The position numbers were made by a program, and so were the translations under genes. Source: Acidimicrobiales bacterium (GTDB lineage: Bacteria; Actinomycetota; Acidimicrobiia; Acidimicrobiales; DATDAH01). From it: a stretch of 64,000 nt of DNA. The notes under the pieces are model-generated. The model searched no databases. It had not been told where the DNA came from and saw only the letters and a program-made list of their open reading frames with translations. Positions 1-64,000 of the stretch are shown here, in pieces. The first letter of the stretch is position 1. The number at the start of each line of letters is the position of its first letter. The stretch covers positions 1-64,000 of the forward strand of contig JAEUJM010000011.1 of NCBI GenBank assembly GCA_016794585.1. The letters run 5' to 3'.

Positions 1-465
1 CCCGGCCATCACCGCGGCGAAGTCCGTGGCGTTCATCTCGCGGGCCGAGCCCACCAGGGACTCTTTGCAGATGGCGAACTCGGTCTCGTGGCCCTTGGCG
101 GCTTTGGCCATCGCGGTCACGTGCGCGCAGCACAACTCACCCGCGGCCAACAGGGCGCCGATGTCGTCGTGGGCCCGGAGGAACGTGGCGTCGGCGATCA
201 AACGCCCGCCGACGGTCTTGGTGACCGGGGTCTGCCACGCCAGCCACGTCGGCGCGGAGAGCTGACCGTCGAGCGCCCAATCCTTCGCGGCGTCCCACTG
301 GGCGACCTCGGCGAGCAACGCCGCCTCGGTGCGCTCCTTTTGGGCGAACAGGTCCCGCACCCGCTGCGTCCGAGCCCCCGGCCCCCACCCCACCCGATCC
401 TCGACCGCCACCCCGTCCCCCGGCGCGCCGGCGCCGGCGAAGGGAGCGGCGGCGGGATCGACCAT
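1..465 (-). CDS. DUF222 (13E12-type) HNH endonuclease-like protein, N-terminal part
   Basis: An open frame of 155 codons runs from an ATG at 465 to the first base of the window without a stop, so only the N-terminus is present. After a variable lead of about 45 residues it shows the DUF222 pattern: a helical stretch (LFAQKERTEAALLAEVAQWD), then a TWLAWQTPVTKTVGGRL block, then ALLAAGELCAAHVTAMAKAA. This is the arrangement of actinobacterial 13E12-repeat proteins, in which a C-terminal HNH nuclease domain normally follows; that domain would lie outside the window. Members are often multicopy. The biological role of the family is poorly known; DNA cleavage is inferred from the HNH domain of relatives, not seen here. 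Confidence 0.8.
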   Translation of the reverse strand, partial: MVDPAAAPFAGAGAPGDGVAVEDRVGWGPGARTQRVRDLFAQKERTEAALLAEVAQWDAAKDWALDGQLSAPTWLAWQTPVTKTVGGRLIADATFLRAHDDIGALLAAGELCCAHVTAMAKAAKGHETEFAICKESLVGSAREMNATDFAAVMAG

Positions 466-646
466 GCCCCCATTCTCACCAGGGGGTATGACAGGTATGG
501 GGTCGTCGCTGCTCCTGCTCAGAGGTGCTCGTCGAGGCGTTCGCGGCGGCCCGATCGGCTGATCGAAGCGGCGAGGCCAGGCCACCGGCGTCACTGCGAA
601 GGCGCCATCGACGGTGTGCCGGCGCGGCTCCACTCGGCGCGAGGGG

Positions 647-3148
647 TCAGGGTGCCGGTGACCAGGCGGCGCCGCGGTCGGATTCGTCGTTGCCGAGCTC
701 GTCAGCGCCGCCCCACATCACGAGGGTGTCACCGATCCAGGCGCCGGCGGCGCCGCCGTCGGCCAGGAGGTCGGTGGGGGGAAGGGGCGTCCAGGTGCCC
801 GCGCCGGCATCGAACACGTAGCCGGCGACCTCGATGAGCCGGTCACCGGCGACGGGGCCGAGCACGGCGGTGTCGTACGGCGGCGGGTCGGTCGGCGAGA
901 CGGGCGGGTCGACCCACGCGTCGGCGGTGGTGTCGAAGATGCCCGTGTACGGCGCTGACGGGTCGGCCCCGTCGCCCGCGGGCGGCCCCGGTGACGGTTG
1001 GACGGCCAGGTTGCCGACCCTGTACCAGCCGATCCCGTACCAGTAGGGATCGGCCAGCGCGTGCGATGTCGCCAGGGTCTCCCACGAGGCCGCACCCTCC
1101 CGCAGGACGGCGACCCGGGTGCTCGTGGGATCGGCGTCGACGCCGGCGAACAGGTAGAGGTCGCGGCCGACCCCGATGATCGTGCGGGGATACGTGGGGC
1201 GCAGGGGATCGACCGGCAGGGGCGACCACGCGTCCTCCGCAGGGTCGTACGCGACGTCGGCGTCGTCGCCGGCACGGATCGAGCCGAAGGCGATGATCCC
1301 CCGCCCGTCGGTGGTGAGCCCGAAGGCGGCGTCCCGCTCGCCGTCGACCGTCCCGTCAGGCGGCGGGGTGAGCGTCGACCAGGTGTCGTCGCTGGCGTCG
1401 TACGACCAGAACTCGTCGACGTAGCCGTCGCCGCACACGGACTCGTCCTCGCACCAGTACCAGGCCCACAGGAAGAGGTGGCCGTCGAGGACGACGCCGC
1501 GCGCCTCGTCGAGGGTGTGGGGGAGCGGGGCGATCGAGCGCCACGAGTCGGCGGCCGAGTCGTACGCGGCCGCGGCGGTCGAGCCGCTCCAGCTCGCCGT
1601 CACGCAGTCCGCGCCGGCGGGGCAGGCGGGGCCGCCGCCCATCACCAGCACCTCGTCCCCGACCGTGAAGGCGACGGGGTTGTACACGGGAGAGAGCGGG
1701 CTGTCCGCCATGGGTACCCATCCGCCGGTGGCCGTGCCGTCGGGAACGGGCGACTCGTCGATCGCACCCGGGGTCCAGGTGGCCCCGGCAGCGCTGACCT
1801 CGCCGTCGGGCGACTGGCCGCCCCACACGACGAGCGTGTCGTCGACCCACGTCGCGGCCCGGCCCTCGTCGGTGAGGGTCGTAGGCGCAGGGAGAGCCGA
1901 CCACGATGCAGCGTCGAGGTCCAAGACCAGACCGCCCACAGCGATGAGACGGGGACCGGCGACGACCCCGAGGCGGTCCAGCGCCGGTTCCGGGCGGGGC
2001 ATGGCGTCGAACGGAAGTTGGGGTGGATCCAGCCACTGTGCGGATCTCGTGTCGAAGACCGCTGCAGGCGATGCGGTGACGAGCACCTCCGGGGGGACCC
2101 CCGAGGTGGGCCCCGGCGAGGGCGACACGATCAGGTCTCCGACGTCGTAGGCGCCGAAATCGAGCGGACCGGGCGGGTCGGGGAGAGCGGTCCATTCGTC
2201 GGCGCCGGCTCGGAGCAGGGCGGCACGCGTACCGCCGGTGGTCAGCGTGGCGAACAGGTAGAGGTCGCCGTCGTGGCCGACGAGGGTCCGGTCGGTCGAC
2301 GACCGCAGCGTGTCGAAGGGGAGCTCGACCCAGGGGCTGCGGCAGGAGATCGCGATCTGCGGCGTCGAGCACGCCGGTTCCGGTGGTTCGTAGGCGAGCG
2401 CGTGGACGGCTGATGGCGCGGAGGGATCGTCGGACGCAGCCTGCTCGTCCGGCAGGTAGGCGATGACTCGTCTCCCGTCCGTCGTGAGTTGCGGCGGCAC
2501 ATCACCCGCCTGGAGCCGGTTCGCTTCGAGCCCGACCTGCGACGGCAGGGGGAGCTCGGTCCAGGTGTCCTCGGTGGCGTCGTACGCGAGGAAGATGTCG
2601 ACGAAGGGGTCACAGGTCCCTCCCGGTGGGCACGGCACCGCCCGGTAGTACTCACCCCACACGTAGGCGCGTCCGTCGAGCACCGTGACCGTCGCATGGG
2701 TCAAGCCGACGGGGAGGTTGGCGATGGACCGCCACGAGCGGGCGGTCGGGTCGTAGGCAGCGCCATCCTCAGCCGCCGTGATCGCACATTGCGCGTTCGG
2801 CGGGCACAGACGTTGACCGGCGAGGAGGAACGCCTCGTCGCCGAGCGTGAAGGTGAGCGCCTTCGTGCGGGGGGAGAGCGGGCTCTCGGGCATCGGGACC
2901 CACTGGCCGGCGCCGCCGTCGGGGCCGGTGACGACGGGAGTCGAGTCCTCGTCACCCGAGAGGCGGAGCACGACGCTGGTAGCGCCCATAGCCAGCAGTG
3001 CGACCACTGCGGCGCCGAGGACGAGCCGGTCCCGCCGCCGACGCCGGCTCACCGCCTCGCCCAGCTTTCGGGGCAGATCGGACGCCGAGCGCGGTCCATC
3101 GGCCCGCTCGGACAGCTCGCCCCGCAGGTGCGTCGCCAGGTCAGACAT
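647..3148 (-). CDS. Membrane-anchored protein with two Kelch-type beta-propeller halves, sigma-factor partner
   Basis: 833 residues. Residues 1-40 are polar and end in an Arg-rich stretch (SRRRRRDR). One membrane helix follows at about 41-62, then a long exported region. The exported part is an internal duplication: about residues 83-470 and 475-833 both begin W-V-P-M-x-x-SPLSP, continue with F-T-[LV]-GDE and a CPxxAxC cysteine pair, and carry repeated AYDxxxxxW, LDGxxxxW and GDTLVMWGG Kelch blade signatures. The ATG overlaps the stop of the upstream sigma gene by 8 bases, so the two are translationally coupled. The predicted topology (short cytoplasmic tail, extracellular propeller) resembles a sensor/anti-sigma partner, but no zinc anti-sigma (HxxxCxxC) motif is present, so that role is inference. 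A shorter paralogue lies at 27980-29758. Confidence 0.85.
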   Translation of the reverse strand: MSDLATHLRGELSERADGPRSASDLPRKLGEAVSRRRRRDRLVLGAAVVALLAMGATSVVLRLSGDEDSTPVVTGPDGGAGQWVPMPESPLSPRTKALTFTLGDEAFLLAGQRLCPPNAQCAITAAEDGAAYDPTARSWRSIANLPVGLTHATVTVLDGRAYVWGEYYRAVPCPPGGTCDPFVDIFLAYDATEDTWTELPLPSQVGLEANRLQAGDVPPQLTTDGRRVIAYLPDEQAASDDPSAPSAVHALAYEPPEPACSTPQIAISCRSPWVELPFDTLRSSTDRTLVGHDGDLYLFATLTTGGTRAALLRAGADEWTALPDPPGPLDFGAYDVGDLIVSPSPGPTSGVPPEVLVTASPAAVFDTRSAQWLDPPQLPFDAMPRPEPALDRLGVVAGPRLIAVGGLVLDLDAASWSALPAPTTLTDEGRAATWVDDTLVVWGGQSPDGEVSAAGATWTPGAIDESPVPDGTATGGWVPMADSPLSPVYNPVAFTVGDEVLVMGGGPACPAGADCVTASWSGSTAAAAYDSAADSWRSIAPLPHTLDEARGVVLDGHLFLWAWYWCEDESVCGDGYVDEFWSYDASDDTWSTLTPPPDGTVDGERDAAFGLTTDGRGIIAFGSIRAGDDADVAYDPAEDAWSPLPVDPLRPTYPRTIIGVGRDLYLFAGVDADPTSTRVAVLREGAASWETLATSHALADPYWYGIGWYRVGNLAVQPSPGPPAGDGADPSAPYTGIFDTTADAWVDPPVSPTDPPPYDTAVLGPVAGDRLIEVAGYVFDAGAGTWTPLPPTDLLADGGAAGAWIGDTLVMWGGADELGNDESDRGAAWSPAP

Positions 3149-3671
3149 CGGTGGGCTCCTCTCCGAGCGCCGCCCGCAGTTGGCTGAGGGCCCGGGAGGT
3201 GCGGGACTTCACGGTCCCGACCTTCACCCCGAGCACGGCGGCGGTCTCGGCCTCGCTGCGGTCCTCGAGGAAGCGCAGGGCCAACACGGTGCGCTGGTCC
3301 ATGGGCAGGGTCAGCAGCGCCGGCCACAGCTCGGACCGGTCGGCGGCGACGGCCTCCCCCGAGCCCGACCCTGCGCCCGAGCCGCCGGCCGCCGCACCGC
3401 TCGCCGCCCGGAGCCCCTCGAGGTGGGCGCGCTCGTGGCGCCGGCGGCGCAGGCGGCTGTTCATGGTGTTGACCACCGCCCGGCGCAGGTAGGCGTGAAC
3501 GTCGTCGACCTTCCCGGCGCGGAAGTGGGGCCAGCAGGCGGCGAAGGCGTCGGCCACCACCTCCTCGGCCGTCCCCTCGTCACCACAGAGCACGTAGGCG
3601 AGTCCCACACAGCGGCTCACCTCCTCGAGGTAGTGCTGGGCGAATTCCTCCGCCGCTCGGTCGACCGCCAT
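3141..3671 (-). CDS. ECF RNA polymerase sigma factor (SigE family)
   Basis: 176 residues from the ATG at 3671. Region 2 is seen at about residues 15-75 (VGLAYVLCGDEGTAEEVVAD, DVHAYLRRAVVNTMNSRLRR). Region 4 helix-turn-helix is at about 115-168 (PMDQRTVLALRFLEDRSEAE, GVKVGTVKSRTSRALSQLR). There is no region 3, as expected for ECF sigma-70 factors. The frame is open further upstream, but the ATG at 3671 was chosen because it aligns with the paralogue at 30255 and lies 11 bases after a consensus-like ECF -10 element. It heads an operon with the Kelch membrane protein. The linker between regions 2 and 4 is Gly/Ala/Ser-rich and longer than in the paralogue. Confidence 0.93.
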   Translation of the reverse strand: MAVDRAAEEFAQHYLEEVSRCVGLAYVLCGDEGTAEEVVADAFAACWPHFRAGKVDDVHAYLRRAVVNTMNSRLRRRRHERAHLEGLRAASGAAAGGSGAGSGSGEAVAADRSELWPALLTLPMDQRTVLALRFLEDRSEAETAAVLGVKVGTVKSRTSRALSQLRAALGEEPTDV

Positions 3672-3682
3672 GGCACCAGTAG

Positions 3683-3709
3683 AGACGCACGAGTCGCCCG
3701 AAGGGTTCC
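3683..3709 (-). promoter_or_regulatory. ECF-type autoregulatory promoter of the first sigma/Kelch cassette
   Basis: Read on the minus strand: GGAACC at 3709-3704, a 16-base spacer starting CTTCGGGC, and CGTCT at 3687-3683, then 11 bases to the sigma ATG. GGAAC/CGTC is the classical ECF promoter pattern. The same hexamer, spacer length, spacer start and distance to ATG occur before the paralogous sigma gene (30267-30293), which makes autoregulation and possible cross-recognition likely. The two sites are direct observation; regulation is inference. Confidence 0.75.
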
Positions 3710-3746
3710 ACCTCGTTCGTGCCGCTCGCCCCAACGAATCGTGTTG

Positions 3747-4505
3747 TCAGGCCAGGGCGGGATCCTCGCAGCGCTTGACGTACCAGCCGATCACCCAGGG
3801 CGAGCCGAACCAGGCGCCGGCGAGCGACGCCGCCGTGATTCCGGCCAGGGCCGCGATGACGCCGACGTCGAGGACCGCGCCGGACAACAACAGCAGCAGG
3901 AAGAGGGCCACGAGACCCATTGCCAACAGGCGGACGGTGAGGAGCGTCTTCGCCCGACCGGGATAGGGGACGAGGACGCCGGAACACACGCCGGCGATCG
4001 TCGGTGCCGCGACGACGGCGAGCATGGCCCCGAGGACCCCGCCGACCAGCAGGCCGACGGGCAAGAACGAGAACGGGCGGTCGCCGTCGTCGCCGACCAC
4101 GACGAGGACGAGCACGAAGAGGAACCCCACCACGGCCCCGCCGCCGACGCAGACCACGGCCACCCGCCACAGCACGTGGCCGAACACGGCGCCCCGACTG
4201 ACGGGAGGGGCGGTACCGGTCGCCCCACCGGGCGCCCACGACGTCGGCGCCCCGGCAGGCGGCGGGCCCGGCACGGGGCCCGTGGGCATCGGCGCCGTGG
4301 CCGGTGTCGCCATCTGAGGACGGGGCGGCGGGGGTGGCGGCGGAGGCGCGGGGACGGGTGCCGGCGCGCGGTCCACCCACTGGGCGCCGTCCCACGCCCA
4401 GGTGGTACCCGGCACCACCCAGGCCGAGCCGTCCCAGATCGGCGGGGCCCAGGTCCGGCCTGCTGCGTCGGCCGGTGGCGGGTCGCCCACATCGCCGTTC
4501 GCCAT
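3747..4505 (-). CDS. Small multi-pass membrane protein with WDG-type N-terminal repeats
   Basis: 252 residues from the ATG at 4505. The N-terminus has two short Trp motifs (IWDGSAWV, TWAWDGAQWV) like those of DUF2510-type modules that precede membrane domains in many actinobacterial proteins. A proline-rich linker of about 40 residues with a run of nine prolines follows, then four predicted membrane helices to the C-terminus. An open frame continues upstream to 4778, but that part would run into the divergent cytochrome gene promoter, so the shorter start is preferred. It is divergent from the cytochrome c gene at 4579 and follows no obvious operon. Function unknown. Confidence 0.7.
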   Translation of the reverse strand: MANGDVGDPPPADAAGRTWAPPIWDGSAWVVPGTTWAWDGAQWVDRAPAPVPAPPPPPPPPRPQMATPATAPMPTGPVPGPPPAGAPTSWAPGGATGTAPPVSRGAVFGHVLWRVAVVCVGGGAVVGFLFVLVLVVVGDDGDRPFSFLPVGLLVGGVLGAMLAVVAAPTIAGVCSGVLVPYPGRAKTLLTVRLLAMGLVALFLLLLLSGAVLDVGVIAALAGITAASLAGAWFGSPWVIGWYVKRCEDPALA

Positions 4506-4578
4506 GGTCCAGATTCTGGCACCTGGTCCCTCGAGGGGCCTCGGGAACCAGGGGCCCCCGTGAGACGACCTCCATCTC

Positions 4579-4989
4579 ATGGCTCGAACGAAGTCGCGGA
4601 TCATTCGTGGGACCGGGCTGGCTCTCGCCGGCCTTGCCGCCGCCTTGTCGTTGGCCGCCTGCGGCTCCGACGAGTCGTCGGCGGACCTCGACCTGTCGCC
4701 GCAGGCGCAGGAGGGCGCCGAGGTGGCCGCCGACAACGGCTGCCAGTCGTGCCACTCGATCGACGGGTCCGGGGGCACGGGCCCGACGTGGCAGGGACTC
4801 GCCGGGTCCGAGGTCGAGCTGAGCGACGGCGAGACGGTCGTGGCCGACGCCGCCTACCTGAAGCAGTCCATCCAGGACCCGGCGTCGGCGACCGTCGAGG
4901 GCTTCTCGCCGATCATGCCGAGCTACGACCTGTCACCCCAGGAGGTCGACGCCCTCGTCGCCTACATCCAGGAGCTACCTGCCTCCTGA
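4579..4989 (+). CDS. Lipoprotein c-type cytochrome
   Basis: 136 residues. A signal peptide ends in a lipobox-like LAAC at about residue 27, so the protein is probably lipid-anchored on the outer face of the membrane. The haem c motif CQSCH spans C55-H59, and M113 in IMPSYDLSPQE is the expected axial ligand. The C-terminal helix (VDALVAYIQEL) is the usual end of a class I cytochrome c domain such as those in COX subunit II or nitric-oxide reductase chains. It probably carries single electrons. It is not next to any oxidase gene; the neighbours are a membrane protein (divergent) and apbE (convergent). A GGAACC followed 16 bases later by CGACC lies at 4544-4570, but the match to the ECF -10 is imperfect. 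Confidence 0.9.
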   Translation: MARTKSRIIRGTGLALAGLAAALSLAACGSDESSADLDLSPQAQEGAEVAADNGCQSCHSIDGSGGTGPTWQGLAGSEVELSDGETVVADAAYLKQSIQDPASATVEGFSPIMPSYDLSPQEVDALVAYIQELPAS

Positions 4990-5011
4990 CCGCTGACCCG
5001 GCCGCCGCCGG

Positions 5012-6001
5012 TCAGGCGCCGGTGGGAGGGGAGGCGTCGACGCGGTCGGGCAGCGCCGCCGTGCCGAGGAAGGCGGCGAAGCCGTCGGTGGCCTGCACCC
5101 GGCCGTCGCGGTCGAGGCACATCGCCTCCGCTCCGGTGCCGCCGAGCAGGTCGAAGGGGTGCTCGCTTCCCCGCAGCAGGACGGCCTTGGCCAGGATCTC
5201 GGCCCGCCAGCCCTCGGTGGCGATGACGGTCACGAGGGTGAGGTCGCTGGTGGACGGCCGGCCCGTGCCGGGGTCGATGAGGTGGTGGCGCTCCTCGCCG
5301 TCGACGGTCCAGTGCCGCTTCAGGGTGGTGGAGGTGACCATGGCGCCGTCGAGCAGGCCCACGAGGGCGAGGGGCTCGTCCAACCACGGGTGCTCGATGC
5401 CCACGGTCCAGGCGCCGCCCTCGCCGGGGCCGGTGCCCCGGACGCGCAGGTCGCCGCCGACGTTCACGCACACGCCGGCGGCGCCCGCCGCCAGCAGTTC
5501 GCCGGTCACGAAGTCGGCAGCGAGACCCTTGCCGATGCCGCCGGGGTCGAAGCCCGTGCCCTCGGGCAGGCGCACCCGGTTGCCGTCCACCTCGATCTCG
5601 CCGGCGCCGTGAAGCAGGCGGCTGATCCCGGAGCGCCCCGGCGTGGCGGCCAGGGCGTCGAAGGTGCGGTCGTAGCCGGCCCGGATCATGTCGCCCAGCA
5701 CGGTGGGGTCGAAGGAGGCGCCGCTGATGCGCCAGGCCTCGACGGCCCGACGCACGAGGATCGACGTTTCCTCGCTCACGGTGACCCATTCGCCGGCGCA
5801 CTCGGTGAGCTGCGTGACCTCGCTGTCGGGCTGGAAGCGCGACCACAGCGATTCGAGCCGGTCGAGGCGCTGCTGCGCGTGGTCGAGGAGCGACTCGTCG
5901 GCCCGACGCTCGACCGCCTCGCCGGCGTCGTCGTCGGCGCCGCCCACCACGATCACGTGGGCGTCGCTGCCCATCACCCGGAACCGCCGCTCGGCCATCA
6001 T
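5012..6001 (-). CDS. apbE: FAD:protein FMN transferase (ApbE family)
   Basis: 329 residues. ApbE enzymes attach FMN through a phosphoester bond to Thr/Ser of exported flavoproteins, using FAD and Mg2+. Visible family blocks: N-terminal RRFRVMGSDAHVIV, then FDPTVLGDMIRAGYDRTF, then GFDPGGIGKGLAADFV followed by GAAGVCVNVGGDLRVRG (FAD/metal region), then HHLIDPGTGRPS, and near the end TEGWRAEILAKAVLL with the conserved Ala-Glu pair. A GTG start at 6010 is possible. The ATG at 6001 is preferred because TAGGGT (6014-6009, minus strand) lies 7 bases before it, fitting a leaderless transcript. No obvious FMN-acceptor protein is adjacent; the ferric-reductase-like operon at 20.3-21.5 kb is the nearest redox locus. 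Confidence 0.92.
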   Translation of the reverse strand: MMAERRFRVMGSDAHVIVVGGADDDAGEAVERRADESLLDHAQQRLDRLESLWSRFQPDSEVTQLTECAGEWVTVSEETSILVRRAVEAWRISGASFDPTVLGDMIRAGYDRTFDALAATPGRSGISRLLHGAGEIEVDGNRVRLPEGTGFDPGGIGKGLAADFVTGELLAAGAAGVCVNVGGDLRVRGTGPGEGGAWTVGIEHPWLDEPLALVGLLDGAMVTSTTLKRHWTVDGEERHHLIDPGTGRPSTSDLTLVTVIATEGWRAEILAKAVLLRGSEHPFDLLGGTGAEAMCLDRDGRVQATDGFAAFLGTAALPDRVDASPPTGA

Positions 6002-6043
6002 GGCCGTCACCCTAGGAGCGAAGGAGCGCGCCGGCGGACGCGC

Positions 6044-7303
6044 TCACACGCTGAGCGCCACCCTGGTGGGGCCGACGATCTTCCGGGCGGTCGAGGCGAC
6101 TCCGGCCTGGCCGAACTCGTTGTTGCCCCAGCAGTAGAGGAGGCCGTTGGCCCGCAGCGCGCAGGTGCTGCCCAGGCCGGCCGTCACCGATGCCCAGTCG
6201 GTGAAGCCCAAGACCTTCAATGGCGTGAACTGCAGCCCATACGGGATCTTCCGCCCGAGGGCCGCCCGCCACGTCTGGCCCCAGCAGTAGAGGAGCCCGG
6301 TGGTCCGGGTGGCACAGGTGTGGGCGAAGCCGCCGCCGCTCACCCTGCCCCAGTCGGTGCGGTTCCGCTGCACCTCGGTCGGTGTCCCGCGGTCGGCGGT
6401 GTCCTGACCCGGGGCGGCGAGCTGGCCGTAGTGGTCGTGGCCCCAGCAGAAGAGGCGGTCCGACGTGGTGGTCGCGCAGGTGTGGCCTTCCGAGGCGGCC
6501 ACGGACGCCCACACGGCGGGGTCTCCCGAGACGGGTGTGGGCGCCGTGCGGTCCGCCCGGGCCTCGTCGTCACCGACCTGGCCGAAGAAGTCCTGGCCCC
6601 AGCACCGGAGGCGGTCGGCGGTGTTGACCGCGCAGACGTGGGCGAGGCCCGCCGACACCTGCTGCCAGTCGTTCGACTGCCCGGCGACCTCGACGGGAAC
6701 GCCGGTGTCGCCACGCCCACCGCCGTCCCCGACGCCGCCGTACCGGTCGCTGCCCCAGCAGAACAGGTGACCGGTGGTCTTGATGGCGCACGTGTTGCCC
6801 CCGGCGGCCACCTGGGCCCAGTCGGTGGTGAGACCGGCGACCTCCACCGGCCCGGCCGCGTCCTGCTGGCCCGGGCCGTTGCCGAGCAGGCCGAGGGTGT
6901 CGGTGCCCCAGCAGAAGAGCCGGTGATCGAGCTTCACCGCGCACGTCTGGTCGTAGCCGGCCGAGACCTGGGCCCAGTCGGCGGTGTGGCCGGCGACCTC
7001 GACGGGGACGTTGCGACTGCGCCGCCCGCCGCCGTCGCCCAGGGCGAAGCCGCCGTCGAAGCCCCAGCAGTAGAGGCGGTGCCCGGTGGTGATGCCGCAG
7101 GTGTGGAGGAAGCCCGCGTCGACCTGGAGCCAGCGGGCCGACGCTTCGGGGGCGGCGACCTCGGGGGCAGTCGTCTGCGCGCCGGCGGTCGCCGTGGACG
7201 TCGACGTCAGGACGGTGACGGCCAGAAGGCTGGCCACGGCGAGGGACCGGACGGCTCGGAGCGGCGCCTGCCGGCACGGTCCCCGGTTGTGCCTCGTGCC
7301 CAT
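6044..7303 (-). CDS. Secreted RCC1-repeat beta-propeller protein
   Basis: 419 residues. An N-terminal signal peptide (charged start, hydrophobic core about 17-33, TATAGAQ cleavage region) is followed by seven RCC1-type repeats from about residue 55. Each has the form W-x-x-V-x-A-G...C...RLYCWG....LGDG, which makes one seven-bladed propeller. Each blade carries a cysteine pair (HTCGI...LYCWG), so intrablade disulfides are likely in an exported protein. The frame stays open far upstream, across other genes on the opposite strand, so the start was placed at the ATG that gives a proper signal peptide. RCC1 folds usually mediate protein or ligand binding; the ligand is unknown. Confidence 0.88.
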   Translation of the reverse strand: MGTRHNRGPCRQAPLRAVRSLAVASLLAVTVLTSTSTATAGAQTTAPEVAAPEASARWLQVDAGFLHTCGITTGHRLYCWGFDGGFALGDGGGRRSRNVPVEVAGHTADWAQVSAGYDQTCAVKLDHRLFCWGTDTLGLLGNGPGQQDAAGPVEVAGLTTDWAQVAAGGNTCAIKTTGHLFCWGSDRYGGVGDGGGRGDTGVPVEVAGQSNDWQQVSAGLAHVCAVNTADRLRCWGQDFFGQVGDDEARADRTAPTPVSGDPAVWASVAASEGHTCATTTSDRLFCWGHDHYGQLAAPGQDTADRGTPTEVQRNRTDWGRVSGGGFAHTCATRTTGLLYCWGQTWRAALGRKIPYGLQFTPLKVLGFTDWASVTAGLGSTCALRANGLLYCWGNNEFGQAGVASTARKIVGPTRVALSV

Positions 7304-7392
7304 CTCACCCTCCGCCTGGGGGCCACCCGCGGACCCGCCTCCGAGCACGTTAGCGAAGCCCGGCGCGGCCGTCAGCGGCCCAAGTCGGGGGG

Positions 7393-8112
7393 TCAGGCGG
7401 TGGCGTCGCGAGGGAGGCGGAGGCTGTAGCCCACGCCGCGCACCGTGTGGATGAGCGGCGGGTCGACGTGGTCGACCTTCTGGCGCAGGTACGAGATGTA
7501 GGTCTCGAGCACGCTGGCGTTGCCCTCGAAGGTGTAGTCCCACACGTGCTCGAGGATCTGGTTGCGGGTGAGCACCCGTCGCGGGTTCGAGAGCAGGTAG
7601 TGCAGCAGCTTGTACTCGGTGGGGGTCAGATCCACTGGCTGGCCGCCGCGCCAGACGTCGCGGGTCTCCTCGTCGAGCTCGAGGTCTGCGTAGGTGAGCT
7701 TGGTGCCCCCGGCGCGCACGCCGGACGTCCGCCGCAGCACCGCCTTCACCCGCTCGACCAGTTCCTCGATGCTGAAGGGCTTGGTGACGTAGTCGTCGCT
7801 CCCGAGGCGGAGCCCCTCGACCTTGTCGGCGGTGGTGTCCCGGGCGGTCAGGAAGATGATGGGGATGCGGGTGCCGGCGCCCTCGACCTGGCGGAGGCGG
7901 CGGGCCACCTCGAACCCGTCGAGCTCGGGCATCATCACGTCGAGCACGATGAGGTCGGGGCGCACCTCCTCGACCTTGGCCAGGCCCTCGCGGCCGTTGG
8001 CGGCGCGCACGACCTCGAAGCCGTGCATGCCGAGGCCCATCGACAGGAGCTCGGTGATGTGCTCCTCGTCGTCGACCACGAGAATCGTGGGCTGGCCGCC
8101 GTCGTCGCTCAC
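7393..8112 (-). CDS. OmpR/PhoB-family response regulator
   Basis: 239 residues from GTG 8112. The receiver domain covers about residues 8-125, with the acidic pair in VVDDEEH, phospho-acceptor D58 in LIVLDVMMPE, Thr in FLTARDT and Lys in YVTKPF. A winged-helix DNA-binding domain is at about 140-235 (LTPTEYKLLHYLLSNP, RNQILEHVWDYTFEGN, ETYISYLRQKVD, IHTVRGVGYSLR). The GTG was chosen because TACGGT at 8125-8120 sits 7 bases before it (leaderless pattern). The gene is divergent from the GT2-GtrA gene and is the natural partner of the histidine kinase at 10674. A tandem direct repeat in the shared intergenic region is its probable binding site. Confidence 0.95.
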   Translation of the reverse strand: MSDDGGQPTILVVDDEEHITELLSMGLGMHGFEVVRAANGREGLAKVEEVRPDLIVLDVMMPELDGFEVARRLRQVEGAGTRIPIIFLTARDTTADKVEGLRLGSDDYVTKPFSIEELVERVKAVLRRTSGVRAGGTKLTYADLELDEETRDVWRGGQPVDLTPTEYKLLHYLLSNPRRVLTRNQILEHVWDYTFEGNASVLETYISYLRQKVDHVDPPLIHTVRGVGYSLRLPRDATA

Positions 8113-8164
8113 GGACGCCACCGTAGATGCGGCGCGGGCCGCGATCGACGTTCTCGCCGGCTTT

Positions 8165-8218
8165 CTCAGCGAACTCCCAGGAAGGGCCGAGGATGCCCTG
8201 AGCGCCGGCGCCGAACCT
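8165..8218 (+). promoter_or_regulatory. Candidate response-regulator operator and promoter of the GT2-GtrA gene
   Basis: CTCAG at 8165 and CCCAG at 8176 form a direct repeat with 11-base period, the usual layout of OmpR-family tandem half sites. GGGCCGAGG follows at 8184 and CTGA at 8198. A -10-like GAACCT at 8213-8218 lies 6 bases before the ATG at 8225, suggesting a leaderless transcript. All of these elements recur with identical spacing before the gene at 12217. The coincidence is direct observation; binding by the neighbouring regulator is inference. Confidence 0.65.
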
Positions 8219-8224
8219 GCCCCC

Positions 8225-9604
8225 ATGAGCGACCTCGCCGTCCCCGCCACCCCGACGACCTCCGCGGCCCCTCCCCGCCACGTCGACACCACCGCCTCGT
8301 CGACGGCCTCGGGTCGGGTCGCCCAGGCGGCCCGGGTCCACCACCCGAGCACGGGCGTGCCGGGCGTCGTGGCCGACCGGGACCTGCTGTCCGTGCTGGC
8401 CAGCGATGCACGCCGGCGGACGGCCGTCGTCGAGATCGTGGTGCCCGTCTACAACGAGGAGTCGGGCATCGAGGCGTCGGTCCGGCGGCTCCACGCCTAC
8501 CTCACCGAGGAGTTCCCGCTGCCGTGGCTGATCACGGTGGCCGACAACGCCAGCACCGACCGCACCTGGCCCATCGCCTGCCGGCTGGCCTACGAGCTCG
8601 AGGGGGTCCAGGGCGTGCACCTCGACGCGAAGGGTCGGGGGCGTGCGCTCCGGGCGGCGTGGACGGCGAGCCCCGCACCCGTGGTGGCCTACATGGACGT
8701 CGACCTCTCCACCGACCTCGACGCGCTGCTGCCCCTCGTCGCCCCGCTGGTGTCGGGCCACAGCGACGTCGCCATCGGCACCCGCCTCGCGGCGGCGTCG
8801 CGCATCGTGCGGGGCCCGAAGCGAGAGGCCATCTCGCGCAGCTACAACCTCCTGCTCCGGGCCACCCTCCACAACGGCTTCTCCGACGCGCAGTGCGGCT
8901 TCAAAGCCGTGCGGAGCGACGTGGCCCGCGCCCTGTTGCCCCTGGTCGAGGACCAGGGCTGGTTCTTCGACACGGAGCTGCTCGTGCTGGCCGAGGCCAA
9001 CGGGCTGCGCATCCACGAGGTGCCGGTGGACTGGGTCGACGACCCGGACTCGCGCGTCGACGTGGTCAGCACCGCCCGGGACGACCTCCTCGGCATCTGG
9101 CGCATGCTCAAGCGCACGGCCCGGGGCGAGGTGACCCTCACTGCGGGACTGCCGGCACCCACCCCCAGTGGCCTGAACGCCGCCCGACCGACTCTGGCGG
9201 CGCAACTGGTCCGCTTCGCATCCATCGGCCTCGTGTCCACCGTCGTGTTCGCGGTGCTCTTCGCGCTGCTCGTCGGCCCCCTCGGGGCGGTCGGGGCGCT
9301 GTTCGTCGCCTTCGGCCTCTGTTCGGTGGTCAACACCGCGGCCAACCGCCGCCTCACCTTCTCCCTTTCGGGCCGCAGCGAGCGCCGCCGTCACGTGGTG
9401 GCCGGTGCCGCGGTGGCGGCCTTCCCCCTGGTGCTCGACCTCGTCGCGCTCGGCGTGTTGGCCGCGGCCGGGACCACGAGCCTGGGCGCCCAGCTGCTGG
9501 TGCTCACCCTGGTGAACGGCGTCGCCGCCGTCGCCCGCTTCCTGCTCCTGCGCCGCTGGGTCTTCCGCCCCGCCGGCGCCGCGGCCCGCTCCGGCGTCCG
9601 ATGA
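8225..9604 (+). CDS. Bifunctional GT2 polyprenyl-phosphate glycosyltransferase / GtrA flippase-like protein
   Basis: 459 residues. After a flexible N-terminus, a GT2 domain runs from about residue 68 to 300: VVEIVVPVYNEESGIEASV, VADNASTDRTW, the metal-binding region in YMDVDLSTDLDALL, and SDAQCGFKAVRSDVARALLP. This is like dolichol-phosphate-mannose synthases that load a sugar onto a polyprenyl phosphate on the cytoplasmic face. A GtrA domain with four membrane helices follows from about 320 (LVRFASIGLVSTVVFAVLFA, VVNTAANRRLTF), associated with moving the lipid-linked sugar across the membrane. It probably feeds the GT39-type transferase at 12217. Its stop overlaps the next start (ATGA), so it is coupled to a second GtrA gene. 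Confidence 0.93.
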   Translation: MSDLAVPATPTTSAAPPRHVDTTASSTASGRVAQAARVHHPSTGVPGVVADRDLLSVLASDARRRTAVVEIVVPVYNEESGIEASVRRLHAYLTEEFPLPWLITVADNASTDRTWPIACRLAYELEGVQGVHLDAKGRGRALRAAWTASPAPVVAYMDVDLSTDLDALLPLVAPLVSGHSDVAIGTRLAAASRIVRGPKREAISRSYNLLLRATLHNGFSDAQCGFKAVRSDVARALLPLVEDQGWFFDTELLVLAEANGLRIHEVPVDWVDDPDSRVDVVSTARDDLLGIWRMLKRTARGEVTLTAGLPAPTPSGLNAARPTLAAQLVRFASIGLVSTVVFAVLFALLVGPLGAVGALFVAFGLCSVVNTAANRRLTFSLSGRSERRRHVVAGAAVAAFPLVLDLVALGVLAAAGTTSLGAQLLVLTLVNGVAAVARFLLLRRWVFRPAGAAARSGVR

Positions 9605-10482
9605 GCCGGACGCCCCTCCCGAGCCGAGGTGGAGGCGAGCGCGTCCGGAATCCGAACGCCGTCGCCTCCACCTCGAGCGGCGCAGCGGCCGACACCTCCG
9701 GCGCCGTCCTCGGAGGTGCTCGAATCGAGGGCGTGCGCGGCCGGGTCGACGGGCTGCTGGCTCGGCTCGGCCTCGGCCACCTGGCTCACCGCGTGTGGCA
9801 GCTCGCGCGCTACGGCACCGTCTCGCTGATCGCGACGGCCACGAGCATGACCGTGCTCGGTGCCCTCGTCGCCACCGCCACCCTCACCCCCGGCTGGGCC
9901 AACATCGTGGCCACGGGGGTGGGCACCGTCCCGTCCTTCGAGCTCAACCGCCGCTGGGTCTGGGGCAGGACCGGCAGGCGCTCGCTGGCCGCCGAGATCG
10001 GGCCGTTCTGCGTCCTCTCCTTCGCCGGCCTCGCCCTCTCCACCTTCCTCGTGGCGACCGTCGGGCAGTGGGCCACGGCCGCGGGTCTCGACGCGTTCTG
10101 GCGCACCGCGGCGGTCGAGGTCGCCAACCTGGCGGCCTTCGGCTCGCTGTGGGTCCTCCAGTTCCTCGTGCTCGACCGGGTGCTCTTCGCCCGGCGCGGC
10201 CCCGGACCCCGCACCGACGGCTCGGGTGCGGGGGACGAAGGGCCCCTCCCCGCCTGCGCCGGCCCGATGGCCGTCTCGGTCCCGGCCCCCGCGGCCGGCG
10301 CCGGCATCGACGCCCACGCCCCCTCCGACCTCGCTCCCACCGATCTCGCTCCCGCGGTCGGCGCCGACGGCCGTGGGCCCGTCGAGGCCCCGGCGGCCGT
10401 GGCCGCACACGGGGTCGCGCTGGACCGGGACGTGGTCCCGGCGCCGCCCGCGCCGCCGGGCCGCATCCCGGTCGCCGCCTGA
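9601..10482 (+). CDS. GtrA-family membrane protein with disordered tails
   Basis: 293 residues. The ATG overlaps the preceding stop by 4 bases. A polar N-terminus of about 60 residues precedes the GtrA domain at about 60-200: ARYGTVSLIATATSMTVLG, SFELNRRWVWGR (the conserved N-R-x-W/F core) and four membrane helices. The last 90 residues are Pro/Ala/Asp-rich with short repeats (PTDLAPA, SDLAPTD) and are likely disordered. It probably assists transfer of polyprenyl-linked sugar across the membrane, either together with or redundantly to the GtrA half of the upstream fusion. About 190 bases without a convincing gene separate it from the kinase gene. Confidence 0.85.
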   Translation: MSRTPLPSRGGGERVRNPNAVASTSSGAAADTSGAVLGGARIEGVRGRVDGLLARLGLGHLAHRVWQLARYGTVSLIATATSMTVLGALVATATLTPGWANIVATGVGTVPSFELNRRWVWGRTGRRSLAAEIGPFCVLSFAGLALSTFLVATVGQWATAAGLDAFWRTAAVEVANLAAFGSLWVLQFLVLDRVLFARRGPGPRTDGSGAGDEGPLPACAGPMAVSVPAPAAGAGIDAHAPSDLAPTDLAPAVGADGRGPVEAPAAVAAHGVALDRDVVPAPPAPPGRIPVAA

Positions 10483-10673
10483 TGGCCGTCCGGGAGGGAC
10501 GCCGACCCGGGCGAGCGTTCCGCAGGACGCTCGCGGCCGAAACCGCCGGCGTGGACAGGGGCACGGGTGCGCCCGCCGCCCCGGCGCACCGCCGCGTGCT
10601 CGCTCCCGTCCCGGGGATGCGCCAGGATGCGGGTCGTGAGCGCCCTGCGGACCGCCGGCCGAGGGGCTGAGCC

Positions 10674-12143
10674 GTGACCCTCCGTGCCCGCCTCACCCTC
10701 GGACTCACCGCGCTGGCCACCGTCGGCCTGCTCATCTTCGGGTTCGCCACCTATTCCCTGTACGCCCGGTCGCGCTACGACCAGGTCGACGAGCAGCTCC
10801 GGTCGTCGGTCGCCCCCGTCACCATCACCATGCTGGGCCAGGCCGGGGGAGAGGCCGACGGCATCGACCTCGACGGCGACGGCCGCACCGGTGGCCTCCC
10901 CGGGCAGGACGCGGGCGACCCCAACCGACCCCAGCCCCAGGTGGTGGCGCCCACCGGCACCTACGGCGAGCTCCAGGACGCCGACGGCACCGTCCTCGCC
11001 AGCGTCCAGCTGTCGGACGACTACGCCCAGCCGGACATCCCCGACGACGTCGACGTCGCCGGGGGGAGCGAGGTCTTCGAGACCGGCTCGGTCGAGGGCG
11101 GGACCCGCTGGCGGGTGTTCGCCGGCCCGGTGGACGGTCGCTCCGGCCTCGTGACCATCGTGGCCATCCCCCTGGACGAGGTCGACCAGTCGCTCCAGCA
11201 GCTGATCCTCATCGAGACCGTCGCCGGCGCCACCCTGCTGGCCCTCCTCGCAGGCGGGTCGTGGCTCATCCTGCGGCGGGGCCTGCACCCGCTGGAGCGG
11301 ATGGCCGGCACGGCGCGGACCATCCGGGCGGGCGACCTCCACCAGCGGGTCGAGCCCGCCGACGACCGCTCCGAGGTGGGCGAGCTCGGCCTCGCCATCA
11401 ACACCATGCTCACCGAGCTCGAGGAGGCCTTCGCCGAGCGCGACGCCACCGAGCGCAAGCTGCGCCAGTTCCTCGCCGACGCCTCCCACGAGCTGCGGAC
11501 GCCGCTGACGTCCATCCAGGGCTTCGCCGAGCTGTTCCGCCTCGGCCAGGAGCGCCCGGCCGGCCCCGATGGCGAGCCCGCGGTCGACCTGCCCGTCATC
11601 CTCCGCCGCATCGAGGAGGAGTCGGCCCGCATGAAGACACTCGTCGAGGACCTGCTCATGCTGGCCCGCCTGGACGAGACCCGCGAGATCGAGTCCGCCC
11701 CGGTGGACCTGTCGGTGTTGGCCGCCGACGCCTGCACCGACGCGGTCGCGGCCGCCTCCGACCGCCGGGTCACGCTCGACGCCCCGGATCCCGTCGTCCT
11801 CAAGGGCGATCGGGACCAGCTGCGCCAGGCCATCGCCAACCTCGTCACCAACGCCATCAAGCACACGCCCGAGGGCTCACCCATCGACGTCGGCGCCCAC
11901 GTGGTCGCCGACCGGGCGGTCGTGACCGTGCGCGACCACGGCCCGGGCATCGCCGGCGAGGACGCCGAGCGGGTCTTCGACCGCTTCTGGCGGGCCGACG
12001 AGTCCCGCGTCGGCGACGGCGCCGGCCTCGGCCTGTCCATCGTCGCCGCCATCGCCGCCGCCCACGGCGGCGAGGCCTCGGTCGAGAACGTCCCCGCCGC
12101 CGACGGCGGCGGCGCCCGCTTCACCCTCCGCCTCCCCCGCTGA
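10674..12143 (+). CDS. Sensor histidine kinase with HAMP domain
   Basis: 489 residues from GTG 10674. Membrane helix 1 is at about 9-29, an extracytoplasmic sensor region at about 30-172 includes an acidic Asp/Gly stretch (GIDLDGDGR) that could bind cations, and membrane helix 2 is at about 178-198. HAMP follows (RGLHPLERMAGTARTIRAGD), then the H box with H272 in FLADASHELRTPLTSIQGF. The ATPase has the N box (NLVTNAIKHTP), G1 (DHGPGIAGEDAERVFDRFWR) and G2 (GAGLGLSIVAAIAAAHGG). It sits between the two glycosyltransferase blocks and is the likely partner of the response regulator at 7393-8112. Confidence 0.95.
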   Translation: MTLRARLTLGLTALATVGLLIFGFATYSLYARSRYDQVDEQLRSSVAPVTITMLGQAGGEADGIDLDGDGRTGGLPGQDAGDPNRPQPQVVAPTGTYGELQDADGTVLASVQLSDDYAQPDIPDDVDVAGGSEVFETGSVEGGTRWRVFAGPVDGRSGLVTIVAIPLDEVDQSLQQLILIETVAGATLLALLAGGSWLILRRGLHPLERMAGTARTIRAGDLHQRVEPADDRSEVGELGLAINTMLTELEEAFAERDATERKLRQFLADASHELRTPLTSIQGFAELFRLGQERPAGPDGEPAVDLPVILRRIEEESARMKTLVEDLLMLARLDETREIESAPVDLSVLAADACTDAVAAASDRRVTLDAPDPVVLKGDRDQLRQAIANLVTNAIKHTPEGSPIDVGAHVVADRAVVTVRDHGPGIAGEDAERVFDRFWRADESRVGDGAGLGLSIVAAIAAAHGGEASVENVPAADGGGARFTLRLPR

Positions 12144-12156
12144 CCTCGAAACCCCT

Positions 12157-12210
12157 CTCAGGAGATTCCCAGGTGGGGCCGAGGGCGGTCTGACCCTGGG
12201 TGGGGAGGAT
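12157..12210 (+). promoter_or_regulatory. Second copy of the response-regulator operator/promoter block
   Basis: CTCAG at 12157 and CCCAG at 12168 (11-base period), GGGCCGAGG at 12176 and CTGA at 12190 reproduce the block before the GT2-GtrA gene. The -10-like GAGGAT at 12205-12210 is again followed by 6 bases and the ATG at 12217. The distance from CCCAG to the start codon is 49 bases in both copies. The conserved spacing argues for one activator serving both transcription units. Confidence 0.65.
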
Positions 12211-12216
12211 CTGTGA

Positions 12217-14208
12217 ATGGCCCTCACCCTCGACGCGCCGCCGGCGCCGATCCCCGCCGAGCCCGACCTGTCGCCGGCGGATCCCTCGCCGGCGCGTCGC
12301 CGTGTCCACCGGCCGCCGGCCGGGCTCATGGCCGTCACCCTGGTCTCGTTCGCCCTCAACGCCTGGGCGCTCACCCTGAACGGGCTCGGCAACCAGTACT
12401 ACGCGGCGGCCACCCGCTCGATGACGACGTCGTGGTCGAACTTCTTCTTCGCCTCGCTCGACCCTGGCGGCTTCATCACGGTCGACAAGCCCCCCGTGGC
12501 GCTGTGGATCGCGGCGCTGTCGGCCCGGGTCTTCGGCGTCAACAGCTGGAGCCTGCTGCTCCCGAGTGCCCTGGCCGGCGCCGCCGCGGTGGCGCTGCTG
12601 TGGTGCATCGTCCGGCCCCGGTTCGGGACGGTCGCGGCGACGGTCGCCGGCATGGTGCTCGCCCTCAGCCCGGTGAACGTGGCGGTGAACCGGCTCAACA
12701 TCCCCGAGCCCTTCCTGATCCTGTTCCTGGTGGCGGCCGCGTGGGCCACCCTCAAGGCCGTCGAGGACGAACGCCACTGGATGCGTTGGGTCGCGATGGC
12801 GGGCGCCTGCGTGGGCCTGGCCTTCAACACCAAGATGCTGGCCGCCTACATCCCCGGTCCGGCGCTCGCGCTGGCGCTGGTCGTCGGCGTCTCGGGGATG
12901 GGCGCCACGGCGTGGTGGGAGCGGGCCAAGCGCCTCGGCGTCCTGCTGGTCAGCACCGTCGTCTGCTCGGCGCCGTGGATCTTCGCGGTCGACGTACTCG
13001 CCGGCTCCCACCCCTACATCGGCGGCAGCACCGACGACACCGTGCTCGACCTCGTCCTCGGCTACAACGGCCTCGGCCGGGTCAACGGGGGCTCGGGCAT
13101 GGTCGGCGGCGGCGCCGGTCCGGGCGGCGGCGGTCCTGGCGGGGGCATCGGCGGCGGGGCGATGGGCGGCATCGGCGGGATCTTCGGCGGCAGCGCCGGC
13201 CCGTTGCGGCTGTTCAGCGACGCCGTCGGTGGTCAGGTGGCCTGGCTGCTGCCCCTCGCCGCGGTCGCGGCCATCGCGTCCCTCTGGCTCTGGCGGTCCG
13301 ACCGGGTGCGACGGGCCCACGTCGCCCTTTGGGCGGGCTGGGCGCTCCTCTTCGCCGTGGTCTTCAGCCGGGCCGAGGGGACGTTCCACAGCTACTACAC
13401 GTCCGCCCTCGTTCCCGGCGTCGCTGCGCTGATCGGCATCGGCGCCGCCGCGGCGGTCCCCTTCGTCCGCCGCAGTCGCTGGTGGCTGGCGGTGCTCGGC
13501 GCCGCGGGCGCGGTGACGGTCCTGCTCCAGCTCGAGCTCTCCGGTCGGCTGCCCGGCTTCTACGGCTGGACCCGTGCCCCGCTCGTCCTGCTCGCGGCCG
13601 TAGCGGTCGCCGCGGTCGTCCACGGCCTGGTCACCCGCCGGGGCCGCACGGTGCTCGCCGGCCTCGCGGTGGGGCTCGCCGCCCTGCTCGTGAGCCCGGC
13701 GGCGTGGGCGGTCAGCGAGACCGCCAACCCGGTGCTCAACTCGACGCTGCCCCAGGCCGGCCCCCGTGAGGGCACCGCCGGCTCGAGCTTCGGCTCGGCA
13801 TCGTCGAACGGCGACCCCGAGCTGGCGGCGTGGCTCGAGGCCCACACCGACGGCGAGACCTGGGCGCTCGTGGTGGGCTCGGCCCAGACCGCCTCCGGCC
13901 TCATCGCCGACCAGGGCGTCTCGGTCATGGCCCTCGGCGGGTTCATGGGCACCGACCAGACCCTCACCGTCGCCGACTTCGCCGACCTCGTCGATTCCGG
14001 CGCCGTCCGCTACGTGCTGGTCAGCGGCGGCGGGATGGGCGGCGGCCCCGGCGGCGGCATGGGCGGTATGGGGGGCGGCTCCTCATCGGTGCTGAGCGCG
14101 GTGTCGTCGTCCTGCCCGGTGGTCAGCGCCGCCGACCTGCCCGAGTCCTACGCCGGCTCGCTCTACGACTGCTTCGGCCAGTCCGACGCCCTCCGCGCCC
14201 TCACCTGA
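12217..14208 (+). CDS. GT39/ArnT-type membrane glycosyltransferase, YkcB-like
   Basis: 663 residues. Early in the protein are YYAAATRSMTTSWSNFFFAS and the acidic, substrate-site loop PGGFITVDKPPVALWIAALS typical of ArnT/PMT GT-C enzymes, followed by about ten more membrane helices. Two Gly-rich runs occur, at about 285-325 (repeats of GGG and GGI) and 605-625 (GGGMGGGPGG), as in YkcB-type proteins. The C-terminal extracellular domain contains TWALVVGSAQTASGLI and GGFMGTDQTLTVADF. It probably takes sugars from a polyprenyl-phosphate donor (made by the GT2-GtrA protein) and attaches them to an envelope acceptor outside the membrane. The acceptor is unknown. The gene appears to have its own leaderless promoter despite being only 73 bases after the kinase. 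Confidence 0.9.
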   Translation: MALTLDAPPAPIPAEPDLSPADPSPARRRVHRPPAGLMAVTLVSFALNAWALTLNGLGNQYYAAATRSMTTSWSNFFFASLDPGGFITVDKPPVALWIAALSARVFGVNSWSLLLPSALAGAAAVALLWCIVRPRFGTVAATVAGMVLALSPVNVAVNRLNIPEPFLILFLVAAAWATLKAVEDERHWMRWVAMAGACVGLAFNTKMLAAYIPGPALALALVVGVSGMGATAWWERAKRLGVLLVSTVVCSAPWIFAVDVLAGSHPYIGGSTDDTVLDLVLGYNGLGRVNGGSGMVGGGAGPGGGGPGGGIGGGAMGGIGGIFGGSAGPLRLFSDAVGGQVAWLLPLAAVAAIASLWLWRSDRVRRAHVALWAGWALLFAVVFSRAEGTFHSYYTSALVPGVAALIGIGAAAAVPFVRRSRWWLAVLGAAGAVTVLLQLELSGRLPGFYGWTRAPLVLLAAVAVAAVVHGLVTRRGRTVLAGLAVGLAALLVSPAAWAVSETANPVLNSTLPQAGPREGTAGSSFGSASSNGDPELAAWLEAHTDGETWALVVGSAQTASGLIADQGVSVMALGGFMGTDQTLTVADFADLVDSGAVRYVLVSGGGMGGGPGGGMGGMGGGSSSVLSAVSSSCPVVSAADLPESYAGSLYDCFGQSDALRALT

Positions 14209-14270
14209 TCGCTCGTTCTGCCAGCACCAGCATGTTCTGCAGAACAGGCTCGTGCTGGCAGAACGGATCA
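14206..14270. repeat. Nested palindromic intergenic repeat, copy 1
   Basis: CGTTCTGCCAGCAC (14214-14227) is the exact reverse complement of 14252-14265. The arms are flanked by TGATC/GATCA. A second perfect palindrome, TGTTCTGCAGAACA, lies inside at 14233-14246. The element spans the end of the GT39 gene and the gap to the convergent cupin gene, so it could terminate both. However, a copy in opposite orientation lies between divergent genes at 23692-23742, sharing a 21-base identical stretch, so it is more than a terminator. Confidence 0.8.
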
Positions 14271-14277
14271 GGCCGGA

Positions 14278-14748
14278 TCAGACGTCGACGATGACCGGGG
14301 GGTCGGGGTGGCCGATGGCCTCGCACATGCCCCGGTAGACCTGGAGGATCAGGCCGGCGTCGATCACCATCTCGACGTTGCCCTCGGCGTCGAGGTTGAG
14401 GTTGGCGCCGTAGATGGCGAAGTGCACGTCGGTCGGCTCGGTGTTGGTGTCGGGCACGATCAGCGTGTGCACGGAGCCGGCGGGCTCGTAGAGGTACGAG
14501 CCGGCGGTGTTGACGTAGTCCGACTCCTTGTACTTCCAGGACCCCGAGTGGGTGAAGGCGAACACCTGGCCGGTGTGCTTGTGGATCTGCACGGCCGCGC
14601 CGGGGGCGAAGCGGTTGCGGATCACCCACAGGCCGTGGTTGATGTTCACCTGGAGCACCTTGAGCTCGACGCCCTCGCCGAGGTCGACCCACGGCAGCTC
14701 GTCGTCGCCCCGGTGGATGGCGGTGGGGGCCTCGTTCAACATGGTCAT
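14278..14748 (-). CDS. Cupin-fold protein, 2,4'-dihydroxyacetophenone dioxygenase/ChrR-like
   Basis: 156 residues from ATG 14748. An N-terminal strand block (LPWVDLGEGVELKVLQVNI) leads into the metal-binding cupin motif APGAAVQIHKHTGQVFAFTH, with the HxH pair and a later His. The second motif is near YEPAGSVHTLIVP. Length and layout match the small cupins annotated as 2,4'-dihydroxyacetophenone dioxygenase-like, and the ChrR anti-sigma cupins. The conserved Glu of classical cupin motif 1 is replaced (Gln follows the HxH), which is known in the ChrR-like subgroup. An enzymatic role is possible but unproven. It is divergent from the ion-channel gene at 14822, with 73 bases between. Confidence 0.75.
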   Translation of the reverse strand: MTMLNEAPTAIHRGDDELPWVDLGEGVELKVLQVNINHGLWVIRNRFAPGAAVQIHKHTGQVFAFTHSGSWKYKESDYVNTAGSYLYEPAGSVHTLIVPDTNTEPTDVHFAIYGANLNLDAEGNVEMVIDAGLILQVYRGMCEAIGHPDPPVIVDV

Positions 14749-14821
14749 GGCCCCATTCTGGCCGACCACTACGCTGCGGGCGTCGTCGCACGACGATGCG
14801 GGACCGGCCGGGGAGGCAGCG

Positions 14822-16762
14822 GTGGCACAGAAGCTGGGTCGAGCGAGGCGCGGGCCGCGCCACGAGGCGTCCAAGACGGGCACGACCAACCGCCCCGAGA
14901 TGCTCGATCACCAGATCTCGTTCGGGGACAAGCTCCGCTACCAGGTGGACCTCCTGTTCTCGCGCGGTACCTCCATGATCGTGCTGGCCCTCGTGGCCGC
15001 CACCGCGCTCATCGTCGTCCTGGCCGCCACCGGCCTCGCCCTGTTCCGGTTGCAGTTCGGCGACTCCGACTCGTACGGCGAGGGCATGTGGCAGGCCATG
15101 CTCCGCGTCATCGACCCGGGCACCATGTCGGGAGACGGCGGGTGGAGCCTGCGCTTCCTGTCGCTGCTGGTCACGCTCGCCGGCATCTTCCTCGCCAGCG
15201 CCCTGATCGGCATCATCGCGGTGGCCCTCGACCAGAAGATCGAGAACCTCCGCAAGGGCCGCAGCTTCGTGGTCGAGTCCGGCCACACCCTGATCCTCGG
15301 GTGGTCGCCGCGCATCTTCACCATCGTCTCCGAGCTCGTCGTGGCCAACGAGAACCAGCCCGGCGCCTGCATCGTCGTCCTCGCCCCCGAGGACAAGACC
15401 GTCATGGAGGACGAGCTGCGCGACCGCGCCGGCGATCCCGGCGGCACCCGCATCGTCTGTCGCACCGGCGACCCCTCCAGCCTGAACGACCTGGCCATGG
15501 TCAACGTCGGCTCGGCCCGCTCGATCATCGTCCTGGCCGAGGCCGGCGCCGCCGGGGACGCCGAGGCGGTCAAGGCCGTGCTGGCCGTGATGAGCCGCGA
15601 TCCCGAGCTCGAGCAGTCGCCCGTGGTGGTCGAGATGTCCGACCCCGGCACCGTGGCCGCCCTCTTCGCCGCCGGCGAGGGCCGCATCCTGCCGGTGCGA
15701 GCCGCCGACGTCGTGGCTCGCGTCACCGCCCAGGCGTGTCGCCAGAGTGGCCTCAGCTTCGTCTTCCAGGAGCTGCTCGACTTCGACGGCGACGAGATCT
15801 ACTTCCAGCCCGCCCCCGAACTGGTGGGCCACACGTTCGGCGAGGCGCTCCTCGCCTACGAGACCTCGACGGTCCTCGGCCGGTACACCGCCGACGGCGT
15901 CGTCCAGGTGAACCCGCCCATGGACACCGTCTTCGCCGAGGGCGACTCGGTCATCGCAGTGTCGGAGGACGACGACACGGTGGTCTTCACCGGCTTCTCC
16001 GATCGTCCGGCCCCGACGCCGATGCCCGTCGACCCCACGCCGGCGGCGCCCGAGCACCTGCTCCTCGTGGGCTGGAACGACCTCGCCCCCCTCGTGCTGC
16101 ATCACCTCGACCAGTTCGTGGTCCCCGGCTCGGTGGCGGACGTGCTCGTGCACGAGGACACCATCGACCACCTCGAGCTCCCCGTGCCCCCGCTCGAGCA
16201 CCTCGAGGTGCACCTGCGCCACATCGGCGGCCACACCGACGAGTACGACGAGGTCGCGTCCTCCCGTCCCTATGGAAGCGTCATCATCCTCGGCTACCGG
16301 GAGAGCGCCTCGCCCGCCGAGGCCGACGCCAAGACCCTCCTCAACCTCCTGCTCCTCAACCGGTCGCTGCGGGAGGTGCACCGCCGCCCCCGCATCGTCA
16401 CCGAGCTGCTCGACGCCCGCGACGTGGACCTCGCCGTCGTCACCGGCGCCGACGACTTCGTGGTCAGCGACGCCCTGGCGAGCTACATGATGGCGCAGCT
16501 CGCCGAGCGCGCCGAGCTGCACGACGTGTTCATCGACCTGTTCGACTCGGACGGGTCGGCGGTGCAGATGCACCCCGCCCGCCAGTACGTGCCGGCGGGC
16601 GCGGTGCCCTTCGCCGACGTCGTGGCGTCGGCGGCGGCGCTCGGCGAGGTGGCCCTCGGCTACCGCATCACCGCCACCAACGACGTCGTGGTGAACCCCG
16701 CCAAGACCGCCACCGTCGACCTCGCCGACGACGACACGGTCATCCTCATCGGCCCGGTCTGA
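14822..16762 (+). CDS. CASTOR/POLLUX-type ion-channel protein with RCK-like domains
   Basis: 646 residues from GTG 14822, preceded by a GGGGAGG ribosome site; ATG 14899 is a shorter alternative. Two membrane helices lie at about 55-80 and 115-140, separated by a pore-loop region (YGEGMWQAMLRVIDPGTMSG) as in plant CASTOR/POLLUX and bacterial relatives. Cytoplasmic Rossmann/RCK-like modules follow (SGHTLILGWSPRIFTIVSEL, then TPAAPEHLLLVGWNDLAPLV, VASSRPYGSVIILGY). The loop LDQKIENLRKGRSFVVESGH is the family signature just after the second helix. It probably conducts cations under control of ligand binding to the RCK-like part. Confidence 0.88.
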   Translation: MAQKLGRARRGPRHEASKTGTTNRPEMLDHQISFGDKLRYQVDLLFSRGTSMIVLALVAATALIVVLAATGLALFRLQFGDSDSYGEGMWQAMLRVIDPGTMSGDGGWSLRFLSLLVTLAGIFLASALIGIIAVALDQKIENLRKGRSFVVESGHTLILGWSPRIFTIVSELVVANENQPGACIVVLAPEDKTVMEDELRDRAGDPGGTRIVCRTGDPSSLNDLAMVNVGSARSIIVLAEAGAAGDAEAVKAVLAVMSRDPELEQSPVVVEMSDPGTVAALFAAGEGRILPVRAADVVARVTAQACRQSGLSFVFQELLDFDGDEIYFQPAPELVGHTFGEALLAYETSTVLGRYTADGVVQVNPPMDTVFAEGDSVIAVSEDDDTVVFTGFSDRPAPTPMPVDPTPAAPEHLLLVGWNDLAPLVLHHLDQFVVPGSVADVLVHEDTIDHLELPVPPLEHLEVHLRHIGGHTDEYDEVASSRPYGSVIILGYRESASPAEADAKTLLNLLLLNRSLREVHRRPRIVTELLDARDVDLAVVTGADDFVVSDALASYMMAQLAERAELHDVFIDLFDSDGSAVQMHPARQYVPAGAVPFADVVASAAALGEVALGYRITATNDVVVNPAKTATVDLADDDTVILIGPV

Positions 16763-16780
16763 CGCCGGGGCCCGTTCGGG

Positions 16781-17320
16781 CTAGGCGAAGCCGCCGCGGG
16801 CGCCGAACACCATCAGCACGAGGATGACGACGAAGGCGAGGTGCAGGATGCCGCCGTTGCGGGCGGCGGCCTTGCCCCGCTGCTCCATCTCGACGACCTG
16901 GGGGGGCGGGCCGCCGGCGGCGACACCCTCGGGGGGCGGGCCCATGGCGGCGAGCTCGTTCACCAGCGCGTCCATGCGCTTGAGGTTGGGCTGGTGCACG
17001 AAGAGCGAGAAGAACAGCGCGGCCACGTAGATCACGAGGCTGAGGCCGACCCAGGGGTCCTCCCACTCGAAGGGGCCCACGAAGACGAGCACCACGCCGA
17101 GGGCGCCGGCGGCGTAGATGGCGGGCTCGGTCAGGCGCTGGCCCGCGAGGAGGTTGGCGTTGCTGATGCCCTTGGCCTCGAGGCCCGGGTGCTTCTTGGC
17201 CTCGTTGCCGAGCAGGGGATAGACGAAGGTCGACCCGAAGCCGACGATCACGGTGAGCACGTGCAGGAAGACCAGGAACCGGTACAGGTTGTCGGTCTGC
17301 TGGAGTGAGGCGAGGAGCAC
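16781..17320 (-). CDS. DUF2269-like integral membrane protein
   Basis: 179 residues with four predicted membrane helices: LYRFLVFLHVLTVIVGFGST at about 12-33, a helix near 70-88, one near 92-115 and a C-terminal one at about 160-177. The early His in FLHVL and the overall four-helix plan match the DUF2269 family of unknown function. A polar loop rich in Gly-Pro (GPPPEGVAAGGPPP) lies before the last helix. Convergent with the channel gene, 18 bases apart. No operon partner is evident; the next gene upstream (17369) is on the same strand 48 bases away and could be co-transcribed. Confidence 0.75.
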   Translation of the reverse strand: MLLASLQQTDNLYRFLVFLHVLTVIVGFGSTFVYPLLGNEAKKHPGLEAKGISNANLLAGQRLTEPAIYAAGALGVVLVFVGPFEWEDPWVGLSLVIYVAALFFSLFVHQPNLKRMDALVNELAAMGPPPEGVAAGGPPPQVVEMEQRGKAAARNGGILHLAFVVILVLMVFGARGGFA

Positions 17321-17368
17321 GGCGATCCGCCTTTCGGGAGTCTGACGCCGGGGTGCGGCGAGTGTCTA

Positions 17369-17935
17369 TCAGGTCGTGGCGGCGTGCTCGGCGGCGAGGA
17401 AGAACTGGGGCTCGGGCGGGTCCTCCAGCGCCGGCGAGGGGTCGGCCAACAGGGCCTCGGCGTGGGCCCGGTCGTCGTCGTCGAGGGGGCGCGTGTCGAC
17501 GCACCACTCGACCATCGTGCCGTTGGGGTCGGTGGTGTAGACGGACACGCAGAAGCCGTGGTCGATCTCGGCCACGTCGTGGCCGCAGGCCAGCCAGTGC
17601 AGCTTGCGGGCCTCGAGGTCGTCGCGGTCCCGGGCGAAGAAGGCCAGGTGGTTGGCCCACACGGGCAGGCCGTGGCTGGTGGACATGGCCGGGTCGAACG
17701 CGGGGGCCGACGGGCCGTTCATCTCCCAGAACGCGAGGAGCTCGCCGCCCTCGGTGGCCGCACCGGGCTGGTGGGTGCCCCCGGTGTCGTAGAAGACGTG
17801 CTTGGCCCAACCTCCTCCACCCTCGGGGGTGGGCGCGACCACGGCCTTCACCAGGGCGAAGCCCATGGCCTCGGTGTAGAAGCGGTGGGTGGCGGGGAGA
17901 TCGGTGGTGGCCAGGGCCACGTGGTGGAACGCCAT
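17369..17935 (-). CDS. VOC-superfamily (glyoxalase/dioxygenase-like) protein
   Basis: 188 residues from ATG 17935. Two beta-alpha-beta-beta-beta modules are visible: MAFHHVALATTDLPATHRFY at the start and PVWANHLAFFARDRDDLEA in the middle. Candidate metal ligands are the His in FHHVA, the His in WANHLAFF and the Glu in MVEWCVDTRPL. This is the layout of extradiol dioxygenase/glyoxalase I-like proteins. The substrate cannot be told from sequence. The extra tail after about residue 155 (DDRAHAEALLADPSPALEDP) is unusual for the fold. Confidence 0.85.
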   Translation of the reverse strand: MAFHHVALATTDLPATHRFYTEAMGFALVKAVVAPTPEGGGGWAKHVFYDTGGTHQPGAATEGGELLAFWEMNGPSAPAFDPAMSTSHGLPVWANHLAFFARDRDDLEARKLHWLACGHDVAEIDHGFCVSVYTTDPNGTMVEWCVDTRPLDDDDRAHAEALLADPSPALEDPPEPQFFLAAEHAATT

Positions 17936-17973
17936 GGCTCCAGCTTCGCGCCCCGGCGGGCGATGATGGAGCG

Positions 17974-18774
17974 GTGCGCGTGCCGTTCGGGGTCTGGGTC
18001 GTCGCCGGGGTGGCGGTGGGCGCACTGGCAACGGGCGCGCTGATCGCCTCCGGGGTCCTCGACGACGAGGCTGGCGCGCCCACCGACCCCACCGGCGAGG
18101 TCGACGGGTCCGGGGACGCGGGCGACCAGGCGGCCGACGAAGCCGAACAGCGAGCCCAGGACGCCGGGGACTTCCTCGCCGCGTTCGAGCGCAGCCGCCT
18201 CGGCACCTTCGTGGTCGAGTCCACCCTCCAGCGCACCTTTCCCGGAGGGGAGGGCTTCACCGCCGAGTCGAGCGTCGCCCAGGATCCTCCCGACCGCCTC
18301 GAGCGGAGCCTGGGGTCGGTGACAGCCCGCCTCGGCCCGGAGGTCACGCTCTGCCGGGTCACCGAGGCCAACCGCTACCGCTGCACCACGGGCCGCGCCG
18401 AGCGGTCCTACCGGGGACTCGTCGCCGACGAGGTCGAGGCCCTGGCCACCTATCTCGGCGGCGACCTCCCCCTGTACTCCGTGACGGCCGACGGCGACTG
18501 CTTCGACCTCGACCAGGTCCGGCCCCTGCCGGCGCCGCCCTACGGCACCTCGGCACGGTTCTGCTTCGACGACGACACCGGCGCCCTCACCCTTCTGCGC
18601 ATCGAACGGGACGAAGCGGTCGACGTCACCGAGGCCACCTCGGTCACGGGCGACGTGCGCGCCGGCGACCTGCGCCCCCCGGAGACGGGGGACCGGGCAC
18701 CCGCCCAGCCCGATGGCGGCTTCCTCCCCAACGAGGACGCATCGACGACCACCACCGAATCCGACGGAGGATGA
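17974..18774 (+). CDS. Membrane-anchored exported protein of unknown function
   Basis: 266 residues from GTG 17974. GATGAT at 17962-17967 ends 6 bases before the start, so it may be leaderless. A single N-terminal helix (VWVVAGVAVGALATGALIA) is followed by an acidic/Gly linker (about 30-55) and a globular region at about 60-220 with four cysteines (VTLCRVTEANRYRCTT, GDCFDLDQ, SARFCFDDD) that could pair as disulfides outside the cell. The tail is Pro/Thr-rich (EDASTTTTESDGG). It shows no recognisable catalytic motif. Divergent from the VOC gene. Confidence 0.7.
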   Translation: MRVPFGVWVVAGVAVGALATGALIASGVLDDEAGAPTDPTGEVDGSGDAGDQAADEAEQRAQDAGDFLAAFERSRLGTFVVESTLQRTFPGGEGFTAESSVAQDPPDRLERSLGSVTARLGPEVTLCRVTEANRYRCTTGRAERSYRGLVADEVEALATYLGGDLPLYSVTADGDCFDLDQVRPLPAPPYGTSARFCFDDDTGALTLLRIERDEAVDVTEATSVTGDVRAGDLRPPETGDRAPAQPDGGFLPNEDASTTTTESDGG

Positions 18775-18970
18775 ACTTTTCCGTCACTCTGCGTGAGGTT
18801 TTCCTTCAGTGACCCGACACCTCCGCCGATCATTGCTACTGCCGGTGGATTTCGCCCCCGCCGGTACCAACGGACACGGGGCGGAGGTCGCACTCTCTCC
18901 ATTTGCATCGCCACCAGCGCTTTCCCAGGGTGCTGGCACTCAGCGGCCTTCGCCCCGCTCCCGTCCCCTC

Positions 18971-19012
18971 GACCCCGCCCCCGGCGGGGTCGTTGCGCGC
19001 CCGGGCCCGGGC
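18971..19012 (+). promoter_or_regulatory. Structured leader of the EamA transporter gene
   Basis: A perfect 9-bp stem (GACCCCGCC / GGCGGGGTC, loop of 3) at 18971-18991 is followed by a perfect 16-bp palindrome CGCCCGGGCCCGGGCG at 18998-19013, directly before the GGAG ribosome-site region and the GTG at 19024. The arrangement looks like a terminator-type hairpin plus a ribosome-site-masking hairpin. I recognise no known riboswitch class. The rest of 18775-18970 holds no gene and has an unusually AT-rich patch at 18776-18812. Confidence 0.4.
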
Positions 19013-19023
19013 GGAGCGACGCC

Positions 19024-19935
19024 GTGACCGCACCGCCCGCCTCGCGACCGGCGGGCTTCGGCATCGCCGCCATCTCGGCGGCCTGGGGCACGGTCGGGGT
19101 CATCGTCAAGGAGGTCGACCTCCCGGCGGTGGCCATCGTCCAGGCCCGCACGGCCATCGCCGTGCCCACCCTCGCCCTGGCGCTGCTGCTCGGCCGGCGC
19201 TGGCTGCCCGGAGCGGCCTTCCACCGGCGCTCACTGCTGCGGGCGGCTCTGGGCGGCGTGCTCGTCGCCGCGCACTGGGTCTGCTTCTTCGCCGCCTTCA
19301 AGCGCGCGCCCGTCGGCACCGTGCTGCTGATCACCTTCCTGGCCCCCGTCTTCCTCGCCGTGGCGGCACCCGTCCTGCTCGGAGAGCGGGTGGCGCGCCG
19401 CACGGTGGTGGGCCTCGCGTTGGGCCTGGCCGGGTCCGTTCTCGTGGTCGGGGCGCCGGGTGGCAGCGGCACCACCACCGCCGGGCTCGTCCTGGCCTTC
19501 CTCGCCGCGGTGTCCTACGCCGGCCTGGTCCTGTTGATGAAGCCCGTGGCCGAGGAGCACGGCGGGGTGCGGGTGGCCCTCGTCGAGATGTCGGTGGCCA
19601 CCGTGGTCCTCGTCCCCTTCACGGTGGCCAGTGACCCGTCGGCGCCCGACGCCGCCGAGTGGCGTCTGCTCCTCGTCCTGGGGGTGGTGCTGACCGGGCT
19701 CTTCCTGGCCATCTACTACAGCTGCCTGGCCCGGGTCCCGGCCACCGAGGCCGGGGTGCTGTCGTACCTCGAGCCCGCCGCCGGCGTGCTCTTCGGCTGG
19801 TGGCTGCTGGGCGAGGGGCTCACGGTGGGTACCGTGGCCGGCGGCATCCTCATCGTCGTCGCCGGCGTGGTGGTGCTGTTCGGCCCTGATCGTCCCCCCG
19901 TCGCGTCCCCGGAGGTCGCCGGTGTTCCTGGGTGA
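19024..19935 (+). CDS. EamA-family (drug/metabolite) transporter
   Basis: 303 residues from GTG 19024, with ten predicted membrane helices in two EamA repeats: about 10-140 (AWGTVGVIVKEVDLPAVAIV, HWVCFFAAFKRAPVGTVLLI) and about 150-290 (LAFLAAVSYAGLVLLMKPVA, YYSCLARVPATEAGVLSYLE followed by the typical PAAGVLFGWWLLGEGL). Such proteins export or import small metabolites such as amino acids; the substrate is not predictable. Its end overlaps the start of the next small membrane protein by 14 bases, so they form an operon. Confidence 0.9.
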   Translation: MTAPPASRPAGFGIAAISAAWGTVGVIVKEVDLPAVAIVQARTAIAVPTLALALLLGRRWLPGAAFHRRSLLRAALGGVLVAAHWVCFFAAFKRAPVGTVLLITFLAPVFLAVAAPVLLGERVARRTVVGLALGLAGSVLVVGAPGGSGTTTAGLVLAFLAAVSYAGLVLLMKPVAEEHGGVRVALVEMSVATVVLVPFTVASDPSAPDAAEWRLLLVLGVVLTGLFLAIYYSCLARVPATEAGVLSYLEPAAGVLFGWWLLGEGLTVGTVAGGILIVVAGVVVLFGPDRPPVASPEVAGVPG

Positions 19936-20128
19936 AGACCTGCTGGCGTGGCTGGTGCTGGCCATCGGCGGCGCATTGTGCGTCGGCAACGTGCTCGCAC
20001 TGGTGCGACCGCCCGAGGCCCCCAAGGACGGCGAGCTCGAGCGTGCCCCGGTGGGGCGCAGCGTGGTGATGGCGGTGCTCGGCGGCATCGCCGCGGTGTG
20101 GGCGCTGGGCAGCCTGTTCGCGGGCTGA
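19922..20128 (+). CDS. Small two-helix membrane protein, coupled to EamA
   Basis: 68 residues from GTG 19922, which lies inside the last codons of the transporter gene in another frame. Two hydrophobic helices are predicted at about 7-27 (LLAWLVLAIGGALCVGNVL) and 47-66 (VVMAVLGGIAAVWALGSLF), joined by a charged loop RPPEAPKDGELERAPVG. No family recognised. The overlap and shared direction suggest it may serve the transporter. Confidence 0.7.
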   Translation: MFLGEDLLAWLVLAIGGALCVGNVLALVRPPEAPKDGELERAPVGRSVVMAVLGGIAAVWALGSLFAG

Positions 20129-20136
20129 GCCACCGG

Positions 20137-20164
20137 GGAACCACGACGGCTGCGGCGGTCGTCT
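20137..20164 (+). promoter_or_regulatory. Candidate ECF-type promoter before the acidic-tail/ferric-reductase operon
   Basis: GGAACC at 20137-20142, a 17-base spacer and CGTCT at 20160-20164. These are the same two elements found before both sigma/Kelch cassettes, with a spacer one base longer and without the TTCGGGC spacer start. It lies 110 bases before the ATG at 20275. It is a tentative target of one of the two ECF factors. Confidence 0.4.
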
Positions 20165-20182
20165 GAGACTTTGCCATTCCTT

Positions 20183-20217
20183 GGCACGGGCCTGACCCGT
20201 GCCTGGAGGGGCCCTCC
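20183..20217 (+). terminator. Two hairpins in the leader before 20275
   Basis: GGCACGGG / CCCGTGCC (20183-20203, loop CCTGA) is followed by GGAGGG-G-CCCTCC (20205-20217). The first has the form of a terminator for the EamA operon but is not followed by a T-run. If transcription starts at the upstream ECF-like promoter, both hairpins would lie in the leader of the next operon. Confidence 0.4.
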
Positions 20218-20274
20218 GTACCGTGAGGAGCAGGTCACCACGACCCCTCCCCTCGGCCCCTGAAAGGACGCCTC

Positions 20275-20583
20275 ATGGATCGCCCCAAGGCCCTCGCCCT
20301 GTCGGTGAGCATCACCGGTGTGATCGCCGCCGCCGTCGCCGCCCTCGCCCTCAACTTCGGGTTCCTGGGCGCCGGCGCCACCCCGGCGCCGACCGCCGCG
20401 GTCAGCGGGGTGACGGCCTCCGGCGCCGCCACCGTCGACCAGGGCACCGGCACCGCGCTCGACGACGTCGTCTCCACGTTCTCCGATGACGACGACGAGC
20501 ACGAGGACGACGAGCACGGCGACGAGCACGAGGACGGCGAGCACGAGGACGGCGAGCACGGCGAGGACCACGACGATGACTGA
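20275..20583 (+). CDS. Membrane-anchored protein with an Asp/Glu/His metal-binding-like tail
   Basis: 102 residues. A short N-terminus and one membrane helix (about 6-30, ALALSVSITGVIAAAVAALA) are followed by a small Ala/Thr-rich linker and a C-terminal tail of about 33 residues made only of Asp, Glu, His and Gly, in repeated units such as EHEDDEHGDEHEDGEHEDGE. Repeated DEH-type tails commonly bind divalent metals. The membrane topology puts it either outside (if a signal anchor) or inside; not decidable. It overlaps the next gene by 8 bases and heads an operon with a ferric-reductase-like membrane protein, so a role in metal capture or flavin/iron redox is plausible. Confidence 0.75.
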   Translation: MDRPKALALSVSITGVIAAAVAALALNFGFLGAGATPAPTAAVSGVTASGAATVDQGTGTALDDVVSTFSDDDDEHEDDEHGDEHEDGEHEDGEHGEDHDDD

Positions 20584-20887
20584 TCCCGCACCGGCCTCGA
20601 CCTCCCGGCCCTCCGCCGGTCCCCGGGCCGCACGCCCGAACCCCGCCAAGCGCCGCCCGCACGCCGCTGCCCGAGCCCGGATCATCACGGCCGGGATCGC
20701 CGGCACCGCCGCCTTCGGGATGGTCGCGGCGATGGCCTTGCCCCATGGCGCCGTCGCCGCCGCCCCGGGTGGGCCGGCGGCCTCGGCGTCGACCCCCACG
20801 GACGGCCGTGCCGCCACCTCGTCACCGGCCCCGGTGCCCGCAACGTCGCTGGCCCCGGCGCCGGTGACCCGCAGCAGCGGCAGCTAG
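20576..20887 (+). CDS. Small Pro/Ala-rich single-pass membrane protein
   Basis: 103 residues. The ATG lies inside the end of the acidic-tail gene (8-base overlap). A basic N-terminus (AKRRPHAAARAR) precedes one membrane helix at about 36-55 (IITAGIAGTAAFGMVAAMAL). The rest is Pro/Ala/Thr/Ser-rich and likely disordered and extracytoplasmic. No family recognised. TAGCGT at 20885-20890 near its end could be a -10 for an extra promoter of the next gene. Confidence 0.6.
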   Translation: MTDPAPASTSRPSAGPRAARPNPAKRRPHAAARARIITAGIAGTAAFGMVAAMALPHGAVAAAPGGPAASASTPTDGRAATSSPAPVPATSLAPAPVTRSSGS

Positions 20888-20916
20888 CGTTCGCGACGAA
20901 GCACGGGAGGACGACG

Positions 20917-21516
20917 ATGGAGAACCACTTCTGGTGGTACATGGCGCGGTCGTCGGGCATCGTGGCCTGGTTCCTCGCCATCGCCTCGGTGCTGTGGGGC
21001 CTCGCCCTTTCGACCCGGGCCCTCGGGCCGAAGCCCCGGGCGCCCTGGTTGTTGGACCTGCACCGCTGGCTGGGTGCGCTCACCGTGGCCTTCGTGGGCG
21101 TGCACCTCGTTTCCCTGGTGGGCGACAACTACCTGCACTACAGCTGGGCCGAGCTGTTCGTGCCCATGGCCTCCACCGAGTACAAGCCGGGCGCCGTGAC
21201 GTGGGGCGTCGTGGCCTTCTGGTTCCTCCTGCTCGTCGAGGGCACGTCGCTCTTCATGAAGAAGATCCCCAAGAACGTGTGGCACTCGATCCACCTGACG
21301 AGCTACGTCGTGGCCGTCTCCTCCACCGTCCACCTGCTGACCGCGGGCACCGACTCGTCCACGCCGGCGCTGCGTTGGGCGGCGCTCGCGGGCGCCATGG
21401 CGATCGTGTTCTTCACCATCTACCGGTTGCTGGCCCCCAAGGCCGCGGCCCGCACCATCCCCAGCCGCGAGCAGCTCGCCGCCCGCCGAGCCGAGAGCGA
21501 CGGCACCGCCGCCTGA
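20917..21516 (+). CDS. Ferric-reductase-like transmembrane (cytochrome b-type) protein
   Basis: 199 residues. Five to six membrane helices carry paired histidines expected to ligate b-type haem: LDLHRWLGALTVAFVGVHLV (helices 2) and NVWHSIHLTSYVVAVSSTVH (helices 4-5). This is the layout of the ferric_reduct domain found in MsrQ- and flavocytochrome-like proteins. There is no FAD or NAD(P)-binding domain, so electrons must come from a quinol or partner protein. Within the operon the partners are the acidic-tail protein and the Pro-rich membrane protein. A GGGAGG ribosome site (20904-20911 region) supports the ATG. Confidence 0.85.
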   Translation: MENHFWWYMARSSGIVAWFLAIASVLWGLALSTRALGPKPRAPWLLDLHRWLGALTVAFVGVHLVSLVGDNYLHYSWAELFVPMASTEYKPGAVTWGVVAFWFLLLVEGTSLFMKKIPKNVWHSIHLTSYVVAVSSTVHLLTAGTDSSTPALRWAALAGAMAIVFFTIYRLLAPKAAARTIPSREQLAARRAESDGTAA

Positions 21517-21541
21517 CCGTCGAGGTGCTAGACCCTGCCCC

Positions 21542-22306
21542 GTGGGGGAGGGGGACGGAGCGCTGCTCGACGTGGTCGACCTGGGGGTCACCTTCGGCGG
21601 GGTGCACGCCCTCGACCGGGTGTCGCTGGCCGTCGGTGCCGGCGCCATCGTCGGGCTGATCGGCCCCAACGGTGCCGGCAAGACGACCTTCATCGACGCG
21701 GTCTGCGGCAACGTGCCCCACCGCGGCACCATCCGCTTCGCCGGTCGCGCCATCGAGGGCCTCGCCCCGCACCGCCGGGCGCGTGCGGGCCTCGCCCGCA
21801 CCTGGCAGAGCCTCGAGCTCTTCGACGACCTCACGGTCGCCGAGAACTGCCTGGTCGCGGTCGCTCCGGAGGGGCTGCGCTCGGTGGTGGCCGACGTCTT
21901 CCGGCCGAAGCGCCACCACGGGGCCGACACGGTCGAGGAGGCGCTGGCCGTCGTCGGCCTCACGGATCTGGCCGGCGCGCACCCGAGCGAGCTGTCCCTC
22001 GGGCAGCGCAAGCTCGTCGGCGTCGCCCGCGCCCTCGCCGCTCGCCCCCGGCTCGTCCTGCTGGACGAGCCCGCCGCCGGCCTCGACACCGAGGAGAGCC
22101 GCCGCTTCGGCGCCCACGTGGTGGCCATGGCGGACGCCGGGATCGGGGTGCTGCTGGTCGACCACGACATGGGCCTGGTGCTCGGCACCTGCGAGGAGGT
22201 GCACGTGCTCGACGCGGGCTGGATCATCGCCTCGGGTCCGCCGGCGGCGGTGCGCGCCGACCCCGCCGTGGTGGCGGCGTACCTGGGCGAAGGAGTCGGC
22301 CAGTGA
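21542..22306 (+). CDS. ABC transporter ATP-binding protein, LivG-type
   Basis: 254 residues from GTG 21542; TAGACC at 21528-21533 lies 8 bases before it. Walker [11 protein letters not shown], signature LSLGQRKLVGVARALAARPR (LSLGQ instead of LSGGQ) and Walker B VLLDEPAAGLD are present, with the D-loop and H-loop (LVDHDMGLVL) characteristic of LivG branched-chain amino-acid ATPases. It is followed by a LivF-type gene. No LivH/LivM permease or periplasmic binding protein is present nearby, so the pair either acts with permeases encoded elsewhere or is a remnant. Confidence 0.88.
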   Translation: MGEGDGALLDVVDLGVTFGGVHALDRVSLAVGAGAIVGLIGPNGAGKTTFIDAVCGNVPHRGTIRFAGRAIEGLAPHRRARAGLARTWQSLELFDDLTVAENCLVAVAPEGLRSVVADVFRPKRHHGADTVEEALAVVGLTDLAGAHPSELSLGQRKLVGVARALAARPRLVLLDEPAAGLDTEESRRFGAHVVAMADAGIGVLLVDHDMGLVLGTCEEVHVLDAGWIIASGPPAAVRADPAVVAAYLGEGVGQ

Positions 22307-22449
22307 CGACGTCGGGCGCCGTCTCGCGGTGCGGTGCGCCGGCCGTCGTGCCGGCGTCACGAGGGACTGAGCGACCCCGACCGGGGAGCGACCGTGGCCG
22401 TTCCCCTCGGCCCGGTCTCGGCCCCGGCCGATCTCGAGGTGCCCGGTGA
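22303..22449 (+). CDS. Possible 48-residue bridging ORF between livG- and livF-like genes
   Basis: A GTG at 22303 overlaps the livG-type stop (GTGA), and its own TGA at 22447-22449 overlaps the livF-type GTG at 22446 in the same GTGA fashion. The product would be Arg/Pro/Gly-rich with no hydrophobic segment, unlike a permease remnant. It may exist only to couple translation across the 140-base gap, or be chance. Listed because both overlaps are exact. Confidence 0.25.
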
Positions 22450-23174
22450 CGGCGCCCGTGCTCGCGCTGCGCGGGCTGGTCGCCGGCTACGACGGCGTTC
22501 CCGTCGTGCGGGGCCTCTCGCTCGAAGTCGCCCCTGGCGAGGTCGTGGCCCTGCTCGGGCCGAACGGGGCCGGCAAGACCACGACGCTGCTCACCGTCTC
22601 GGCCCTGCTGCCGGCGCTCGGTGGCGAGGTGGAGGTGCTCGGCGAGCCCGTCACGCCCAGCACCCGCCCGCACCGCCTCGCCCGGCAGGGCGTGGCCCAC
22701 GTGCCCGAGGACCGCGCCCTGTTCTCGCAGCTGACCGTGCGGGAGAACCTCGCCGTCGGCGGCGCCCGGGACCGGCGGGGGGCGTCCCTGGCCCAGGTGC
22801 TGGAGTACTTCCCCGCGCTCGAGGCGCTGCTCGACCGGAAGGCGGGGCTGTTGTCCGGTGGCGAGCAGCAGATGCTGGCGCTCGCCCGGGCGCTCGTGCG
22901 CCGGCCCAAGCTGCTGCTGGTCGACGAGATGAGCCTCGGGCTCGCGCCCGTGATCGTCGAGCGCCTCGTCCCCGTCGTGCGTCGCATCGCCGACGAGCTC
23001 GGCACCGGCGTGCTGCTGGTCGAACAGCACGTGGCCGTGGCGCTGCACGTCGCCGATCGCGGCTACGTGCTGAACCACGGCGAGGTCATGGCCGAGGGCA
23101 CGGCGGCCGACCTCGCCGCCGACCACCACCTGCTGGCCGCCAGCTACCTCGGCGAGGCCGAGGCCGACGCCTGA
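22446..23174 (+). CDS. ABC transporter ATP-binding protein, LivF-type
   Basis: 242 residues from GTG 22446. Walker [29 protein letters not shown] (the LivF 'VPEgR.iF..LTV.ENL' block), signature [20 protein letters not shown], Walker [13 protein letters not shown] and H-loop [11 protein letters not shown] are all intact. LivF ATPases energise branched-chain amino-acid or amide uptake together with LivG, LivH and LivM. Its end is convergent with a SnoaL-like gene; both stop codons lie inside one hairpin (23172-23197). Confidence 0.9.
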
Positions 23175-23197
23175 CCGCCGCGCGCTCCGCGGGGTCA
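23172..23197. terminator. Bidirectional terminator-like hairpin
   Basis: TGACC (23172-23176) pairs with GGTCA (23193-23197) and CCGCG with CGCGG inside, with one bulged G and a 5-base loop. It contains the stop codons of both convergent genes. No T-run follows, as is common in high-GC actinobacteria. Confidence 0.5.
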
Positions 23198-23611
23198 GTC
23201 GGTGGAGGCGGCGATGTGCTTGGCGGTGTCTACGTAGTGGCGCATGGCCACGACCCGGCCGGCGTCGTCGAAGGTCCAGAGGTGGAGCTCCTCGTCCCGG
23301 AAGGTCTTCCCGGTGGCGGCGACCGTGGCCTCGATCACGCACTCGACGGCCACCTTGTCGCCCGTGCCGCCGGTCAGGCCGAGCACCTGGAAATCGGACA
23401 CCACCAGGTCCCCGTTGCCGATCAGCCCGAAGAACTGGCCGACCTCGTCCGGGCTGTTACGACGGGCGAGCCAGGGCACGCCGGCGGCCTGGGCGGTGCT
23501 GTCGGCGAAGTCTTCCCACGCGACGTCCGGCGCCAGGCGCTGGAGGATGGCGGGCACGTCGCCCCGCCCGAAGGCCTCGTAGATCTGCTGGGTGGTCTCG
23601 AGGTTGCTCAT
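23195..23611 (-). CDS. SnoaL/NTF2-like fold protein
   Basis: 138 residues from ATG 23611. The start METTQQIYEAFGRGD-type helix (here NLETTQQIYEAFGRGDVPAI), the central VAWEDFADS strand and the C-terminal LHLWTFDDAGRVVAMRHYVD strands match SnoaL-like small polyketide-cyclase/ketosteroid-isomerase-fold proteins. Such proteins bind hydrophobic ligands and sometimes isomerise or hydrolyse them; no specific catalytic set is assignable. A frame stays open upstream over the opposite-strand lipoprotein gene and is ignored. Confidence 0.82.
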   Translation of the reverse strand: MSNLETTQQIYEAFGRGDVPAILQRLAPDVAWEDFADSTAQAAGVPWLARRNSPDEVGQFFGLIGNGDLVVSDFQVLGLTGGTGDKVAVECVIEATVAATGKTFRDEELHLWTFDDAGRVVAMRHYVDTAKHIAASTD

Positions 23612-23691
23612 GGCTCCTGTGCTCCTTGGTCGGCGACGGTCCCCATTCGTCGGGTCCTCGCCGGGCGGATCACCGGTCCATCGAGTCGCCT

Positions 23692-23742
23692 GTTCTGCCA
23701 GCACGAGCCTGTCGTGGCGGACAGCGGGTTGCTGGCAGAACG
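23692..23742. repeat. Nested palindromic intergenic repeat, copy 2
   Basis: GTTCTGCCAGCA at 23692 is the reverse complement of 23730-23741. An inner stem CTGTC/GACAG lies at 23709-23724. Bases 23692-23712 are identical to the reverse complement of 14244-14264 in copy 1. It lies between divergently transcribed genes (23611 and 23774), so it cannot be their terminator. A partial third arm, GTGCTGGC, follows at 23751. Confidence 0.8.
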
Positions 23743-23773
23743 ACCGGATCGTGCTGGCGTAGGGTCCGACGTC

Positions 23774-24829
23774 GTGCGCTGTCACCGCCTGGTTCCCGCC
23801 GCCGCCCTCGTCGCCGTGTTCGTGCTGGTCGGCGCGGCGTGCTCGAGCGACGGCCAGGACGACGCCGGCGGCCCGGCCACGACCGCGGCCGGCGACGCCA
23901 CGAGCACCACGGCCGGCGGGGGTGCGGGTGACCCGACCCCGACGACGGTCGGCCCGATCGGCGCCTCGTCGATCTTCCAGGCGGCCTGCGACGGCCTCCT
24001 CGAGTCGCCGCAGACGGTGCGGCTCGACGTGGCGCCGCTGGTCGAGGCGTCGGGCCTTGCCGTGAGCCGCGCCAACGAGGGGGTGCTGTGGGCCCACAAC
24101 GACTCGGGTGACACCGCCCGGGTGTTCGCCTTCGGCGAGGACGGTGGGCGCCTCGGCACCTTCAAGCTGGTGGGCGCCGGCGCCACTGACTGGGAGGACA
24201 TGGCCCTCGGGCCCGACGTCGACGACGCCGGGGACCCCGTCGCCGACCGGGACGCCCTCTACGTTGCCGACTTCGGCGACAACGACGCGGTGCGCGGCGC
24301 CGTCACGCTCTACCGCGTGAGCGAGCCCGAGGTCGCCGCCGGCGCCGGCCGGGTGCGGCTCGACGACGTCGAGTCCTTCACCTACCAGTACCCCGACGGC
24401 CCCCGCGACGCCGAGGCGCTGTTCGTCGACCGCACGGACGGCAGCTTCTACGTGATCGAGAAGTCCCTCACCGGTGGCCCCGTCGGCATCTACCGGGGGT
24501 CGGTGGCGGGCTGGGACGCGGCGCCGGCCGTACCGGTCACCCTGGAGCGGGTCGGCACGTTCCGGCCGGGCCCGACCATCGCCGCCTCCGTCACGGGCGC
24601 CGACATGAGCCCGGCGGGCGACGCCATCGCCGTGCGCACCTACGGCGGCGTGCACCTGTTCGCCCGCCCGGAGGGCACGTCGGTGGCCGACACCCTCGCC
24701 ACCGAGCCCTGCCGCGGCCCCGTTCCCGTCGAGGCCCAGGGCGAGGCCGTCGCCCTCACGCCCGCCGGCGACGCCTACTTCACCCTGCCCGAAGGCTCGA
24801 CCCCCACCCTGAGCCGCTGGGCACCCTGA
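23774..24829 (+). CDS. Exported lipoprotein, probable beta-propeller
   Basis: 351 residues from GTG 23774; TAGGGT at 23760-23765 lies 8 bases before it. A signal peptide ends at a cysteine in VLVGAACSSDG, followed by a Thr/Gly-rich linker. The mature part begins with SGLAVSRANEGVLWAHNDSG and continues with repeated strand motifs (VFAFGEDGGRLGTFKLVGAG, DALYVADFGDND, DAEALFVDRTDGSFYVIEKS) typical of exported propeller/phytase-like or PQQ-like folds. Acidic loops such as DVDDAGDPVADRD could bind calcium. No catalytic assignment is possible. Confidence 0.75.
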   Translation: MRCHRLVPAAALVAVFVLVGAACSSDGQDDAGGPATTAAGDATSTTAGGGAGDPTPTTVGPIGASSIFQAACDGLLESPQTVRLDVAPLVEASGLAVSRANEGVLWAHNDSGDTARVFAFGEDGGRLGTFKLVGAGATDWEDMALGPDVDDAGDPVADRDALYVADFGDNDAVRGAVTLYRVSEPEVAAGAGRVRLDDVESFTYQYPDGPRDAEALFVDRTDGSFYVIEKSLTGGPVGIYRGSVAGWDAAPAVPVTLERVGTFRPGPTIAASVTGADMSPAGDAIAVRTYGGVHLFARPEGTSVADTLATEPCRGPVPVEAQGEAVALTPAGDAYFTLPEGSTPTLSRWAP

Positions 24830-24831
24830 CC

Positions 24832-24843
24832 GCCGCCGGCGGC
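24832..24843. terminator. Short GC palindrome between convergent genes
   Basis: GCCGCCGGCGGC is a perfect 12-bp palindrome in the 13-base gap between the lipoprotein gene and the convergent sulfatase gene. It is a weak terminator candidate. Confidence 0.3.
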
Positions 24844-27203
24844 TATTCGAAGGCGCGGCCGATCTCGCGGAGCATGTCGACCATGGTGCTGGGGGCGTCG
24901 GGGGCGTCGGGGCCGGGGGTGTAGGTCGCCGACGACAGCGTCCCCGTCCACGCGAACGAGCCGAAGCGGCGGTTCAGGTCCCAGTCGACGGGGGAGCGGG
25001 GGTCCCGTCCGACGCTGATGCCCTCGAACGGCGCCATACCGAACAGCATGGGTACCCCCTCGATCGAACCGCGGGCGTCGCCGTCGACCGACAGCGAGAC
25101 CGTCCACACGTTGCCGCCCGGCGCCGCGAAGTCGGCGACTACCGAGGTGGCGCCGGTGGGGACGGGTCCGCCGTCGAGGCGGCGCAGGTGGCCCCGCCCG
25201 TCGTTGTGCACGAAGTGCAGGTGGCCGTCGAGGACGTACAGCCCGTAGCCGGCGCCCTGGTCGCCGTGGGCCACGAGGTAGCCCTGATCGCCCGCTTGGT
25301 AGCCGCCCGCGCCGAGGTCCACCTCGACCGTGAAGGCCTTGAACCAGATGAGCTGCACCGAGCGCCATCGCTCGAGTGTGGCCGTCCCCGCGGGGATGGT
25401 GACCGGCGCCTCGGTGAACACCGCGCTCCGGGGCGGGCGCACGAGGTACTTGATCGACGTGCCCTCGTCGAGCGGGTAGATGCGGTTCTCCCACGCCGCC
25501 GCCTCCCACGCGTCGATCATCTCCCGCAGGCGCTCGGGCTCCTCGGCGGCGAGGTTGCGCAGCTCGGTGCGGTCCTCGGCCACGTGGTACAGCTCCCACT
25601 CCGCGTCGTCGAACGACGACATGGCCTGGTGGCAGGTGACGATCTCCCAGCCGTCGCGGTAGAACCCGCGGTGGCCGTTGTTCTCGAAGACCTGCTCGTG
25701 ATGGGCGCTCGGGAGGGAGGCGTCGGCGAGGGTCGGGAGGAAGCTGGTGCCGGCGAGCGGGTCGATGGTGTGGCCGTTGCGCTCGGTGGGGACGTCGATG
25801 CCGAGCAGGTCGGCGAGCGTCGGCAGCAGGTCGGTCACGTGGGTGTACTGGTCCCTGAAGGCGTCGCCCGACCCGCCACCCATGCGCCCCGCCCGCTGGC
25901 CCGCCGGCCACGACACCACGAACGGCACCGAGTGGCCGCCGGCGTGGGTGTTGATCTTGTAGAGCCGCCACGGGGTGCAGCCGGCCATCGCCCAGCCCCG
26001 CGGGTAGTGCGGGGTGGTCTGCGGCCCGCCGATGAGGTCCAGCCGGGCCCGGTCGGCCTCGACGTCGTCGCCCTGGAGCAGGTGCACGTAGTACGAGGTG
26101 GTGCCCGTGACCTCGCCCTCGCGGGAGGCGCCGTTGTCGGACAGGAACACGAACAGCGTGTTGTCGAGTTGGCCCATCTCGTCGAGGGCGGCGAGGAGGC
26201 GACCGACGTTCTGGTCGATGCGGTCGACCATGCCCGCGAACACCTCCATGTGGCGGGCGTAGAGCTCGTGCTCGGCGTCGGACTGTTCGTCCCACGGGCG
26301 CACGTCGTGGTTGGCCTCGGTGTTGCGGGGCGCCAGCTGGGTCCCGTCCGGCAAGAGGCTCATGGCGACCTGGCGCTCGTACCGCTGCTCGCGGATGACG
26401 TCCCAGCCGGCGTCGTAGCGGCCCTGGTACTTGGCGATGTCCTCGGGCCGGGCGTGCAGGGGTGCGTGCACGGCGGGGTGGGCGAAGTAGCAGAAGAACG
26501 GCTTCGCCGGGTTGGACGACTTCACCTCGCGCATCATCGAGATGGCCCGGTCGGTCAGGTCGTCGGTGAGGTAGTAGTCCTCGGGGTACTGATCGGTCTC
26601 GACCGGCGAGTTGTCCTGTGTCAGCCGGTGCGGGTGGTGCAGGTTGGTGAAGGCGTCGAGGATCCCGTAGAAGCGGTCGAAGCCCCGCTGGCACGGCCAG
26701 GAGTGTTTGGGCCCGGCTGCCGAGCAGTCCGAGTCCTTCGCCAGGTGCCACTTGCCGAGCATCATCGTGGCGTACCCCTGCTCACGGAGCAGCTCGGGGA
26801 TCGTCACGACGTTGGCGCCGAGCTCCATGGCGTACCCGGGGAAGCCGGCGTCCGAGTGGGCCACCGAGCCGACGCCGGCCCGGTGCGACTCCTGCCCGGT
26901 CAGCAGCGCCGCCCGGGTGGGCGAGCACATCGGGGCGACGTGGAAGTTCGTGTAGCGCAGGCCGCCGGCGGCGAGGCGGTCGAGGTTGGGGGTGTCGATC
27001 TCGGACCCGTAGCAGCCGAGGTCGGCGTAGCCGAGGTCGTCGACCAGCATCACGATGATGTTGGGGGCGTCGGCCGGCGGCTCGGCCCGCTCGGGCCACC
27101 ACCCCTCGGACCCGGCGAACGTGCGCCCCACGACGCCCTCGAATCCCGGGTACATGCCCCGCCCCGCTGCCACCTGTGCGCCTGCTTCCCCCGTGTCGCT
27201 CAT
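24843..27203 (-). CDS. Arylsulfatase, type I (formylglycine-dependent)
   Basis: 786 residues from ATG 27203. The alkaline-phosphatase-fold start [20 protein letters not shown] supplies the Asp pair for Ca2+. The sulfatase signature [11 protein letters not shown] has C93 in the CxPxR context that is oxidised to formylglycine. Further blocks: [18 protein letters not shown] (second metal site) and a long C-terminal beta domain. No signal peptide is evident, so it may be cytoplasmic. It cleaves sulfate esters; the closest large relatives act on aryl or lipid sulfates. No formylglycine-generating enzyme is encoded in the window. It could feed sulfate metabolism alongside the SulP and alkylsulfatase genes at 59-63 kb. 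Confidence 0.95.
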
Positions 27204-27320
27204 GTCTCCCGCTCCTGTCGCCTGCGGCGCCGGGCCGCTCGGGCCCTCGCTTCGCTCATGGCCGGCGAGGCTAGGGCATCGGCTGATCCGCGACGGCGGA
27301 GAGGGCGTAGCGTCGGCGGC

Positions 27321-27656
27321 GTGGGCCGGCGTTGGGATCGGATCAGGACTGGGCTCGAGGCCGCCGCGCGCTACGCCTGGGCCGGGACGCCGGAGCGAGC
27401 GCCGAGGGCGTGGCTGCACTGCCCGATCTGTGATGCCCGCCTGGACGGTCCGTACCTGACGGGCCACCGGGCCGGTACCCGGTACCGCCCGAACCGCGAC
27501 GAGCTGGTGGCGGCCTGCCCGGTGCACGGCCACCCGCCCTACAACGTCCCGACCGAGCGCCGGGTCCGGCTCTTGGCCGACGACGAAGCCGATCCGCTCA
27601 ACTCCATCGATCGCCGGCGCCGACCGCCAACCGACGCCCCCGAGGACGAAGGCTGA
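27321..27656 (+). CDS. Small zinc-ribbon-like protein A (tandem paralogue)
   Basis: 111 residues from GTG 27321; TAGCGT at 27308-27313 is 7 bases upstream, so probably leaderless. The core is [20 protein letters not shown], then [20 protein letters not shown]. The C-x2-C and C-x2-H pairs about 38 residues apart look like a four-ligand zinc site. The N-terminus is basic and amphipathic, the tail charged and likely disordered. The next gene encodes a paralogue. I recognise no named family and assign no function. Confidence 0.7.
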
Positions 27657-27660
27657 CGCG

Positions 27661-27966
27661 ATGGCGGGCTGGTGGCGGCGCCTCCGCGACTCGCTGTCCT
27701 ACGTCGTGGCATCGCCGGTCGAGCGGGTGCCGCGGAGGTCGACGCGCTGCCCGATCTGCGACGAGCGGCTCGTCGGCCCCTGGCCGGCGGGCTACATCGG
27801 GCGGGTCGGCGGTGGCCGTGATGTGATCGAGCCCGCCCGTGAGGAGCTGATCGCCAAGTGCCCCGTGCACGGCAAGCGGCCCTACAACGACCCCGACCGG
27901 CCCCCGCCGTATCGGCAGCTCGCGTTCGACGAGCCCGACCCGCCGGACGACGCCGACACCGAGTAG
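27661..27966 (+). CDS. Small zinc-ribbon-like protein B (tandem paralogue)
   Basis: 101 residues, starting 4 bases after its paralogue ends. It repeats the same core: [20 protein letters not shown], then [20 protein letters not shown], with the same cysteine/histidine spacing and a C-terminal acidic tail. The pair diverges outside the core, so this is an old duplication rather than a recent one. The N-terminal [16 protein letters not shown] could be a membrane-surface helix. Function unknown. Confidence 0.7.
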
Positions 27967-27979
27967 TGCCCGCCCGACG

Positions 27980-29758
27980 TCAGTCGGCGGCGCTGCCGGA
28001 AGAAGCGACCGCGTCGAGGTTGTCGGCGGCCATCGCTGCGGGGTGCAGCGTGCGCAGAACGGTGCCGTCTCGAGCCACGACGCGGATCGTGTCCGGGACC
28101 TGAGTGGCGGAGGCCCTCAGGTACAGGCCGTCTTCCCTTGCGTCGACGGTCCGGACCACACGACCGGTGGCGCCGAGGACCTCGAGGTGATCGAGACGCC
28201 GTTGACCGTCGACCACGATGATTGTCCCGCTGCCTTCCCGGTAGTTCCACCGCAGGGAGACGCTTGGATCGGGATCATCGAGGCGCCCGCACGACCCGCC
28301 TTCGGCGTCTTGCACGCAGTACACGTCGCCGGTGTCGTCGATCACCACGGGTTCTCCGGCGTCGAGTGCCGCCTGCATCTCCGGGGTGGGGAGACCGGGC
28401 GTCGCTCCGGCGCCCTCGTCCGTCGGTGGATCAACGGCGTCGACGGACGATCCGCCGACGGTCCAGGTGGCACCGGTGTCGATGGTCGCGCCGTCACCGG
28501 TACCACCCCAGACCACGAGGGTGTCGCCCACCCAGGCAGCGGCGGCGCCTTGGTCGGCGGCGTCGGGTGGGACGGGTAGGTCGGACCACGTGCCGGCGAG
28601 CGGGTCGAGGACGAATCCGTAGGACGCCACGTACCGCTCGCCGAGCACGATGCCGAGCTCGTGGTACGGACCGGTGGGCGCCGGTGCCTCGGGGAGCGGT
28701 GCCCACTCTTCGGTACTCGTGTCGAACGCCGCTCCCGGTGGGAACGACCGACCTGGCGTTCCGGCGGGTGCAGGGGGCAAGGGGTTGATGATCTGGTCGC
28801 CGAAGGAAGCCCAGGTGGCCGAGAAGCCGACGAGGTCCGAGTCCGGCAGCCTCCGCCACGAGGTGGCCCCGGCGTCCAGCACCGTCGTCTGGTAGTAGCC
28901 GGGGTCGTCGGGGCTCGGCCGGCTCGCCCGGGTCGGAACGGAGAAGAGGTAGAGGTTGCCGTCGTGGGGGACCACCACGCGGTCGAACCCGGGCTGAAGA
29001 GGATCGACGGGGAGCTCGCTCCAGGTGTTGTTGGCGGGGTCGTAGGCGAGGTCCGCCACGCCGACGCCGGCCTCCGAGTGGTAGGCGATGATCCGGTCGC
29101 CGGCGGCGGCGAAGCGGAGACCGGCGACCGGCTGGTCGGGGTACACGAGGCGGCTCCACGCGTCCTCGCGGAGGTCGTACACGAGGATTGTCTCGAACGT
29201 GGCTTGGGTACAGTCGGCGTTCGCCGGGCAAGGGATCGTCGCCCAGAGGTAGAGGCGATCGCCTAGGACGGCCCCGCTGGCCGAGAGGACCGGTTCCGGG
29301 GTGTCGGCGATCGGTCGCCACGTCCGGGAACCTGGGTCGTAGGCGGCGCCGTCGATCAGCGGCGGGTCGTCCGGTGCGATGCAATCGGCACCCGCCGGGC
29401 ATCCGGGCTCGGCCCGCCCGCCGAAGATGAGGACCTCGTCGCCGACGGTGAAGGCCAGCGCAGAGTCCCTCGGCGAGAGGGGCCCGTCGGGCATGGACAC
29501 CCAGGTCTCCGACGGCGCGCCATCGGGCCCGGCAACCACGCGGTTGGGGGCGCTGTCACCCGTGGCCCGGAGCGCGACGAACGCGCCGCCGGCCAGCACG
29601 GCCACCACTGCCACCGCGACGACGCGGGCCGTACGACGCCGCCGGCGGGCGTGGCGCGCCGTGGCGTCCCCGACGCGGTCGGCAAACGAGGGCGACAGGT
29701 CCACCGTGGCGGTCTGGTCGGACAGGGCCCGGCGGAGGGCCTGTCGGGTGTCGGTCAT
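27980..29758 (-). CDS. Membrane-anchored Kelch-type beta-propeller protein, second sigma partner
   Basis: 592 residues from ATG 29758, overlapping the sigma stop by 4 bases (ATGA). Residues 1-44 are cytoplasmic-like and end in a basic stretch (ARHARRRRRTAR); the membrane helix is at about 45-63. One propeller follows at about 80-440, opening with WVSMPDGPLSPRDSALAFTV and CPAGADC like the longer paralogue and ending in GDTLVVWGGTGDG. A C-terminal domain of about 130 residues, absent from the paralogue, has a disulfide-like pair (VYCVQDAEGGSCGRL) and a beta-rich end. Same cassette design as at 647-3671. Confidence 0.85.
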   Translation of the reverse strand: MTDTRQALRRALSDQTATVDLSPSFADRVGDATARHARRRRRTARVVAVAVVAVLAGGAFVALRATGDSAPNRVVAGPDGAPSETWVSMPDGPLSPRDSALAFTVGDEVLIFGGRAEPGCPAGADCIAPDDPPLIDGAAYDPGSRTWRPIADTPEPVLSASGAVLGDRLYLWATIPCPANADCTQATFETILVYDLREDAWSRLVYPDQPVAGLRFAAAGDRIIAYHSEAGVGVADLAYDPANNTWSELPVDPLQPGFDRVVVPHDGNLYLFSVPTRASRPSPDDPGYYQTTVLDAGATSWRRLPDSDLVGFSATWASFGDQIINPLPPAPAGTPGRSFPPGAAFDTSTEEWAPLPEAPAPTGPYHELGIVLGERYVASYGFVLDPLAGTWSDLPVPPDAADQGAAAAWVGDTLVVWGGTGDGATIDTGATWTVGGSSVDAVDPPTDEGAGATPGLPTPEMQAALDAGEPVVIDDTGDVYCVQDAEGGSCGRLDDPDPSVSLRWNYREGSGTIIVVDGQRRLDHLEVLGATGRVVRTVDAREDGLYLRASATQVPDTIRVVARDGTVLRTLHPAAMAADNLDAVASSGSAAD

Positions 29759-30255
29759 CGATCCTCCTCGAGCAGTTCCTGCAGGCGGGCCAGCCCCCGG
29801 GCGGTCCGCGACTTCACCGTGCCCACGCGGACGCCGAGCAGCGTGGCGGTCTGCTGTTCGGACTGGTCTTCGAGGAAACGCAGGACCAGCACGGCCCGCT
29901 GCGGGGCCGGCAGCGACTGAAGGGCGGGCCACAACGACACGTGGTCAACGACGCGCTCGGCTCCGCCCGACGCCGTCCGCTCGGCCTCGTTCGCCTCGCG
30001 GGCCGCGTGCCGGCGCTCGACGGCGCGCCGCCGGAACCGCCCGTTCATCGTGTTCACGACGGCCCGCCGCACGTAGGCGTGCACGTCGTCGATCCGGCCC
30101 TCCTGGAACGCCGGCCATGTCCGTGCAAACGCATCAGCCACCACCTCCTCGGCGAGGGATCGGTCACCGCACAGGGCGTAGGCCAGACCGAGGCATGCGG
30201 TGGCCTCGGCGCGGTAGTGGTCGGCGAACTCCTCCGCTGATTGGATCCCCGCCAT
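29755..30255 (-). CDS. ECF RNA polymerase sigma factor (SigE family), second copy
   Basis: 166 residues from ATG 30255. Region 2: LGLAYALCGDRSLAEEVVAD and DVHAYVRRAVVNTMNGRFRR. Region 4: PAPQRAVLVLRFLEDQSEQQ and GVRVGTVKSRTARGLARLQE. It is clearly paralogous to the factor at 3141-3671, with a shorter inter-region linker. A consensus-like ECF promoter ends 11 bases before its ATG. It heads a two-gene operon with the Kelch membrane protein. Confidence 0.93.
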   Translation of the reverse strand: MAGIQSAEEFADHYRAEATACLGLAYALCGDRSLAEEVVADAFARTWPAFQEGRIDDVHAYVRRAVVNTMNGRFRRRAVERRHAAREANEAERTASGGAERVVDHVSLWPALQSLPAPQRAVLVLRFLEDQSEQQTATLLGVRVGTVKSRTARGLARLQELLEEDR

Positions 30256-30266
30256 GTCGAAGGCTT

Positions 30267-30293
30267 AGACGCGACGGCGGCCCGAAAGGTTCC
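30267..30293 (-). promoter_or_regulatory. ECF-type autoregulatory promoter of the second sigma/Kelch cassette
   Basis: Minus strand: GGAACC at 30293-30288, 16-base spacer beginning TTTCGGGC, CGTCT at 30271-30267, 11 bases to the ATG. Spacer length, the shared TTCGGGC and the distance to the start are identical to the promoter at 3683-3709. Confidence 0.75.
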
Positions 30294-30331
30294 TCCCCGT
30301 CCGGAGTGGCCCGGGCTGCGATAGTCCGAGG

Positions 30332-31792
30332 GTGGAGTCGACAGCGACGGGGGAGCGGGGGGACTGGGCGCTGGTCGTCGCCATCTGCGTGCCGGTGGCG
30401 GTGCTCAGCATCGACTTCGCCGGCGTCGTAGTCGCCCTGCCAGCGATCGGGACCGACCTCGGGGTCGACCAGGCGCTGCTCGGTTGGGTGGTCAGCGCCT
30501 TCGCGCTGGGGTCGGCGGCGCCGCTGATCGTCGCCGGCCGGGTGGCCGACACGGCGGGGCGCCGACGCCTGCTGCTGGCCGGGCTCTGGTGCTTCCTCGC
30601 CGGGACGGTCGCCTGCCTGGCGGCGCCGACCTTCCTGGTGCTCGTCCTCGGCCGCCTCGTGCAGGGCGTGGGCATGGCGCTGTTCATGACTGCCTCGCTG
30701 GGGGCGCTCAGCGCGGGGACGGTCGAGCCCTTCCGCACCCGGGCCGTCGGGGTGTGGTCGGCGGTCGGCGGACTCGCCCTCGCGGTCGGGCCGCTGGTCG
30801 GCGGGGTGCTCACCGACCTCGGGTCGTGGCGCTACTTCTTCCTCGCCGACCTCCCGCCCCTGCTGATCGCACTCGTCCTCGTCCATCGCTCGGTGCACGA
30901 CGCGCCGGCTCGACCGGGAGCACGGCCGGCGCTCGACCGACGCGCTGCCGTGGCGGTGACCGCCGCCGTCGCCGCGCTGACCTTCGCGGTGCAGACCGTC
31001 GGCACCCAGGGATGGCTGGCGCCGGCGACCCTCGCGGCGGCGACCATCGCCCTGGGAAGCGCCGCCGTGTTCGCCCGACGCGAGCGCCGGCCCGAGCCGC
31101 CGCCCGTCGTCGACCCGGTGCTCTGGCGGCGCCGCTCGTTCTGGGTGCCGGTGACCGTCGCCCTGCTGGCCAACGTCGGCTTCGGGGCGCTCCAGTTCCT
31201 GCTCACCCTGGCCCTCCAGGACGTCGCCGGCTGGATCGCGCTCGAGGCTGGCGCCGCCTTCCTCCTCTACTCGGTGCCCTTCGCCGCGGTCGGCCTCGGC
31301 ATCGGCCGCATCACCCGCCGCCTCGGCGAGCGCTGGTCGCTCGTGGTCGGCCAACTACTGATCGCAGCGTCCTTCGCCGCGGTGGCGGCGCTGGCGGGGT
31401 CGTCCGAGGTCACCGCCGCCCTCGTCGGCCTGGCCATCAGCGGACTGGGCCAGGGGCTGGCCTTCACCCTCACCACCAGCACCTCGCTGGCGGCGGCGCC
31501 CGCCGAGGACGCCAGCGTCGCCTCGGGGCTGCTCACCACCCTGCGCAACCTGGGCATCGTGGCCGGTATCACCGTGTCGACCCTGGCCCTCGACCGCTCC
31601 GGCGGCGGCGTGCCCACCTCGGTGACCGCCGGCGCCGCCGCGTCGGCGGTCGACGCGGCGGCCTTCGCCGAGGGCCTCCGCCTGGCCGCCCTCGTCCTGT
31701 TGGCCGTCTCCCTCGCCGGCGCCGCCGTGGCGGCCGGCGTCCGTGCCGGCGTCGGCGCCGCTCGGGCCCGGCCGGATGGTTCGCCGGCGTAG
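30332..31792 (+). CDS. MFS drug exporter, DHA2 (EmrB/QacA) type
   Basis: 486 residues from GTG 30332, with GATAGT 6 bases upstream. About fourteen membrane helices are predicted. Motif A-like GRVADTAGRRRLLLAGLWCF is after helix 2, motif C-like GGLALAVGPLVGGVLTDLGS (Gly/Pro-rich, antiporter type) in helix 5, and LLTTLRNLGIVAGITVSTLA near the end. It probably exports hydrophobic compounds by proton antiport. It is divergent from the second sigma/Kelch cassette (76 bases between starts). Another exporter of this class is cut at the right edge of the window. Confidence 0.9.
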   Translation: MESTATGERGDWALVVAICVPVAVLSIDFAGVVVALPAIGTDLGVDQALLGWVVSAFALGSAAPLIVAGRVADTAGRRRLLLAGLWCFLAGTVACLAAPTFLVLVLGRLVQGVGMALFMTASLGALSAGTVEPFRTRAVGVWSAVGGLALAVGPLVGGVLTDLGSWRYFFLADLPPLLIALVLVHRSVHDAPARPGARPALDRRAAVAVTAAVAALTFAVQTVGTQGWLAPATLAAATIALGSAAVFARRERRPEPPPVVDPVLWRRRSFWVPVTVALLANVGFGALQFLLTLALQDVAGWIALEAGAAFLLYSVPFAAVGLGIGRITRRLGERWSLVVGQLLIAASFAAVAALAGSSEVTAALVGLAISGLGQGLAFTLTTSTSLAAAPAEDASVASGLLTTLRNLGIVAGITVSTLALDRSGGGVPTSVTAGAAASAVDAAAFAEGLRLAALVLLAVSLAGAAVAAGVRAGVGAARARPDGSPA

Positions 31793-32150
31793 CCGGCGCT
31801 CCGGCTTCGACCTTCGCCGACGGCATCCGTCGAGCCGCCGGCATGCGGTCGGCGGTCCGGTCTGTCGGCGTCCCGTCCCGGTCGCACCTCGGAGAGTGGT
31901 TCCGCATCGCCGAACGACGATCTCTGGAGGAAATGGCAGTCACCGGTGACTGGCAGTTCCTCCAATGCAGGCTTCGCGACGGGGGACGTCACGCAGGGTG
32001 GCGACCGACCTCGGCAGCGAAGGCGCGGCGGGACCTCCGCCCCTACTGTCGTCCGGTGGGGCGTCGTACGGTCGCCGTGGGTGGACGCGGCCCGCCGAGC
32101 ATGCGCCGCCGGGCCGCTCGGATGCACCGCCGATCGAGGAGGAGCGCGTC
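31793..32150. other. 358-base gap without a convincing gene
   Basis: Frames crossing this stretch look like shadows (Arg-rich, no domain). It contains a 40-base near-perfect palindrome at 31925-31964, listed separately, and the GAGGAGGAGC ribosome site for the small gene at 32151. Otherwise I see nothing in it. Confidence 0.5.
31925..31964. repeat. 40-base near-perfect intergenic palindrome
   Basis: 18 of 20 positions pair about a centre at 31944/31945. The core CAGTCACCGGTGACTG (31937-31952) is perfect; the arms end in TGGAGGAA / TTCCTCCA. It has no loop, so it suits either a cruciform or a dimeric protein site better than a classical terminator. It lies 133 bases after the MFS gene and about 190 before the next gene. 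Confidence 0.7.
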
Positions 32151-32333
32151 ATGGCCAAGGAGCACGCCAACGCCGCCGGGAGCGGCGCCATCTACTGCCT
32201 CGGGATGTTCGGGGCCTGGGTCTGGTTCTGGCAGCAGGCCGACACGTTCTGGGAGTACGTCTTCGTGCTCTTCCAGGGCATCTTCTGGCCCGCGTGGATG
32301 GTCTACGACGTGTTCCAGGCCCTCCACGGCTGA
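32151..32333 (+). CDS. Small Trp-rich membrane protein
   Basis: 60 residues, with a strong GAGGAGGAGC ribosome site. Two hydrophobic segments (IYCLGMFGAWVWFWQQADTF and YVFVLFQGIFWPAWMVYDVF) contain five tryptophans and many aromatics. The length and composition resemble small membrane proteins often left unannotated. No family recognised. Convergent with the COQ4-like gene, sharing a hairpin that holds both stop codons. Confidence 0.7.
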   Translation: MAKEHANAAGSGAIYCLGMFGAWVWFWQQADTFWEYVFVLFQGIFWPAWMVYDVFQALHG

Positions 32334-32360
32334 GGCCCGCGGGAGCGCACCGCGTCAGCC
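32328..32360. terminator. Hairpin containing both stop codons of convergent genes
   Basis: GGCTGA (32328-32333) pairs with TCAGCC (32355-32360), and CGCGG with CCGCG inside. The layout is like the one at 23172-23197. Confidence 0.45.
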
Positions 32361-33380
32361 CCTCCAGCCGGGTCCCGGGACGCCCTTGTGGACGATGCCG
32401 AAGCGTGACCGGGCCTCGTCCAACGGCACGTCGGCGTAGGAGAAGTGGTCGAGGGCGATGACGTCGGCGGTGGCCGACCTCGACCGGCGCATCGCGTCGG
32501 CGAAGCGGTCGGCGGCGCCTGGCTCGGCCAGGGTGTCGGCCCGGGCGATGCCCACCTTCTTGCCGCCGACGGTGCGCACCGAGGCGTTCTGGAACAGGGC
32601 GAGGGTGAAGGCGAAGTTCACGAAGGCCCGGGGGTCGTCGGAGGCGCCGGCGATGAAGCCGAAGACCTCGATCTCGCCCTCCGGGTCGGTCCCGTAGTCG
32701 CACAGGACGTGCACCCAGTCGTGGGCCGCGCCCACCTCGTAGATGCCGTGGGGCTCACCGGGGAACGGGAAGCGGTGGAGGGCGTAGAACTCGGCCACCG
32801 CCTTTCCCCAGGACCCGTCGGGGCAGGACGCGAGCGCCTCCCAGCGCCGAGCCACCGCGGGCTCGCCGCCCACGCCGTAGTAGGCGGCCTTCGACCGGGC
32901 CAGCTCGAGCAGGCGGCCGTGGCGGAAGCCCTCGTGCAGGGTCACCTCGGTCGTCCAGCTGTGGCGGATGAAGTCGGCGTGGAGGAGGGCGAGCTCGCCG
33001 CGGGCCGTCTCCCTGCAGAGGGACTGGTAGGGGGCGTGCACCCCGAGCTCGGAGAGGTAACGGCCGGCGTGGCGCTCGACCGCGGGGTCGAGCGGGTGGG
33101 CGATGAGCTCGAGGGCAGCGACGGCGTGGGCCAGCACGTTGCGCTCCGTCTCGGACAGGACCGCGGCGACCTCGGCCGCCGGCGCCGGCTCGACCGGTGG
33201 CAACGCGGTGACCTCGGCGGGGGTCTCGCCGACCACACCCTCGCGGAACGCCGCGCGGATGGCGTCGAACACCGCCTGTTGGCCCGGGTCCAGGGTGCGA
33301 CCCTCGGGACACAGCGCTCCCATGAGCCCGGCCGCGAAGAGCGGACGGTGGGCGGGCGCGGGGACGTTCAGGCCTGGCAC
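32355..33380 (-). CDS. COQ4-like protein
   Basis: 341 residues. The diagnostic part is AAHDWVHVLCDYGTDPEGE near residue 217: the HDxxH-x11-E metal-ligand motif of the COQ4 family. It is followed by EVFGFIAGASDDPRAFVNFA, matching the family's helical core. In eukaryotes COQ4 acts in ubiquinone synthesis, recently linked to ring decarboxylation/hydroxylation. Actinobacteria normally make menaquinone, so a ubiquinone role is not expected. The long N-terminal helical region (about 1-170) is larger than in classical COQ4. Likely a metal-binding enzyme or scaffold for a lipid-like substrate; substrate unknown. Confidence 0.72.
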   Translation of the reverse strand: MPGLNVPAPAHRPLFAAGLMGALCPEGRTLDPGQQAVFDAIRAAFREGVVGETPAEVTALPPVEPAPAAEVAAVLSETERNVLAHAVAALELIAHPLDPAVERHAGRYLSELGVHAPYQSLCRETARGELALLHADFIRHSWTTEVTLHEGFRHGRLLELARSKAAYYGVGGEPAVARRWEALASCPDGSWGKAVAEFYALHRFPFPGEPHGIYEVGAAHDWVHVLCDYGTDPEGEIEVFGFIAGASDDPRAFVNFAFTLALFQNASVRTVGGKKVGIARADTLAEPGAADRFADAMRRSRSATADVIALDHFSYADVPLDEARSRFGIVHKGVPGPGWRG

Positions 33381-33518
33381 GCGTTCATCGTCCCGCTGGG
33401 GACGGCTGCCGAGGTGATCACGGGTTCCGCGGCAGCGCGGCCCGGTGCGGTGCGGGGGACCCGCATCGCGTGGGCCCGCCGTCGGACGGCGCGAGGGGCG
33501 ACATCGTCCACGGGATCG

Positions 33519-33902
33519 TCAGGAAGGCCGGGCCAGCTCCGGCGGCAGCGGCGGCAGGATGCAGAACTCGTTGCCCTCGGGGTCGGCCATCACGATGTGG
33601 GTGTCGCCGTCGGGCTCGTGCACCACTCGCACCTCGTGGCCGCCGAGCTCGATGATGCGTGCCTTGGCGGCGTCGACGTCGTCGACCTCGATGTCGGGGC
33701 GCACCCGCAGCCCCGTCGGCTCCTCGCCCGCAGGCGCGGGCTGGAACGCCAGGTAGACGCCGCCTTTGTCCGGCGTCAGCTGCACCCACTCCTCGACCCG
33801 TTCGGCCACCTCGACGTCGAGCAGCTGGCGCCAGAACTCGGCCAGGCCCTCGTAGTCGTCGGCGTCCACCACCAGCGCCCGGAACCACCCGATGCCTGCC
33901 AT
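33519..33902 (-). CDS. VOC-superfamily (glyoxalase-like) protein
   Basis: 127 residues from ATG 33902. The start IGWFRALVVDADDYEGLAEF and end HIVMADPEGNEFCILPPLP are typical of glyoxalase-like domains of the DPEGNEFC class common in actinobacteria. RVRPDIEVDDVDAAKARIIE begins the second module. The substrate is unknown. It may share a transcript with the hydrolase-fold gene upstream, but a 216-base repeat-bearing gap lies between them. Confidence 0.85.
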   Translation of the reverse strand: MAGIGWFRALVVDADDYEGLAEFWRQLLDVEVAERVEEWVQLTPDKGGVYLAFQPAPAGEEPTGLRVRPDIEVDDVDAAKARIIELGGHEVRVVHEPDGDTHIVMADPEGNEFCILPPLPPELARPS

Positions 33903-33959
33903 TGCCCGTCCTGTCGTCGTCGGCTGCTTCGGTCCGACCGTACCCGCCCCCCGCTCCCG

Positions 33960-34092
33960 CTCTGGGACCACGTGGATGTGCCCGGGAACAGCACGGTGGT
34001 CCCCGAGTGCGAGATCCGGGTCCGGCACCCGCGCAGGGCCCTCGCTCCGGGACCACGAGGTTGTGCCCTCGGACATCAGGGCGGTCCCGGAG
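33960..34092. repeat. Two tandem copies of a palindromic intergenic element
   Basis: Copy 1: CTCTGGGACCAC (33960-33971) pairs with GTGGTCCCCGAG (33996-34007), one wobble. Copy 2: CTCCGGGACC (34045-34054) pairs with GGTCCCGGAG (34083-34092). The loops (24 and 28 bases) are themselves related (TGTGCCC followed by GG-AC). The copies are 85 bases apart in direct orientation, inside the gap between two same-strand genes. Confidence 0.7.
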
Positions 34093-34119
34093 TGCCGGGG
34101 GCGAAGCAGGAGGGCCGGA

Positions 34120-35331
34120 TCAGCCGGCGAAGAGGGCGTCGAGGCGGTCGTAGACCCGGGCGTTGCGGACCTGTGGCGCGCCGATCTCGCAGTCGAGGCC
34201 GGCGCCCTCGGCGGCCGTGAAGTCGAGGCGGGTGGCGCGCGGGCCGAGGGCGGCGAGGACCGGGTCGGCCTGGCCCACGAAGGCCGACGCGTGCTCGGCC
34301 ACGCACACGAGGGTGGGAGAGGCCACGGCGGCGAGGTCGGCTTCGGTGAGGACCGCAGCCGCCAGTGCATCCAGGGCGGCGCGCACCCCGCCGCCGCCCG
34401 GGAACGGGTCGAGCGTCTTCGCGACCCAGAAGGCCAAGTCGGCATCGGACGCCGCCCGGTCGGCGACGGCCCGGTCCAGCGCCTCCGGCTGCGACCGCCA
34501 GAGGGCGGCGAGCTCCTCGGGAAGTCCGGCCACCACGTCGTCGACGAGGCCGGTCACGGCCGGGTCGAGGACCAACGCCGCCACCCGATCTCCGCCGATC
34601 GCCGCGCCCTGCGCCGCCCACAGCCCGCCGTGGTTGATGCCCATCAGGCACACCCGGTCGGCGTCGACCCCGGGTTGCGCCGCCAGCCCGTCGAGCACAG
34701 CCGGCCACACGTCGTCCCAGCGCGGCGCCAACGTCAGGCCACCGTCGTAGAGCGCGGCCCCCTGGCCGGGGCCGTCCAGCAGCAGCACCCGGTAGCCGCG
34801 GGCGAGGGCGTCGGTGAGCCCGGTCATGGGAGCGTCGGACATCGGCGTCTCGATGCCGCCGATGAGCACCACGACGGGGCGGCGCTCGCCCGCGGGCGCC
34901 GCGCCCGCGAACCAGTAGCCGGGAAGTGTCCCGGCGGGTGTGTCGATCGCCGCCAACGCCGCCGGCGTGGGCCAGCACGACACGGCGAGATCCCACGCCG
35001 CCCGGTGCTCGGCCCAGACCGAGCGGGCGCCGGCCGCGTCGGTGCAGGCCGGGGCGTAGTAGTTGCCGGCGAAGAGGTAGTTGGCGGCCCGCAGCGCGCC
35101 GCCGCATGCCGACCGTGGCCGACCGGCAGCGGCATCCGAAGCAGCCGCCGTCGCCAGCGCCCTGCCCCGCGCCAGCCAGGTGTCGCGCCACGACGACGGA
35201 TCGCCGTCGACGACCTCGGCCACCACCGCCAGCACCTCGCCGGGCTCGGCGGTGGCGTACGGCGCGCCGCTGAGCACGCAGCGCACGGCGAAGTCCATGC
35301 CCCCGTCGGCGAGGAAGGTCACGTCGGCCAT
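34120..35331 (-). CDS. Alpha/beta-hydrolase-fold protein lacking the nucleophilic serine
   Basis: 403 residues. An N-terminal helical region (about 1-110) precedes a hydrolase fold like that of the FrsA/dihydroxypseudooxynicotine-hydrolase group: TPAGTLPGYWFAG, RPVVVLIGGIETPM (oxyanion region), YRVLLLDGPGQGAAL, then the nucleophile elbow at about residue 230, which reads LMGINHGGLWAA. Active relatives have G-x-S-x-G-G here; this copy has Asn instead of Ser, confirmed from the codon AAC on the minus strand. The late His/Asp region (VCVAEHASAFVGQAD) is partly kept. It may be a pseudoenzyme or use different chemistry. Confidence 0.75.
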   Translation of the reverse strand: MADVTFLADGGMDFAVRCVLSGAPYATAEPGEVLAVVAEVVDGDPSSWRDTWLARGRALATAAASDAAAGRPRSACGGALRAANYLFAGNYYAPACTDAAGARSVWAEHRAAWDLAVSCWPTPAALAAIDTPAGTLPGYWFAGAAPAGERRPVVVLIGGIETPMSDAPMTGLTDALARGYRVLLLDGPGQGAALYDGGLTLAPRWDDVWPAVLDGLAAQPGVDADRVCLMGINHGGLWAAQGAAIGGDRVAALVLDPAVTGLVDDVVAGLPEELAALWRSQPEALDRAVADRAASDADLAFWVAKTLDPFPGGGGVRAALDALAAAVLTEADLAAVASPTLVCVAEHASAFVGQADPVLAALGPRATRLDFTAAEGAGLDCEIGAPQVRNARVYDRLDALFAG

Positions 35332-35424
35332 CGGCCGCGGACCCTAGCCCTGGTGTTCACGACCCGGCTGCCCGTCGGCCGATCCGGGCGAACGCGGCCG
35401 TGACCGGTCGGGTACGTTGCCGCC

Positions 35425-36282
35425 GTGACCAGCCCCCGCCGGCGCCTCCTCCTGCTCCTCGCCGCCACGCTGGCGACCGGTTCACTCGGCGCCTGCGGGA
35501 GCGGAGGAGGGAGCGACGCCGAGGCCAGTGCCACCAGCGCCCCCACGGCGACGACCGAGGAGGTCACCACGACGTCGTCCACCCCCTCCACGACCGCCCC
35601 CGCCACCTTCGCCGACGGCCTCGTGGCCCGGTGGACCGACGAGCTCGGCGACGCCACGCTCGCGCAGGAGCTCGTCGACGGCCTCGGCGCCGACGGCGTG
35701 GCGCAGTTCGAGGCGCTGGTCGGCCTCGACGCCGTCTTCACCGACCCGCTCGTGTCGATGGTGCCGCCCACCGTGCCCGTCGACGAGGTCGACAGCGTCG
35801 TGGTCTACGCCTTCGGCAACCGGGAGGCCGCCGACGGAACGCTCAGCGCCGGGCCCATGAACGAGGACCTTGCCCAGGTCACCGCCGACTTCGTGGCCGA
35901 GCACCCCGTCCCCGTCTTCGCCCAGTGGGAGGTCGCCGAGCTGCTGGTCGACCAGGGCGTCGCCGACGTCACCTCCATCGACCCCGACACGGGGCCCGAC
36001 GGCGAGGTCGTCTACCTGAGCACCGCCGGGGTGGCCGAGAAAGCCGTCACCCTGGCAGACGACGCCGGGGTCGACCTCGGCCAAGTGGGCGTCATCGCCT
36101 TCGCCGACCATGCGGTGCGCTGCGTGCTCACCAGCGAGGCCGCGGGGATGGCCGGCGCCGCCGTGCCCGAGGGCGTGGACCTGCCCGGCGAGTACGACCC
36201 GCAGTCCGGCCAAGCGTGGACCCGTGACCGTGCCACCTACCTGCTCACCGATCTCCAGGGTCGCCTTCTCGCGGCTCAGTAG
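35425..36282 (+). CDS. Lipoprotein of unknown function
   Basis: 285 residues from GTG 35425; TACGTT at 35413-35418 is 6 bases before it, so probably leaderless. A signal peptide ends in the lipobox LGAC, followed by a Ser/Thr-rich linker. The mature domain contains VDSVVVYAFGNREAADGTLS, VPVFAQWEVAELLVDQGV and VGVIAFADHAVRCVLTSEAA, an alternating strand/helix pattern that recalls YdcF/DUF218-like Rossmann domains, but the match is too weak to name. Confidence 0.75.
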   Translation: MTSPRRRLLLLLAATLATGSLGACGSGGGSDAEASATSAPTATTEEVTTTSSTPSTTAPATFADGLVARWTDELGDATLAQELVDGLGADGVAQFEALVGLDAVFTDPLVSMVPPTVPVDEVDSVVVYAFGNREAADGTLSAGPMNEDLAQVTADFVAEHPVPVFAQWEVAELLVDQGVADVTSIDPDTGPDGEVVYLSTAGVAEKAVTLADDAGVDLGQVGVIAFADHAVRCVLTSEAAGMAGAAVPEGVDLPGEYDPQSGQAWTRDRATYLLTDLQGRLLAAQ

Positions 36283-36332
36283 AGTTGAAAGCGGCGTCGG
36301 CTCTCGACCTCGTCACGTCGGGTGCGAGGGAG

Positions 36333-37451
36333 TCACCACGGCTCGTCGGCGATCATTCTGCGGGTCGCCTCGTCGCTCCAAGCGAGCTCATCGGAGAACG
36401 TCAGAGCGCCGACCTCGTCGGCGAAGCGGGGGAGGACCAGCTCGGCGAACCGTCGGGCCTCGTCGTCCAGCGGGTAGCCCGAGAGGATGAACGAGTCGAT
36501 GCCGAGCGCCGCGTAGGCGCGGAGCTTGGCCTCGACCTGGTCGGGGTCGCCGACGATCGCCGCGCCGACGCCGCTGCGGGCCACGCCGATGCCCGTCCAG
36601 AGGTGCTCCTCGGCGAAGCCGTCGTCGCCCGCTGCCGCCCGCAGCGCGTCCTGGCGCTGCACGCCGACCGACTGGTGGTCGTGGGACGACTCCTTGAGGC
36701 GTCGGCCGACGTCCGGGTCGAGCTCGCTCACCAGCTCGGCGGCCGCCCGCCGGGCCTCGGCCTCGGTGGGGCGGACGATCACGTGGGTGCGCAGCCCGAA
36801 CGCGAGGGTGCGATCGTGGGCGGCGGCCCGACCCCGCAGGTCCTCCACGAGCGCCCCGATGGACGCCACCCCCTCCACCCACATCAGGTAGCAGTCGGCG
36901 TGCTCGGCGGCGACGGCCTTGGCAGGCTCGGAGGTCCCCCCGAAGTACATCGGCGGCGGCGTGCGGGTTCGGGTCGGCGCGGTGGGCAGGTCGTAGGTCC
37001 ACCACCGCCCCTCGTGGCGCACGTGGTCGGCGGTCCAGAACGCCCGCAACAGGGCCATGGCCTCGGCCGTGCGGGCGTAGCGGTCCTCCGAGGACAGGGT
37101 CTCGCCGGCCAGTTCGCTGGAGATGATGTTGACGGTCAGCCGCCCGTCCATGACCTGCTGGAGCGACTTGGCCGCCCGGGCGAACATCGGCGGGTCGAAC
37201 TCGCCCACCCGCACCGCCGGCAACAAGCGGGTCGACCCGGTCATCGGCCCGAGCGCCGACGCCAGCGTCCACGGGTCCATCCCCGGCACGTAGCTCGACG
37301 GGATCAGGACGTTCTGGAAGCCCAGGGTGTCGGCCAGGCCGATGACCCGGCGGTTGTAGGCGAACGTCGCCCGCCGCGCCGGGTCGGCCACGCCGAGGCG
37401 GGCCGTGTCGCCGAGACACGACGGCGCGAACCACGAGAGCTCGAGGGGCAC
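36333..37451 (-). CDS. Flavin-dependent LLM-class monooxygenase, SsuD-like
   Basis: 372 residues from GTG 37451. A luciferase-like TIM barrel: LELSWFAPSCLGDT at the start (SsuD-type), TLGFQNVLIPSSYVPGMDPW, DGRLTVNIISSELAGE (SsuD-like VNIVnGxxxxE block), PPPMYFGGTSEPA and C-terminal IDSFILSGYPLDDEARRFAE. These match FMNH2-dependent alkanesulfonate monooxygenases, which release sulfite from sulfonates. It needs a separate flavin reductase, not seen here. Substrate identity is uncertain, but a sulfur-acquisition role fits the sulfatases and SulP elsewhere in the window. Confidence 0.88.
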   Translation of the reverse strand: MPLELSWFAPSCLGDTARLGVADPARRATFAYNRRVIGLADTLGFQNVLIPSSYVPGMDPWTLASALGPMTGSTRLLPAVRVGEFDPPMFARAAKSLQQVMDGRLTVNIISSELAGETLSSEDRYARTAEAMALLRAFWTADHVRHEGRWWTYDLPTAPTRTRTPPPMYFGGTSEPAKAVAAEHADCYLMWVEGVASIGALVEDLRGRAAAHDRTLAFGLRTHVIVRPTEAEARRAAAELVSELDPDVGRRLKESSHDHQSVGVQRQDALRAAAGDDGFAEEHLWTGIGVARSGVGAAIVGDPDQVEAKLRAYAALGIDSFILSGYPLDDEARRFAELVLPRFADEVGALTFSDELAWSDEATRRMIADEPW

Positions 37452-37500
37452 GCCCCCAGTCTCCCCGGTCGCGCCCCGCCCATCCGATTCTGGGGCCGGG

Positions 37501-38313
37501 TCAGACCTGGCGGTAGCGGCGGATGGCCAGGGGAGCGAAGACCGCCACGATGGCGATCATCCACAGGAAGGCCTTGAACACCGGTCCCGCGGTGGGCCCG
37601 CCGAGGCAGAGGGCCCGGACCGCGTCGACGGTGATGGAGACCGGTTGGTGCTCGGCGAAGGCCTGCAGCCAGCCGGGCATCGTGTTCAGCGGCACGAAGG
37701 CCGACGAGGCGAACACCAGCGGGGCGAGGATGGGGAACGACGCCGCCTGCGCGGTCTCGGCGTCGCCCACGGTCATGCCCACGAAGGCGAAGACCCATGA
37801 CAGCGCGAACGAGAAGAGCAGGACGATGCCGAGGCCGGCGAGGAAGGCCAGGGCGTTGGTCTCCCAGCGGAAGCCGACGAGGAAGCCGACCACCGCCATC
37901 AGTGCCACCACGAAGACGTTGCGGCACAGATCGGCGAGGGTACGACCGACCAGGACCGCCGACCGGGCCATCGGAAGCGACCGGAAGCGGTCGATGAGAC
38001 CGTTCTGCATGTCCTCGGCGAGGCCGACACCGGTGCTCAGCGCGCCGAAGGTGACGGTCTGCACGAAGATCCCGGCCATCAGGTAGTTCACGTACGACGT
38101 GCCCGGCACGGAGATGGCGCCGCCGAACACGAAGCGGAACATCAGCACGAAGATCACCGGCTGCACGGTGGCGAACACGATGAGCTGCGGCTTGCGGCGC
38201 AGGTTCAGCAGGTTGCGCCACGTGAGGGTCATCGCGTCTGCCACGGCGGTGTGGCGTGAGCCGGCGGCGGGTGAGCCGACGCGGCCGGTGGGGTCGAGCG
38301 TGGCGGTGGCCAT
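37501..38313 (-). CDS. ABC-2 type permease, DrrB-like
   Basis: 270 residues. Six membrane helices with the ABC2_membrane pattern: TWRNLLNLRRKPQLIVFATV, VQTVTFGALSTGVGLAEDMQ, GLIDRFRSLPMARSAVLVGR and a late FPLAPLVFASSAFVPLNTMP-like loop (FPILAPLVFASSAFVPLNTM). This is the daunorubicin/antibiotic-efflux permease family. Its ATG overlaps the ATPase stop by one base (TGATG), so the two form a transporter operon. Confidence 0.92.
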   Translation of the reverse strand: MATATLDPTGRVGSPAAGSRHTAVADAMTLTWRNLLNLRRKPQLIVFATVQPVIFVLMFRFVFGGAISVPGTSYVNYLMAGIFVQTVTFGALSTGVGLAEDMQNGLIDRFRSLPMARSAVLVGRTLADLCRNVFVVALMAVVGFLVGFRWETNALAFLAGLGIVLLFSFALSWVFAFVGMTVGDAETAQAASFPILAPLVFASSAFVPLNTMPGWLQAFAEHQPVSITVDAVRALCLGGPTAGPVFKAFLWMIAIVAVFAPLAIRRYRQV

Positions 38314-39296
38314 CAGGCGGCTCCTCGGGTCTCGGCGACCGGGGCGCCGTCGGACGGGGGGTCCTCGGCCGGGCGGCCGGTGAGGCTGAGGAAGACGTCG
38401 TCGAGGGTGGGCTCGCGCAGGGCGGCGGTGGTGGGCTCGAGCCCGGCCTCGTCGAGGACGCGGACCGCGGCGAGCATCGAGCGGGCGCCTTCGCTGACCG
38501 TGACCCGCAGGAGGTGGCCGTCCACGGCCGGCTGGCCGATGTCGGCGAGCAGGCCGCTCGCCCGGGTGGTTTCGTCCTGGTTGGTGAAGCCCAGCTCGAG
38601 GACGGTCGAGCCGAGGCGGGCCTTCAGCTCCGTCGCCGTGCCCTCGGCGATGACGGTCCCGTGGTCGATGACCACGATGCGGTCGGCCAGTCGGTCGGCC
38701 TCCTCCAGGTACTGGGTGGTCAACAGCAGGGTGGTGCCGTCGTCGACGAGCTGCTCGATGGTGGCCCACAGGTCGTTGCGACCCTGCGGGTCGAGCCCCG
38801 TCGTGGGCTCGTCGAGGAAGAGGACCGGCGGACGGTGCACGAGGGCGGCGGCGAGGTCGAGGCGCCGGCGCATACCGCCGGAGTAGGTGCGCACCTGGCG
38901 ATCGTCGGCGGCATCGGCCAGGTCGAACTGCTCGAGCAGTTCGTCCGCCCGGGCCCGGATCGCGGCCTTGCCGAGGTGGGTGAGGCGCCCCACCATGTGC
39001 AGGTTCTCGCGGCCGGTGAGGAACTCGTCCACTGCGGCGTACTGGCCGGCGAGCCCGATCGAGGTGCGGACCGCCTGGCGGTCGGTGGTCACGTCCCGCC
39101 CGAGCACGTGGGCGGTGCCGGTGTCGGGCGGGAGGAGGGTGGTGAGGATGCGCACGGAGGTGGTCTTGCCCGCCCCGTTGGGGCCGAGCAGGCCGAGCAC
39201 CGTGCCGCGGGGGACGTCGAAGGACACGTCGCGCAGGGCCTCGACCTCACCGAAGCGCTTGCCGATGCCGTCCACGACGATGGCGGGCTCTGTCAT
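38313..39296 (-). CDS. ABC exporter ATP-binding protein, DrrA-like
   Basis: 327 residues from ATG 39296; TAGGGT on the minus strand lies 7 bases before it, favouring this over a GTG/ATG further upstream. Walker [12 protein letters not shown]-loop, signature YSGGMRRRLDLAAALVHRPP and Walker B VLFLDEPTTGLDP are intact. The C-terminal 80 residues (LREPTLDDVFLSLTGRPAED) match the DrrA-specific extension needed for coupling to DrrB. It likely exports an antibiotic or other hydrophobic compound. It is divergent from a MarR gene, with MarR-like operators over its -35 region. Confidence 0.93.
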   Translation of the reverse strand: MTEPAIVVDGIGKRFGEVEALRDVSFDVPRGTVLGLLGPNGAGKTTSVRILTTLLPPDTGTAHVLGRDVTTDRQAVRTSIGLAGQYAAVDEFLTGRENLHMVGRLTHLGKAAIRARADELLEQFDLADAADDRQVRTYSGGMRRRLDLAAALVHRPPVLFLDEPTTGLDPQGRNDLWATIEQLVDDGTTLLLTTQYLEEADRLADRIVVIDHGTVIAEGTATELKARLGSTVLELGFTNQDETTRASGLLADIGQPAVDGHLLRVTVSEGARSMLAAVRVLDEAGLEPTTAALREPTLDDVFLSLTGRPAEDPPSDGAPVAETRGAA

Positions 39297-39324
39297 GGCG
39301 GCCACCCTATCCACGGATCCTTGA

Positions 39325-39357
39325 ACTTGGTCAAGTGTTTAACGACTCAATCATTGA
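39325..39357. promoter_or_regulatory. Two MarR-type operators between drrA-like and marR genes
   Basis: ACTTG-GT-CAAGT at 39325-39336 and TCAAT-C-ATTGA at 39347-39357 are both inverted repeats with 5-bp arms. The first covers a -35-like TTGACC of the exporter promoter (whose -10 is TAGGGT). The second covers TTGAAG (39354-39359), which with TATCCT (39376-39381) at 16-base spacing forms the marR promoter. The layout predicts repression of both genes by one MarR dimer type. Confidence 0.7.
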
Positions 39358-39388
39358 AGGGCCAAAGAACGTGGGTATCCTGAGGGGC

Positions 39389-39823
39389 ATGGGCGCGAGC
39401 AAGGACGAGCTGGCCTCGTCGGTCTGGCAGCGCATCTTCCGTCTCGTGCAGAGCCGCAAGGACGAGTTCCTCGCCATCTCCGCCGAGGTGGGGCTGACGC
39501 CTGCCCACATGCACGCCCTGCTCTCGCTGGACCCCGACGAGCCCAAGCCCATGCGCTCGCTGGCCGCGGACTGGAAGTGCGACGCGTCCAACGTCACCTT
39601 CCTGGCCGATCGCCTCGAGGAGGCCGGCTACGTCGAGCGGCGGGTCAGCCCGACCGATCGGCGGGTGAAGATCCTCCAGCTCACCGACGCCGGCCTCGCC
39701 GCCCGCGCCACCCTCCACGAGCGGATGAGCGTGCCGCCCGACGCGCTCCTGGCGCTCAGCGCGAGCGACCTGCGGTCGCTCGACGAGTTGCTCTCGGGCG
39801 TCGATCCGGAGGTCGCCGGGTAA
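39389..39823 (+). CDS. MarR-family transcriptional regulator
   Basis: 144 residues from ATG 39389, with -10 TATCCT 7 bases before it (leaderless). Winged helix-turn-helix: PMRSLAADWKCDASNVTFLA (recognition helix region) and wing motif ERRVSPTDRRVKILQLTDAG with the family's DxR and LT. The flanking helices form the dimer domain. It probably represses itself and the DrrAB-like exporter until a ligand binds. Confidence 0.93.
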   Translation: MGASKDELASSVWQRIFRLVQSRKDEFLAISAEVGLTPAHMHALLSLDPDEPKPMRSLAADWKCDASNVTFLADRLEEAGYVERRVSPTDRRVKILQLTDAGLAARATLHERMSVPPDALLALSASDLRSLDELLSGVDPEVAG

Positions 39824-39874
39824 GGTCATCGTGTTCCCCGGGCGGGTCGCAGCGGGCGAGAAGGAGCCAGAGCC

Positions 39875-40351
39875 ATGTCGACCCAGGTGCACTCCCAGGT
39901 CCCTCCGACGTCGCGTCGGCCCCGCCGCCGGCGCCGCGTCGTCGCCCTCCTCGCGCTGGGGCTGACCGTCAGCCTCGTCGCGTCCTCGTGCGTCTCGTCC
40001 GACCAGACGACGGTGTTCAACCAGATCAACAACTCACGGACGTCGCGCGGTATCGGGGCCACCGGGGCGAACCAGTGGCTGTCGGACTTCGCCCAGGACT
40101 GGGCCGAGTGGATGGCCGCCACCTGCACGGTGGGGCACAGCCGGACCTACGCGTCGGCGAACCCCTACCGCTGGCGCCGCCTCGCCGAGAACGTGGGCCG
40201 CGCCACCTCGCTCTCCGCCATGCACAACGCCTTCATGAACTCGTCCTCCCACCGCGCCAACATCTTGAACCCGGCCTTCAACTACTCGGGGACGGGGGTG
40301 GCCAAGGGCTGTGGCTACTACTTCGTGGTCCACGAGTTCATGCAGTACTGA
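39875..40351 (+). CDS. Secreted CAP-domain (SCP/PR-1-like) protein
   Basis: 158 residues. A basic N-terminus and signal segment (VVALLALGLTVSLVASSCVS) end in a Cys that could be lipidated, though the lipobox is weak. The CAP domain follows: NNSRTSRGIGATGANQWLSD, GHSRTYA, RRLAENVGR, SSSHRANILNPAF and the final VVHEF. These supply the conserved His and Glu residues of the CAP cavity. Bacterial CAP proteins are extracellular with mostly unknown roles. TAAGGT at 39821-39826 may be its -10. Confidence 0.9.
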   Translation: MSTQVHSQVPPTSRRPRRRRRVVALLALGLTVSLVASSCVSSDQTTVFNQINNSRTSRGIGATGANQWLSDFAQDWAEWMAATCTVGHSRTYASANPYRWRRLAENVGRATSLSAMHNAFMNSSSHRANILNPAFNYSGTGVAKGCGYYFVVHEFMQY

Positions 40352-40429
40352 GCTCCAGGAGCTCGAGCGGACCCGCGCCTGCGGGCACCCGGGCGTAGCC
40401 TTGCCGGGACCCTCGCGAGGAGAGCACCC

Positions 40430-41905
40430 ATGACCGCCACCCAGGCCAGCACCGACACCTTCGGCTTCGAGGCCACCCCGGTCGACGCGATCGCCGGCCT
40501 CGTGGCTGCGGCCCGGGCCGCGTTCGACGACGGTCGCACCAAGCCGCTGGCGTGGCGCCTCGACACCCTCGCCGCGCTCCGGGCCGCCCTCGTCGACCGC
40601 GAGGCCGAGCTGCTCGAGGCGCTGCGCCTCGACCTCGGCAAGCCCACCTTCGAGGCCTGGACGGCCGACATCGGCTTCGGCATCAGCGAGATCGACCACT
40701 CGGTCGCCCACCTGCGCTCGTGGATGAAGCCCCGACGGGTGCGCACCCCGCTCACCTTCAAGCCGGGGACGTCCAAGCTGGTGCCCGAGCCGCTGGGCGT
40801 GGTCACCGTGATCGCCCCCTGGAACTACCCGGTGCAGCTCGCCCTCCAGCCCCTCGCCGCCGCGGTCGCCGCCGGCAACGCGGTCGTGGTCAAGCCGTCC
40901 GAGCTGGCGCCGGCCAGCGCCGCGGTCATCGCCGACATCGTCCACGGCCTCGGCGACCCGGCCCTCCAGGTGGTGCAGGGCGGTGTCGCCGAGACCACCG
41001 AGCTCCTCGCCCAGCGGGTGGACCACATCTTCTACACGGGCAACGGCCGGGTGGCCCGGGTGGTCATGGCCGCGGCCGCCGAGCACCTCACCCCCGTCAC
41101 GCTCGAACTCGGCGGCAAGAGCCCGGCCATCGTCACCTCCGAGGCCAACCTCGACGTGGCCGCCAAGCGCATCGTGTGGGGCAAGTTCCTCAACGCGGGC
41201 CAGACCTGCATCGCCCCCGACTACGTGCTGGTCGAACGCTCGGTGCACGACGGCCTCGTCGAGCGCATGGTCGCCGCCGTCGGCGAGTTCTACGGGGACG
41301 ACCCGCAGAAGAGCGCCGACTACGCCCGCATCGTGAACTCCTCCCAGTTCCACCGGCTCGAGAAGCTCCTCGACTCGGGGACGGCGGCCACCGGCGGGGT
41401 CACCGACGAGGACGATCGCTACATCGCGCCGACCATCCTCACCGACGTCGAACGCGACGCACCGGCGATGGCCGACGAGATCTTCGGCCCGGTGCTGCCC
41501 GTGCTGCCCACCGACGGCCTCGACGACGCCGTCGCCTTCGTCAACGCCAACGACAAGCCGTTGGCCCTCTACGTGTTCTCCGAGCGCGACGACGAGACCG
41601 AGGCGGTCCTCGATCGCACGAGCAGCGGCGGCGCCTGCGTGAACGGCACCATCTTCCACGTGTCCAACCCCGAGCTGCCCTTCGGCGGCGTGGGCCCGAG
41701 CGGCATGGGCTCGTACCACGGCAAGTTCGGCTTCGACACGTTCAGCCACTTGCGGGCTGTGCACGAGCGCAGCACCAAGATGGACCCGCCCATGATGTAC
41801 CCGCCCTTCTCCGAGAAGAAGGAAGCGCTGCTGCGCAAGGGCTTCGCCCTGCCCGACCCCCGCGACGCCGCCAAGGTCGTCCGGGCCAAGCTCTCCAGGC
41901 CTTAG
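40430..41905 (+). CDS. Aldehyde dehydrogenase, class 3-like
   Basis: 491 residues. N-terminal helices, then VTVIAPWNYPVQLALQPLAA (NAD(P) site), IFYTGNGRVARVVMAAAAEH, catalytic Glu E226 in TLELGGKSPAIV and catalytic Cys C260 in NAGQTCIAPDYVL, then EIFGPVLPVLP and SYHGKFGFDTFSH. The NAGQTCIAPDYVL form and GxHGKxSFxTFSH-like end mark the ALDH3 group, which oxidises medium- to long-chain fatty or aromatic aldehydes. A GAGGAG ribosome site precedes the ATG. It stands alone, convergent with the FAD-dependent gene. Confidence 0.95.
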   Translation: MTATQASTDTFGFEATPVDAIAGLVAAARAAFDDGRTKPLAWRLDTLAALRAALVDREAELLEALRLDLGKPTFEAWTADIGFGISEIDHSVAHLRSWMKPRRVRTPLTFKPGTSKLVPEPLGVVTVIAPWNYPVQLALQPLAAAVAAGNAVVVKPSELAPASAAVIADIVHGLGDPALQVVQGGVAETTELLAQRVDHIFYTGNGRVARVVMAAAAEHLTPVTLELGGKSPAIVTSEANLDVAAKRIVWGKFLNAGQTCIAPDYVLVERSVHDGLVERMVAAVGEFYGDDPQKSADYARIVNSSQFHRLEKLLDSGTAATGGVTDEDDRYIAPTILTDVERDAPAMADEIFGPVLPVLPTDGLDDAVAFVNANDKPLALYVFSERDDETEAVLDRTSSGGACVNGTIFHVSNPELPFGGVGPSGMGSYHGKFGFDTFSHLRAVHERSTKMDPPMMYPPFSEKKEALLRKGFALPDPRDAAKVVRAKLSRP

Positions 41906-41908
41906 CGC

Positions 41909-43156
41909 TCAGGCCCAGACGGGCCCACACCAGCCTCTCCCCATCAACGGGGCGGCGGGAGCCTCGATGGCGCCGACCGGGCGGCCGGTGAGGTGGGCCG
42001 TGATGGCCCGGGCGCCCATGCGTGCACCCCAGAGGTTCCCGGCGGCCGGCCCGAGCGTGAGCATGGCGGGGCGCCCGATCAGGTGCACGGAGGTGCCCGG
42101 CCACCGGAGGGTCTCGTCGAGCACGGGGAACCCGTCGCACACGGGGGTCGGGTGTGACTCGAGGAGGGGTGCGGTCAGTCGGTGGGCGCGGACATCGGAG
42201 TCGGTGCCCGTGGCCAGCCACACACGGTCGGCGTGCAGGACGGTCTCGTCGCCCAGCACGAGGTCGAGACCGATGCCGGCCCGCTGCGCACCGCAGATCC
42301 GAGCGGGTGCGCGCACGTCGACGGCACCGGCCGCCGAGAGCGAGCGGATCCGGTGCAACATCCAGGGGGGCATGCTGCCGCCGTTCCGTGCGGCCCGGCA
42401 CGCTGACAGTCGGGCTCGGGGATCGGCAATGGCGGTGAAGCCGTTCAGCTCGCGGGGCCCGAGCCACCCCGGGTCGGTGTCGAACATCGACGAGCGCAAG
42501 GGGCGGCGAGCCAGCAGGGTGACGTGGGCGCCCCGCCGGGCAGCTCCCACAGCGAGGTGGCCAGCGGTCAGGCCCCCGCCGACCACGACGACGTGCTCGG
42601 CGTCGAGGGACACATCTCGCAGGTCGACGTCGCCGGCGTGGTCGAGCGCCGACCCTGGAACCGGCAGGACGTCGAAGACCCAGTTGGGGAGTCGGCGCCG
42701 AGCTGGATTGACGGCCAGCACGACATGTCGGGCGCGGATGGTCGTCCCGTCCGTGAGCAGGGCGGTGACGTCCCCCTCGGTCACGCCGATGCGATGCACG
42801 GAGGTCGGGGTGACCGCTTCCTCCAGTCCCGCATCGCTGATGAGGTGGGCGCAGTGGGCGCGGAAGGCCGTCGCATCCGGGATGCCGTAGGGGCGCTCGA
42901 GGGAGACGCCCTCCTCGGCGCACCACCGGCTGAAGGTGCTGGCGTCGGGTCCGGGGTGGTGGACGGCAGGGGAGCGCAGATGGGCGATGTCCAACTGGGC
43001 GAACTGGCGATCCCAGCGCCCGAGCCAGCCGTCAGGGTCGACCACGGCCATCTGGTGCCGCAGTGAGGGGTCGGCTTCGACCAGGTGAAGTGCCGACGAG
43101 AGGCCGTGTGGCCCGGCGCCGACGATGAGAAGCTCGACCTCGGCGTCGATGCTCAC
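41909..43156 (-). CDS. FAD/NAD(P)-binding monooxygenase-like protein in a Fur-box operon
   Basis: 415 residues from GTG 43156, which overlaps the upstream stop as GTGA (GTG 43159 is one codon longer). FAD-binding GxGPHG motif is at the N-terminus (LLIVGAGPHGLSSALHLVEA). Then GWLGRWDRQFAQLDIAHLRS, a second nucleotide-binding GGGLTAGHLAVGAARRG at about residue 195, WLATGTDSDVRAHRL and C-terminal GNLWGARMGARAITAHLTGR. It resembles the lysine/ornithine N-hydroxylase-type FAD proteins, but a specific substrate is not clear. The metal-regulated promoter suggests a siderophore/metallophore or metal-stress role. Confidence 0.8.
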   Translation of the reverse strand: MSIDAEVELLIVGAGPHGLSSALHLVEADPSLRHQMAVVDPDGWLGRWDRQFAQLDIAHLRSPAVHHPGPDASTFSRWCAEEGVSLERPYGIPDATAFRAHCAHLISDAGLEEAVTPTSVHRIGVTEGDVTALLTDGTTIRARHVVLAVNPARRRLPNWVFDVLPVPGSALDHAGDVDLRDVSLDAEHVVVVGGGLTAGHLAVGAARRGAHVTLLARRPLRSSMFDTDPGWLGPRELNGFTAIADPRARLSACRAARNGGSMPPWMLHRIRSLSAAGAVDVRAPARICGAQRAGIGLDLVLGDETVLHADRVWLATGTDSDVRAHRLTAPLLESHPTPVCDGFPVLDETLRWPGTSVHLIGRPAMLTLGPAAGNLWGARMGARAITAHLTGRPVGAIEAPAAPLMGRGWCGPVWA

Positions 43157-43368
43157 CACGGTCGGAGCTGGCCGGCCTGGTGCACCAGGCCGGGGGGCAC
43201 GTGCACGTCGGGCGTGAGATTGGTGCCCGACGCCGGGTCCAGCCTGGCTCGCCGACCGTCGGCGAACGAGATCTCGACGGTGCCGTCGATGAGCAGGGTC
43301 AGGGTGTGCGAGATCCGCCCAGAACAGTCCAGGTGCTGCACCCGGTGCAGGTGCTGGTCAAGGTCCAC
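43153..43368 (-). CDS. Small protein of a Fur-box operon
   Basis: 71 residues from GTG 43368, with GGAGG 3 bases before it. Sequence features: HRVQHLDCSGRISHTLTLLI, then VEISFADGRRARLDPASGTN, then HVPPGLVHQAGQLRPW. His-rich ends and a beta-rich middle are seen; there is one cysteine. No family recognised. A Fur-like palindrome overlaps the predicted -10 (TATCAT, 43386-43381) immediately upstream. Its stop overlaps the FAD-protein start, so the two are co-translated. Confidence 0.6.
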   Translation of the reverse strand: MDLDQHLHRVQHLDCSGRISHTLTLLIDGTVEISFADGRRARLDPASGTNLTPDVHVPPGLVHQAGQLRPW

Positions 43369-43381
43369 AGATCCTCCGTCA

Positions 43382-43408
43382 TGATAGGAATGAGACTCAT
43401 TCCTATCA
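43382..43408 (-). promoter_or_regulatory. Fur-family-like box, perfect 27-bp palindrome
   Basis: Arms TGATAGGAATGAG and CTCATTCCTATCA (13 bp each) around a single A. The core AATGA-N3-TCATT is the same as in the classical Fur box. It overlaps the predicted -10 TATCAT and ends 13 bases before the ribosome site of the 71-residue gene, so it should act as a repressor site. Whether the regulator senses iron, zinc or manganese cannot be told; no fur-family gene is in the window. Confidence 0.8.
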
Positions 43409-43444
43409 CTGGTCCGACGGTTCCGCCACCGGATTCGGCCGGGA

Positions 43445-44977
43445 TCAGTGCCAGCCGTTGGCCCGGAAGAGCTCGCTGAGGCTGGACTGCTGGAGGCCGC
43501 GGGCACGCAGGCCGGCGAGGATCGTGGGCAGCGCCGCCGCGGTCTGGGACTTCACGTGGAGCAGGACGATGGAGCCCGGCCGGGCCGAGCCGAGGACCCG
43601 AGAAGCGATCGCTGAGGAACCCGGGCTCTGCCAGTCGTTGGGATCGACGTCCCAGATGACGGTGTAGCGGAAGCCCTGGTCGCCGGCGGCGTCGAGCACG
43701 GTCGCGTCGTAGTCGCCGTACGGAGGTCGGAAGTACGGCGTCGGGGTGGCACGGGCGACCGACCACCACGCCGTCTTGTCGATGGCCAGGCGGCTGGCGA
43801 TGTCGGCGTACGACAGGTGGGAGAGCAGGGCGTGGCCGTTGCTGTGGCTGCCCGCGTCGTGGCCGGCGGCGACGGTGGCCTGCGCCTGGCCGGGGTGGGC
43901 GTACACCTGGTCACCCGGGCAGAAGAAGGTGGCCCGCACGCCGTAGGCCCGCAGCGTGGACAGGATCGAGTCCCACGCCGCGCCCTCGATGCAGTCGTCG
44001 AAGGTGAGCGCCACCCGGTTGCCCGCCGCCTCCACGCGTCGCACCACGAGCGACGGCACCGAGCGGTCCACCCGGAACGCTCGGAACGCGCTGGTGGCGG
44101 CGTTGCCGGCGTCGTCGGTGGCGCGCACGGCCCCGAAGTAGTTGCCAGGGAGGAACACGGTGCCGTCCGAGTAGTTCGGCCGCCACGCCAGCCGGGTGGC
44201 GCCGCGTGGGTGGCTCGTGGTGCTGCTGCGGTCGAGCACGCCGATCCGGCTCGAGGCCGAGGCGTAGAGGCGCAGGGGCGGCGAGGCGTCGGCGGTGGTG
44301 AAGTTGTACGAGATCGCGCCGGTCGCGCCCCACGGGTCCGGGGTGATCGAGCCCCACGTCAGGCGGGGTGCGGTCGTGTCGACGGTCACCGTCCGGATCT
44401 TCTTCGTGGCGTTGCCGGCGGCGTCCCGGGCGACGAACTTCACCGTGTAGTCCCCGTCCGCGGCCCGACCCCAGACCCCTCGACGCTCGATGCGGCCGCC
44501 CCAGGTGACCGAGCGCTCGCCGGGGCCGAAGGTGACCGTCTCGGTCTTGCGGGCGGTACCGCTCGCGTTGCGGATGACGATGTCCACCACGACACGCTCG
44601 GTGGCGGTGAGCCCGAAGAACGTCTTGTCCCGGACCCGGTCCCCGTTGGGGCTGAAGTGCGGGTGGGCGATGTGCAGGCCGAGCGACGGCGGGGTGACGT
44701 CGGGGGGGACGGTGGTGTCCGGGGTGGTGGTGTCCGGGGTGGTGGTGCCCGGTTCGGCGACGGGACCGACCTCGCCGGCCGGGGGCGATGGGACGACGGC
44801 GACGGTCGTGGTGGGGGCGGGGGCGGCCGAGGTGGTGGTTGCGGAGGACGCGGGGGTCGCCGCGGTCGGGGCGAAGGTGCCGACCCCCGACGGCGTGGGT
44901 GCCGGCTCTGCCGCCGCGCCCACGGGCACCAAGGCGATCAGCACGAGCAGGCAGGCGACGCGGTGGATCGCTCTCAC
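43445..44977 (-). CDS. Secreted polysaccharide deacetylase with Ig-like repeats
   Basis: 510 residues from GTG 44977. Signal peptide, then a Thr/Pro-rich linker (DTTTPDTTVPPDVTPP), then two FlgD/Ig-like domains at about 110-310 (HPHFSPNGDRVRDKTFFGLT; DTTAPRLTWGSITPDPWG). The C-terminal NodB domain starts at about 320 with RVALTFDDC (metal Asp pair), SHSNGHALLSHLS (HSxxH ligands), PYFRPPYGDYD and IVLLHVKSQTA. It deacetylates cell-wall or extracellular polysaccharide such as peptidoglycan or chitin-like polymer. No operon partner is obvious; the NHL gene upstream is on the same strand. Confidence 0.92.
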   Translation of the reverse strand: MRAIHRVACLLVLIALVPVGAAAEPAPTPSGVGTFAPTAATPASSATTTSAAPAPTTTVAVVPSPPAGEVGPVAEPGTTTPDTTTPDTTVPPDVTPPSLGLHIAHPHFSPNGDRVRDKTFFGLTATERVVVDIVIRNASGTARKTETVTFGPGERSVTWGGRIERRGVWGRAADGDYTVKFVARDAAGNATKKIRTVTVDTTAPRLTWGSITPDPWGATGAISYNFTTADASPPLRLYASASSRIGVLDRSSTTSHPRGATRLAWRPNYSDGTVFLPGNYFGAVRATDDAGNAATSAFRAFRVDRSVPSLVVRRVEAAGNRVALTFDDCIEGAAWDSILSTLRAYGVRATFFCPGDQVYAHPGQAQATVAAGHDAGSHSNGHALLSHLSYADIASRLAIDKTAWWSVARATPTPYFRPPYGDYDATVLDAAGDQGFRYTVIWDVDPNDWQSPGSSAIASRVLGSARPGSIVLLHVKSQTAAALPTILAGLRARGLQQSSLSELFRANGWH

Positions 44978-45074
44978 GTCTCGATCCTGTGCCGGCGCCC
45001 GCGTCGGGCACAGGGCCGGAAGGCCGCGCGTCGAAGGACCATCGTCGTCGTCGCCCCTCGCCCTGATCCCGGGC

Positions 45075-46451
45075 TCAGCCGCGCGTGGTGACGAAGCGCA
45101 CCACGTCGATCCGGGTGCTGTCGAGGACCGACGTGCCCCGAAGCGTGGCGCTCAGCGCCGAGGCCCCGGCCGCGGGGGTGACCGTGACCCGCATCGTCGC
45201 CGTGGCGCCGGGCGCCAGGCTCGGCGTGCGGTAGGTGCCCGCGACCACGGCCGAGGTGACGTTGGTGCCGCCGACCGTGTACCGCACCGAGAACCGGGCG
45301 GTGGACGCGGTACCCCGCAGCCGGAGCCTCTCCTGGAAGACGCCGTCGTTCTGCCAGGTGACGTCGTACGTGGCGGCTCGTCCGGCGGCCGTCGTGGCGG
45401 CGGCGGTCTGGCCGCGACCAGAGGTGTTGTGGATGTTGTCGCCGGCGAAGGCGCCGGTGGTGCCCACGCGGATGGAGCCGTCGGGTTGCGGCAGGGGTCC
45501 GAACGCCTGGACGCGATGATTGCCGCCGTCGGCGACGTACACGTCGTCGACGTCGTCGAGGGCCACGCCGTTCGGGCCGCGGAACTTGCCCTTGCCGCTG
45601 CCCGTGACGCCCCAGGCGGCCAGCGGGGCCCCGGTCGCGCTCAGGAGCTGCATGCGGTCGTTGCCCGTGTCGGCGACGTACACCCGGTTCTCGCTGTCGA
45701 CGGCGATGCTGCCCGGGGACTGGAACTGCCCCGCCGCCGAGCCCTGCCCGCCGAACGACCGCACGAAGGCGCCGAAGAGGCTGAAGACCTGGACGCGGTG
45801 GTTGCCGGTGTCGGCCACGAGCACGTGGTCGTCGCTGTCCACCGCCACCGAACGGGGGGCGTTGAACTGACCGTTCGCGCCGCCCGCCACGCCGAACGCG
45901 TTTAGGAAGCGGCCGGTCTCGCTGTTGAACTTCTGCACCCGACTGTTGCCGCGGTCGACGACGTAGATGTTGTCGGCGGGGTCGACGGCGATGCCGGCGG
46001 GATCGGACAGGCGGCCGAGGGCGCTCCCGCTCAGGCCGATGCGCATCAGCCACGCGCCGGTGGGGTCGAACTTCTGCACGCGGTCGCCGTCGTCGCTCAC
46101 GTAGACGTTGCCCTCGGAATCGACCGCCAGTCCCTCGGGGTTGGTGAACTGCCCGCGGCCGGTGCCGGTGCGGCCGATCTGGCGCAGGAAGGCGCCCTCC
46201 GGGGTGAACACCTGCACCCTGTTGTTCACCGAGTCGAGGGTGTAGACCTCGCCGCCCGGTCCGATGGCCACGGCCGAGGGCGTGTCGAACTGCGTCGTGC
46301 CGGTGCCGAGGGTGCCCCACTTGAGGAGGAACGGTGGCGGGTTGGTGACGGCGCCCGCCGGATCAGGCCCCACGAACGCGACGCCCGAGACCAGCAGCGT
46401 CGCCGTCAACGCACGTGCCACGCTGCGACGGATCTTCGCCCCTCTTGCCAT
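45075..46451 (-). CDS. Secreted NHL-repeat beta-propeller protein
   Basis: 458 residues. Signal peptide (LTATLLVSGVAFVGPDPAGA) followed by six NHL blades at about 40-310. Each reads like GQFxxPxGIAVDxxxxVYVADxGNxRVQxF, for example RLSDPAGIAVDPADNIYVVD and APRSVAVDSDDHVLVADTGN. The C-terminal about 150 residues form a separate beta-rich domain (YDVTWQNDGVFQERLRLRG, LAPGATATMRVTVTPAAGA) like CARDB-type exported domains. Probably a binding protein on the cell surface; ligand unknown. Confidence 0.9.
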   Translation of the reverse strand: MARGAKIRRSVARALTATLLVSGVAFVGPDPAGAVTNPPPFLLKWGTLGTGTTQFDTPSAVAIGPGGEVYTLDSVNNRVQVFTPEGAFLRQIGRTGTGRGQFTNPEGLAVDSEGNVYVSDDGDRVQKFDPTGAWLMRIGLSGSALGRLSDPAGIAVDPADNIYVVDRGNSRVQKFNSETGRFLNAFGVAGGANGQFNAPRSVAVDSDDHVLVADTGNHRVQVFSLFGAFVRSFGGQGSAAGQFQSPGSIAVDSENRVYVADTGNDRMQLLSATGAPLAAWGVTGSGKGKFRGPNGVALDDVDDVYVADGGNHRVQAFGPLPQPDGSIRVGTTGAFAGDNIHNTSGRGQTAAATTAAGRAATYDVTWQNDGVFQERLRLRGTASTARFSVRYTVGGTNVTSAVVAGTYRTPSLAPGATATMRVTVTPAAGASALSATLRGTSVLDSTRIDVVRFVTTRG

Positions 46452-46481
46452 GTCCCCACCTCTGCCGGCCGCGGTCCGGTG

Positions 46482-46525
46482 TGCGCCCGTGGGCGCAGGG
46501 GAGACGGTAGCCCACGGCGCCGTGG
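46482..46525. repeat. Two palindromes in a divergent promoter region
   Basis: TGCGCCC-GT-GGGCGCA at 46482-46497 and CCACGGCGCCGTGG at 46512-46525, both perfect, lie between the divergent NHL and lipid-kinase genes. They are possible regulator sites. At this GC content short GC palindromes also arise by chance. Confidence 0.35.
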
Positions 46526-46608
46526 CGCGTCCCTCGGGTCCTTGGCCTCGACCGTCACCGATCGGTCATGCTGGGACCGGTCGTCCGTCCACCTCAGGAG
46601 GCGAGGTC

Positions 46609-47973
46609 TTGACCATCTCGGGCACGCCGCCCACCCTGTCGCAGCGCCTGGCGGCGGCGGGATCGTTCGTGGTCTTCGCCCTCGTGGCCGTGGCCACGGC
46701 CGTCCGCGTGGTCGACGACACCGGCCGGGTGCTGCTGCAAGCGGTGCTGCTCCTGGTGCTGCTCGGCGCGGGCTGGAAGGCACTCACCCGCTCGGGGCAC
46801 ACCCGCACCGTCGCCGTGGGGGTGGCGGTCGCGGTGCTGGCGGGCCTGGTCGTCTCCGTCGTCGCCGCCGAGGGCGCGATCGTCGCGTCCCTGGTGCTGC
46901 GGGTCCTGGCCGTCCTCGGGGCACTGGCCCTCGTCCGTCACGCCCTCGGGACGACGCGCACCGCGCTCGTTCGCGCCGAGACCCCGGGCACCCCGGTCCC
47001 GCCGGCGCAGCGGGGGGTCCTCTTCATGAACCTGAAGTCGGGTGGGGGCAAGGCCGAGCGGTTCCGCCTGGTGGAGGAGTGCCGCCGCCGCGGGATCGAG
47101 CCGGTCGTGCTCGAGCCGGGGCAGGACTGGCTCCAGGTCGTGCGGGACAAGGCCGCCAGTGGCGTCGACGTGTTGGGCATGGCCGGGGGCGACGGCTCGC
47201 AGGCGATGGTCGGCACCGTCGCCGCGGAGCTCGACCTGCCGATGGTGGTGGTCCCCGCCGGCACCCGCAACCACCTCGCCCTCGACCTCGGCCTCGACCG
47301 CGAGGACGTGGTGGGCGCCCTCGACGCCTACGGCGCCGCCGTGGAACGCCAGATGGACCTCGCCGACCTGAACGGGCACGTGTTCGTCAACAACGTCTCG
47401 CTGGGCCTCTACGCGGCCATCGTGCGCTCGCCGGAGTACCGCGACAACAAGCGCGACACCACCTTGGCGACCTTGCCCCAAGTGCTCGGACCGGAGTCCG
47501 AGCCCTTCGACCTGCGCTTCACCCGTCCCGACGGCAGCGAGCACCGTGGCGCCCACATCATCCAGATCTCCAACAACCCCTACGGCGAGACCATGGCCAG
47601 CCGGACCGGTCGCCCGCGCCTCGACACGCACCGGCTCGGGGTGGTGTCGCTCGTGCTCGACAAGCCGGGTGCGGCGGCCGCGTTCCTCGCCGCGCTCGCG
47701 ACCGGGCGTCCTGAGCGCTTCGAGGGGTTCGACCAGTGGGCGACGGCGAGCTTCACCGTGACCTCCGAGGACCCGGTCGAGATCGGCCTCGACGGCGAGT
47801 CCATGCTGATGGACCCGCCCCTCGAGTTCTCCATCCGTCCCGAACCGGTCCGGGTCCGGCTCCCGAACCACGCTTTCGGCTACTCGCCCGCGGCCCGTTC
47901 ACTCGGGTGGCGGGGCGGCATGGCCGGGCTCTGGAACGTGCTCCGCGGCAGACCGGTGCAACTCCCCGGCTGA
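46609..47973 (+). CDS. Membrane-fused diacylglycerol-kinase-family protein
   Basis: 454 residues from TTG 46609, chosen because CAGGAGGCGAGG directly precedes it and no ATG/GTG fits the frame. Four membrane helices at about 15-130 are followed by the DAGK/lipid-kinase catalytic domain: VLFMNLKSGGGKAERFRLVE, the nucleotide motif GMAGGDGSQAMVGTVAAEL (GGDGS form) and VVPAGTRNHLALDLGLDR. Then FVNNVSLGLYAAIVRSPEYR and a C-terminal VEIGLDGESMLMDPP. It probably phosphorylates a membrane lipid. The N-terminal membrane module is not usual for soluble DgkB/YegS types. Confidence 0.88.
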   Translation: MTISGTPPTLSQRLAAAGSFVVFALVAVATAVRVVDDTGRVLLQAVLLLVLLGAGWKALTRSGHTRTVAVGVAVAVLAGLVVSVVAAEGAIVASLVLRVLAVLGALALVRHALGTTRTALVRAETPGTPVPPAQRGVLFMNLKSGGGKAERFRLVEECRRRGIEPVVLEPGQDWLQVVRDKAASGVDVLGMAGGDGSQAMVGTVAAELDLPMVVVPAGTRNHLALDLGLDREDVVGALDAYGAAVERQMDLADLNGHVFVNNVSLGLYAAIVRSPEYRDNKRDTTLATLPQVLGPESEPFDLRFTRPDGSEHRGAHIIQISNNPYGETMASRTGRPRLDTHRLGVVSLVLDKPGAAAAFLAALATGRPERFEGFDQWATASFTVTSEDPVEIGLDGESMLMDPPLEFSIRPEPVRVRLPNHAFGYSPAARSLGWRGGMAGLWNVLRGRPVQLPG

Positions 47974-48030
47974 TCGCCGCGCCCTCCGTCCATCGGGTCC
48001 TCCGTCCATCATCGGACCCTCCGTCCCATC

Positions 48031-48067
48031 GGTCCCCGACCCCGCCGACGGGGCGGGATCGGGGACC
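48031..48067. terminator. Strong bidirectional terminator hairpin
   Basis: GGTCCCCGA / TCGGGGACC plus an inner CCCGCC / GGCGGG stem, one mismatch, between the convergent lipid-kinase and AhpD-like genes. Just before it (47982-48030) lie three imperfect repeats of CCTCCGTCC-ATC-GG. Confidence 0.6.
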
Positions 48068-48110
48068 GGGGAGGGACCTCGGGGCGGCAGGGCCGCCGTG
48101 TTCGTGTCCG

Positions 48111-48485
48111 TCAGCCGGCGGGGGGCCCGGCGAACTCCCGGAAGGCCTCGAGGGCGCGCGGTGCCCACACGCTGGCCGGCCCGCCTTCCATGAGCAGGGC
48201 CACGCCGAGGGCCTCGACCACCTCGGCCTCCGTGGCGCCGGCGGCTGCGGCGCCGCGTGCGTGGTAGGCCACACAGCCGTCGCAGTGCTTGACGACGCCG
48301 ACGACGAGGGCCATCAGCTCCTTCACCTTGGTGGGGAGTGCACCCTCGGCCATCGCGCTCTGGTGCAGCTGGGCGAAGCCCGCCCACGTGTCGGGGATGG
48401 CCTTGCGCAGCTCCCGGGTCGGGAGTCGGAGATCCGCGGCGACCTCGTGGTAGTGGTTGCTGGACTCGACGGTGGTTGTGCTCAT
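48111..48485 (-). CDS. Carboxymuconolactone-decarboxylase/AhpD-like protein
   Basis: 124 residues from ATG 48485. The core VKELMALVVGVVKHCDGCVA carries the C-x-x-C and a following His (AYHARGAAAAGATEAEVVEA) of AhpD-type alkylhydroperoxidases. The C-terminal helix is LGVALLMEGGPAS. Such proteins reduce peroxides with thiol partners. A CsoR-like operator lies 77 bases upstream (48562-48577), suggesting induction by copper or reactive sulfur. An upstream in-frame ATG at 48563 would put the operator over the coding start and is less likely. Confidence 0.85.
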   Translation of the reverse strand: MSTTTVESSNHYHEVAADLRLPTRELRKAIPDTWAGFAQLHQSAMAEGALPTKVKELMALVVGVVKHCDGCVAYHARGAAAAGATEAEVVEALGVALLMEGGPASVWAPRALEAFREFAGPPAG

Positions 48486-48561
48486 GGCGTGGTTCCCGGT
48501 GTCGTGGTGGCTCTGGTGCAGCTTCTCCCGACGGAGCGATGAGCGGTAGGGTCGAAGGTCC

Positions 48562-48577
48562 ATACCGGTGGGGGTAT
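48562..48577. promoter_or_regulatory. CsoR/CstR-like operator 1
   Basis: ATACC-GGTGGG-GGTAT, 16 bp with 5-bp palindromic arms and a G-rich centre. This matches the form of CsoR/RcnR/CstR-family operators. A second, fully symmetric site with the same length and arms lies at 55434-55449. Confidence 0.6.
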
Positions 48578-48650
48578 ACACGAATGGCTCCGACCGCCGG
48601 TGGGCGACGTCGGGCCAGGTCCGGTGCGGCCCGACGAGAGGCCGGCCGGA

Positions 48651-49457
48651 TCAGTCCAAGAGGCCGTGCGCCAGGTCCCACGTGGGTCGGTCGGCGGCGA
48701 CGAGCAGGCCGACGCCGCCGGGCCCGGGGCGGTAGGAAGAGCCGTCGGGACGGGCCGCGACCCCGCCGGCCTCCTCCACGAGCAGCGTGCCCGGAGCGTG
48801 GTCCCAGGGCAGGGTGCGCCAGAAGAAGGCGAAGTCCGTCGTCCCGTCGATGAGGGCGGGGTACTCGACCCCGGCGCAGTGCCGGCCGGCGGTGACCGTC
48901 CCGAAGCGCCCGACGTTGCGGTCGACCCGCTCGCGGGTGGGCTGGTCGAGGTAGCGGGTGAGCACGGCACCGGTGAGCTCGGCCTCGGACCGGGGGCGGG
49001 GCGCGGCCACCAGGCGCCGTCCGTTGCACGTGGCGCCGCGGCCGCGACGGGCGGCGTACATGCGTTGCTCGAGGGGCTGCCAGATCCACGACGCCGCGGT
49101 GGCGCCGTCGAGGATCAGCGCCACCATCACCGCCCAGTCCGGGGAACCGTTGACGAAATTGGCGGTGCCGTCGAGGGGATCGACCACCCACACTCGTGGC
49201 GCGGCCAGGTCCTCCAGGCGGGTCGCGTCGGCGGCGACCGCTTCTTCGCCCACGACCGGCACGCCGGGGTCGAGCCGGGCGAGGCCGTCGGTGATCAACG
49301 CCTCGGCCTCCCGGTCGGCCACCGTCACCAACTCGCCGGCCGCCTTCTCGATCACGTCGCCGTCGCCGAGGGCGTGGAAGCGGGGCTCGATGGCGGTCGT
49401 GCTCGCCTCGCGCATCAGCTCGGCCACGGCGACCAGGAGCTCGTCGGAGACGGTCAC
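48651..49457 (-). CDS. Inositol-monophosphatase-family phosphatase
   Basis: 268 residues from GTG 49457, 4 bases after the ABC gene ends. Motif 1 is VVGEEAVA, motif 2 WVVDPLDGTANFVNGSPDW (metal site), motif 3 near the end LPWDHAPGTLLVEEAGGVAA. These are the Mg2+-dependent IMPase/FBPase-fold signatures. Substrates in actinobacteria include inositol phosphate, histidinol phosphate and PAP; not separable here. It is the last gene of an operon with the two ABC half-transporters. Confidence 0.92.
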   Translation of the reverse strand: MTVSDELLVAVAELMREASTTAIEPRFHALGDGDVIEKAAGELVTVADREAEALITDGLARLDPGVPVVGEEAVAADATRLEDLAAPRVWVVDPLDGTANFVNGSPDWAVMVALILDGATAASWIWQPLEQRMYAARRGRGATCNGRRLVAAPRPRSEAELTGAVLTRYLDQPTRERVDRNVGRFGTVTAGRHCAGVEYPALIDGTTDFAFFWRTLPWDHAPGTLLVEEAGGVAARPDGSSYRPGPGGVGLLVAADRPTWDLAHGLLD

Positions 49458-49461
49458 GGCC

Positions 49462-51366
49462 TCAGGTGATCTCGGCGGCGGCGGCCGCGAACTGGGCCTG
49501 GTACAGGTCGTGGTACGCACCGCCGGCGGCGAGGAGGTCCTCGTGGTTGCCCTGCTCGACGATCCGACCGTGCTCCATGACGAGGATGATGTCGGCGTCG
49601 CGGATGGTCGACAGGCGGTGGGCGATCACGAAGCTGGTGCGGTTGGATCGGAGTGCGGCCATGGCGTGCTGGATGAGCACCTCGGTGCGGGTGTCGACCG
49701 AGCTGGTGGCCTCGTCGAGGATCAAGATGGTGGGGTCGGCGAGGAACGCCCGGGCGATGGTCAGCAGCTGCTTCTCGCCGGTGCTCACGCTGGCGCCCTC
49801 GTCCTCGAGCACGGTGTCGTAGCCGTCCGGGAGCGAGTGGACGAACCGGTCGACGTAGGTGGCCTTGGCCGCCTCGATGATCTGCTCGTCGGTGGCGTCG
49901 AAGTTGCCGTAGGCGATGTTGTCGCGGATGGTGCCACCGAAGAGCCAGGTGTCCTGGAGCACCATCCCGACGTTGCTGCGCAGCTCGCGGCGGGTCATGC
50001 GGGCGGTGTCGTTGCCGTCGAGACGGATCTGCCCGCCGTCGATCTCGTAGAAGCGCATGATCAGGTTCACGAGCGTTGTCTTGCCCGCTCCCGTGGGGCC
50101 GACGATGGCGACGGTCTCGCCGGGCTCGGCGGTGAAGGTGAGGTCCTCGATGAGGGGTCGGTCCGGGTCGTAGGAGAAGCGGACGTGGTCGAACTCGACC
50201 CGACCACGGGGCTCGGGGTCGACGAGCGGCTCGGGGTCGTCGGGCGACTCCTCCTCGGCGTCGAGCAGCTCGAAGACCCGCTCGGCCGAGGCGATGCCCG
50301 ACTGCATCACGTTGGCCATCGAGGCCAGCTGGGTCAGCGGCTGGGTGAACTGGCGGGTGTACTGGATGAAGGCCTGGATGTCGCCGATGCTCATGGACCC
50401 GCTGGCGACCTTCATGCCGCCCACCACGGCGATGGCCACGTAGTTCAGGTTCCCGAAGAACATCATCGCCGGCTGGATCGTGCCCGAGATGAACTGGGCG
50501 CCGAAGCTGGCCTTGAAGAGTTGCTCGTTCTCCTCGTCGAAGCGGCGGCGCACGTCCTCCTGGCGGCCGAGCACCCGGATCAGGGTGTGGCCGGTGAACG
50601 CCTCCTCGACCTGGGCGTTCAGGGCGCCGGTGTGACGCCACTGGGCGATGAAGCGCGGCTTCGAGCGCCGGGCGATGACCCGCACCGTCCAGAGCGACAG
50701 CGGCACCGTCACGAGCGCGATGAGGGCGAGCTCCCAGGAGATCGTGAACATCATCACCAGCACGCCCACGATGGTGAGGGTGCTGGTCAGCATCTGGCTC
50801 AGGGTCTGCTGGAGGCTCTGGGCCACGTTGTCGATGTCGTTGGTGACCCGGCTGAGGAGGTCGCCCCGGGCGTGGCGGTCGACGTAGGAGAGCGGCAGGC
50901 GGTGGAGCTTCTCCTCGACGTCGGCGCGCAGCTGGAACATCGTGCGCTGGACGACGCCGGCGAGCACGTAGGACTGGAGGAACGACAGCAGCGCCGAAGC
51001 GGCGTAGACCGCGGCGGCGAACAGCAGGGTGCGGTGGAGCTGGGCGTAGTCGATCCCCGTCCCGCCGAACACGCCGGCCACGATGACGTTGGTGGCCCGC
51101 CCGAGGATGCGGGGGCCGCTCACCGAGAGGGCCACGCTGGCCAGCGCGAGCACGACCACGAGGAAGGCCCAGAAGCGGTCCGGGCCCATGCGACGCAGCA
51201 GCCGGCGGGTGGACGCCGCGAAGTCGGCCGAGCGCTCGACCGGCATGCCGGCGGCCGACCAGCGGCCGGCGGCCCGCGCTTCGCCGATCGGGGGCGTCGT
51301 CGCCTGCTGATCGGCTTCGAGCTCGGCCTCGCCCTCGGCGGCGCCCGGCGGGATCGGCCCCGTCAC
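49462..51366 (-). CDS. ABC exporter half-transporter with degenerate signature motif
   Basis: 634 residues from GTG 51366. A polar N-terminus of about 60 residues precedes six membrane helices (about 75-360) and an ATPase domain: Walker A GPTGAGKTTLVNLIMRFYEI, Walker B TILILDEATSSVDTRT with the catalytic Glu, H-loop IAHRLSTIRDADI. The ABC signature is ASVSTGEKQLLTIARAFL: STGEK where LSGGQ is expected. Its partner at 51464 has a standard signature but no catalytic Glu. Together they form an asymmetric heterodimer in the style of BmrCD/TM287-288, a multidrug or lipid exporter. Confidence 0.93.
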   Translation of the reverse strand: MTGPIPPGAAEGEAELEADQQATTPPIGEARAAGRWSAAGMPVERSADFAASTRRLLRRMGPDRFWAFLVVVLALASVALSVSGPRILGRATNVIVAGVFGGTGIDYAQLHRTLLFAAAVYAASALLSFLQSYVLAGVVQRTMFQLRADVEEKLHRLPLSYVDRHARGDLLSRVTNDIDNVAQSLQQTLSQMLTSTLTIVGVLVMMFTISWELALIALVTVPLSLWTVRVIARRSKPRFIAQWRHTGALNAQVEEAFTGHTLIRVLGRQEDVRRRFDEENEQLFKASFGAQFISGTIQPAMMFFGNLNYVAIAVVGGMKVASGSMSIGDIQAFIQYTRQFTQPLTQLASMANVMQSGIASAERVFELLDAEEESPDDPEPLVDPEPRGRVEFDHVRFSYDPDRPLIEDLTFTAEPGETVAIVGPTGAGKTTLVNLIMRFYEIDGGQIRLDGNDTARMTRRELRSNVGMVLQDTWLFGGTIRDNIAYGNFDATDEQIIEAAKATYVDRFVHSLPDGYDTVLEDEGASVSTGEKQLLTIARAFLADPTILILDEATSSVDTRTEVLIQHAMAALRSNRTSFVIAHRLSTIRDADIILVMEHGRIVEQGNHEDLLAAGGAYHDLYQAQFAAAAAEIT

Positions 51367-51393
51367 GGTCGCACCGCCCCGGGACGAGGCATT

Positions 51394-51436
51394 CTCGAGG
51401 CAATAGCCCCCGGAAGCCGGGGGCTATTGCCTCGAG
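51394..51436. repeat. Perfect 20-bp stem hairpin between the two ABC genes
   Basis: 51394-51413 (starting CTCGAGGCAATAGCC) is the exact reverse complement of 51417-51436, with a 3-base loop AAG. It lies in the 97-base gap between two co-directional subunit genes of one heterodimer. It has no T-run on either side. It could stop or slow polymerase, stabilise mRNA ends or set the subunit ratio. Confidence 0.85.
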
Positions 51437-51463
51437 TTCGCGGGATCTGGAGTGCGGCGCGGG

Positions 51464-53197
51464 TCACGCCACCGCCTCCTCGGTGCGCTGGGACTCGATG
51501 ATCTCGGCGTAGGTGGGGCACGACGCCAGCAGGTCGCGGTGGGTGCCGAGGCCGACGGCCTGACCGTCCTCGAGGACGAGGATCTGGTCGGCGTTGATGA
51601 TGGTCGAGACCCGCTGGGCCACGATCAGCACGGTGGCGTTCGCGGTGATGGGCGCCAGCGCGGCGCGCAGCCGGGCGTCGGTGGCGAGGTCGAGGGCCGA
51701 GAACGAGTCGTCGAAGAGGTAGATCCCGGGCTTGCGCACGATGGCCCGGGCGATGGCGAGGCGCTGGCGCTGGCCGCCCGAGACGTTGGTGCCGCCCTGG
51801 CTGATCCGGGCGTCGAGGCCGCCGTCCATGGCCTCGACGAAGTCCCGGGCCTGGGCGACCTCGAGCGCGGCCCACAGCTCGTCGTCGGTGGCGTCGGGGT
51901 CGGCCTGACGCAGGTTCGACGCCACCGTGCCCGTGAACAGATAGGGCTTCTGGGGGACGAGGCCGATGCGGCTCCAGAGCAGCTCGAGGTCGAGGTCGCG
52001 CACGTCGACCCCGTCGATGGACACCGAGCCGGCGGTGACGTCGAAGAGGCGGGGGACCAGGTTCACGAGGGTCGTCTTGCCCGCGCCGGTGCTGCCGATG
52101 ATGGCCGTCGTGGTCCCGGGCTCGGCCCGCAGGTCGATGTCGCACAGCACCGGGTGCTCGGCGCCGGGGTAGCAGAAGGCCACCCCGCTGAGCTCGAGGG
52201 TGTTGCGCTCGGGCAGGGAGGTGACCGGCTGGGCGGGCTGCGCCACCGACGACTGGGTGTCGAGGACCTCGCCGATGCGCTCGGCACACACGGAGGCGCG
52301 CGGGACCATCATGGCCACGAAGGTCGCCATCATCACCGACATCAGGATCTGGATGAGGTAGCTGAGGAATGCGATCAGGGCGCCGATCTGCATGTCGCCG
52401 GCGCCGATGCGGTTGCCGCCGAACCACACCGCGGCGATGCTCGAGAGGTTCAGCACGATCATCACGGTCGGGAACATGTAGGCCATGAGCCGGCCGGCCC
52501 GGAGGGACGTGAGGGTCAGGTCGTCGTTGGCGAGGGCGAACCGGGCCGACTCCTCGGGCTCGCGGATGAAGGCCCGCACGACCCTGATGCCGGTGATCTG
52601 CTCGCGCAGCACCTCGTTCACACGGTCGATGCGGGTCTGCATGGCCTGGAACTGCGGGACCATGCGCACGATCACGTTGCCGACGCCGAGCAGCAGGGCG
52701 GGGACGCTGACGAGCAGGAGGAGCGACAGCGGGCCGTCCTCGCGCACGGCCATGATCACGCCGCCGACGACGGTGATCGGCGCGGCGATCAGCATGGTGC
52801 AGCACATGACCACCAGGACCTGCACCTGGGTCACGTCGTTGGTGATGCGGGTGATCAGCGACGGGGCACCGAAGCGGCCGACCTCCTGCGCCGAGAACTC
52901 GGTGACCCGCTCGAAGAGCCCGCCGCGCACGTCGCGCCCGAAGGCCATGGCCGCCTGCGACCCGAAGTAGGTGGCTCCGATGGCGAAGAAGACCTGCACC
53001 GCGGTGACGACGAGCATCACGGCGCCGACCCGCCAGATGTAGCCCGTGTCGCCGGTGACCACGCCGTTGTCGATGATGTCGGCGTTGAGGTTCGGCAGGG
53101 TGAGGGTGGCCATGGTGGCCACGATCTGGAGACCGACCACGTACCAGAGGAGCCGGGTGTAGGGGCGCAGGTGCGACCGCAGCAGGCGGCTCAGCAT
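51464..53197 (-). CDS. ABC exporter half-transporter with Asp in place of catalytic Glu
   Basis: 577 residues from ATG 53197 (GTG 53209 is a longer alternative). Six membrane helices at about 15-310, then an ATPase: Walker A GSTGAGKTTLVNLVPRLFDV, signature NVSGGQRQRLAIARAIVRKP, Walker B YLFDDSFSALD with Asp after the Walker B Asp instead of Glu, H-loop VAQRVSTIINAD (Gln before Arg; His replaced). These changes mark the non-hydrolysing site of heterodimeric exporters. It works with the 49462-51366 subunit. Confidence 0.93.
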   Translation of the reverse strand: MLSRLLRSHLRPYTRLLWYVVGLQIVATMATLTLPNLNADIIDNGVVTGDTGYIWRVGAVMLVVTAVQVFFAIGATYFGSQAAMAFGRDVRGGLFERVTEFSAQEVGRFGAPSLITRITNDVTQVQVLVVMCCTMLIAAPITVVGGVIMAVREDGPLSLLLLVSVPALLLGVGNVIVRMVPQFQAMQTRIDRVNEVLREQITGIRVVRAFIREPEESARFALANDDLTLTSLRAGRLMAYMFPTVMIVLNLSSIAAVWFGGNRIGAGDMQIGALIAFLSYLIQILMSVMMATFVAMMVPRASVCAERIGEVLDTQSSVAQPAQPVTSLPERNTLELSGVAFCYPGAEHPVLCDIDLRAEPGTTTAIIGSTGAGKTTLVNLVPRLFDVTAGSVSIDGVDVRDLDLELLWSRIGLVPQKPYLFTGTVASNLRQADPDATDDELWAALEVAQARDFVEAMDGGLDARISQGGTNVSGGQRQRLAIARAIVRKPGIYLFDDSFSALDLATDARLRAALAPITANATVLIVAQRVSTIINADQILVLEDGQAVGLGTHRDLLASCPTYAEIIESQRTEEAVA

Positions 53198-53362
53198 GCG
53201 TGCCGCCACCGGGATCGCCGGCGCTGCTGGTGCGCCGCCCGCGCGTGGTGGCGGTCAGGCATCGAGGGTCGAGGCTACCGGTCGCTTGGCGGCGCCTGAC
53301 CAACCCGGGACGGACCTCGACGGTCGTCTCGGGCCGCGGTCGGGGTCTGGTTGACTGCGGCC

Positions 53363-55078
53363 GTGGACATCGAGTTGGCGGACGGGTTCTGGGCGCCGCG
53401 GCAGGCGCAGCTGCGTGAGCACACGATCGAGGTGGTCCTCGGCCGCCTCGAGGGCCAGGGCGTGGTCGACAACTTCCGCCGCCTGGCCGGCGTGATCGAC
53501 CCCGGCGCCACGCCCCGCCGGGCCATGCACTTCTGCGACTCCGACCTCTACAAGTGGCTCGAAGCGGCGGTGCTCGCCGGACGCCTCGACCTCGCCGACC
53601 CGGTGATCGACCTGATCGAGGCCGTGCAGCAGCCCGACGGCTACGTCCACACCCACTACGGCGTCGAGGGCCTGCCCGCCCGCTACTCCGACCTCGACTT
53701 CGGCCACGAGCACTACTGCTTCGGTCACCTCTTCGAGGCGGCCGCCGCTCACCACTCGGCCACCGGCTCCGAGCAGCTGCTCGCGGTGGCGGTGCGCCTC
53801 GCCGATCACCTGGTGGCGACCTTCGGCCCCGGCCGGGACGAGCGCACGGATGCCCACCCCGAGGTGGAGCTCGCCCTCTGCCGTCTGGCGGCGGCGACGG
53901 GGACCGAGCGCTACGTCGATCACGCCGCCTGGGCCCTCGAGCACCGGCTGGCGGCGGCGGGTTCGTCACTCGACGAGTACTCGTTGTCGGGCCACGCGGT
54001 CCGGGCGCTGTACCTCGCCTCGGGGTTCGCCGAGGTGGCGCTGGCGACCGGGGAAGAGCGGTGGTCGCTCGCCGCCCAGCGCCAGTTCGACGCGCTGGTC
54101 GAGCGACACGCCTACCCCACGGGTGCGGTCGGCGGCCGCTGGCTGGGCGAGATGGTGGGCCGCCCGTACGAGCAACCCGACGCCGCCTCCTACACCGAGA
54201 GCTGCGCGGCGGTGGCCGCCACCCAGTTCTGCGAGCGGGTGTGGCGGCTCACCGGTGACCCGGCGGCTCTCGACCAGGCCGAGGTCCTGCTGTACAACGC
54301 CGTGCCGTGCGGCGTGGGCGCCGAGGGCGACACGTGGTTCTACTCCCAGCCCCACGCCGTGGGGGAGGTGGCGCCCGACCTCAACCCGTGGGTCTACGAC
54401 TTCGACTACGGGATGATGATGCTGGCCGAGTGGTTCCCGGCCCGACGCCACGACTGGTTCCTCGTGCCGTGCTGCCCGCCGAACCTGGCCCGCATGTTCG
54501 CGTCGGTCGACCGTCACGTGGCCGAGGTCGACGCCGCCGGCGACCTGCTGGTGCACCTGCCGCTCGCGTGCCGCATCCGGGGCGACGGGTGGGATGTCGA
54601 GGTCGGTGGCGGCTACCCGTTCGAGGGCGAGATCACCGTGACCGTGCACACGGCGCCGTCGGACCGTTCGTCGGCGCGCGTGCGCCGCCCGGGGTGGGTC
54701 GGCTGGTCGGGCCTGTCGTGCCACGAGCCGATCCCGGCCGACGGGCGGGTCTCCCTGCCCGTCGACTGGCAGTGGTGGACCACCGACCACCGGGTCGAGG
54801 GCGCCGCCGGCACCGTCCACCTGCGCCGCGGCCCGGTCGTCCACTGCCTCGAGGGCGTGGACCACGCCGGCGTCGACCTCCGCGACGTCGTGGTCGACCC
54901 GGCAGCACCGGTCGCCGACGCCTTCGCCGTCCGTCCGCTGGCGCCGGCGCTCCACTACCCGCTCGGCGTGACCGGGCCCGAGGGCGCGGCGCCGACGCCC
55001 GTCGCCGCCCGTCCGGTGCCCTACGCCGACTGGGCCAACCGCGGCGCCACGACCATGCGCCTCCGCTTCCCGACCTGA
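53363..55078 (+). CDS. Glycoside hydrolase family 127-like (beta-L-arabinofuranosidase type)
   Basis: 571 residues from GTG 53363 (an in-frame TTG at 53351 is possible). An alpha/alpha-barrel: DGFWAPRQAQLREHTIEVVL at the start, QQPDGYVHTHYG, EHYCFGHLFEAAAAH, then YTESCAAVAATQFC (Glu and Cys of the zinc site) and FLVPCCPPNLARM, whose Cys pair provides the third zinc thiolate and the catalytic Cys of GH127. The C-terminal beta domains follow. It removes terminal beta-L-arabinofuranose or a related sugar. No signal peptide, so it is probably intracellular. No other carbohydrate-uptake genes are adjacent. Confidence 0.9.
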   Translation: MDIELADGFWAPRQAQLREHTIEVVLGRLEGQGVVDNFRRLAGVIDPGATPRRAMHFCDSDLYKWLEAAVLAGRLDLADPVIDLIEAVQQPDGYVHTHYGVEGLPARYSDLDFGHEHYCFGHLFEAAAAHHSATGSEQLLAVAVRLADHLVATFGPGRDERTDAHPEVELALCRLAAATGTERYVDHAAWALEHRLAAAGSSLDEYSLSGHAVRALYLASGFAEVALATGEERWSLAAQRQFDALVERHAYPTGAVGGRWLGEMVGRPYEQPDAASYTESCAAVAATQFCERVWRLTGDPAALDQAEVLLYNAVPCGVGAEGDTWFYSQPHAVGEVAPDLNPWVYDFDYGMMMLAEWFPARRHDWFLVPCCPPNLARMFASVDRHVAEVDAAGDLLVHLPLACRIRGDGWDVEVGGGYPFEGEITVTVHTAPSDRSSARVRRPGWVGWSGLSCHEPIPADGRVSLPVDWQWWTTDHRVEGAAGTVHLRRGPVVHCLEGVDHAGVDLRDVVVDPAAPVADAFAVRPLAPALHYPLGVTGPEGAAPTPVAARPVPYADWANRGATTMRLRFPT

Positions 55079-55088
55079 CCCGCTGGTG

Positions 55089-55424
55089 TCAGGCGTCCGT
55101 CGACGGGTCCCGGGAGGGGCAGGCGCCGCCGGCGCGCTTGGCCTGGCGGATGAGGTGGAACCCGTAGGCGGTGCCGGCGAGCCAGGTGATCGTGAGGAGG
55201 GTGCCCGCCACCCAGGTGTGGTCGCGGAACACCGCGCCGAGCGAGGTGCCGGCGAGCAGCGCGGTCAGCACGCCGAGCGACAGCGGGAGGTGGCAGGGGC
55301 ACAACAGGAATGACCACAGCAGCCACCAGAGCCCTCGGCGCTCGAGGGCAGGGGGCGACAGCACGTCGGTGGCGCCCGGCGATGCCTCAGGTGGGGTGGT
55401 GCGGCTCTCGATCGTCGTGGGCAT
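55089..55424 (-). CDS. Small CPCH membrane protein, MerC-like, under a CsoR-like operator
   Basis: 111 residues from ATG 55424; TATCCT on the minus strand lies 6 bases before it (leaderless), and the CsoR-like operator overlaps that -10. A polar N-terminus of about 32 residues is followed by helix 1 LWWLLWSFLLCPCHLPLSLG with a C-P-C-H metal-binding motif in the membrane, a second helix (VLTALLAGTSLGAVF) and a third (VAGTLLTITWLAGTAYGFHL), with a late Cys (GGACPSRD). Resembles small mercury/copper transport proteins; the metal is not certain. Confidence 0.75.
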   Translation of the reverse strand: MPTTIESRTTPPEASPGATDVLSPPALERRGLWWLLWSFLLCPCHLPLSLGVLTALLAGTSLGAVFRDHTWVAGTLLTITWLAGTAYGFHLIRQAKRAGGACPSRDPSTDA

Positions 55425-55433
55425 GCCCACAGG

Positions 55434-55449
55434 ATACCCCTAGGGGTAT
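55434..55449. promoter_or_regulatory. CsoR/CstR-like operator 2
   Basis: ATACCCCTAGGGGTAT, a perfect 16-bp palindrome of the CsoR-family type. On the minus strand it overlaps the -10 TATCCT of the CPCH gene. No csoR gene lies in the window. Confidence 0.75.
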
Positions 55450-55473
55450 AAAGGCGACATCAGCGAGGGCGGG

Positions 55474-56286
55474 TCAGGAGACGACGATGCCGCCGTCGAG
55501 GGCGATGACCTCGCCGACGACGTAGGCGCCGGCGCGCGACGCCAGGAAGATGGCGGTGCCGGCGACGTCCTCGGGGGTGCCGACGCGGCCGCGGGGGACG
55601 GTGCCGCCCACGGCGTCCCAGTCGGTGCCCTCCACGTCGCCGCCAGTGCCGACGCCGGTGCTGAGCATCCACGTGGGGAAGGGCCCGGGGGCGATGGCGT
55701 TGGCGATGACGTTGCGCTTCACCAGGCGGTTGCCCATCTGGCGGGTGAGGGCGTGGAGCGCAGCCTTCGAGGCGCCGTAGGACCACGTGTCGAACGTGGG
55801 CGACCGGATCCCGTCGATGGATCCGATGTTGATGATGCGGGCCGGGTCGTCAGCGGTGGCGCCCTCCTCCAACTTGGACAGCAGGCGCTGGGTGAGGAAG
55901 AACACGCCCTTGACGTTGGTGTCCATCACCTTGTCCCAGCCGACCTCGGGGAAGTCCTCGATGCTGGCCCCCCACGAGGCGCCGGCGTTGTTCACCAGCA
56001 CGTCGATCGAGGGGACGTCGGCGAGCTTCTCCACGAGGGCGTCGATGCCCTCGAGGGTGGAGAGGTCGGCGGGCACGGAGACGCACGTGCCGCCGTAGGT
56101 CTCGGCCAGGCGGGCCGCGGTGGCGTCGCACACCTCGGCCTTGCGCGAGCTGATGTAGACGTCGGCGCCGTTGGCGAGGAACCCGGCGGCGATCATCTCG
56201 CCGATGCCCCGGGACCCGCCGGTGACGAGGACGGTCTTTCCCGCCACGGAGAACAGGTTCGACGCGGACAGCTCGGGGGTGCTCAT
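55474..56286 (-). CDS. SDR-family oxidoreductase
   Basis: 270 residues. Classical SDR: cofactor motif TGGSRGIGEMI (TGxxxGIG), DLS after strand 4, NNAGASWG, catalytic Ser in INIGSIDGIRSP, YGASK with the Tyr-x3-Lys pair, and C-terminal EVIALDGGIVVS. The second-strand YISSRKAEV (Arg/Lys after strand 2) favours NADP(H). Likely acts on a hydroxyacyl or steroid-like substrate in view of the neighbouring Ltp2/ChsH-like genes, but it is not in overlap with them (72 bases away). Confidence 0.92.
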   Translation of the reverse strand: MSTPELSASNLFSVAGKTVLVTGGSRGIGEMIAAGFLANGADVYISSRKAEVCDATAARLAETYGGTCVSVPADLSTLEGIDALVEKLADVPSIDVLVNNAGASWGASIEDFPEVGWDKVMDTNVKGVFFLTQRLLSKLEEGATADDPARIINIGSIDGIRSPTFDTWSYGASKAALHALTRQMGNRLVKRNVIANAIAPGPFPTWMLSTGVGTGGDVEGTDWDAVGGTVPRGRVGTPEDVAGTAIFLASRAGAYVVGEVIALDGGIVVS

Positions 56287-56358
56287 GGGGACCTCTTCGG
56301 GGTTCGGGCCGGGACGGCCAGCCGAGGATAGGGGAGCGGGTGGCGGTCGGCCCGACCG

Positions 56359-57537
56359 TCAGGCGCCGCCGAGGAGGAGGGCCGAGGTGGGGACCCCCGT
56401 GCCGCCGGTGACGAGCACGTGCTCGACGTCGTCGACCTGGTTGTAGGAGGTGCCCCGCACCTGGCGGACGCCCTCGGCGATGCCGTTCATGCCGTGGAGG
56501 TAGCCCTCACCGAGCTGGCCGCCGTGGGTGTTGATGGGCAGCCGCCCGCCGAGCTCGATGTTGCCGTCGGCGATGAAGTCCTTGGCCTCACCCGGTGCGC
56601 AGAAGCCGAACTCCTCGAGCTGGGGCAGCACGAAGGGGGTGAAGTGGTCGTAGATGACCGCGGTCTGCACGTCGTCGGGCCCGAGGCCGGACGTCTCCCA
56701 GATCTGGCGGGCGCACACCCCCATCTCGGGCAGGCCGGTGATCTCGTCCCGGAAGAACGAGCGCATCATCTGCTGGTCCTCGGCCATGCCCTGGGCGGCA
56801 CCCTCGATCACGACGGGCGGCTGGCGCAAGTCGCGGGCCCGCTCGAGCGAGGTGACGAGGATGGCCTGGCCGCCGTCGGTCTCCTGGCAGCAGTCGAGCA
56901 GGTGGAGGGGCTCGACGATCCAGCGGCTGTTCTGGTGGTCCTCGAGGGTGATGGGCTGCTCGTAGAACCACGCCGCCGGGTTGGTGGCGGCGTGGCGGCG
57001 GTCGGCGACCGCGACCCGGCCGAAGTCCTCGGACGTCACGCCGTACTCGTGCATGATGCGCGTGGCGAACATGGCGATCCACGACGCCGGGGTGAGCAGG
57101 CCGAACGGCGAGGTCCAGGCGTAGGACGCCTCCTCGGCGGTGTGGCCCGGTGCCCGGTCCTGGACGCCGGTGCCGAAGCGGTGGCCGCTGCGCTCGTTGA
57201 AGGCCCGGTAGCAGAGCACGTAGTCGGCTACGCCCTCGTTGACGGCCATGGCCGCCAGCTGCACGGTGCCGCAGGGGGCGCCGCCGCCGAAGTGGATGCG
57301 GCTGAAGTGGGTCAGCTCCTTGATGCCGAGGCTGCGCATGACGTCGCTCTCGGGATTGGTCTCCATGGTGAACGTCGACAGGCCGCTGACCTGCTCGGGG
57401 GCGACGCCGGCGTCCTCGAGCGCGTTGACGCAGGCCTCGAGGGCGAGGCGCAGCTCGCTGCGGCCCGACCGCTTCGAGAACTCGGTGGCGCCGATCCCGG
57501 CGATGGCGGTCTTGCCGGCGTAGGCGTGGGCGCTCAT
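56359..57537 (-). CDS. Thiolase-fold lipid-transfer/retro-aldolase protein, Ltp2-like
   Basis: 392 residues. Thiolase fold without the standard catalytic triad: KTAIAGIGATEFSKRSGRSE, GVAPEQVSGLSTFTMETNPE, FGGGAPCGTVQLAAMAVNEG, VIYDHFTPFVLPQLEEFGFC and NTHGGQLGEGYLHGMNGIAE. This pattern is that of SCP-x/Ltp2 proteins, where Ltp2 is the aldolase that cleaves the hydrated steroid C17 side chain and needs a DUF35 partner. Its ATG overlaps (4 bases) the end of the MaoC-DUF35-MaoC gene, so hydratase and aldolase are co-translated. Confidence 0.88.
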   Translation of the reverse strand: MSAHAYAGKTAIAGIGATEFSKRSGRSELRLALEACVNALEDAGVAPEQVSGLSTFTMETNPESDVMRSLGIKELTHFSRIHFGGGAPCGTVQLAAMAVNEGVADYVLCYRAFNERSGHRFGTGVQDRAPGHTAEEASYAWTSPFGLLTPASWIAMFATRIMHEYGVTSEDFGRVAVADRRHAATNPAAWFYEQPITLEDHQNSRWIVEPLHLLDCCQETDGGQAILVTSLERARDLRQPPVVIEGAAQGMAEDQQMMRSFFRDEITGLPEMGVCARQIWETSGLGPDDVQTAVIYDHFTPFVLPQLEEFGFCAPGEAKDFIADGNIELGGRLPINTHGGQLGEGYLHGMNGIAEGVRQVRGTSYNQVDDVEHVLVTGGTGVPTSALLLGGA

Positions 57538-59021
57538 GCGGAGACCTCCTGGGTCGTGGCGGCCGCTTGGTACGAGGAGCCGCCGGGCAGGACGAGCTCG
57601 ACGGTGCCGGTGACGTGGGCGCCGAGCGAGTTCACCCCCTCGAGGGCGACGGTGACCTCGCCGGTCGTGGGGTCGGCGGACTGCACCGACCCCGAGTAGG
57701 TCATGGTGTCGCCGGGGTAGTTCGGGGCGCCGAGGCGCACCCGCAGGGCACGCACGAGGGCGCCCGGTCCGGCCCAGTCGGTGACGTAGCGCTCGGTCAG
57801 CCCGAGCGTGGTGTTGATGTTCATGAAGATGTCCTTCGAGCCGGCGTTCACGGCGATGTCGCGGTCGTGGTGGACCTCGGTGAAGTCCCGGGTGGCCAGT
57901 GCGCCGGCCACCACCAATGTCGGGGTGACGGGCACGGCGAACAGCGGGAGCACGTCGCCCTCGGTGGCTTCGGTGGCGGTGAGCGTGCCCTTGCGGGGAG
58001 CCGGCGTGGCGGGACGGAACTGGGGCAGGGTGATCGAGCCGCGGGCGTCGAGGGCCCCCTCTTCCTGGGCCGGGTGGCTGTCCAGCCAGGTGACCTCGAG
58101 GGGCATGCCCACCGCCAGCTGGTCACGGGTGACGCCGACCACGTTGGACACGATCCGGGGGCCTTCCTCCAGCTCGATGAGGCCCACGAAGACCGGATAG
58201 CGGAAGCCGTTGACCTGGGGGTACTGCGGCACCGCGAACGAGTAGAGGTGCCCACGACCCGAGGCCACGATCCAGCCCTGGTCGAAGCTGCCGCAGTCGG
58301 GGCAGCGGGGAGTCGGCGGACTGTGCAGGGCCTGGCAGCCCTGGCACTGCTGGATGCGCAGCTCGTGGCGGCGGGCGCCGTCCCAGAAGAACTGGTTGTC
58401 GAGGTTGATGGCGGGTCGGGGCCGGCGGGCCGGGTCCGGGTCGGGTGCCGGCTTGGCGCCCTCGGCGGGGGCGGCGGCCTGCTTGCCCGTGCCCGGCTTG
58501 AACTTGAGGACCCGGAAGAGCAGGTCGCCGACGTGCTCGCCGCCCTCGGTCGAGTAGCGGTGGCGGGTGGTGACGAAGTGACCGATGCCGAGACCGGTGG
58601 CCTTCTCCTCGGACACGGCGTCGAGCACCTCGACGTTCGACAGGCGCTCGCCGGGGCGGACGTAGCGCTGCAGCTCGAGCTCGGAGTTCACCGCCACCAC
58701 GGAGGTGAAGCCGGCGGCCTCGAGGAGAGCGAGGGCGCGGCCCCGGGGGCTCTCGGCGCTGCGCTGGTGCTTGAGGCCGCCTCGGTCCCAGACGTCGAGC
58801 ATGGCCGGCGGGGCCACGATGCCGCCGAGGGGCGTGCCGGCGGCGAAGCCGTCGTCGAGGTAGAGCGGGTTGTCGTCGCCCATGGCGTCGCACCAGTGGG
58901 CGACCATCGCCTCGTTCACGGCGTGGCGGGGCACGGTCGGCGGGCCCTCGCTGCCGACGAGGGCACGCAGGCGGTCGAGCAGGTCGTCGGCCACGGCGGT
59001 GTCGGCGGCGGTGTCGGTCAT
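57534..59021 (-). CDS. MaoC - DUF35 - MaoC fusion, ChsH2/ChsH1-like hydratase
   Basis: 495 residues from ATG 59021. Domain order: N-terminal MaoC-like hot-dog (about 25-165, HWCDAMGDDNPLYLDDGFAA); DUF35 zinc ribbon and OB-fold (about 205-340, IQQCQGCQALHSPPTPRCPD with the C-x2-C...C-x2-C set); C-terminal MaoC (about 365-490, GALATRDFTEVHHDRDIAVN, then SKDIFMNINTTLG). In Mycobacterium, ChsH2 is MaoC-DUF35 and ChsH1 a separate MaoC; here both are one chain. It should hydrate an enoyl-CoA of a shortened steroid side chain and dock Ltp2 through DUF35. Confidence 0.9.
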   Translation of the reverse strand: MTDTAADTAVADDLLDRLRALVGSEGPPTVPRHAVNEAMVAHWCDAMGDDNPLYLDDGFAAGTPLGGIVAPPAMLDVWDRGGLKHQRSAESPRGRALALLEAAGFTSVVAVNSELELQRYVRPGERLSNVEVLDAVSEEKATGLGIGHFVTTRHRYSTEGGEHVGDLLFRVLKFKPGTGKQAAAPAEGAKPAPDPDPARRPRPAINLDNQFFWDGARRHELRIQQCQGCQALHSPPTPRCPDCGSFDQGWIVASGRGHLYSFAVPQYPQVNGFRYPVFVGLIELEEGPRIVSNVVGVTRDQLAVGMPLEVTWLDSHPAQEEGALDARGSITLPQFRPATPAPRKGTLTATEATEGDVLPLFAVPVTPTLVVAGALATRDFTEVHHDRDIAVNAGSKDIFMNINTTLGLTERYVTDWAGPGALVRALRVRLGAPNYPGDTMTYSGSVQSADPTTGEVTVALEGVNSLGAHVTGTVELVLPGGSSYQAAATTQEVSA

Positions 59022-59165
59022 GCGGTCTCCTTCGTCGCACCGCCCACGGTCAGCGATGCACATCCTGTCCGTTCATCATGTCCGCGATGGGAGGCGGACC
59101 TCGCGTCCAGGTTCGCCGGACTGCCCGCCTACGCTCGGGTCGATGCGAGGTCGAGGGCGGCGGCA

Positions 59166-60824
59166 ATGAGGTGGCGCGGGCCGTTTCGGGCGCGCACCCT
59201 TCGACAGGACGCCACGGCGGGGTTGGTGCTGGGCCTCCAGTCCGTGCCCGACGGGCTCGCGACCGGCCTCCTTGCCGGGCTCAATCCGCTGGCCGGCCTC
59301 AACGGCTACCTGGTGGGCACGGCGGCGGGCGCCCTGTTCACCAGCTCGACCTTCATGGCGGTCCAGGGCACCGGGGCGATGGCGATGGTCATCGCCGACG
59401 TGCCCGCCATCCGGGACGCGTCCGACCCGGCGCGTGCCCTCGTGACGCTCTCGGTCCTCACCGGCGCCGTGATGATCGCGGCGGGGCTGTTCCGGCTCGG
59501 CACCGTCCTGCGCTTCGTGTCCAACGCGGTGATGGTGGGCTTCATCAACGCCGTCGGCGTGAACATCGTGCTCGGGCAGCTGGCCAACCTGACCGGCTAC
59601 CAGGCCGAGGGCGCGAACCGTCTGATCCGGGCGGTCAACACCGTGCTCCATCCGGGACGTCTCGACGGTTGGAGCCTCGTGACCGGCCTCGCCACCATCG
59701 CGCTCATCGTGGTCCTCGAGCGGACCCGTCTCCGGGCGATGGGCCTCGTCGTCGCGGTCGTGGTGACCTCGGCCTTCGCTCAGCTGGCGGGTTGGGACAG
59801 CGTGGCCACGCTGGCCGACCTCGGCGTCGTGGCCGACTCCCTCCCGACGCCCGAGCTCCCGCTGCTGCGGATGGTGCCGGCGCTGATCGTGCCGGCGGTC
59901 TCCCTCGCGTTCGTGGGCCTGGTGCAGGGGGCGGGGATCTCCGCGAACTTCCCCAACCCCGACGGCAGCTACCCCGAGGCGTCCCGTGACTTCATCGGTC
60001 AGGGCGCGGGCAATGTCGCCTCGGGTCTGTTGCAGGGCATGCCCGTCGGTGGCTCCGTGTCGGCCACGTCGCTGAACAAGGTGGCGGGCGCCCGCTCGCG
60101 CCAGTCGTTGCTGATCGCCTCGGTGGTGATGGCGGCGGTGATCGTGTTGTTCGGTGACGCCGTCGGCGACGTGGCCATGCCGGCGCTGGCCGGGCTGCTG
60201 ATCCTGATCGGCTACCGGACCATCAAGCCGGCGGACCTCGAGTCGGTGTGGCGTACCGGGGTCGTGCAGAAGGCGGTTCTCGGCGTCACCTTCGTCCTCA
60301 CCCTGGTCGTGCCGTTGCAGTACGCCGTCCTCCTCGGCGTCGGGCTCTCGGTGGTGCTCCACGTCGTGCGTCAGTCCAACCAGGTGGCGATCCGCCGGCG
60401 GGTCGCCGGCTCCGACGGCTACGTCGTCGAGGTCGACCCTCCCGCCGTGCTGCCGGCGCACGAGGTCGTGGTGCTCCAGCCGTACGGCAGCCTGTTCTTC
60501 GCGGCGGCGCCGGTCTTCGAGGGAGCCCTGCCGGCGGTGGGCGACGGGTCGACCGGCTCGGTGGTCATCCTCCGCCTGCGGGGCCGCAGCGACCTGGGGA
60601 CGTCGTTCATGGACGTCCTCCACCGCTACGCCGAGGCACTGACTTCCGCCGGCAGCCGCCTGATGGTGGTCTCGGCCAACGACCGGATCATCGAGCAGCT
60701 GGCCGTCACCGGCATCACCGCGGTGATCGGGGCCGACGCCGTCTACCCGGGTGACGAGCGCGTCGGCGCGACGATCGAACGGGCCTCGGCCGACGCCCAG
60801 GCCTGGGTCGACGCGCACCGCTGA
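59166..60824 (+). CDS. SulP-family anion (sulfate-type) transporter with STAS domain
   Basis: 552 residues from ATG 59166. About eleven membrane helices with the SulP start FRARTLRQDATAGLVLGLQS and the VPDGLATGLLAGLNPLAGL substrate-site loop, GNVASGLLQGMPVGGSVSAT and a C-terminal STAS domain at about 430-545 (VVVLQPYGSLFFAAAPVFEG). SulP proteins carry sulfate, bicarbonate or related anions. The alkylsulfatase gene that follows on the same strand makes sulfate the best guess. Divergent from the ChsH-like gene. Confidence 0.92.
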   Translation: MRWRGPFRARTLRQDATAGLVLGLQSVPDGLATGLLAGLNPLAGLNGYLVGTAAGALFTSSTFMAVQGTGAMAMVIADVPAIRDASDPARALVTLSVLTGAVMIAAGLFRLGTVLRFVSNAVMVGFINAVGVNIVLGQLANLTGYQAEGANRLIRAVNTVLHPGRLDGWSLVTGLATIALIVVLERTRLRAMGLVVAVVVTSAFAQLAGWDSVATLADLGVVADSLPTPELPLLRMVPALIVPAVSLAFVGLVQGAGISANFPNPDGSYPEASRDFIGQGAGNVASGLLQGMPVGGSVSATSLNKVAGARSRQSLLIASVVMAAVIVLFGDAVGDVAMPALAGLLILIGYRTIKPADLESVWRTGVVQKAVLGVTFVLTLVVPLQYAVLLGVGLSVVLHVVRQSNQVAIRRRVAGSDGYVVEVDPPAVLPAHEVVVLQPYGSLFFAAAPVFEGALPAVGDGSTGSVVILRLRGRSDLGTSFMDVLHRYAEALTSAGSRLMVVSANDRIIEQLAVTGITAVIGADAVYPGDERVGATIERASADAQAWVDAHR

Positions 60825-60851
60825 GGGGGAGGTGTAGGCAGCGGGTCACAG

Positions 60852-60867
60852 AGCGCGGGCCCGCGCT
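60852..60867 (+). terminator. GC palindrome after the SulP gene
   Basis: AGCGCGGGCCCGCGCT, a perfect 16-bp palindrome 28 bases after the SulP stop and 75 before the alkylsulfatase start. Possibly a terminator or operator separating the two. Confidence 0.4.
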
Positions 60868-60942
60868 ACCGTCCCGAACGAGCATCACATGATGGCCCCT
60901 GCGACCGGGTGGCCCCGCCGTGCACCCATCCGAGGAGCGACC

Positions 60943-62832
60943 ATGACCGACCCCCAGGCAACCGAGGCGACCCGAGCCGCCATCGCCGAGATGGCGGCGT
61001 CGTTGCCGATGCACGACCGTCAGGACTTCGCCGACGCCACCCGGGGCTTCCTCGGCCGGTCCGAGCAGCGCCAGGTCACCGCCGACGACGGCCGGGTCGT
61101 GTGGGACCTCGACGCCTACGACTTCCTCCGCAGCGCCGACGCGCCGGACACCGCCAACCCCAGCCTGTGGCGCCAGGGCCAGGTGCTCATCGAGGACGGG
61201 CTGTTCGAGGTCGTCCCGGGCATCTACCAGTTGCGCGGCTTCGACCTCTCGGTGATGAGCATCGTCGAGGGGGAGACCGGGGTCATCGTGATCGACCCGC
61301 TCATCTCCAGCGAGACCGCGGCGGCCGCGTTCGCCCTGTACACCGAACACCGCGGCGATCGCCCGGTCAAGGCGATGATCTACACCCACTCGCACGTGGA
61401 CCACTTCGGCGGGGTGAAGGGCATCATCACCGACGAGCAGGTGGCCGCCGGCGAGGTGGCCGTGATCGCCCCCGAAGGGTTCATGCACCACGCCATCGCC
61501 GAGAACGTCTTCGCCGGCACCGCCATGCTGCGTCGGGCCGGCTACATGTACGGCGCCGCGCTCGACGTCGGGCCGGCCGGCCAGATCGGCACCGGCCTCG
61601 GCCAGACCACCTCGACGGGCACGGTGAGCCTCATCGCGCCAACGGTCGACATCACTCACACCGGCCAGACCGTCACGGTCGACGGCGTCGAGATCGAGTT
61701 CCAGCTGACCCCGGGCACCGAGGCGCCGGCGGAGATGAACTTCTTCTTCCCGCAGCACCGGGCGCTGTGCACGGCGGAGAACACCTCGCACACGCTCCAC
61801 AACGTCCTGACCATCCGCGGAGCGGTGGTGCGCGACGCCCACGCCTGGGCGCACTACCTCACCGAGACCCTGGCCTTGTGGGGCGGCGAGCTCGACGTCG
61901 TCTTCGCCTCCCACCACTGGCCGACCTGGGGACGCGAGCAAGGCGTCGAGTTCCTCGCCATGCAACGGGACCTCTACCTCTACCTGCACGACCAGACGCT
62001 GCGCATGATCAACCAGGGGTGCACCGGCCCCGAGATCGCAGAGGCGATCAGGATGCCGCCGGCGCTCGAGCAGCAGTGGCACACCCACGGGTACTACGGC
62101 TCGGTCAGCCACAACGTGAAGGCCATCTACCAGCGCTACATGGGCTGGTACGACGCCAACCCCGCCAACCTCTGGCCCCATCCGCCCGAGGCGGTGGCCG
62201 GCCGCTACGTCCGGGCGATGGGCGGCCGCGACGGTGCCCTCGCCGTTGCGCGACAGGCGTGGGACGAGGGCGACTACCGCTGGTGCGCCGAGGTCGGCAA
62301 GCACCTCGTCTTCGCCGACCCCGGTGACGAGGACGCCCGGATGCTGCTCGCCGACGCCCTGGAGCAGCTCGGGTTCGGCGCGGAGAACGGGACGTGGCGC
62401 AACGCGTACCTGGCTGGCGCCACCGAGCTGCGGAGCGGCTCGTTCGGCACCCCCGCCACGACGTCACCCGACATGGTGCTGGCCCTGAGCGTGTCGCAGG
62501 TCTTCGACAGCGTTGCGGTGCGCATCGACGGGCCTCGCGCCTGGGACGAGCACCTGCGTCTCGCCTGGCGGATCACCGACGAGGACGCCGTCTACCTGAC
62601 CGAGCTCCGCCACGGCGCCCTGCACCATCGCACCGTGACGGCGGTGCCCGACGGCGTCACCACCTTCACCCTGGCCCGGGTGGCGCTCATCGGGCTGGTC
62701 ACCGGGACGCTCGACCTCGCGGGCGCCATCGCCGACGGCACCGTGACGGTCGACGGCGACCCCGGCGTGCTGGGTCGCCTCGTCGGCCTGATCGCGCCGG
62801 TCGACCCCGACTTCGACATCGTCGTGCCCTGA
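60943..62832 (+). CDS. Alkyl sulfatase, SdsA1-like (metallo-beta-lactamase fold)
   Basis: 629 residues from ATG 60943, preceded by CGAGGAGCGACC. Metallo-beta-lactamase domain with the zinc motif THSHVDHFGG (H149, H151, D153, H154), then EMNFFFPQHRALCTAENTSH with the later ligands, and VFASHHWPTWG. The middle helical dimerisation domain (MGWYDANPANLWPHPPEAVA) and the C-terminal SCP2-like domain (about 510-629, lipid-binding fold) complete the SdsA1 three-domain plan. It hydrolyses sulfate esters of alkyl chains such as dodecyl sulfate. No signal peptide is clear. Fits the upstream sulfate transporter and the arylsulfatase elsewhere. Confidence 0.93.
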   Translation: MTDPQATEATRAAIAEMAASLPMHDRQDFADATRGFLGRSEQRQVTADDGRVVWDLDAYDFLRSADAPDTANPSLWRQGQVLIEDGLFEVVPGIYQLRGFDLSVMSIVEGETGVIVIDPLISSETAAAAFALYTEHRGDRPVKAMIYTHSHVDHFGGVKGIITDEQVAAGEVAVIAPEGFMHHAIAENVFAGTAMLRRAGYMYGAALDVGPAGQIGTGLGQTTSTGTVSLIAPTVDITHTGQTVTVDGVEIEFQLTPGTEAPAEMNFFFPQHRALCTAENTSHTLHNVLTIRGAVVRDAHAWAHYLTETLALWGGELDVVFASHHWPTWGREQGVEFLAMQRDLYLYLHDQTLRMINQGCTGPEIAEAIRMPPALEQQWHTHGYYGSVSHNVKAIYQRYMGWYDANPANLWPHPPEAVAGRYVRAMGGRDGALAVARQAWDEGDYRWCAEVGKHLVFADPGDEDARMLLADALEQLGFGAENGTWRNAYLAGATELRSGSFGTPATTSPDMVLALSVSQVFDSVAVRIDGPRAWDEHLRLAWRITDEDAVYLTELRHGALHHRTVTAVPDGVTTFTLARVALIGLVTGTLDLAGAIADGTVTVDGDPGVLGRLVGLIAPVDPDFDIVVP

Positions 62833-62888
62833 AGCGGGCGGCGGGCGGCTCCCGGGCGGCGGACGGCGGAGCGCCGCGCCGGCGGTCA

Positions 62889-62904
62889 GGCGGGGTCACC
62901 CGCC
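62889..62904. terminator. Hairpin between convergent alkylsulfatase and hemerythrin genes
   Basis: GGCGGG / CCCGCC with a 4-base loop GTCA, inside a very GC-rich 82-base gap. Confidence 0.45.
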
Positions 62905-62914
62905 TTGGACCGGG

Positions 62915-63616
62915 TCAGGAGGCGCTGGGCCGGTCGACGAGGGAGGCGAGGTCCGGGGTGCGCGACTCGACGACCGACCACGTGGCGGCGTCGACGCCGT
63001 CGTGGATCTGGGCCATAAGGGCGGCGAGGGCCGGCGCGGGCATCGCCGAGGCGATGTTGCGGAGCCGGAGCTCGAGGTGGTCGGGGCTGAGCGCCGACGT
63101 GACCCAGGGCTGCAGCTGTGGATCCGCCGGCAGCGAGCTGATGATGGTGCGGAAGAGTGCGGACTGCTCGTCCGTGCTGAAGAGGCCGTCCACCTGGGTG
63201 AGCGCGGTGGCTTCTTCGTGCTCGAGGTGCGCCTTCAGCGAATCGCGCATGTCCGCCGTGAGGCCGACCAGCTCGGTGAGGGCGTCCGCTGCCCGGGTGG
63301 CGTTGGCCGCCAGGAGTGCGGCGCCGACGGCGTACACCGCGAGCTGCTCGTCGCGGTGCTCCTGCCCGAGGTCGGCCTCGATGGAACCGCCCCGTTCGGC
63401 GATGGCGGGGAACATGATCCCGTCCTCCACCTCGGAGTGGGCACGGAGCTCGCGGTCGAAGGCCCAGAAGCGCGTGGCGAAGGCATCGAGGCGGTCGAGG
63501 GTGAGCGCCTCGGCGTCTTCGGCGATGCCGGTGACCTCGTGGTCGAGCGCCTCGTGCAGGTCGTACCAGGTCTTCAGCGGGCCGGTGATGCGTCCGGGCT
63601 GGTCGGTGTTGGTCAT
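62915..63616 (-). CDS. Hemerythrin-like domain protein
   Basis: 233 residues. A four-helix HHE-type domain at about 15-160: DLHEALDHEVTGIAEDAE, RAHSEVEDGIMFPAIAE, GQEHRDEQLAVY and KAHLEHEEATALTQ supply the His and Glu ligands for a di-iron site. The extra C-terminal 70 residues form a helical tail. Such proteins bind O2 or NO or act in iron/redox stress. The gene lies just downstream of the MFS gene that leaves the window (start 60 bases after that stop) and could share its transcript. Confidence 0.85.
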   Translation of the reverse strand: MTNTDQPGRITGPLKTWYDLHEALDHEVTGIAEDAEALTLDRLDAFATRFWAFDRELRAHSEVEDGIMFPAIAERGGSIEADLGQEHRDEQLAVYAVGAALLAANATRAADALTELVGLTADMRDSLKAHLEHEEATALTQVDGLFSTDEQSALFRTIISSLPADPQLQPWVTSALSPDHLELRLRNIASAMPAPALAALMAQIHDGVDAATWSVVESRTPDLASLVDRPSAS

Positions 63617-63640
63617 GGGTCGGTCTCCTGTGTCTGGGTT

Positions 63641-63675
63641 CGGTCGGGGGTCGGGTGTCGGGTGTCGGGGTGCGG
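63641..63675. repeat. Short GTCGGGT-type tandem repeat
   Basis: About four imperfect copies of a 7-8-base GTCGGGT/GTCGGGG unit lie in the 60-base gap between the hemerythrin and MFS genes. Low complexity; no function suggested. Confidence 0.5.
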
Positions 63676-63676
63676 C

Positions 63677-64000
63677 TCAGAGGTCGGCGGACGTGACGTC
63701 GACCACCTGCTTCGGTGCCCGGAGGGCCACGAACACTGCGGCGATCAGGAGGATCCCGGCGGCGGTGAGGGTGGCGGCGTGCATGCCGTCGACGAACGCC
63801 CGCGACGCGGCGTGGGCGATCTCGACGCCTCGGGCGCCGGCGTGCTGCGGGGCGCTCTCGGCGACGGCGATCGAAGACTCGATGGCGTCGGCGATCTTCG
63901 GTGGGATCCCGGTGAGCTCGCCCGCCACGCCCGACGTGTAGCGGCTGGTGACGATGCTCCCGAGCACGGCGATGCCGAGGGCGGTGCCCAGCTCTCGTGA
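63677..64000 (-). CDS. MFS drug exporter (DHA2 type), C-terminal part
   Basis: 108 codons including the stop; the gene enters from beyond the right edge. The visible part starts SRELGTALGIAVLGSIVTSR, the typical helix 11-12 segment of EmrB/QacA-type exporters. An exported loop (ESAPQHAGARGVEIAHAASR) and the last helix (HAATLTAAGILLIAAVFVAL) follow. A complete relative is at 30332-31792. Confidence 0.8.
   Translation of the reverse strand, partial: SRELGTALGIAVLGSIVTSRYTSGVAGELTGIPPKIADAIESSIAVAESAPQHAGARGVEIAHAASRAFVDGMHAATLTAAGILLIAAVFVALRAPKQVVDVTSADL

Follow-up and report, generated by a model that had tools for sequence, protein, structure and literature searches.

A membrane-anchored arm with an ApbE-like C-terminal motif beside a ferric reductase-type haem protein in Acidimicrobiales: a candidate flavinylation substrate

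Genes of the locus and their counterparts in the same genome

The window, i.e. the whole stretch of 64,000 nucleotides analysed here, contains three genes in tandem that code for a small protein with an acidic tail, a Pro-rich single-pass protein, hereafter called the arm, and a membrane protein of the Ferric_reduct family, abbreviated FRD. A gene for an FAD:protein FMN transferase (ApbE) is located elsewhere in the window. The features and the evidence for each are the following:

20275..20583, plus strand: acidic-tail protein, 102 aa, with one N-terminal helix at about residues 8-34 (translation, paralogue, homologues)
20485..20580, plus strand: D/E/H/G tail of this protein, 32 residues (71-102) (residue count)
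20576..20887, plus strand: arm, Pro/Ala/Ser-rich single-pass protein, 103 aa (translation, paralogue P0005, transmembrane-region profile with E 1e-16)
20873..20884, plus strand: C-terminal tip S-S-G-S of the arm, residues 100-103, whose last Ser is the candidate FMN site (motif conservation)
20917..21516, plus strand: FRD, Ferric_reduct (PF01794) membrane protein, 199 aa (family score, conserved His, model)
5012..6001, minus strand: ApbE (PF02424, E 1.8e-48), about 14 kb from the arm

A previous sequence-only reading of this DNA had described a single-helix protein ending in about 33 residues of D/E/H/G, and 32 such consecutive residues (13 D, 9 E, 6 H and 4 G) were indeed counted in the first gene product. 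It had also described an overlapping Pro-rich single-pass protein, of which the end at 20887 was retained. Its proposed start, the ATG at 20486, was not, because translation from there runs through the acidic-tail codons in the wrong frame. The arm starts at the ATG at 20576, the equivalent of which is used in its paralogue and homologues, and the tail and arm genes overlap by 8 nt. The third gene product was correctly recognised as a ferric reductase-type protein devoid of a flavin domain, as it scores 35.4 bits against PF01794 (cut-off 28) and its Pfam hits include neither a flavin nor an NAD domain.

Four histidines are near-invariant among FRD homologues (57, 57, 58 and 58 of 58), and those of the window copy, at positions 49, 63, 126 and 139, are likely to be the ligands of two b haems, two such haems being established for PF01794 proteins (PMC8238504). 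The FRD was modelled with a pLDDT of 92.3, and a fold search with this model gave no match at E 0.001, the membrane domains of NOX5 and STEAP being on top, below significance. Since the FRD lacks an NAD module, its electrons probably come from quinol or from another membrane donor.

A second tail/arm pair is present in the same genome on contig C10 (locus L009, 4400-5330), where it adjoins a divergent two-component system; neither FRD nor ApbE was found beside it in the stretch that was read. Its tail protein (P0004, 4400-4843) has the same helix and acidic end, with 52% identity over the aligned part, and the tail gene is therefore not a chance ORF. The genome contains two PF01794 matches, and the single-pass protein ahead of the second FRD, on contig C18, ends in SGGS.

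The window ApbE is the only ApbE match found in the genome. Its family score and its conserved DPGGIGKG and HHLIDP stretches assign it to PF02424, and it aligns with solved ApbE/FmnB-type transferases, with HHLIDPGTG present. As possible partners of this enzyme, both FMN_bind (PF04205) and DUF2271 were searched for, and neither gave a match anywhere in the window genome. An FMN_bind-domain protein, typical of the MsrQ-like systems discussed below without being obligatory, is thus absent, and the clustering of a PF01794 gene with apbE that also characterises these systems was seen in relatives, the window ApbE being unlinked to the arm. Next to the ApbE gene and divergent from it, a small c-type cytochrome gene with a CQSCH motif (4651-4989, plus strand) was noted, the product of which is a possible electron acceptor.

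Gene order and co-occurrence in related genomes

A search for the three-gene order, proposed as a check in the sequence-only reading, showed that the tail, arm and FRD genes recur in this arrangement in further genomes, as a rule with an ApbE gene between the last two. The usual operon in relatives therefore consists of the acidic-tail gene, the arm, ApbE and FRD, often with an adjoining divergent two-component system; an OmpR-type regulator signature was found at 30 of 56 arm loci and not in the window. Among named organisms, the full operon with its divergent two-component system occurs in Desertimonas flava SYSU D60003 (L282), with an arm ending in THGSR, and in IMCC26207 (L257). At two loci (L065 and L067) the arm precedes the FRD, and ApbE was not found in the stretch fetched. 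The loci sampled are the best-scoring FRD hits plus some arm hits and thus do not constitute a random draw, and several of them gave no arm, partly because of contig ends.

Among 298 genomes of the order, FRD was found in 127, ApbE in 166 and FMN_bind in 75. ApbE was present in 125 of the 127 FRD genomes versus 41 of the 171 others, and FRD in 80 of the 91 genomes that have ApbE and lack FMN_bind. All 51 genomes with a motif arm (see below) contain ApbE, 39 of them without and 12 with FMN_bind, and for 47 of 51 motif arms, the arm of the window excluded, ApbE lies within the fetched locus. In a sample of the phylum that includes the order's own genomes, FRD was found in 36 of 296 genomes. It also appeared in MAG records whose titles name Bifidobacterium breve or Acidobacteria (L225, L266, L222 and L254); these titles are probably wrong. 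Classical clusters made of an FMN_bind protein, a short FRD and ApbE were seen at L143 and L152, in genomes (G151 and G039) that also carry the arm operon. Two arms per locus were observed at L072, L137, L207 and L228, mostly with the C-terminal motif or a close variant of it in both.

The C-terminal motif of the arm and the ApbE of arm loci

The arm is a low-complexity protein except for a conserved C-terminal motif, [S/T]-x-[G/A]-S, which reads SSGS in the window copy. The profile used to find arms covered the transmembrane region only and was seeded from the 12 arms seen first, with their C-termini left out. In a first set, drawn from the order and excluding one arm cut by a contig end (L134) and one exact duplicate, the strict motif, followed by at most two residues, was found at the end of 52 of 58 unique arms, compared with 1.7 on average and at most 8 in 2000 shuffles and with 0 to 5 at other offsets. 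A second set of named genome records, from which the arms of the first set were left out, gave the strict motif in 33 of 50 arms (shuffles: mean 1.7, maximum 7) and a relaxed motif, with G, A, P or S at position -1 and at most three residues after it, in 42 of 50 (shuffles: mean 4.6, maximum 13); this set shares organisms with the first, only exact C-terminal duplicates having been removed. The profile had missed seven upstream genes, six of which had the motif, the exception being L096 (TKPS). Outside the order, 20 loci from 17 genomes were read, and the strict motif was present at 12 of them. Among the other eight, seven have arms with related tips rich in Ser/Thr, namely TRTS (twice), THHS, TRSS, SSSS or GGS plus four residues (twice), and one locus has no visible arm.

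The strict motif is lacking in six arms of the first set, four of which end in Cys (L088, L100, L126 and L130), and in 17 arms of the second, in which six arms end in Cys loops. Such ends, of the type CTGSKCP or CSGSKC, were seen at L088, L244, L247, L267, L281, L284 and L293 and are possibly a second kind of redox tip.

As many arm stops overlap a possible start codon of the downstream gene, the motif might lack a function and simply result from the overlap of the ApbE start codon with the arm gene. A possible downstream start does overlap 31 of the 52 motif arms, and in 45 of the 52 the terminal Ser is encoded by AGC or AGT. The motifs were for this reason recounted on the 30 arms whose last 45 nt are free of any possible overlapping start, which include the window copy, its paralogue and the arms of L065 and L067. 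The strict motif was found in 22 and the relaxed one in 28 of these, compared with 63 and 68 of the other 78 arms, which makes an overlap artefact very improbable. The codon bias was seen in the strict non-overlapping arms too, 19 of the 22 having AGC or AGT for the terminal Ser.

The motif resembles the site found in the substrates of ApbE. The published ApbE motif is D-x-x-[S/T]-G-A-[S/T], with Thr preferred over Ser, and replacement of its G by A or of its A by V leaves about half of the flavinylation (PMC12052999). According to the same source, ApbE recognises seven-residue peptides and tags work best at termini. An exact [S/T]GA[S/T] is found at the tip of only six arms (L074, L085, L103, L124, L212 and L222); most tips have S, R, H, N or K in place of the G at position -2. 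The SSGS of the window tip lies outside the published motif, and we therefore do not claim membership of the ApbE substrates for the window arm. The same short motif was also looked for in the neighbouring proteins as alternative sites of flavinylation, and [ST]GA[ST] occurs in none of the 38 tails and in a single one of the 58 FRDs; these candidates were rejected.

The phylogeny of the ApbEs was inferred twice, because a first tree contained only three FMN_bind-linked rows; the second included 23 of these together with 31 others hand-picked out of 81. Rows labelled as arm ApbEs in both trees are ApbEs from FRD-centred loci. For a few of these rows, among them L078, L086, L092, L200, L203, L213 and L216, an arm with the strict motif was not found, and only part of these few are included in the second tree. 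A single branch with an SH-aLRT of 100 separates the 31 ApbEs of FRD-centred loci from the 23 FMN_bind-linked ApbEs of the same order, and the FRD-locus side also holds other classes of the phylum. The window ApbE is on this side, within a supported set of six, and its placement was the same in the first tree.

The ApbE frames were also inspected for signal peptides. In 44 of 67 frames, which could be anchored at the first motif, a hydrophobic low-complexity stretch precedes this motif in one and in none of the other 43, and a signal peptide was likewise not seen in the FMN_bind-linked ApbEs, which were read by eye, nor in the window ApbE. The ApbEs of arm loci thus seem to have no signal peptide and, judging from their sequences, would be cytosolic. 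Cytosolic ApbEs are known (PMC12052999). FMN would in that case be attached in the cytosol before export of the arm.

The best-supported explanation of these data, to which we give a probability of roughly 0.6, is that the SSGS of the window arm works like an ApbE substrate and that the locus mediates an MsrQ-like transmembrane electron transfer in which FMN would be carried by the last Ser of an unfolded arm and not by an FMN_bind domain. The motif counts compared to shuffled sequences, the six exact sites, the co-occurrence with ApbE and the split in the ApbE tree argue for this explanation. Most tips, however, have neither the G at -2 nor the D of the published motif, and a flavinylated tip would have to be exported, since the ApbE is cytosolic by sequence. 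The unlinked position of the window ApbE, the presence of FMN_bind in 12 of the 51 arm genomes and the missing motif at 8 of the 20 loci outside the order also speak against it.

The deviations from the strict ApbE motif, mostly the substitution of the G at -2, and the Cys loops at the ends of some arms would also fit a tip through which ApbE, FRD or another partner docks on or recognises the arm and which is not a flavin site; the arm would then be a tether or an assembly factor, and ApbE would modify another, unlinked protein. We consider this unlikely, as neither FMN_bind nor DUF2271, the two alternative acceptors searched for, was found in the genome, six arms carry an exact ApbE site at the same place, and ApbE is found beside nearly all other motif arms and in every arm genome.

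A proposed electron path and the role of the acidic tail

If the arm is flavinylated, the cytosolic ApbE would transfer FMN from FAD to its last Ser, and the flavinylated arm would subsequently be exported, which is the weakest point of the model. The arm would be inserted with its basic N-terminus inside and its C-terminal part outside the membrane, the FMN at its tip would take electrons from the haems of the FRD, and the arm would convey them across the cell wall to an acceptor, for instance Fe(III), a different oxidant or a cytochrome. The product of the acidic-tail gene, which overlaps the gene of the arm, may sit next to the arm and attract cations or dock the tip.

This arrangement resembles the MsrQ-like flavinylation systems with ApbE and FMN_bind that were described as common in Actinobacteria (Meheust et al. 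2021, PMC8238504), in which a PF01794 haem protein and apbE have been proposed to export electrons from the cytosol. Those clusters typically include an FMN_bind protein, and their PF01794 protein often bears an NAD-binding module. Neither is found in the window locus; an acidic-tail gene and a domain-free arm are present instead, and no signal peptide was seen in the ApbE. The FMN_bind/FRD/ApbE clusters of the same order (L144, L153, L158, L161 and others) are similar in that a single-helix protein with a Ser/Thr-rich linker is encoded beside ApbE and a PF01794-type protein, but this protein has an FMN_bind domain with a strict SGAT, and the ApbE falls across the supported branch. A flavinylation motif in an unstructured C-terminal region is also known from the FMN_red substrates (mSystems 2024, PMC11334425), mostly of Firmicutes, in which it extends a folded flavin-binding domain that the arm does not have. 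Finally, the engineered Flavin-tag shows that a short C-terminal peptide with the strict motif suffices for ApbE (PMC12052999), and the arm would be its natural counterpart with a looser motif. None of the papers listed by our literature search describes C-terminal flavinylated arms beside ferric reductases.

The 2021 survey dropped genes without a signal peptide and counted 670 genomes (4% of those surveyed) with ApbE but without a known substrate, whose substrates remain unidentified (PMC8238504). The arm is a candidate substrate of such "orphan" ApbEs and a test case for the group filtered out by that survey. It may belong to a class of natural, domain-free flavoproteins, spread across Actinomycetota, that consist of Pro-rich cell-wall arms with one covalent FMN on the last Ser and are served by a cytosolic ApbE subfamily dedicated to them; in a second class the tip would be a C-x-G-[ST]-[KR]-C-P loop. 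This proposal, which would explain many of the ApbE genomes without known substrate, appears to us evenly balanced between true and false. If it is true, an anchor and a flexible linker bearing a single covalent flavin are enough to make a redox carrier, which would change the picture of flavin-based electron transfer across thick cell walls and provide a natural flavin tag.

According to the sequence-only reading, a complex that delivers or reduces metal, with a metal-binding D/E/H tail, takes the place of the usual FMN-binding partner, an idea that could be abandoned if the tail gene were not conserved near ferric reductases. The gene is conserved: an acidic single-helix gene, defined by at least six D/E in the last 25 residues (mean of those found, 14.4), immediately precedes 38 of the 66 arms, the other 28 including several contig ends and tails below the threshold. 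The absence of the usual partner was also borne out by the lack of FMN_bind in the genome; the tail as its metal-binding substitute was not. Acidic tails can bind cations, and the conservation of the gene together with the 32-residue run of the window copy would suit a tail that binds a divalent metal and passes it to the ferric reductase, the tail and not the arm being the heart of the system. However, 9 of the 38 tails contain no His in their last 25 residues, an acidic gene was not found directly upstream of the 28 other arms, the scores of the window tail against ZnuA and ZrgA (NCBIfam) are at chance level (6.1 and 6.4 bits, with cut-offs of 268 and 185), and ApbE is given no part. As the tail histidines are not conserved, specific metal delivery is unsupported, and a metal-specific tail as the core of the system was dropped as quite improbable. 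The Pro-rich arm, via its ApbE-like C-terminal motif, together with the window ApbE, which the sequence-only reading had not linked to these genes, is more likely than a metal-binding tail to replace the FMN-binding partner; metal reduction is a possible final reaction. The acidic tail itself might collect cations near the flavin tip or dock the tip.

Some tails contain a beta-sheet domain of about 75 residues between the helix and the acidic end. A sequence pattern finds it in 11 of the 38 tails and not in the window copy, and one more tail (L120) was included in the alignment after visual inspection. None of six such tails gave a Pfam match above cut-off, and a Foldseek search gave no match at E 0.001 (best 0.038). 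The domain model is confident for about residues 56-130, and the best aligned chain is 4k15 (Z 7.9, rmsd 2.5 over 77 residues), a similarity that may reflect only a common arrangement. Tails with this domain include those of L137, L131, L099, L105, L063 and L062.

What the first reader, a model, noticed from the sequence alone, without database searches (positions are those of the whole stretch)
43153..43408. Perfect 27-bp Fur-like box controlling a two-gene operon of unknown purpose
Seen: 13-bp arms around one base, core AATGA-N3-TCATT, overlapping the -10 TATCAT. Downstream are a 71-residue unrecognised protein and an FAD/NAD(P)-binding monooxygenase-like protein, overlapping by GTGA. Known: Fur, Zur and Mur boxes share this core and repress metal-acquisition genes. 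Inference: a metal-starvation operon, possibly for metallophore chemistry, with a new small component.
Basis: partly seen in the sequence, partly recalled or inferred. Interest (0 to 1): 0.65.

Follow-up and report, generated by a model that had tools for sequence, protein, structure and literature searches.

The report
Zinc-starvation operon with unusual flavoenzyme
A perfect DNA palindrome in an actinobacterium is almost certainly the switch (a Zur site) that turns on a two-gene zinc-starvation operon; it makes a widely conserved but uncharacterised flavin enzyme and a new small protein, so the metal is zinc rather than iron and the enzyme's job is an open question.

Summary
In detail: TGATAGGAATGAG-A-CTCATTCCTATCA is a perfect 27-bp palindrome at 43382-43408, the only exact AATGA-N3-TCATT in the 5.49-Mb genome. 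The two genes are as described. The metal is most likely zinc and the regulator Zur. The best other match in 127 kb of this genome (20/27) lies just upstream of a znuACB-COG0523 operon. Relatives of the flavoprotein in Acidimicrobiia and cyanobacteria carry the box upstream (45 of 77 with at most 1 mismatch; 3% of control windows), next to COG0523 GTPases, Zur, ZnuABC, FolE/HemB or zinc-free ribosomal proteins. One is fused to a COG0523 GTPase. An orthologue on plasmid pAQ7 (39% identity) was reported derepressed in a cyanobacterial zur mutant and induced by TPEN. The enzyme's model matches N-hydroxylating monooxygenases (PvdA, SidA) over its full length, but signature residues differ and the host shows no convincing siderophore synthetase. 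The 71-residue protein founds a small undescribed family in Acidimicrobiia; 10 of 12 loci are zinc loci. So: Zur operon, well supported by inference; metallophore chemistry not supported; the enzyme's substrate and the small protein's role are unknown.

The parts
43382..43408 (.). Perfect 27-bp palindrome, proposed Zur operator, TGATAGGAATGAGACTCATTCCTATCA (core 43389-43401)
   Evidence: conserved upstream of relatives; 20/27 match upstream of the host's znuACB operon
43381..43386 (-). TATCAT, possible -10 element overlapping the operator (not proven)
   Evidence: sequence only
43373..43377 (-). Shine-Dalgarno-like GGAGG, 4 nt before the GTG start
43153..43368 (-). 71-aa small protein, undescribed family (L-x-DC-x-G ... 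LxL..DGxV ...); predicted four beta strands and a C-terminal helix
41909..43156 (-). FAD/NAD(P)-binding protein (415 aa), N-hydroxylating-monooxygenase-like fold; start GTG overlaps the TGA of the small gene (GTGA, 43153-43156)

Best explanation
A Zur operator drives a two-gene zinc-starvation operon. When zinc is plentiful, Zn-loaded Zur (gene on contig C34, beside a second znu cluster) sits on the palindrome over the promoter and blocks transcription. When zinc falls, Zur leaves and the operon is expressed together with the host's znuACB-COG0523 operon. The second gene encodes a FAD- and probably NADPH-dependent enzyme with the fold of class B N-hydroxylating monooxygenases; it recurs in zinc loci of Actinomycetota, Cyanobacteriota, Bacillota and haloarchaea. 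It most likely oxygenates a small intracellular amine or amino acid in the zinc-sparing response, in partnership with COG0523 metallochaperones (my estimate: monooxygenase chemistry about 0.6, N-hydroxylation about 0.4, functional partnership with COG0523 about 0.6). The small protein is a clade-specific accessory, perhaps a partner or metal-handling subunit (about 0.4). Shown here by sequence: box, conservation, gene contexts, one fusion, predicted fold. Reported for an orthologue: Zur-dependent and TPEN-induced expression. Inferred: Zur binding in this host, the reaction, and the small protein's role.
For: Box unique and perfect. Host znuA box 20/27, the best other match in 127 kb, just upstream of znuA-znuC-znuB-COG0523-WD40. 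The host's three Fur-family proteins read as PerR-like (beside rubrerythrin), Nur-like (beside cbiMNQO) and Zur-like (beside znu). Box upstream of 8 of 12 Acidimicrobiia-class orthologues and of 45/77 (<=1 mismatch) or 68/77 (<=2) named loci, versus 3% and 17% of control windows. Neighbours COG0523, Zur, ZnuABC, bL31/bL33, FolE. FAD-COG0523 fusion, 833 aa (L124). pAQ7 orthologue at 39% over 397 aa with TGATAATAATTATCA upstream; the gene matching it by order, SYNPCC7002_G0132, is up in the zur mutant and with TPEN (PMC4628125). Haloarchaeal znu operons and a Bacillota zinc cluster hold relatives. Fold: PvdA Z 32.9, 365 aligned, 3.1 A; SidA Foldseek E 1.5e-20; profile match to NMOs prob. 98.9, E 1.1e-17; 31 of 39 members hit PF13434. 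Small protein: 10 of 12 loci with zinc genes or box; co-occurs with the FAD gene, p = 2e-4.
Against: No binding or expression data for this host. TPEN also starves cells of iron, as that paper itself notes. 9 of 77 loci lack a box. In one clade the enzyme sits beside a FeoB-like gene, so iron or another metal is possible there. The GxGPxN motif of N-hydroxylases is GAGPHG here. The fusion is a single MAG case. The small protein is missing from most genomes that have the enzyme.
Confidence: 0.85

Rival explanations
1. The box is an iron Fur (or other Fur-family: Mur, PerR, Nur) operator and the operon answers iron or manganese, not zinc.
For: Fur-family boxes share the core. In G013, G042 and one family of the phylum the enzyme's gene lies by a FeoB-like gene; in L102 an exact box precedes that group.
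Against: No host protein read as a canonical Fur: two of the three Fur-family genes lie in PerR-like and Nur-like contexts, the third by znu. The host's other good box precedes znuACB-COG0523. Most neighbourhoods are zinc loci. The orthologue follows zur in PCC 7002 (PMC4628125).
Confidence: 0.08
2. The enzyme makes a hydroxamate-type zincophore (metallophore) for secretion.
For: Predicted fold of siderophore N-hydroxylases. Zincophores under Zur exist (coelibactin, pseudopaline; reviewed in PMC6103462).
Against: No IucA/IucC synthetase in the host or 5 relatives, and no NRPS condensation domain above cut-off except in G043. No transporter or acyltransferase partner is conserved beside it. A fusion to an intracellular GTPase fits poorly.
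Confidence: 0.12
3. The enzyme is a zinc-independent stand-in for a zinc enzyme, like the HemB-II and FolE-II paralogues it clusters with.
For: Clusters with folE in 12 of 80 loci and with hemB on pAQ7 and a Leptolyngbya plasmid, and with zinc-free ribosomal paralogues in Acidimicrobiia.
Against: No zinc enzyme with an equivalent flavin reaction is apparent; the COG0523 fusion suggests metal handling. It remains compatible with the data.
Confidence: 0.3
4. The enzyme is a thiol or disulfide reductase that keeps zinc ligands of COG0523 or other proteins reduced.
For: YpdA bacillithiol disulfide reductases are the next structural matches (Z about 28); weak YpdA and mycothione reductase family hits.
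Against: N-hydroxylases match better and over more residues (Z 32.9, 365 aligned); no cysteine is invariant in the family alignment.
Confidence: 0.12

Closest known systems
Zur regulon of Synechococcus (Picosynechococcus) sp. PCC 7002, gene SYNPCC7002_G0132 (PMC4628125)
   Same: Orthologous flavoprotein (39% identity), Zur-type box upstream, reported repressed by Zur and induced by TPEN
   Different: Clusters with hemB-II and folE-II; no small-protein partner seen; called only 'FAD-dependent oxidoreductase'. The locus tag was matched by gene order
Cg0795/Cg0794 of the Corynebacterium glutamicum Zur regulon (PMC2823685)
   Same: A 'putative oxidoreductase' and a COG0523 GTPase, divergent, both under Zur sites overlapping the promoter
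   Different: Homology of Cg0795 to this protein could not be tested here
Class B N-hydroxylating monooxygenases (PvdA, SidA, KtzI, DesB)
   Same: Full-length predicted fold, two dinucleotide-binding domains, D..W-ATG motif, PF13434 relatives
   Different: About 17% identity; GxGPxN is GAGPHG; own LRSPxVHHP signature; ATGY is ATG[TSF]; no hydroxamate pathway nearby
COG0523 zinc metallochaperones (ZigA/YciC type)
   Same: Shared regulon and neighbourhood; one fused protein
   Different: In this host the COG0523 gene is elsewhere, in the znu operon

Membership tests
Zur-controlled operon | Palindromic AT-rich Fur-type operator overlapping the promoter | tested here: met
   the position over the promoter is inferred from the start codon 13 nt away
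Zur-controlled operon | Same site upstream of znu/COG0523 genes in the same genome | tested here: met
   C18 znuACB-COG0523 operon, 20/27; weaker site in the second znu promoter
Zur-controlled operon | A Zur-like Fur-family protein in the genome | tested here: met
   C34 gene beside znuC/znuA/znuB; sequence searches alone do not tell Zur from Fur
Zur-controlled operon | Conservation of the site upstream of orthologues | tested here: met
Zur-controlled operon | Zn-dependent binding and derepression without zinc in this host | not testable with these tools
   reported only for the PCC 7002 orthologue's expression (PMC4628125)
Class B N-hydroxylating monooxygenase | Overall fold with FAD and NADPH domains | tested here: met
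Class B N-hydroxylating monooxygenase | GxGPxN FAD motif and ATGY motif | tested here: not met
   GAGPHG and ATGT
Class B N-hydroxylating monooxygenase | Ornithine/lysine-binding residues | tested here: inconclusive
   profile alignment too distant in the pocket; the FLKDL region is HLRSP here
Class B N-hydroxylating monooxygenase | N-hydroxylation activity | not testable with these tools
   needs enzyme assay
Hydroxamate metallophore pathway | NRPS or NIS synthetase in the genome | tested here: not met
   no hit above cut-off in the host
Iron Fur-controlled operon | Canonical Fur in the host and the box at iron genes | tested here: inconclusive
   no Fur-like context among the three Fur-family genes; a FeoB-like neighbour in another clade

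The most novel reading that the evidence does not exclude
An ancient, cross-domain branch of N-hydroxylase-like flavoenzymes is a standard part of the bacterial and archaeal zinc-starvation response. It works with COG0523 metallochaperones through a chemistry not known in zinc homeostasis, such as making an intracellular N-oxygenated zinc ligand or modifying a metal site. In Acidimicrobiia it has gained a dedicated small partner protein.
Probability: 0.3. Interest if true: 0.82.

Novelty: new variant of a known kind. Interest (0 to 1): 0.6.

Why it matters
COG0523 proteins are found in all kingdoms of life, and what else takes part in zinc allocation is still open. A flavoenzyme that repeatedly shares their promoter, their neighbourhood and once their polypeptide is a concrete candidate partner. 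It can be tested in a tractable cyanobacterium (PCC 7002), where its zinc response has already been measured but not explained.

Tried and rejected
Iron Fur, PerR, Nur or Mur as regulator: less likely from the host's Fur-family contexts, not excluded. Classical metallophore: no NRPS/NIS synthetase. The search for related loci with the single protein found nothing; the alignment worked. Naming the Fur-family proteins by nearest solved structure or NCBIfam did not separate Zur from Fur; genomic context did. The small protein has no Pfam family, no sequence relative in the PDB and no significant fold match (best E 0.57; not evidence of a new fold). It has no match in plasmids. Haloarchaeal 73-aa proteins in znu operons do not look like it. 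The Anabaena Zur regulon paper (Napolitano 2012) is not held. Homology to Cg0795 untested.

Full report
Observation. The palindrome TGATAGGAATGAG-A-CTCATTCCTATCA lies at 43382-43408 without a mismatch. In the 64-kb window only two perfect inverted repeats with arms of 13 or more and loops of 0-3 exist, against 0.03 expected in simulations. AATGA-N3-TCATT is found once in the whole 5.49-Mb genome. On the minus strand follow a 71-codon gene (43368-43153, GTG) and a flavoprotein gene (43156-41909, GTG in GTGA). The start of the small gene agrees with its relatives. The proposed -10 TATCAT exists, but no promoter was mapped.

Which metal. The host has three Fur-family genes: one beside rubrerythrin (PerR-like), one beside cobalt/nickel transport genes (Nur-like) and one beside znu genes (Zur-like). 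Nearest-structure and NCBIfam searches do not separate these subtypes, so the assignment rests on context and sequence reading. The second-best match to the box in the 127 kb of host sequence I scanned, 20 of 27, lies about 20 bp before znuA of a znuA-znuC-znuB-COG0523-WD40 operon; the next matches score 17 or lower. That operon holds the only strong COG0523 gene of the genome. A degenerate copy sits in the second znu promoter.

Conservation. Of 395 genomes of the class, 13 (host included) carry a full-length relative of the flavoprotein. Eight of the 12 others have the box, with at most one core mismatch, just upstream; three more follow directly behind a COG0523 gene. Among named genomes the closest relatives are in Acidimicrobiia and many cyanobacteria. 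Within 220 bp upstream, 45 of 77 have the core with at most one mismatch and 68 of 77 with at most two, versus 3% and 17% of windows drawn elsewhere in the same loci. These sequences are related, so the binomial p-values overstate the certainty; the spread over phyla matters more. Neighbours include COG0523 GTPases, Zur, ZnuABC, zinc-free bL31/bL33 paralogues, FolE and His-rich proteins. In one uncultured Acidimicrobiales MAG the flavoprotein and a COG0523 GTPase form one 833-aa reading frame.

Experimental support from a relative. On plasmid pAQ7 of PCC 7002 a gene 39% identical over 397 residues lies after hemB, folE and three small genes, preceded by TGATAATAATTATCA. By gene order it is SYNPCC7002_G0132, the 'FAD-dependent oxidoreductase' whose transcript rose in the zur deletion and sharply with TPEN (PMC4628125). 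The mapping of locus tag to record is my inference; TPEN also starves cells of iron. More distant relatives sit at the end of haloarchaeal zinc-transporter operons. In a Metabacillus zinc cluster with COG0523 and rpsN, the gene is preceded by AAATCGTAATAATTACGCTTT, close to the Bacillus Zur consensus as I know it.

The enzyme. The AlphaFold model (pLDDT 89.9) matches N-hydroxylating monooxygenases over its full length: PvdA Z 32.9 with 365 residues at 3.1 A, SsDesB 32.3, KtzI 31.6, SidA about 30. YpdA (28.3) and flavin monooxygenases (27.8) follow. Profile comparison with true N-hydroxylases gives 98.9% probability over 372 columns, and 31 of 39 members match PF13434, though the window protein itself does not. 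Signature residues differ (GAGPHG for GxGPxN, ATGT for ATGY), and the family has its own motif LRSPxVHHP. I therefore call it N-hydroxylase-like and do not file it as one. No NIS synthetase and no NRPS condensation domain above cut-off occurs in the host.

The small protein. Twelve members from 11 genomes share L-x-DC-x-G, LxL..DGxV and a VDP motif. The model shows four strands and a C-terminal helix (pLDDT 86) with no significant fold match. Ten of 12 loci lie beside a Zur-type box, COG0523, ZnuA, Zur or ribosomal paralogues. Its co-occurrence with the flavoprotein (4 genomes, 0.36 expected) has p = 2e-4. Function unknown; an accessory role in zinc handling is a guess.

Mechanism. Zur-Zn represses, zinc shortage derepresses: well supported by inference. 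The enzyme as a NADPH/O2-dependent oxygenase of a small amine acting with COG0523: plausible from fold, context and the fusion, unproven. Alternatives (zinc-free stand-in enzyme, metallophore, thiol reductase, iron control) are listed with tests.

Novelty. Zur operons and COG0523 partners are known, and one orthologue was already seen as a Zur target. I found no report, in the open-access library searched, of this flavoprotein family as a shared zinc-regulon member across phyla, of its N-hydroxylase fold, of the COG0523 fusion, or of the small protein family. Subscription papers were not searchable.

Noticed in passing
L102:9197-11967 and L101:199-2981 (G042, G013); L204, L205, L207: A FeoB-like permease with an odd GTPase part lies beside the flavoprotein gene and, in the first two, a second YpdA-like flavoprotein; an exact box (L102:11975) precedes the group. 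Possibly a metal importer under the same control.
   Followed up: partly
L092:149-4815 (G000 contig C18): The host's znuACB operon continues into COG0523 and a WD40 propeller gene; the same WD40-COG0523 pairing recurs in other loci (L096, L106, L137).
   Followed up: partly
L124:2980-5481: In-frame fusion of the flavoprotein to a COG0523 GTPase, 833 aa, in one MAG; no second example seen.
   Followed up: partly
L242:455-5269, L243:336-5645: Haloarchaeal plasmids carry a zinc ABC transporter operon with a 73-aa protein of unknown function and a distant relative of the flavoprotein.
   Followed up: partly
L098:4011-5261, L108:40-1308, L115:218-1450: What reads as iron-type alcohol dehydrogenase genes lie near zinc-regulon genes in several genomes, possibly replacing zinc alcohol dehydrogenase.
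   Followed up: no
L104:10535-10864, L107:10385-10690, L208:1046-1342, L215:948-1301: His-rich small proteins with repeated CGH-VEHxGHxDYLHDGHxHH stretches recur in these zinc loci, often with ArsR-type regulators.
   Followed up: no
window 51401-51429: The only other perfect inverted repeat of the window with arms of 13 (loop 3); not examined.
   Followed up: no
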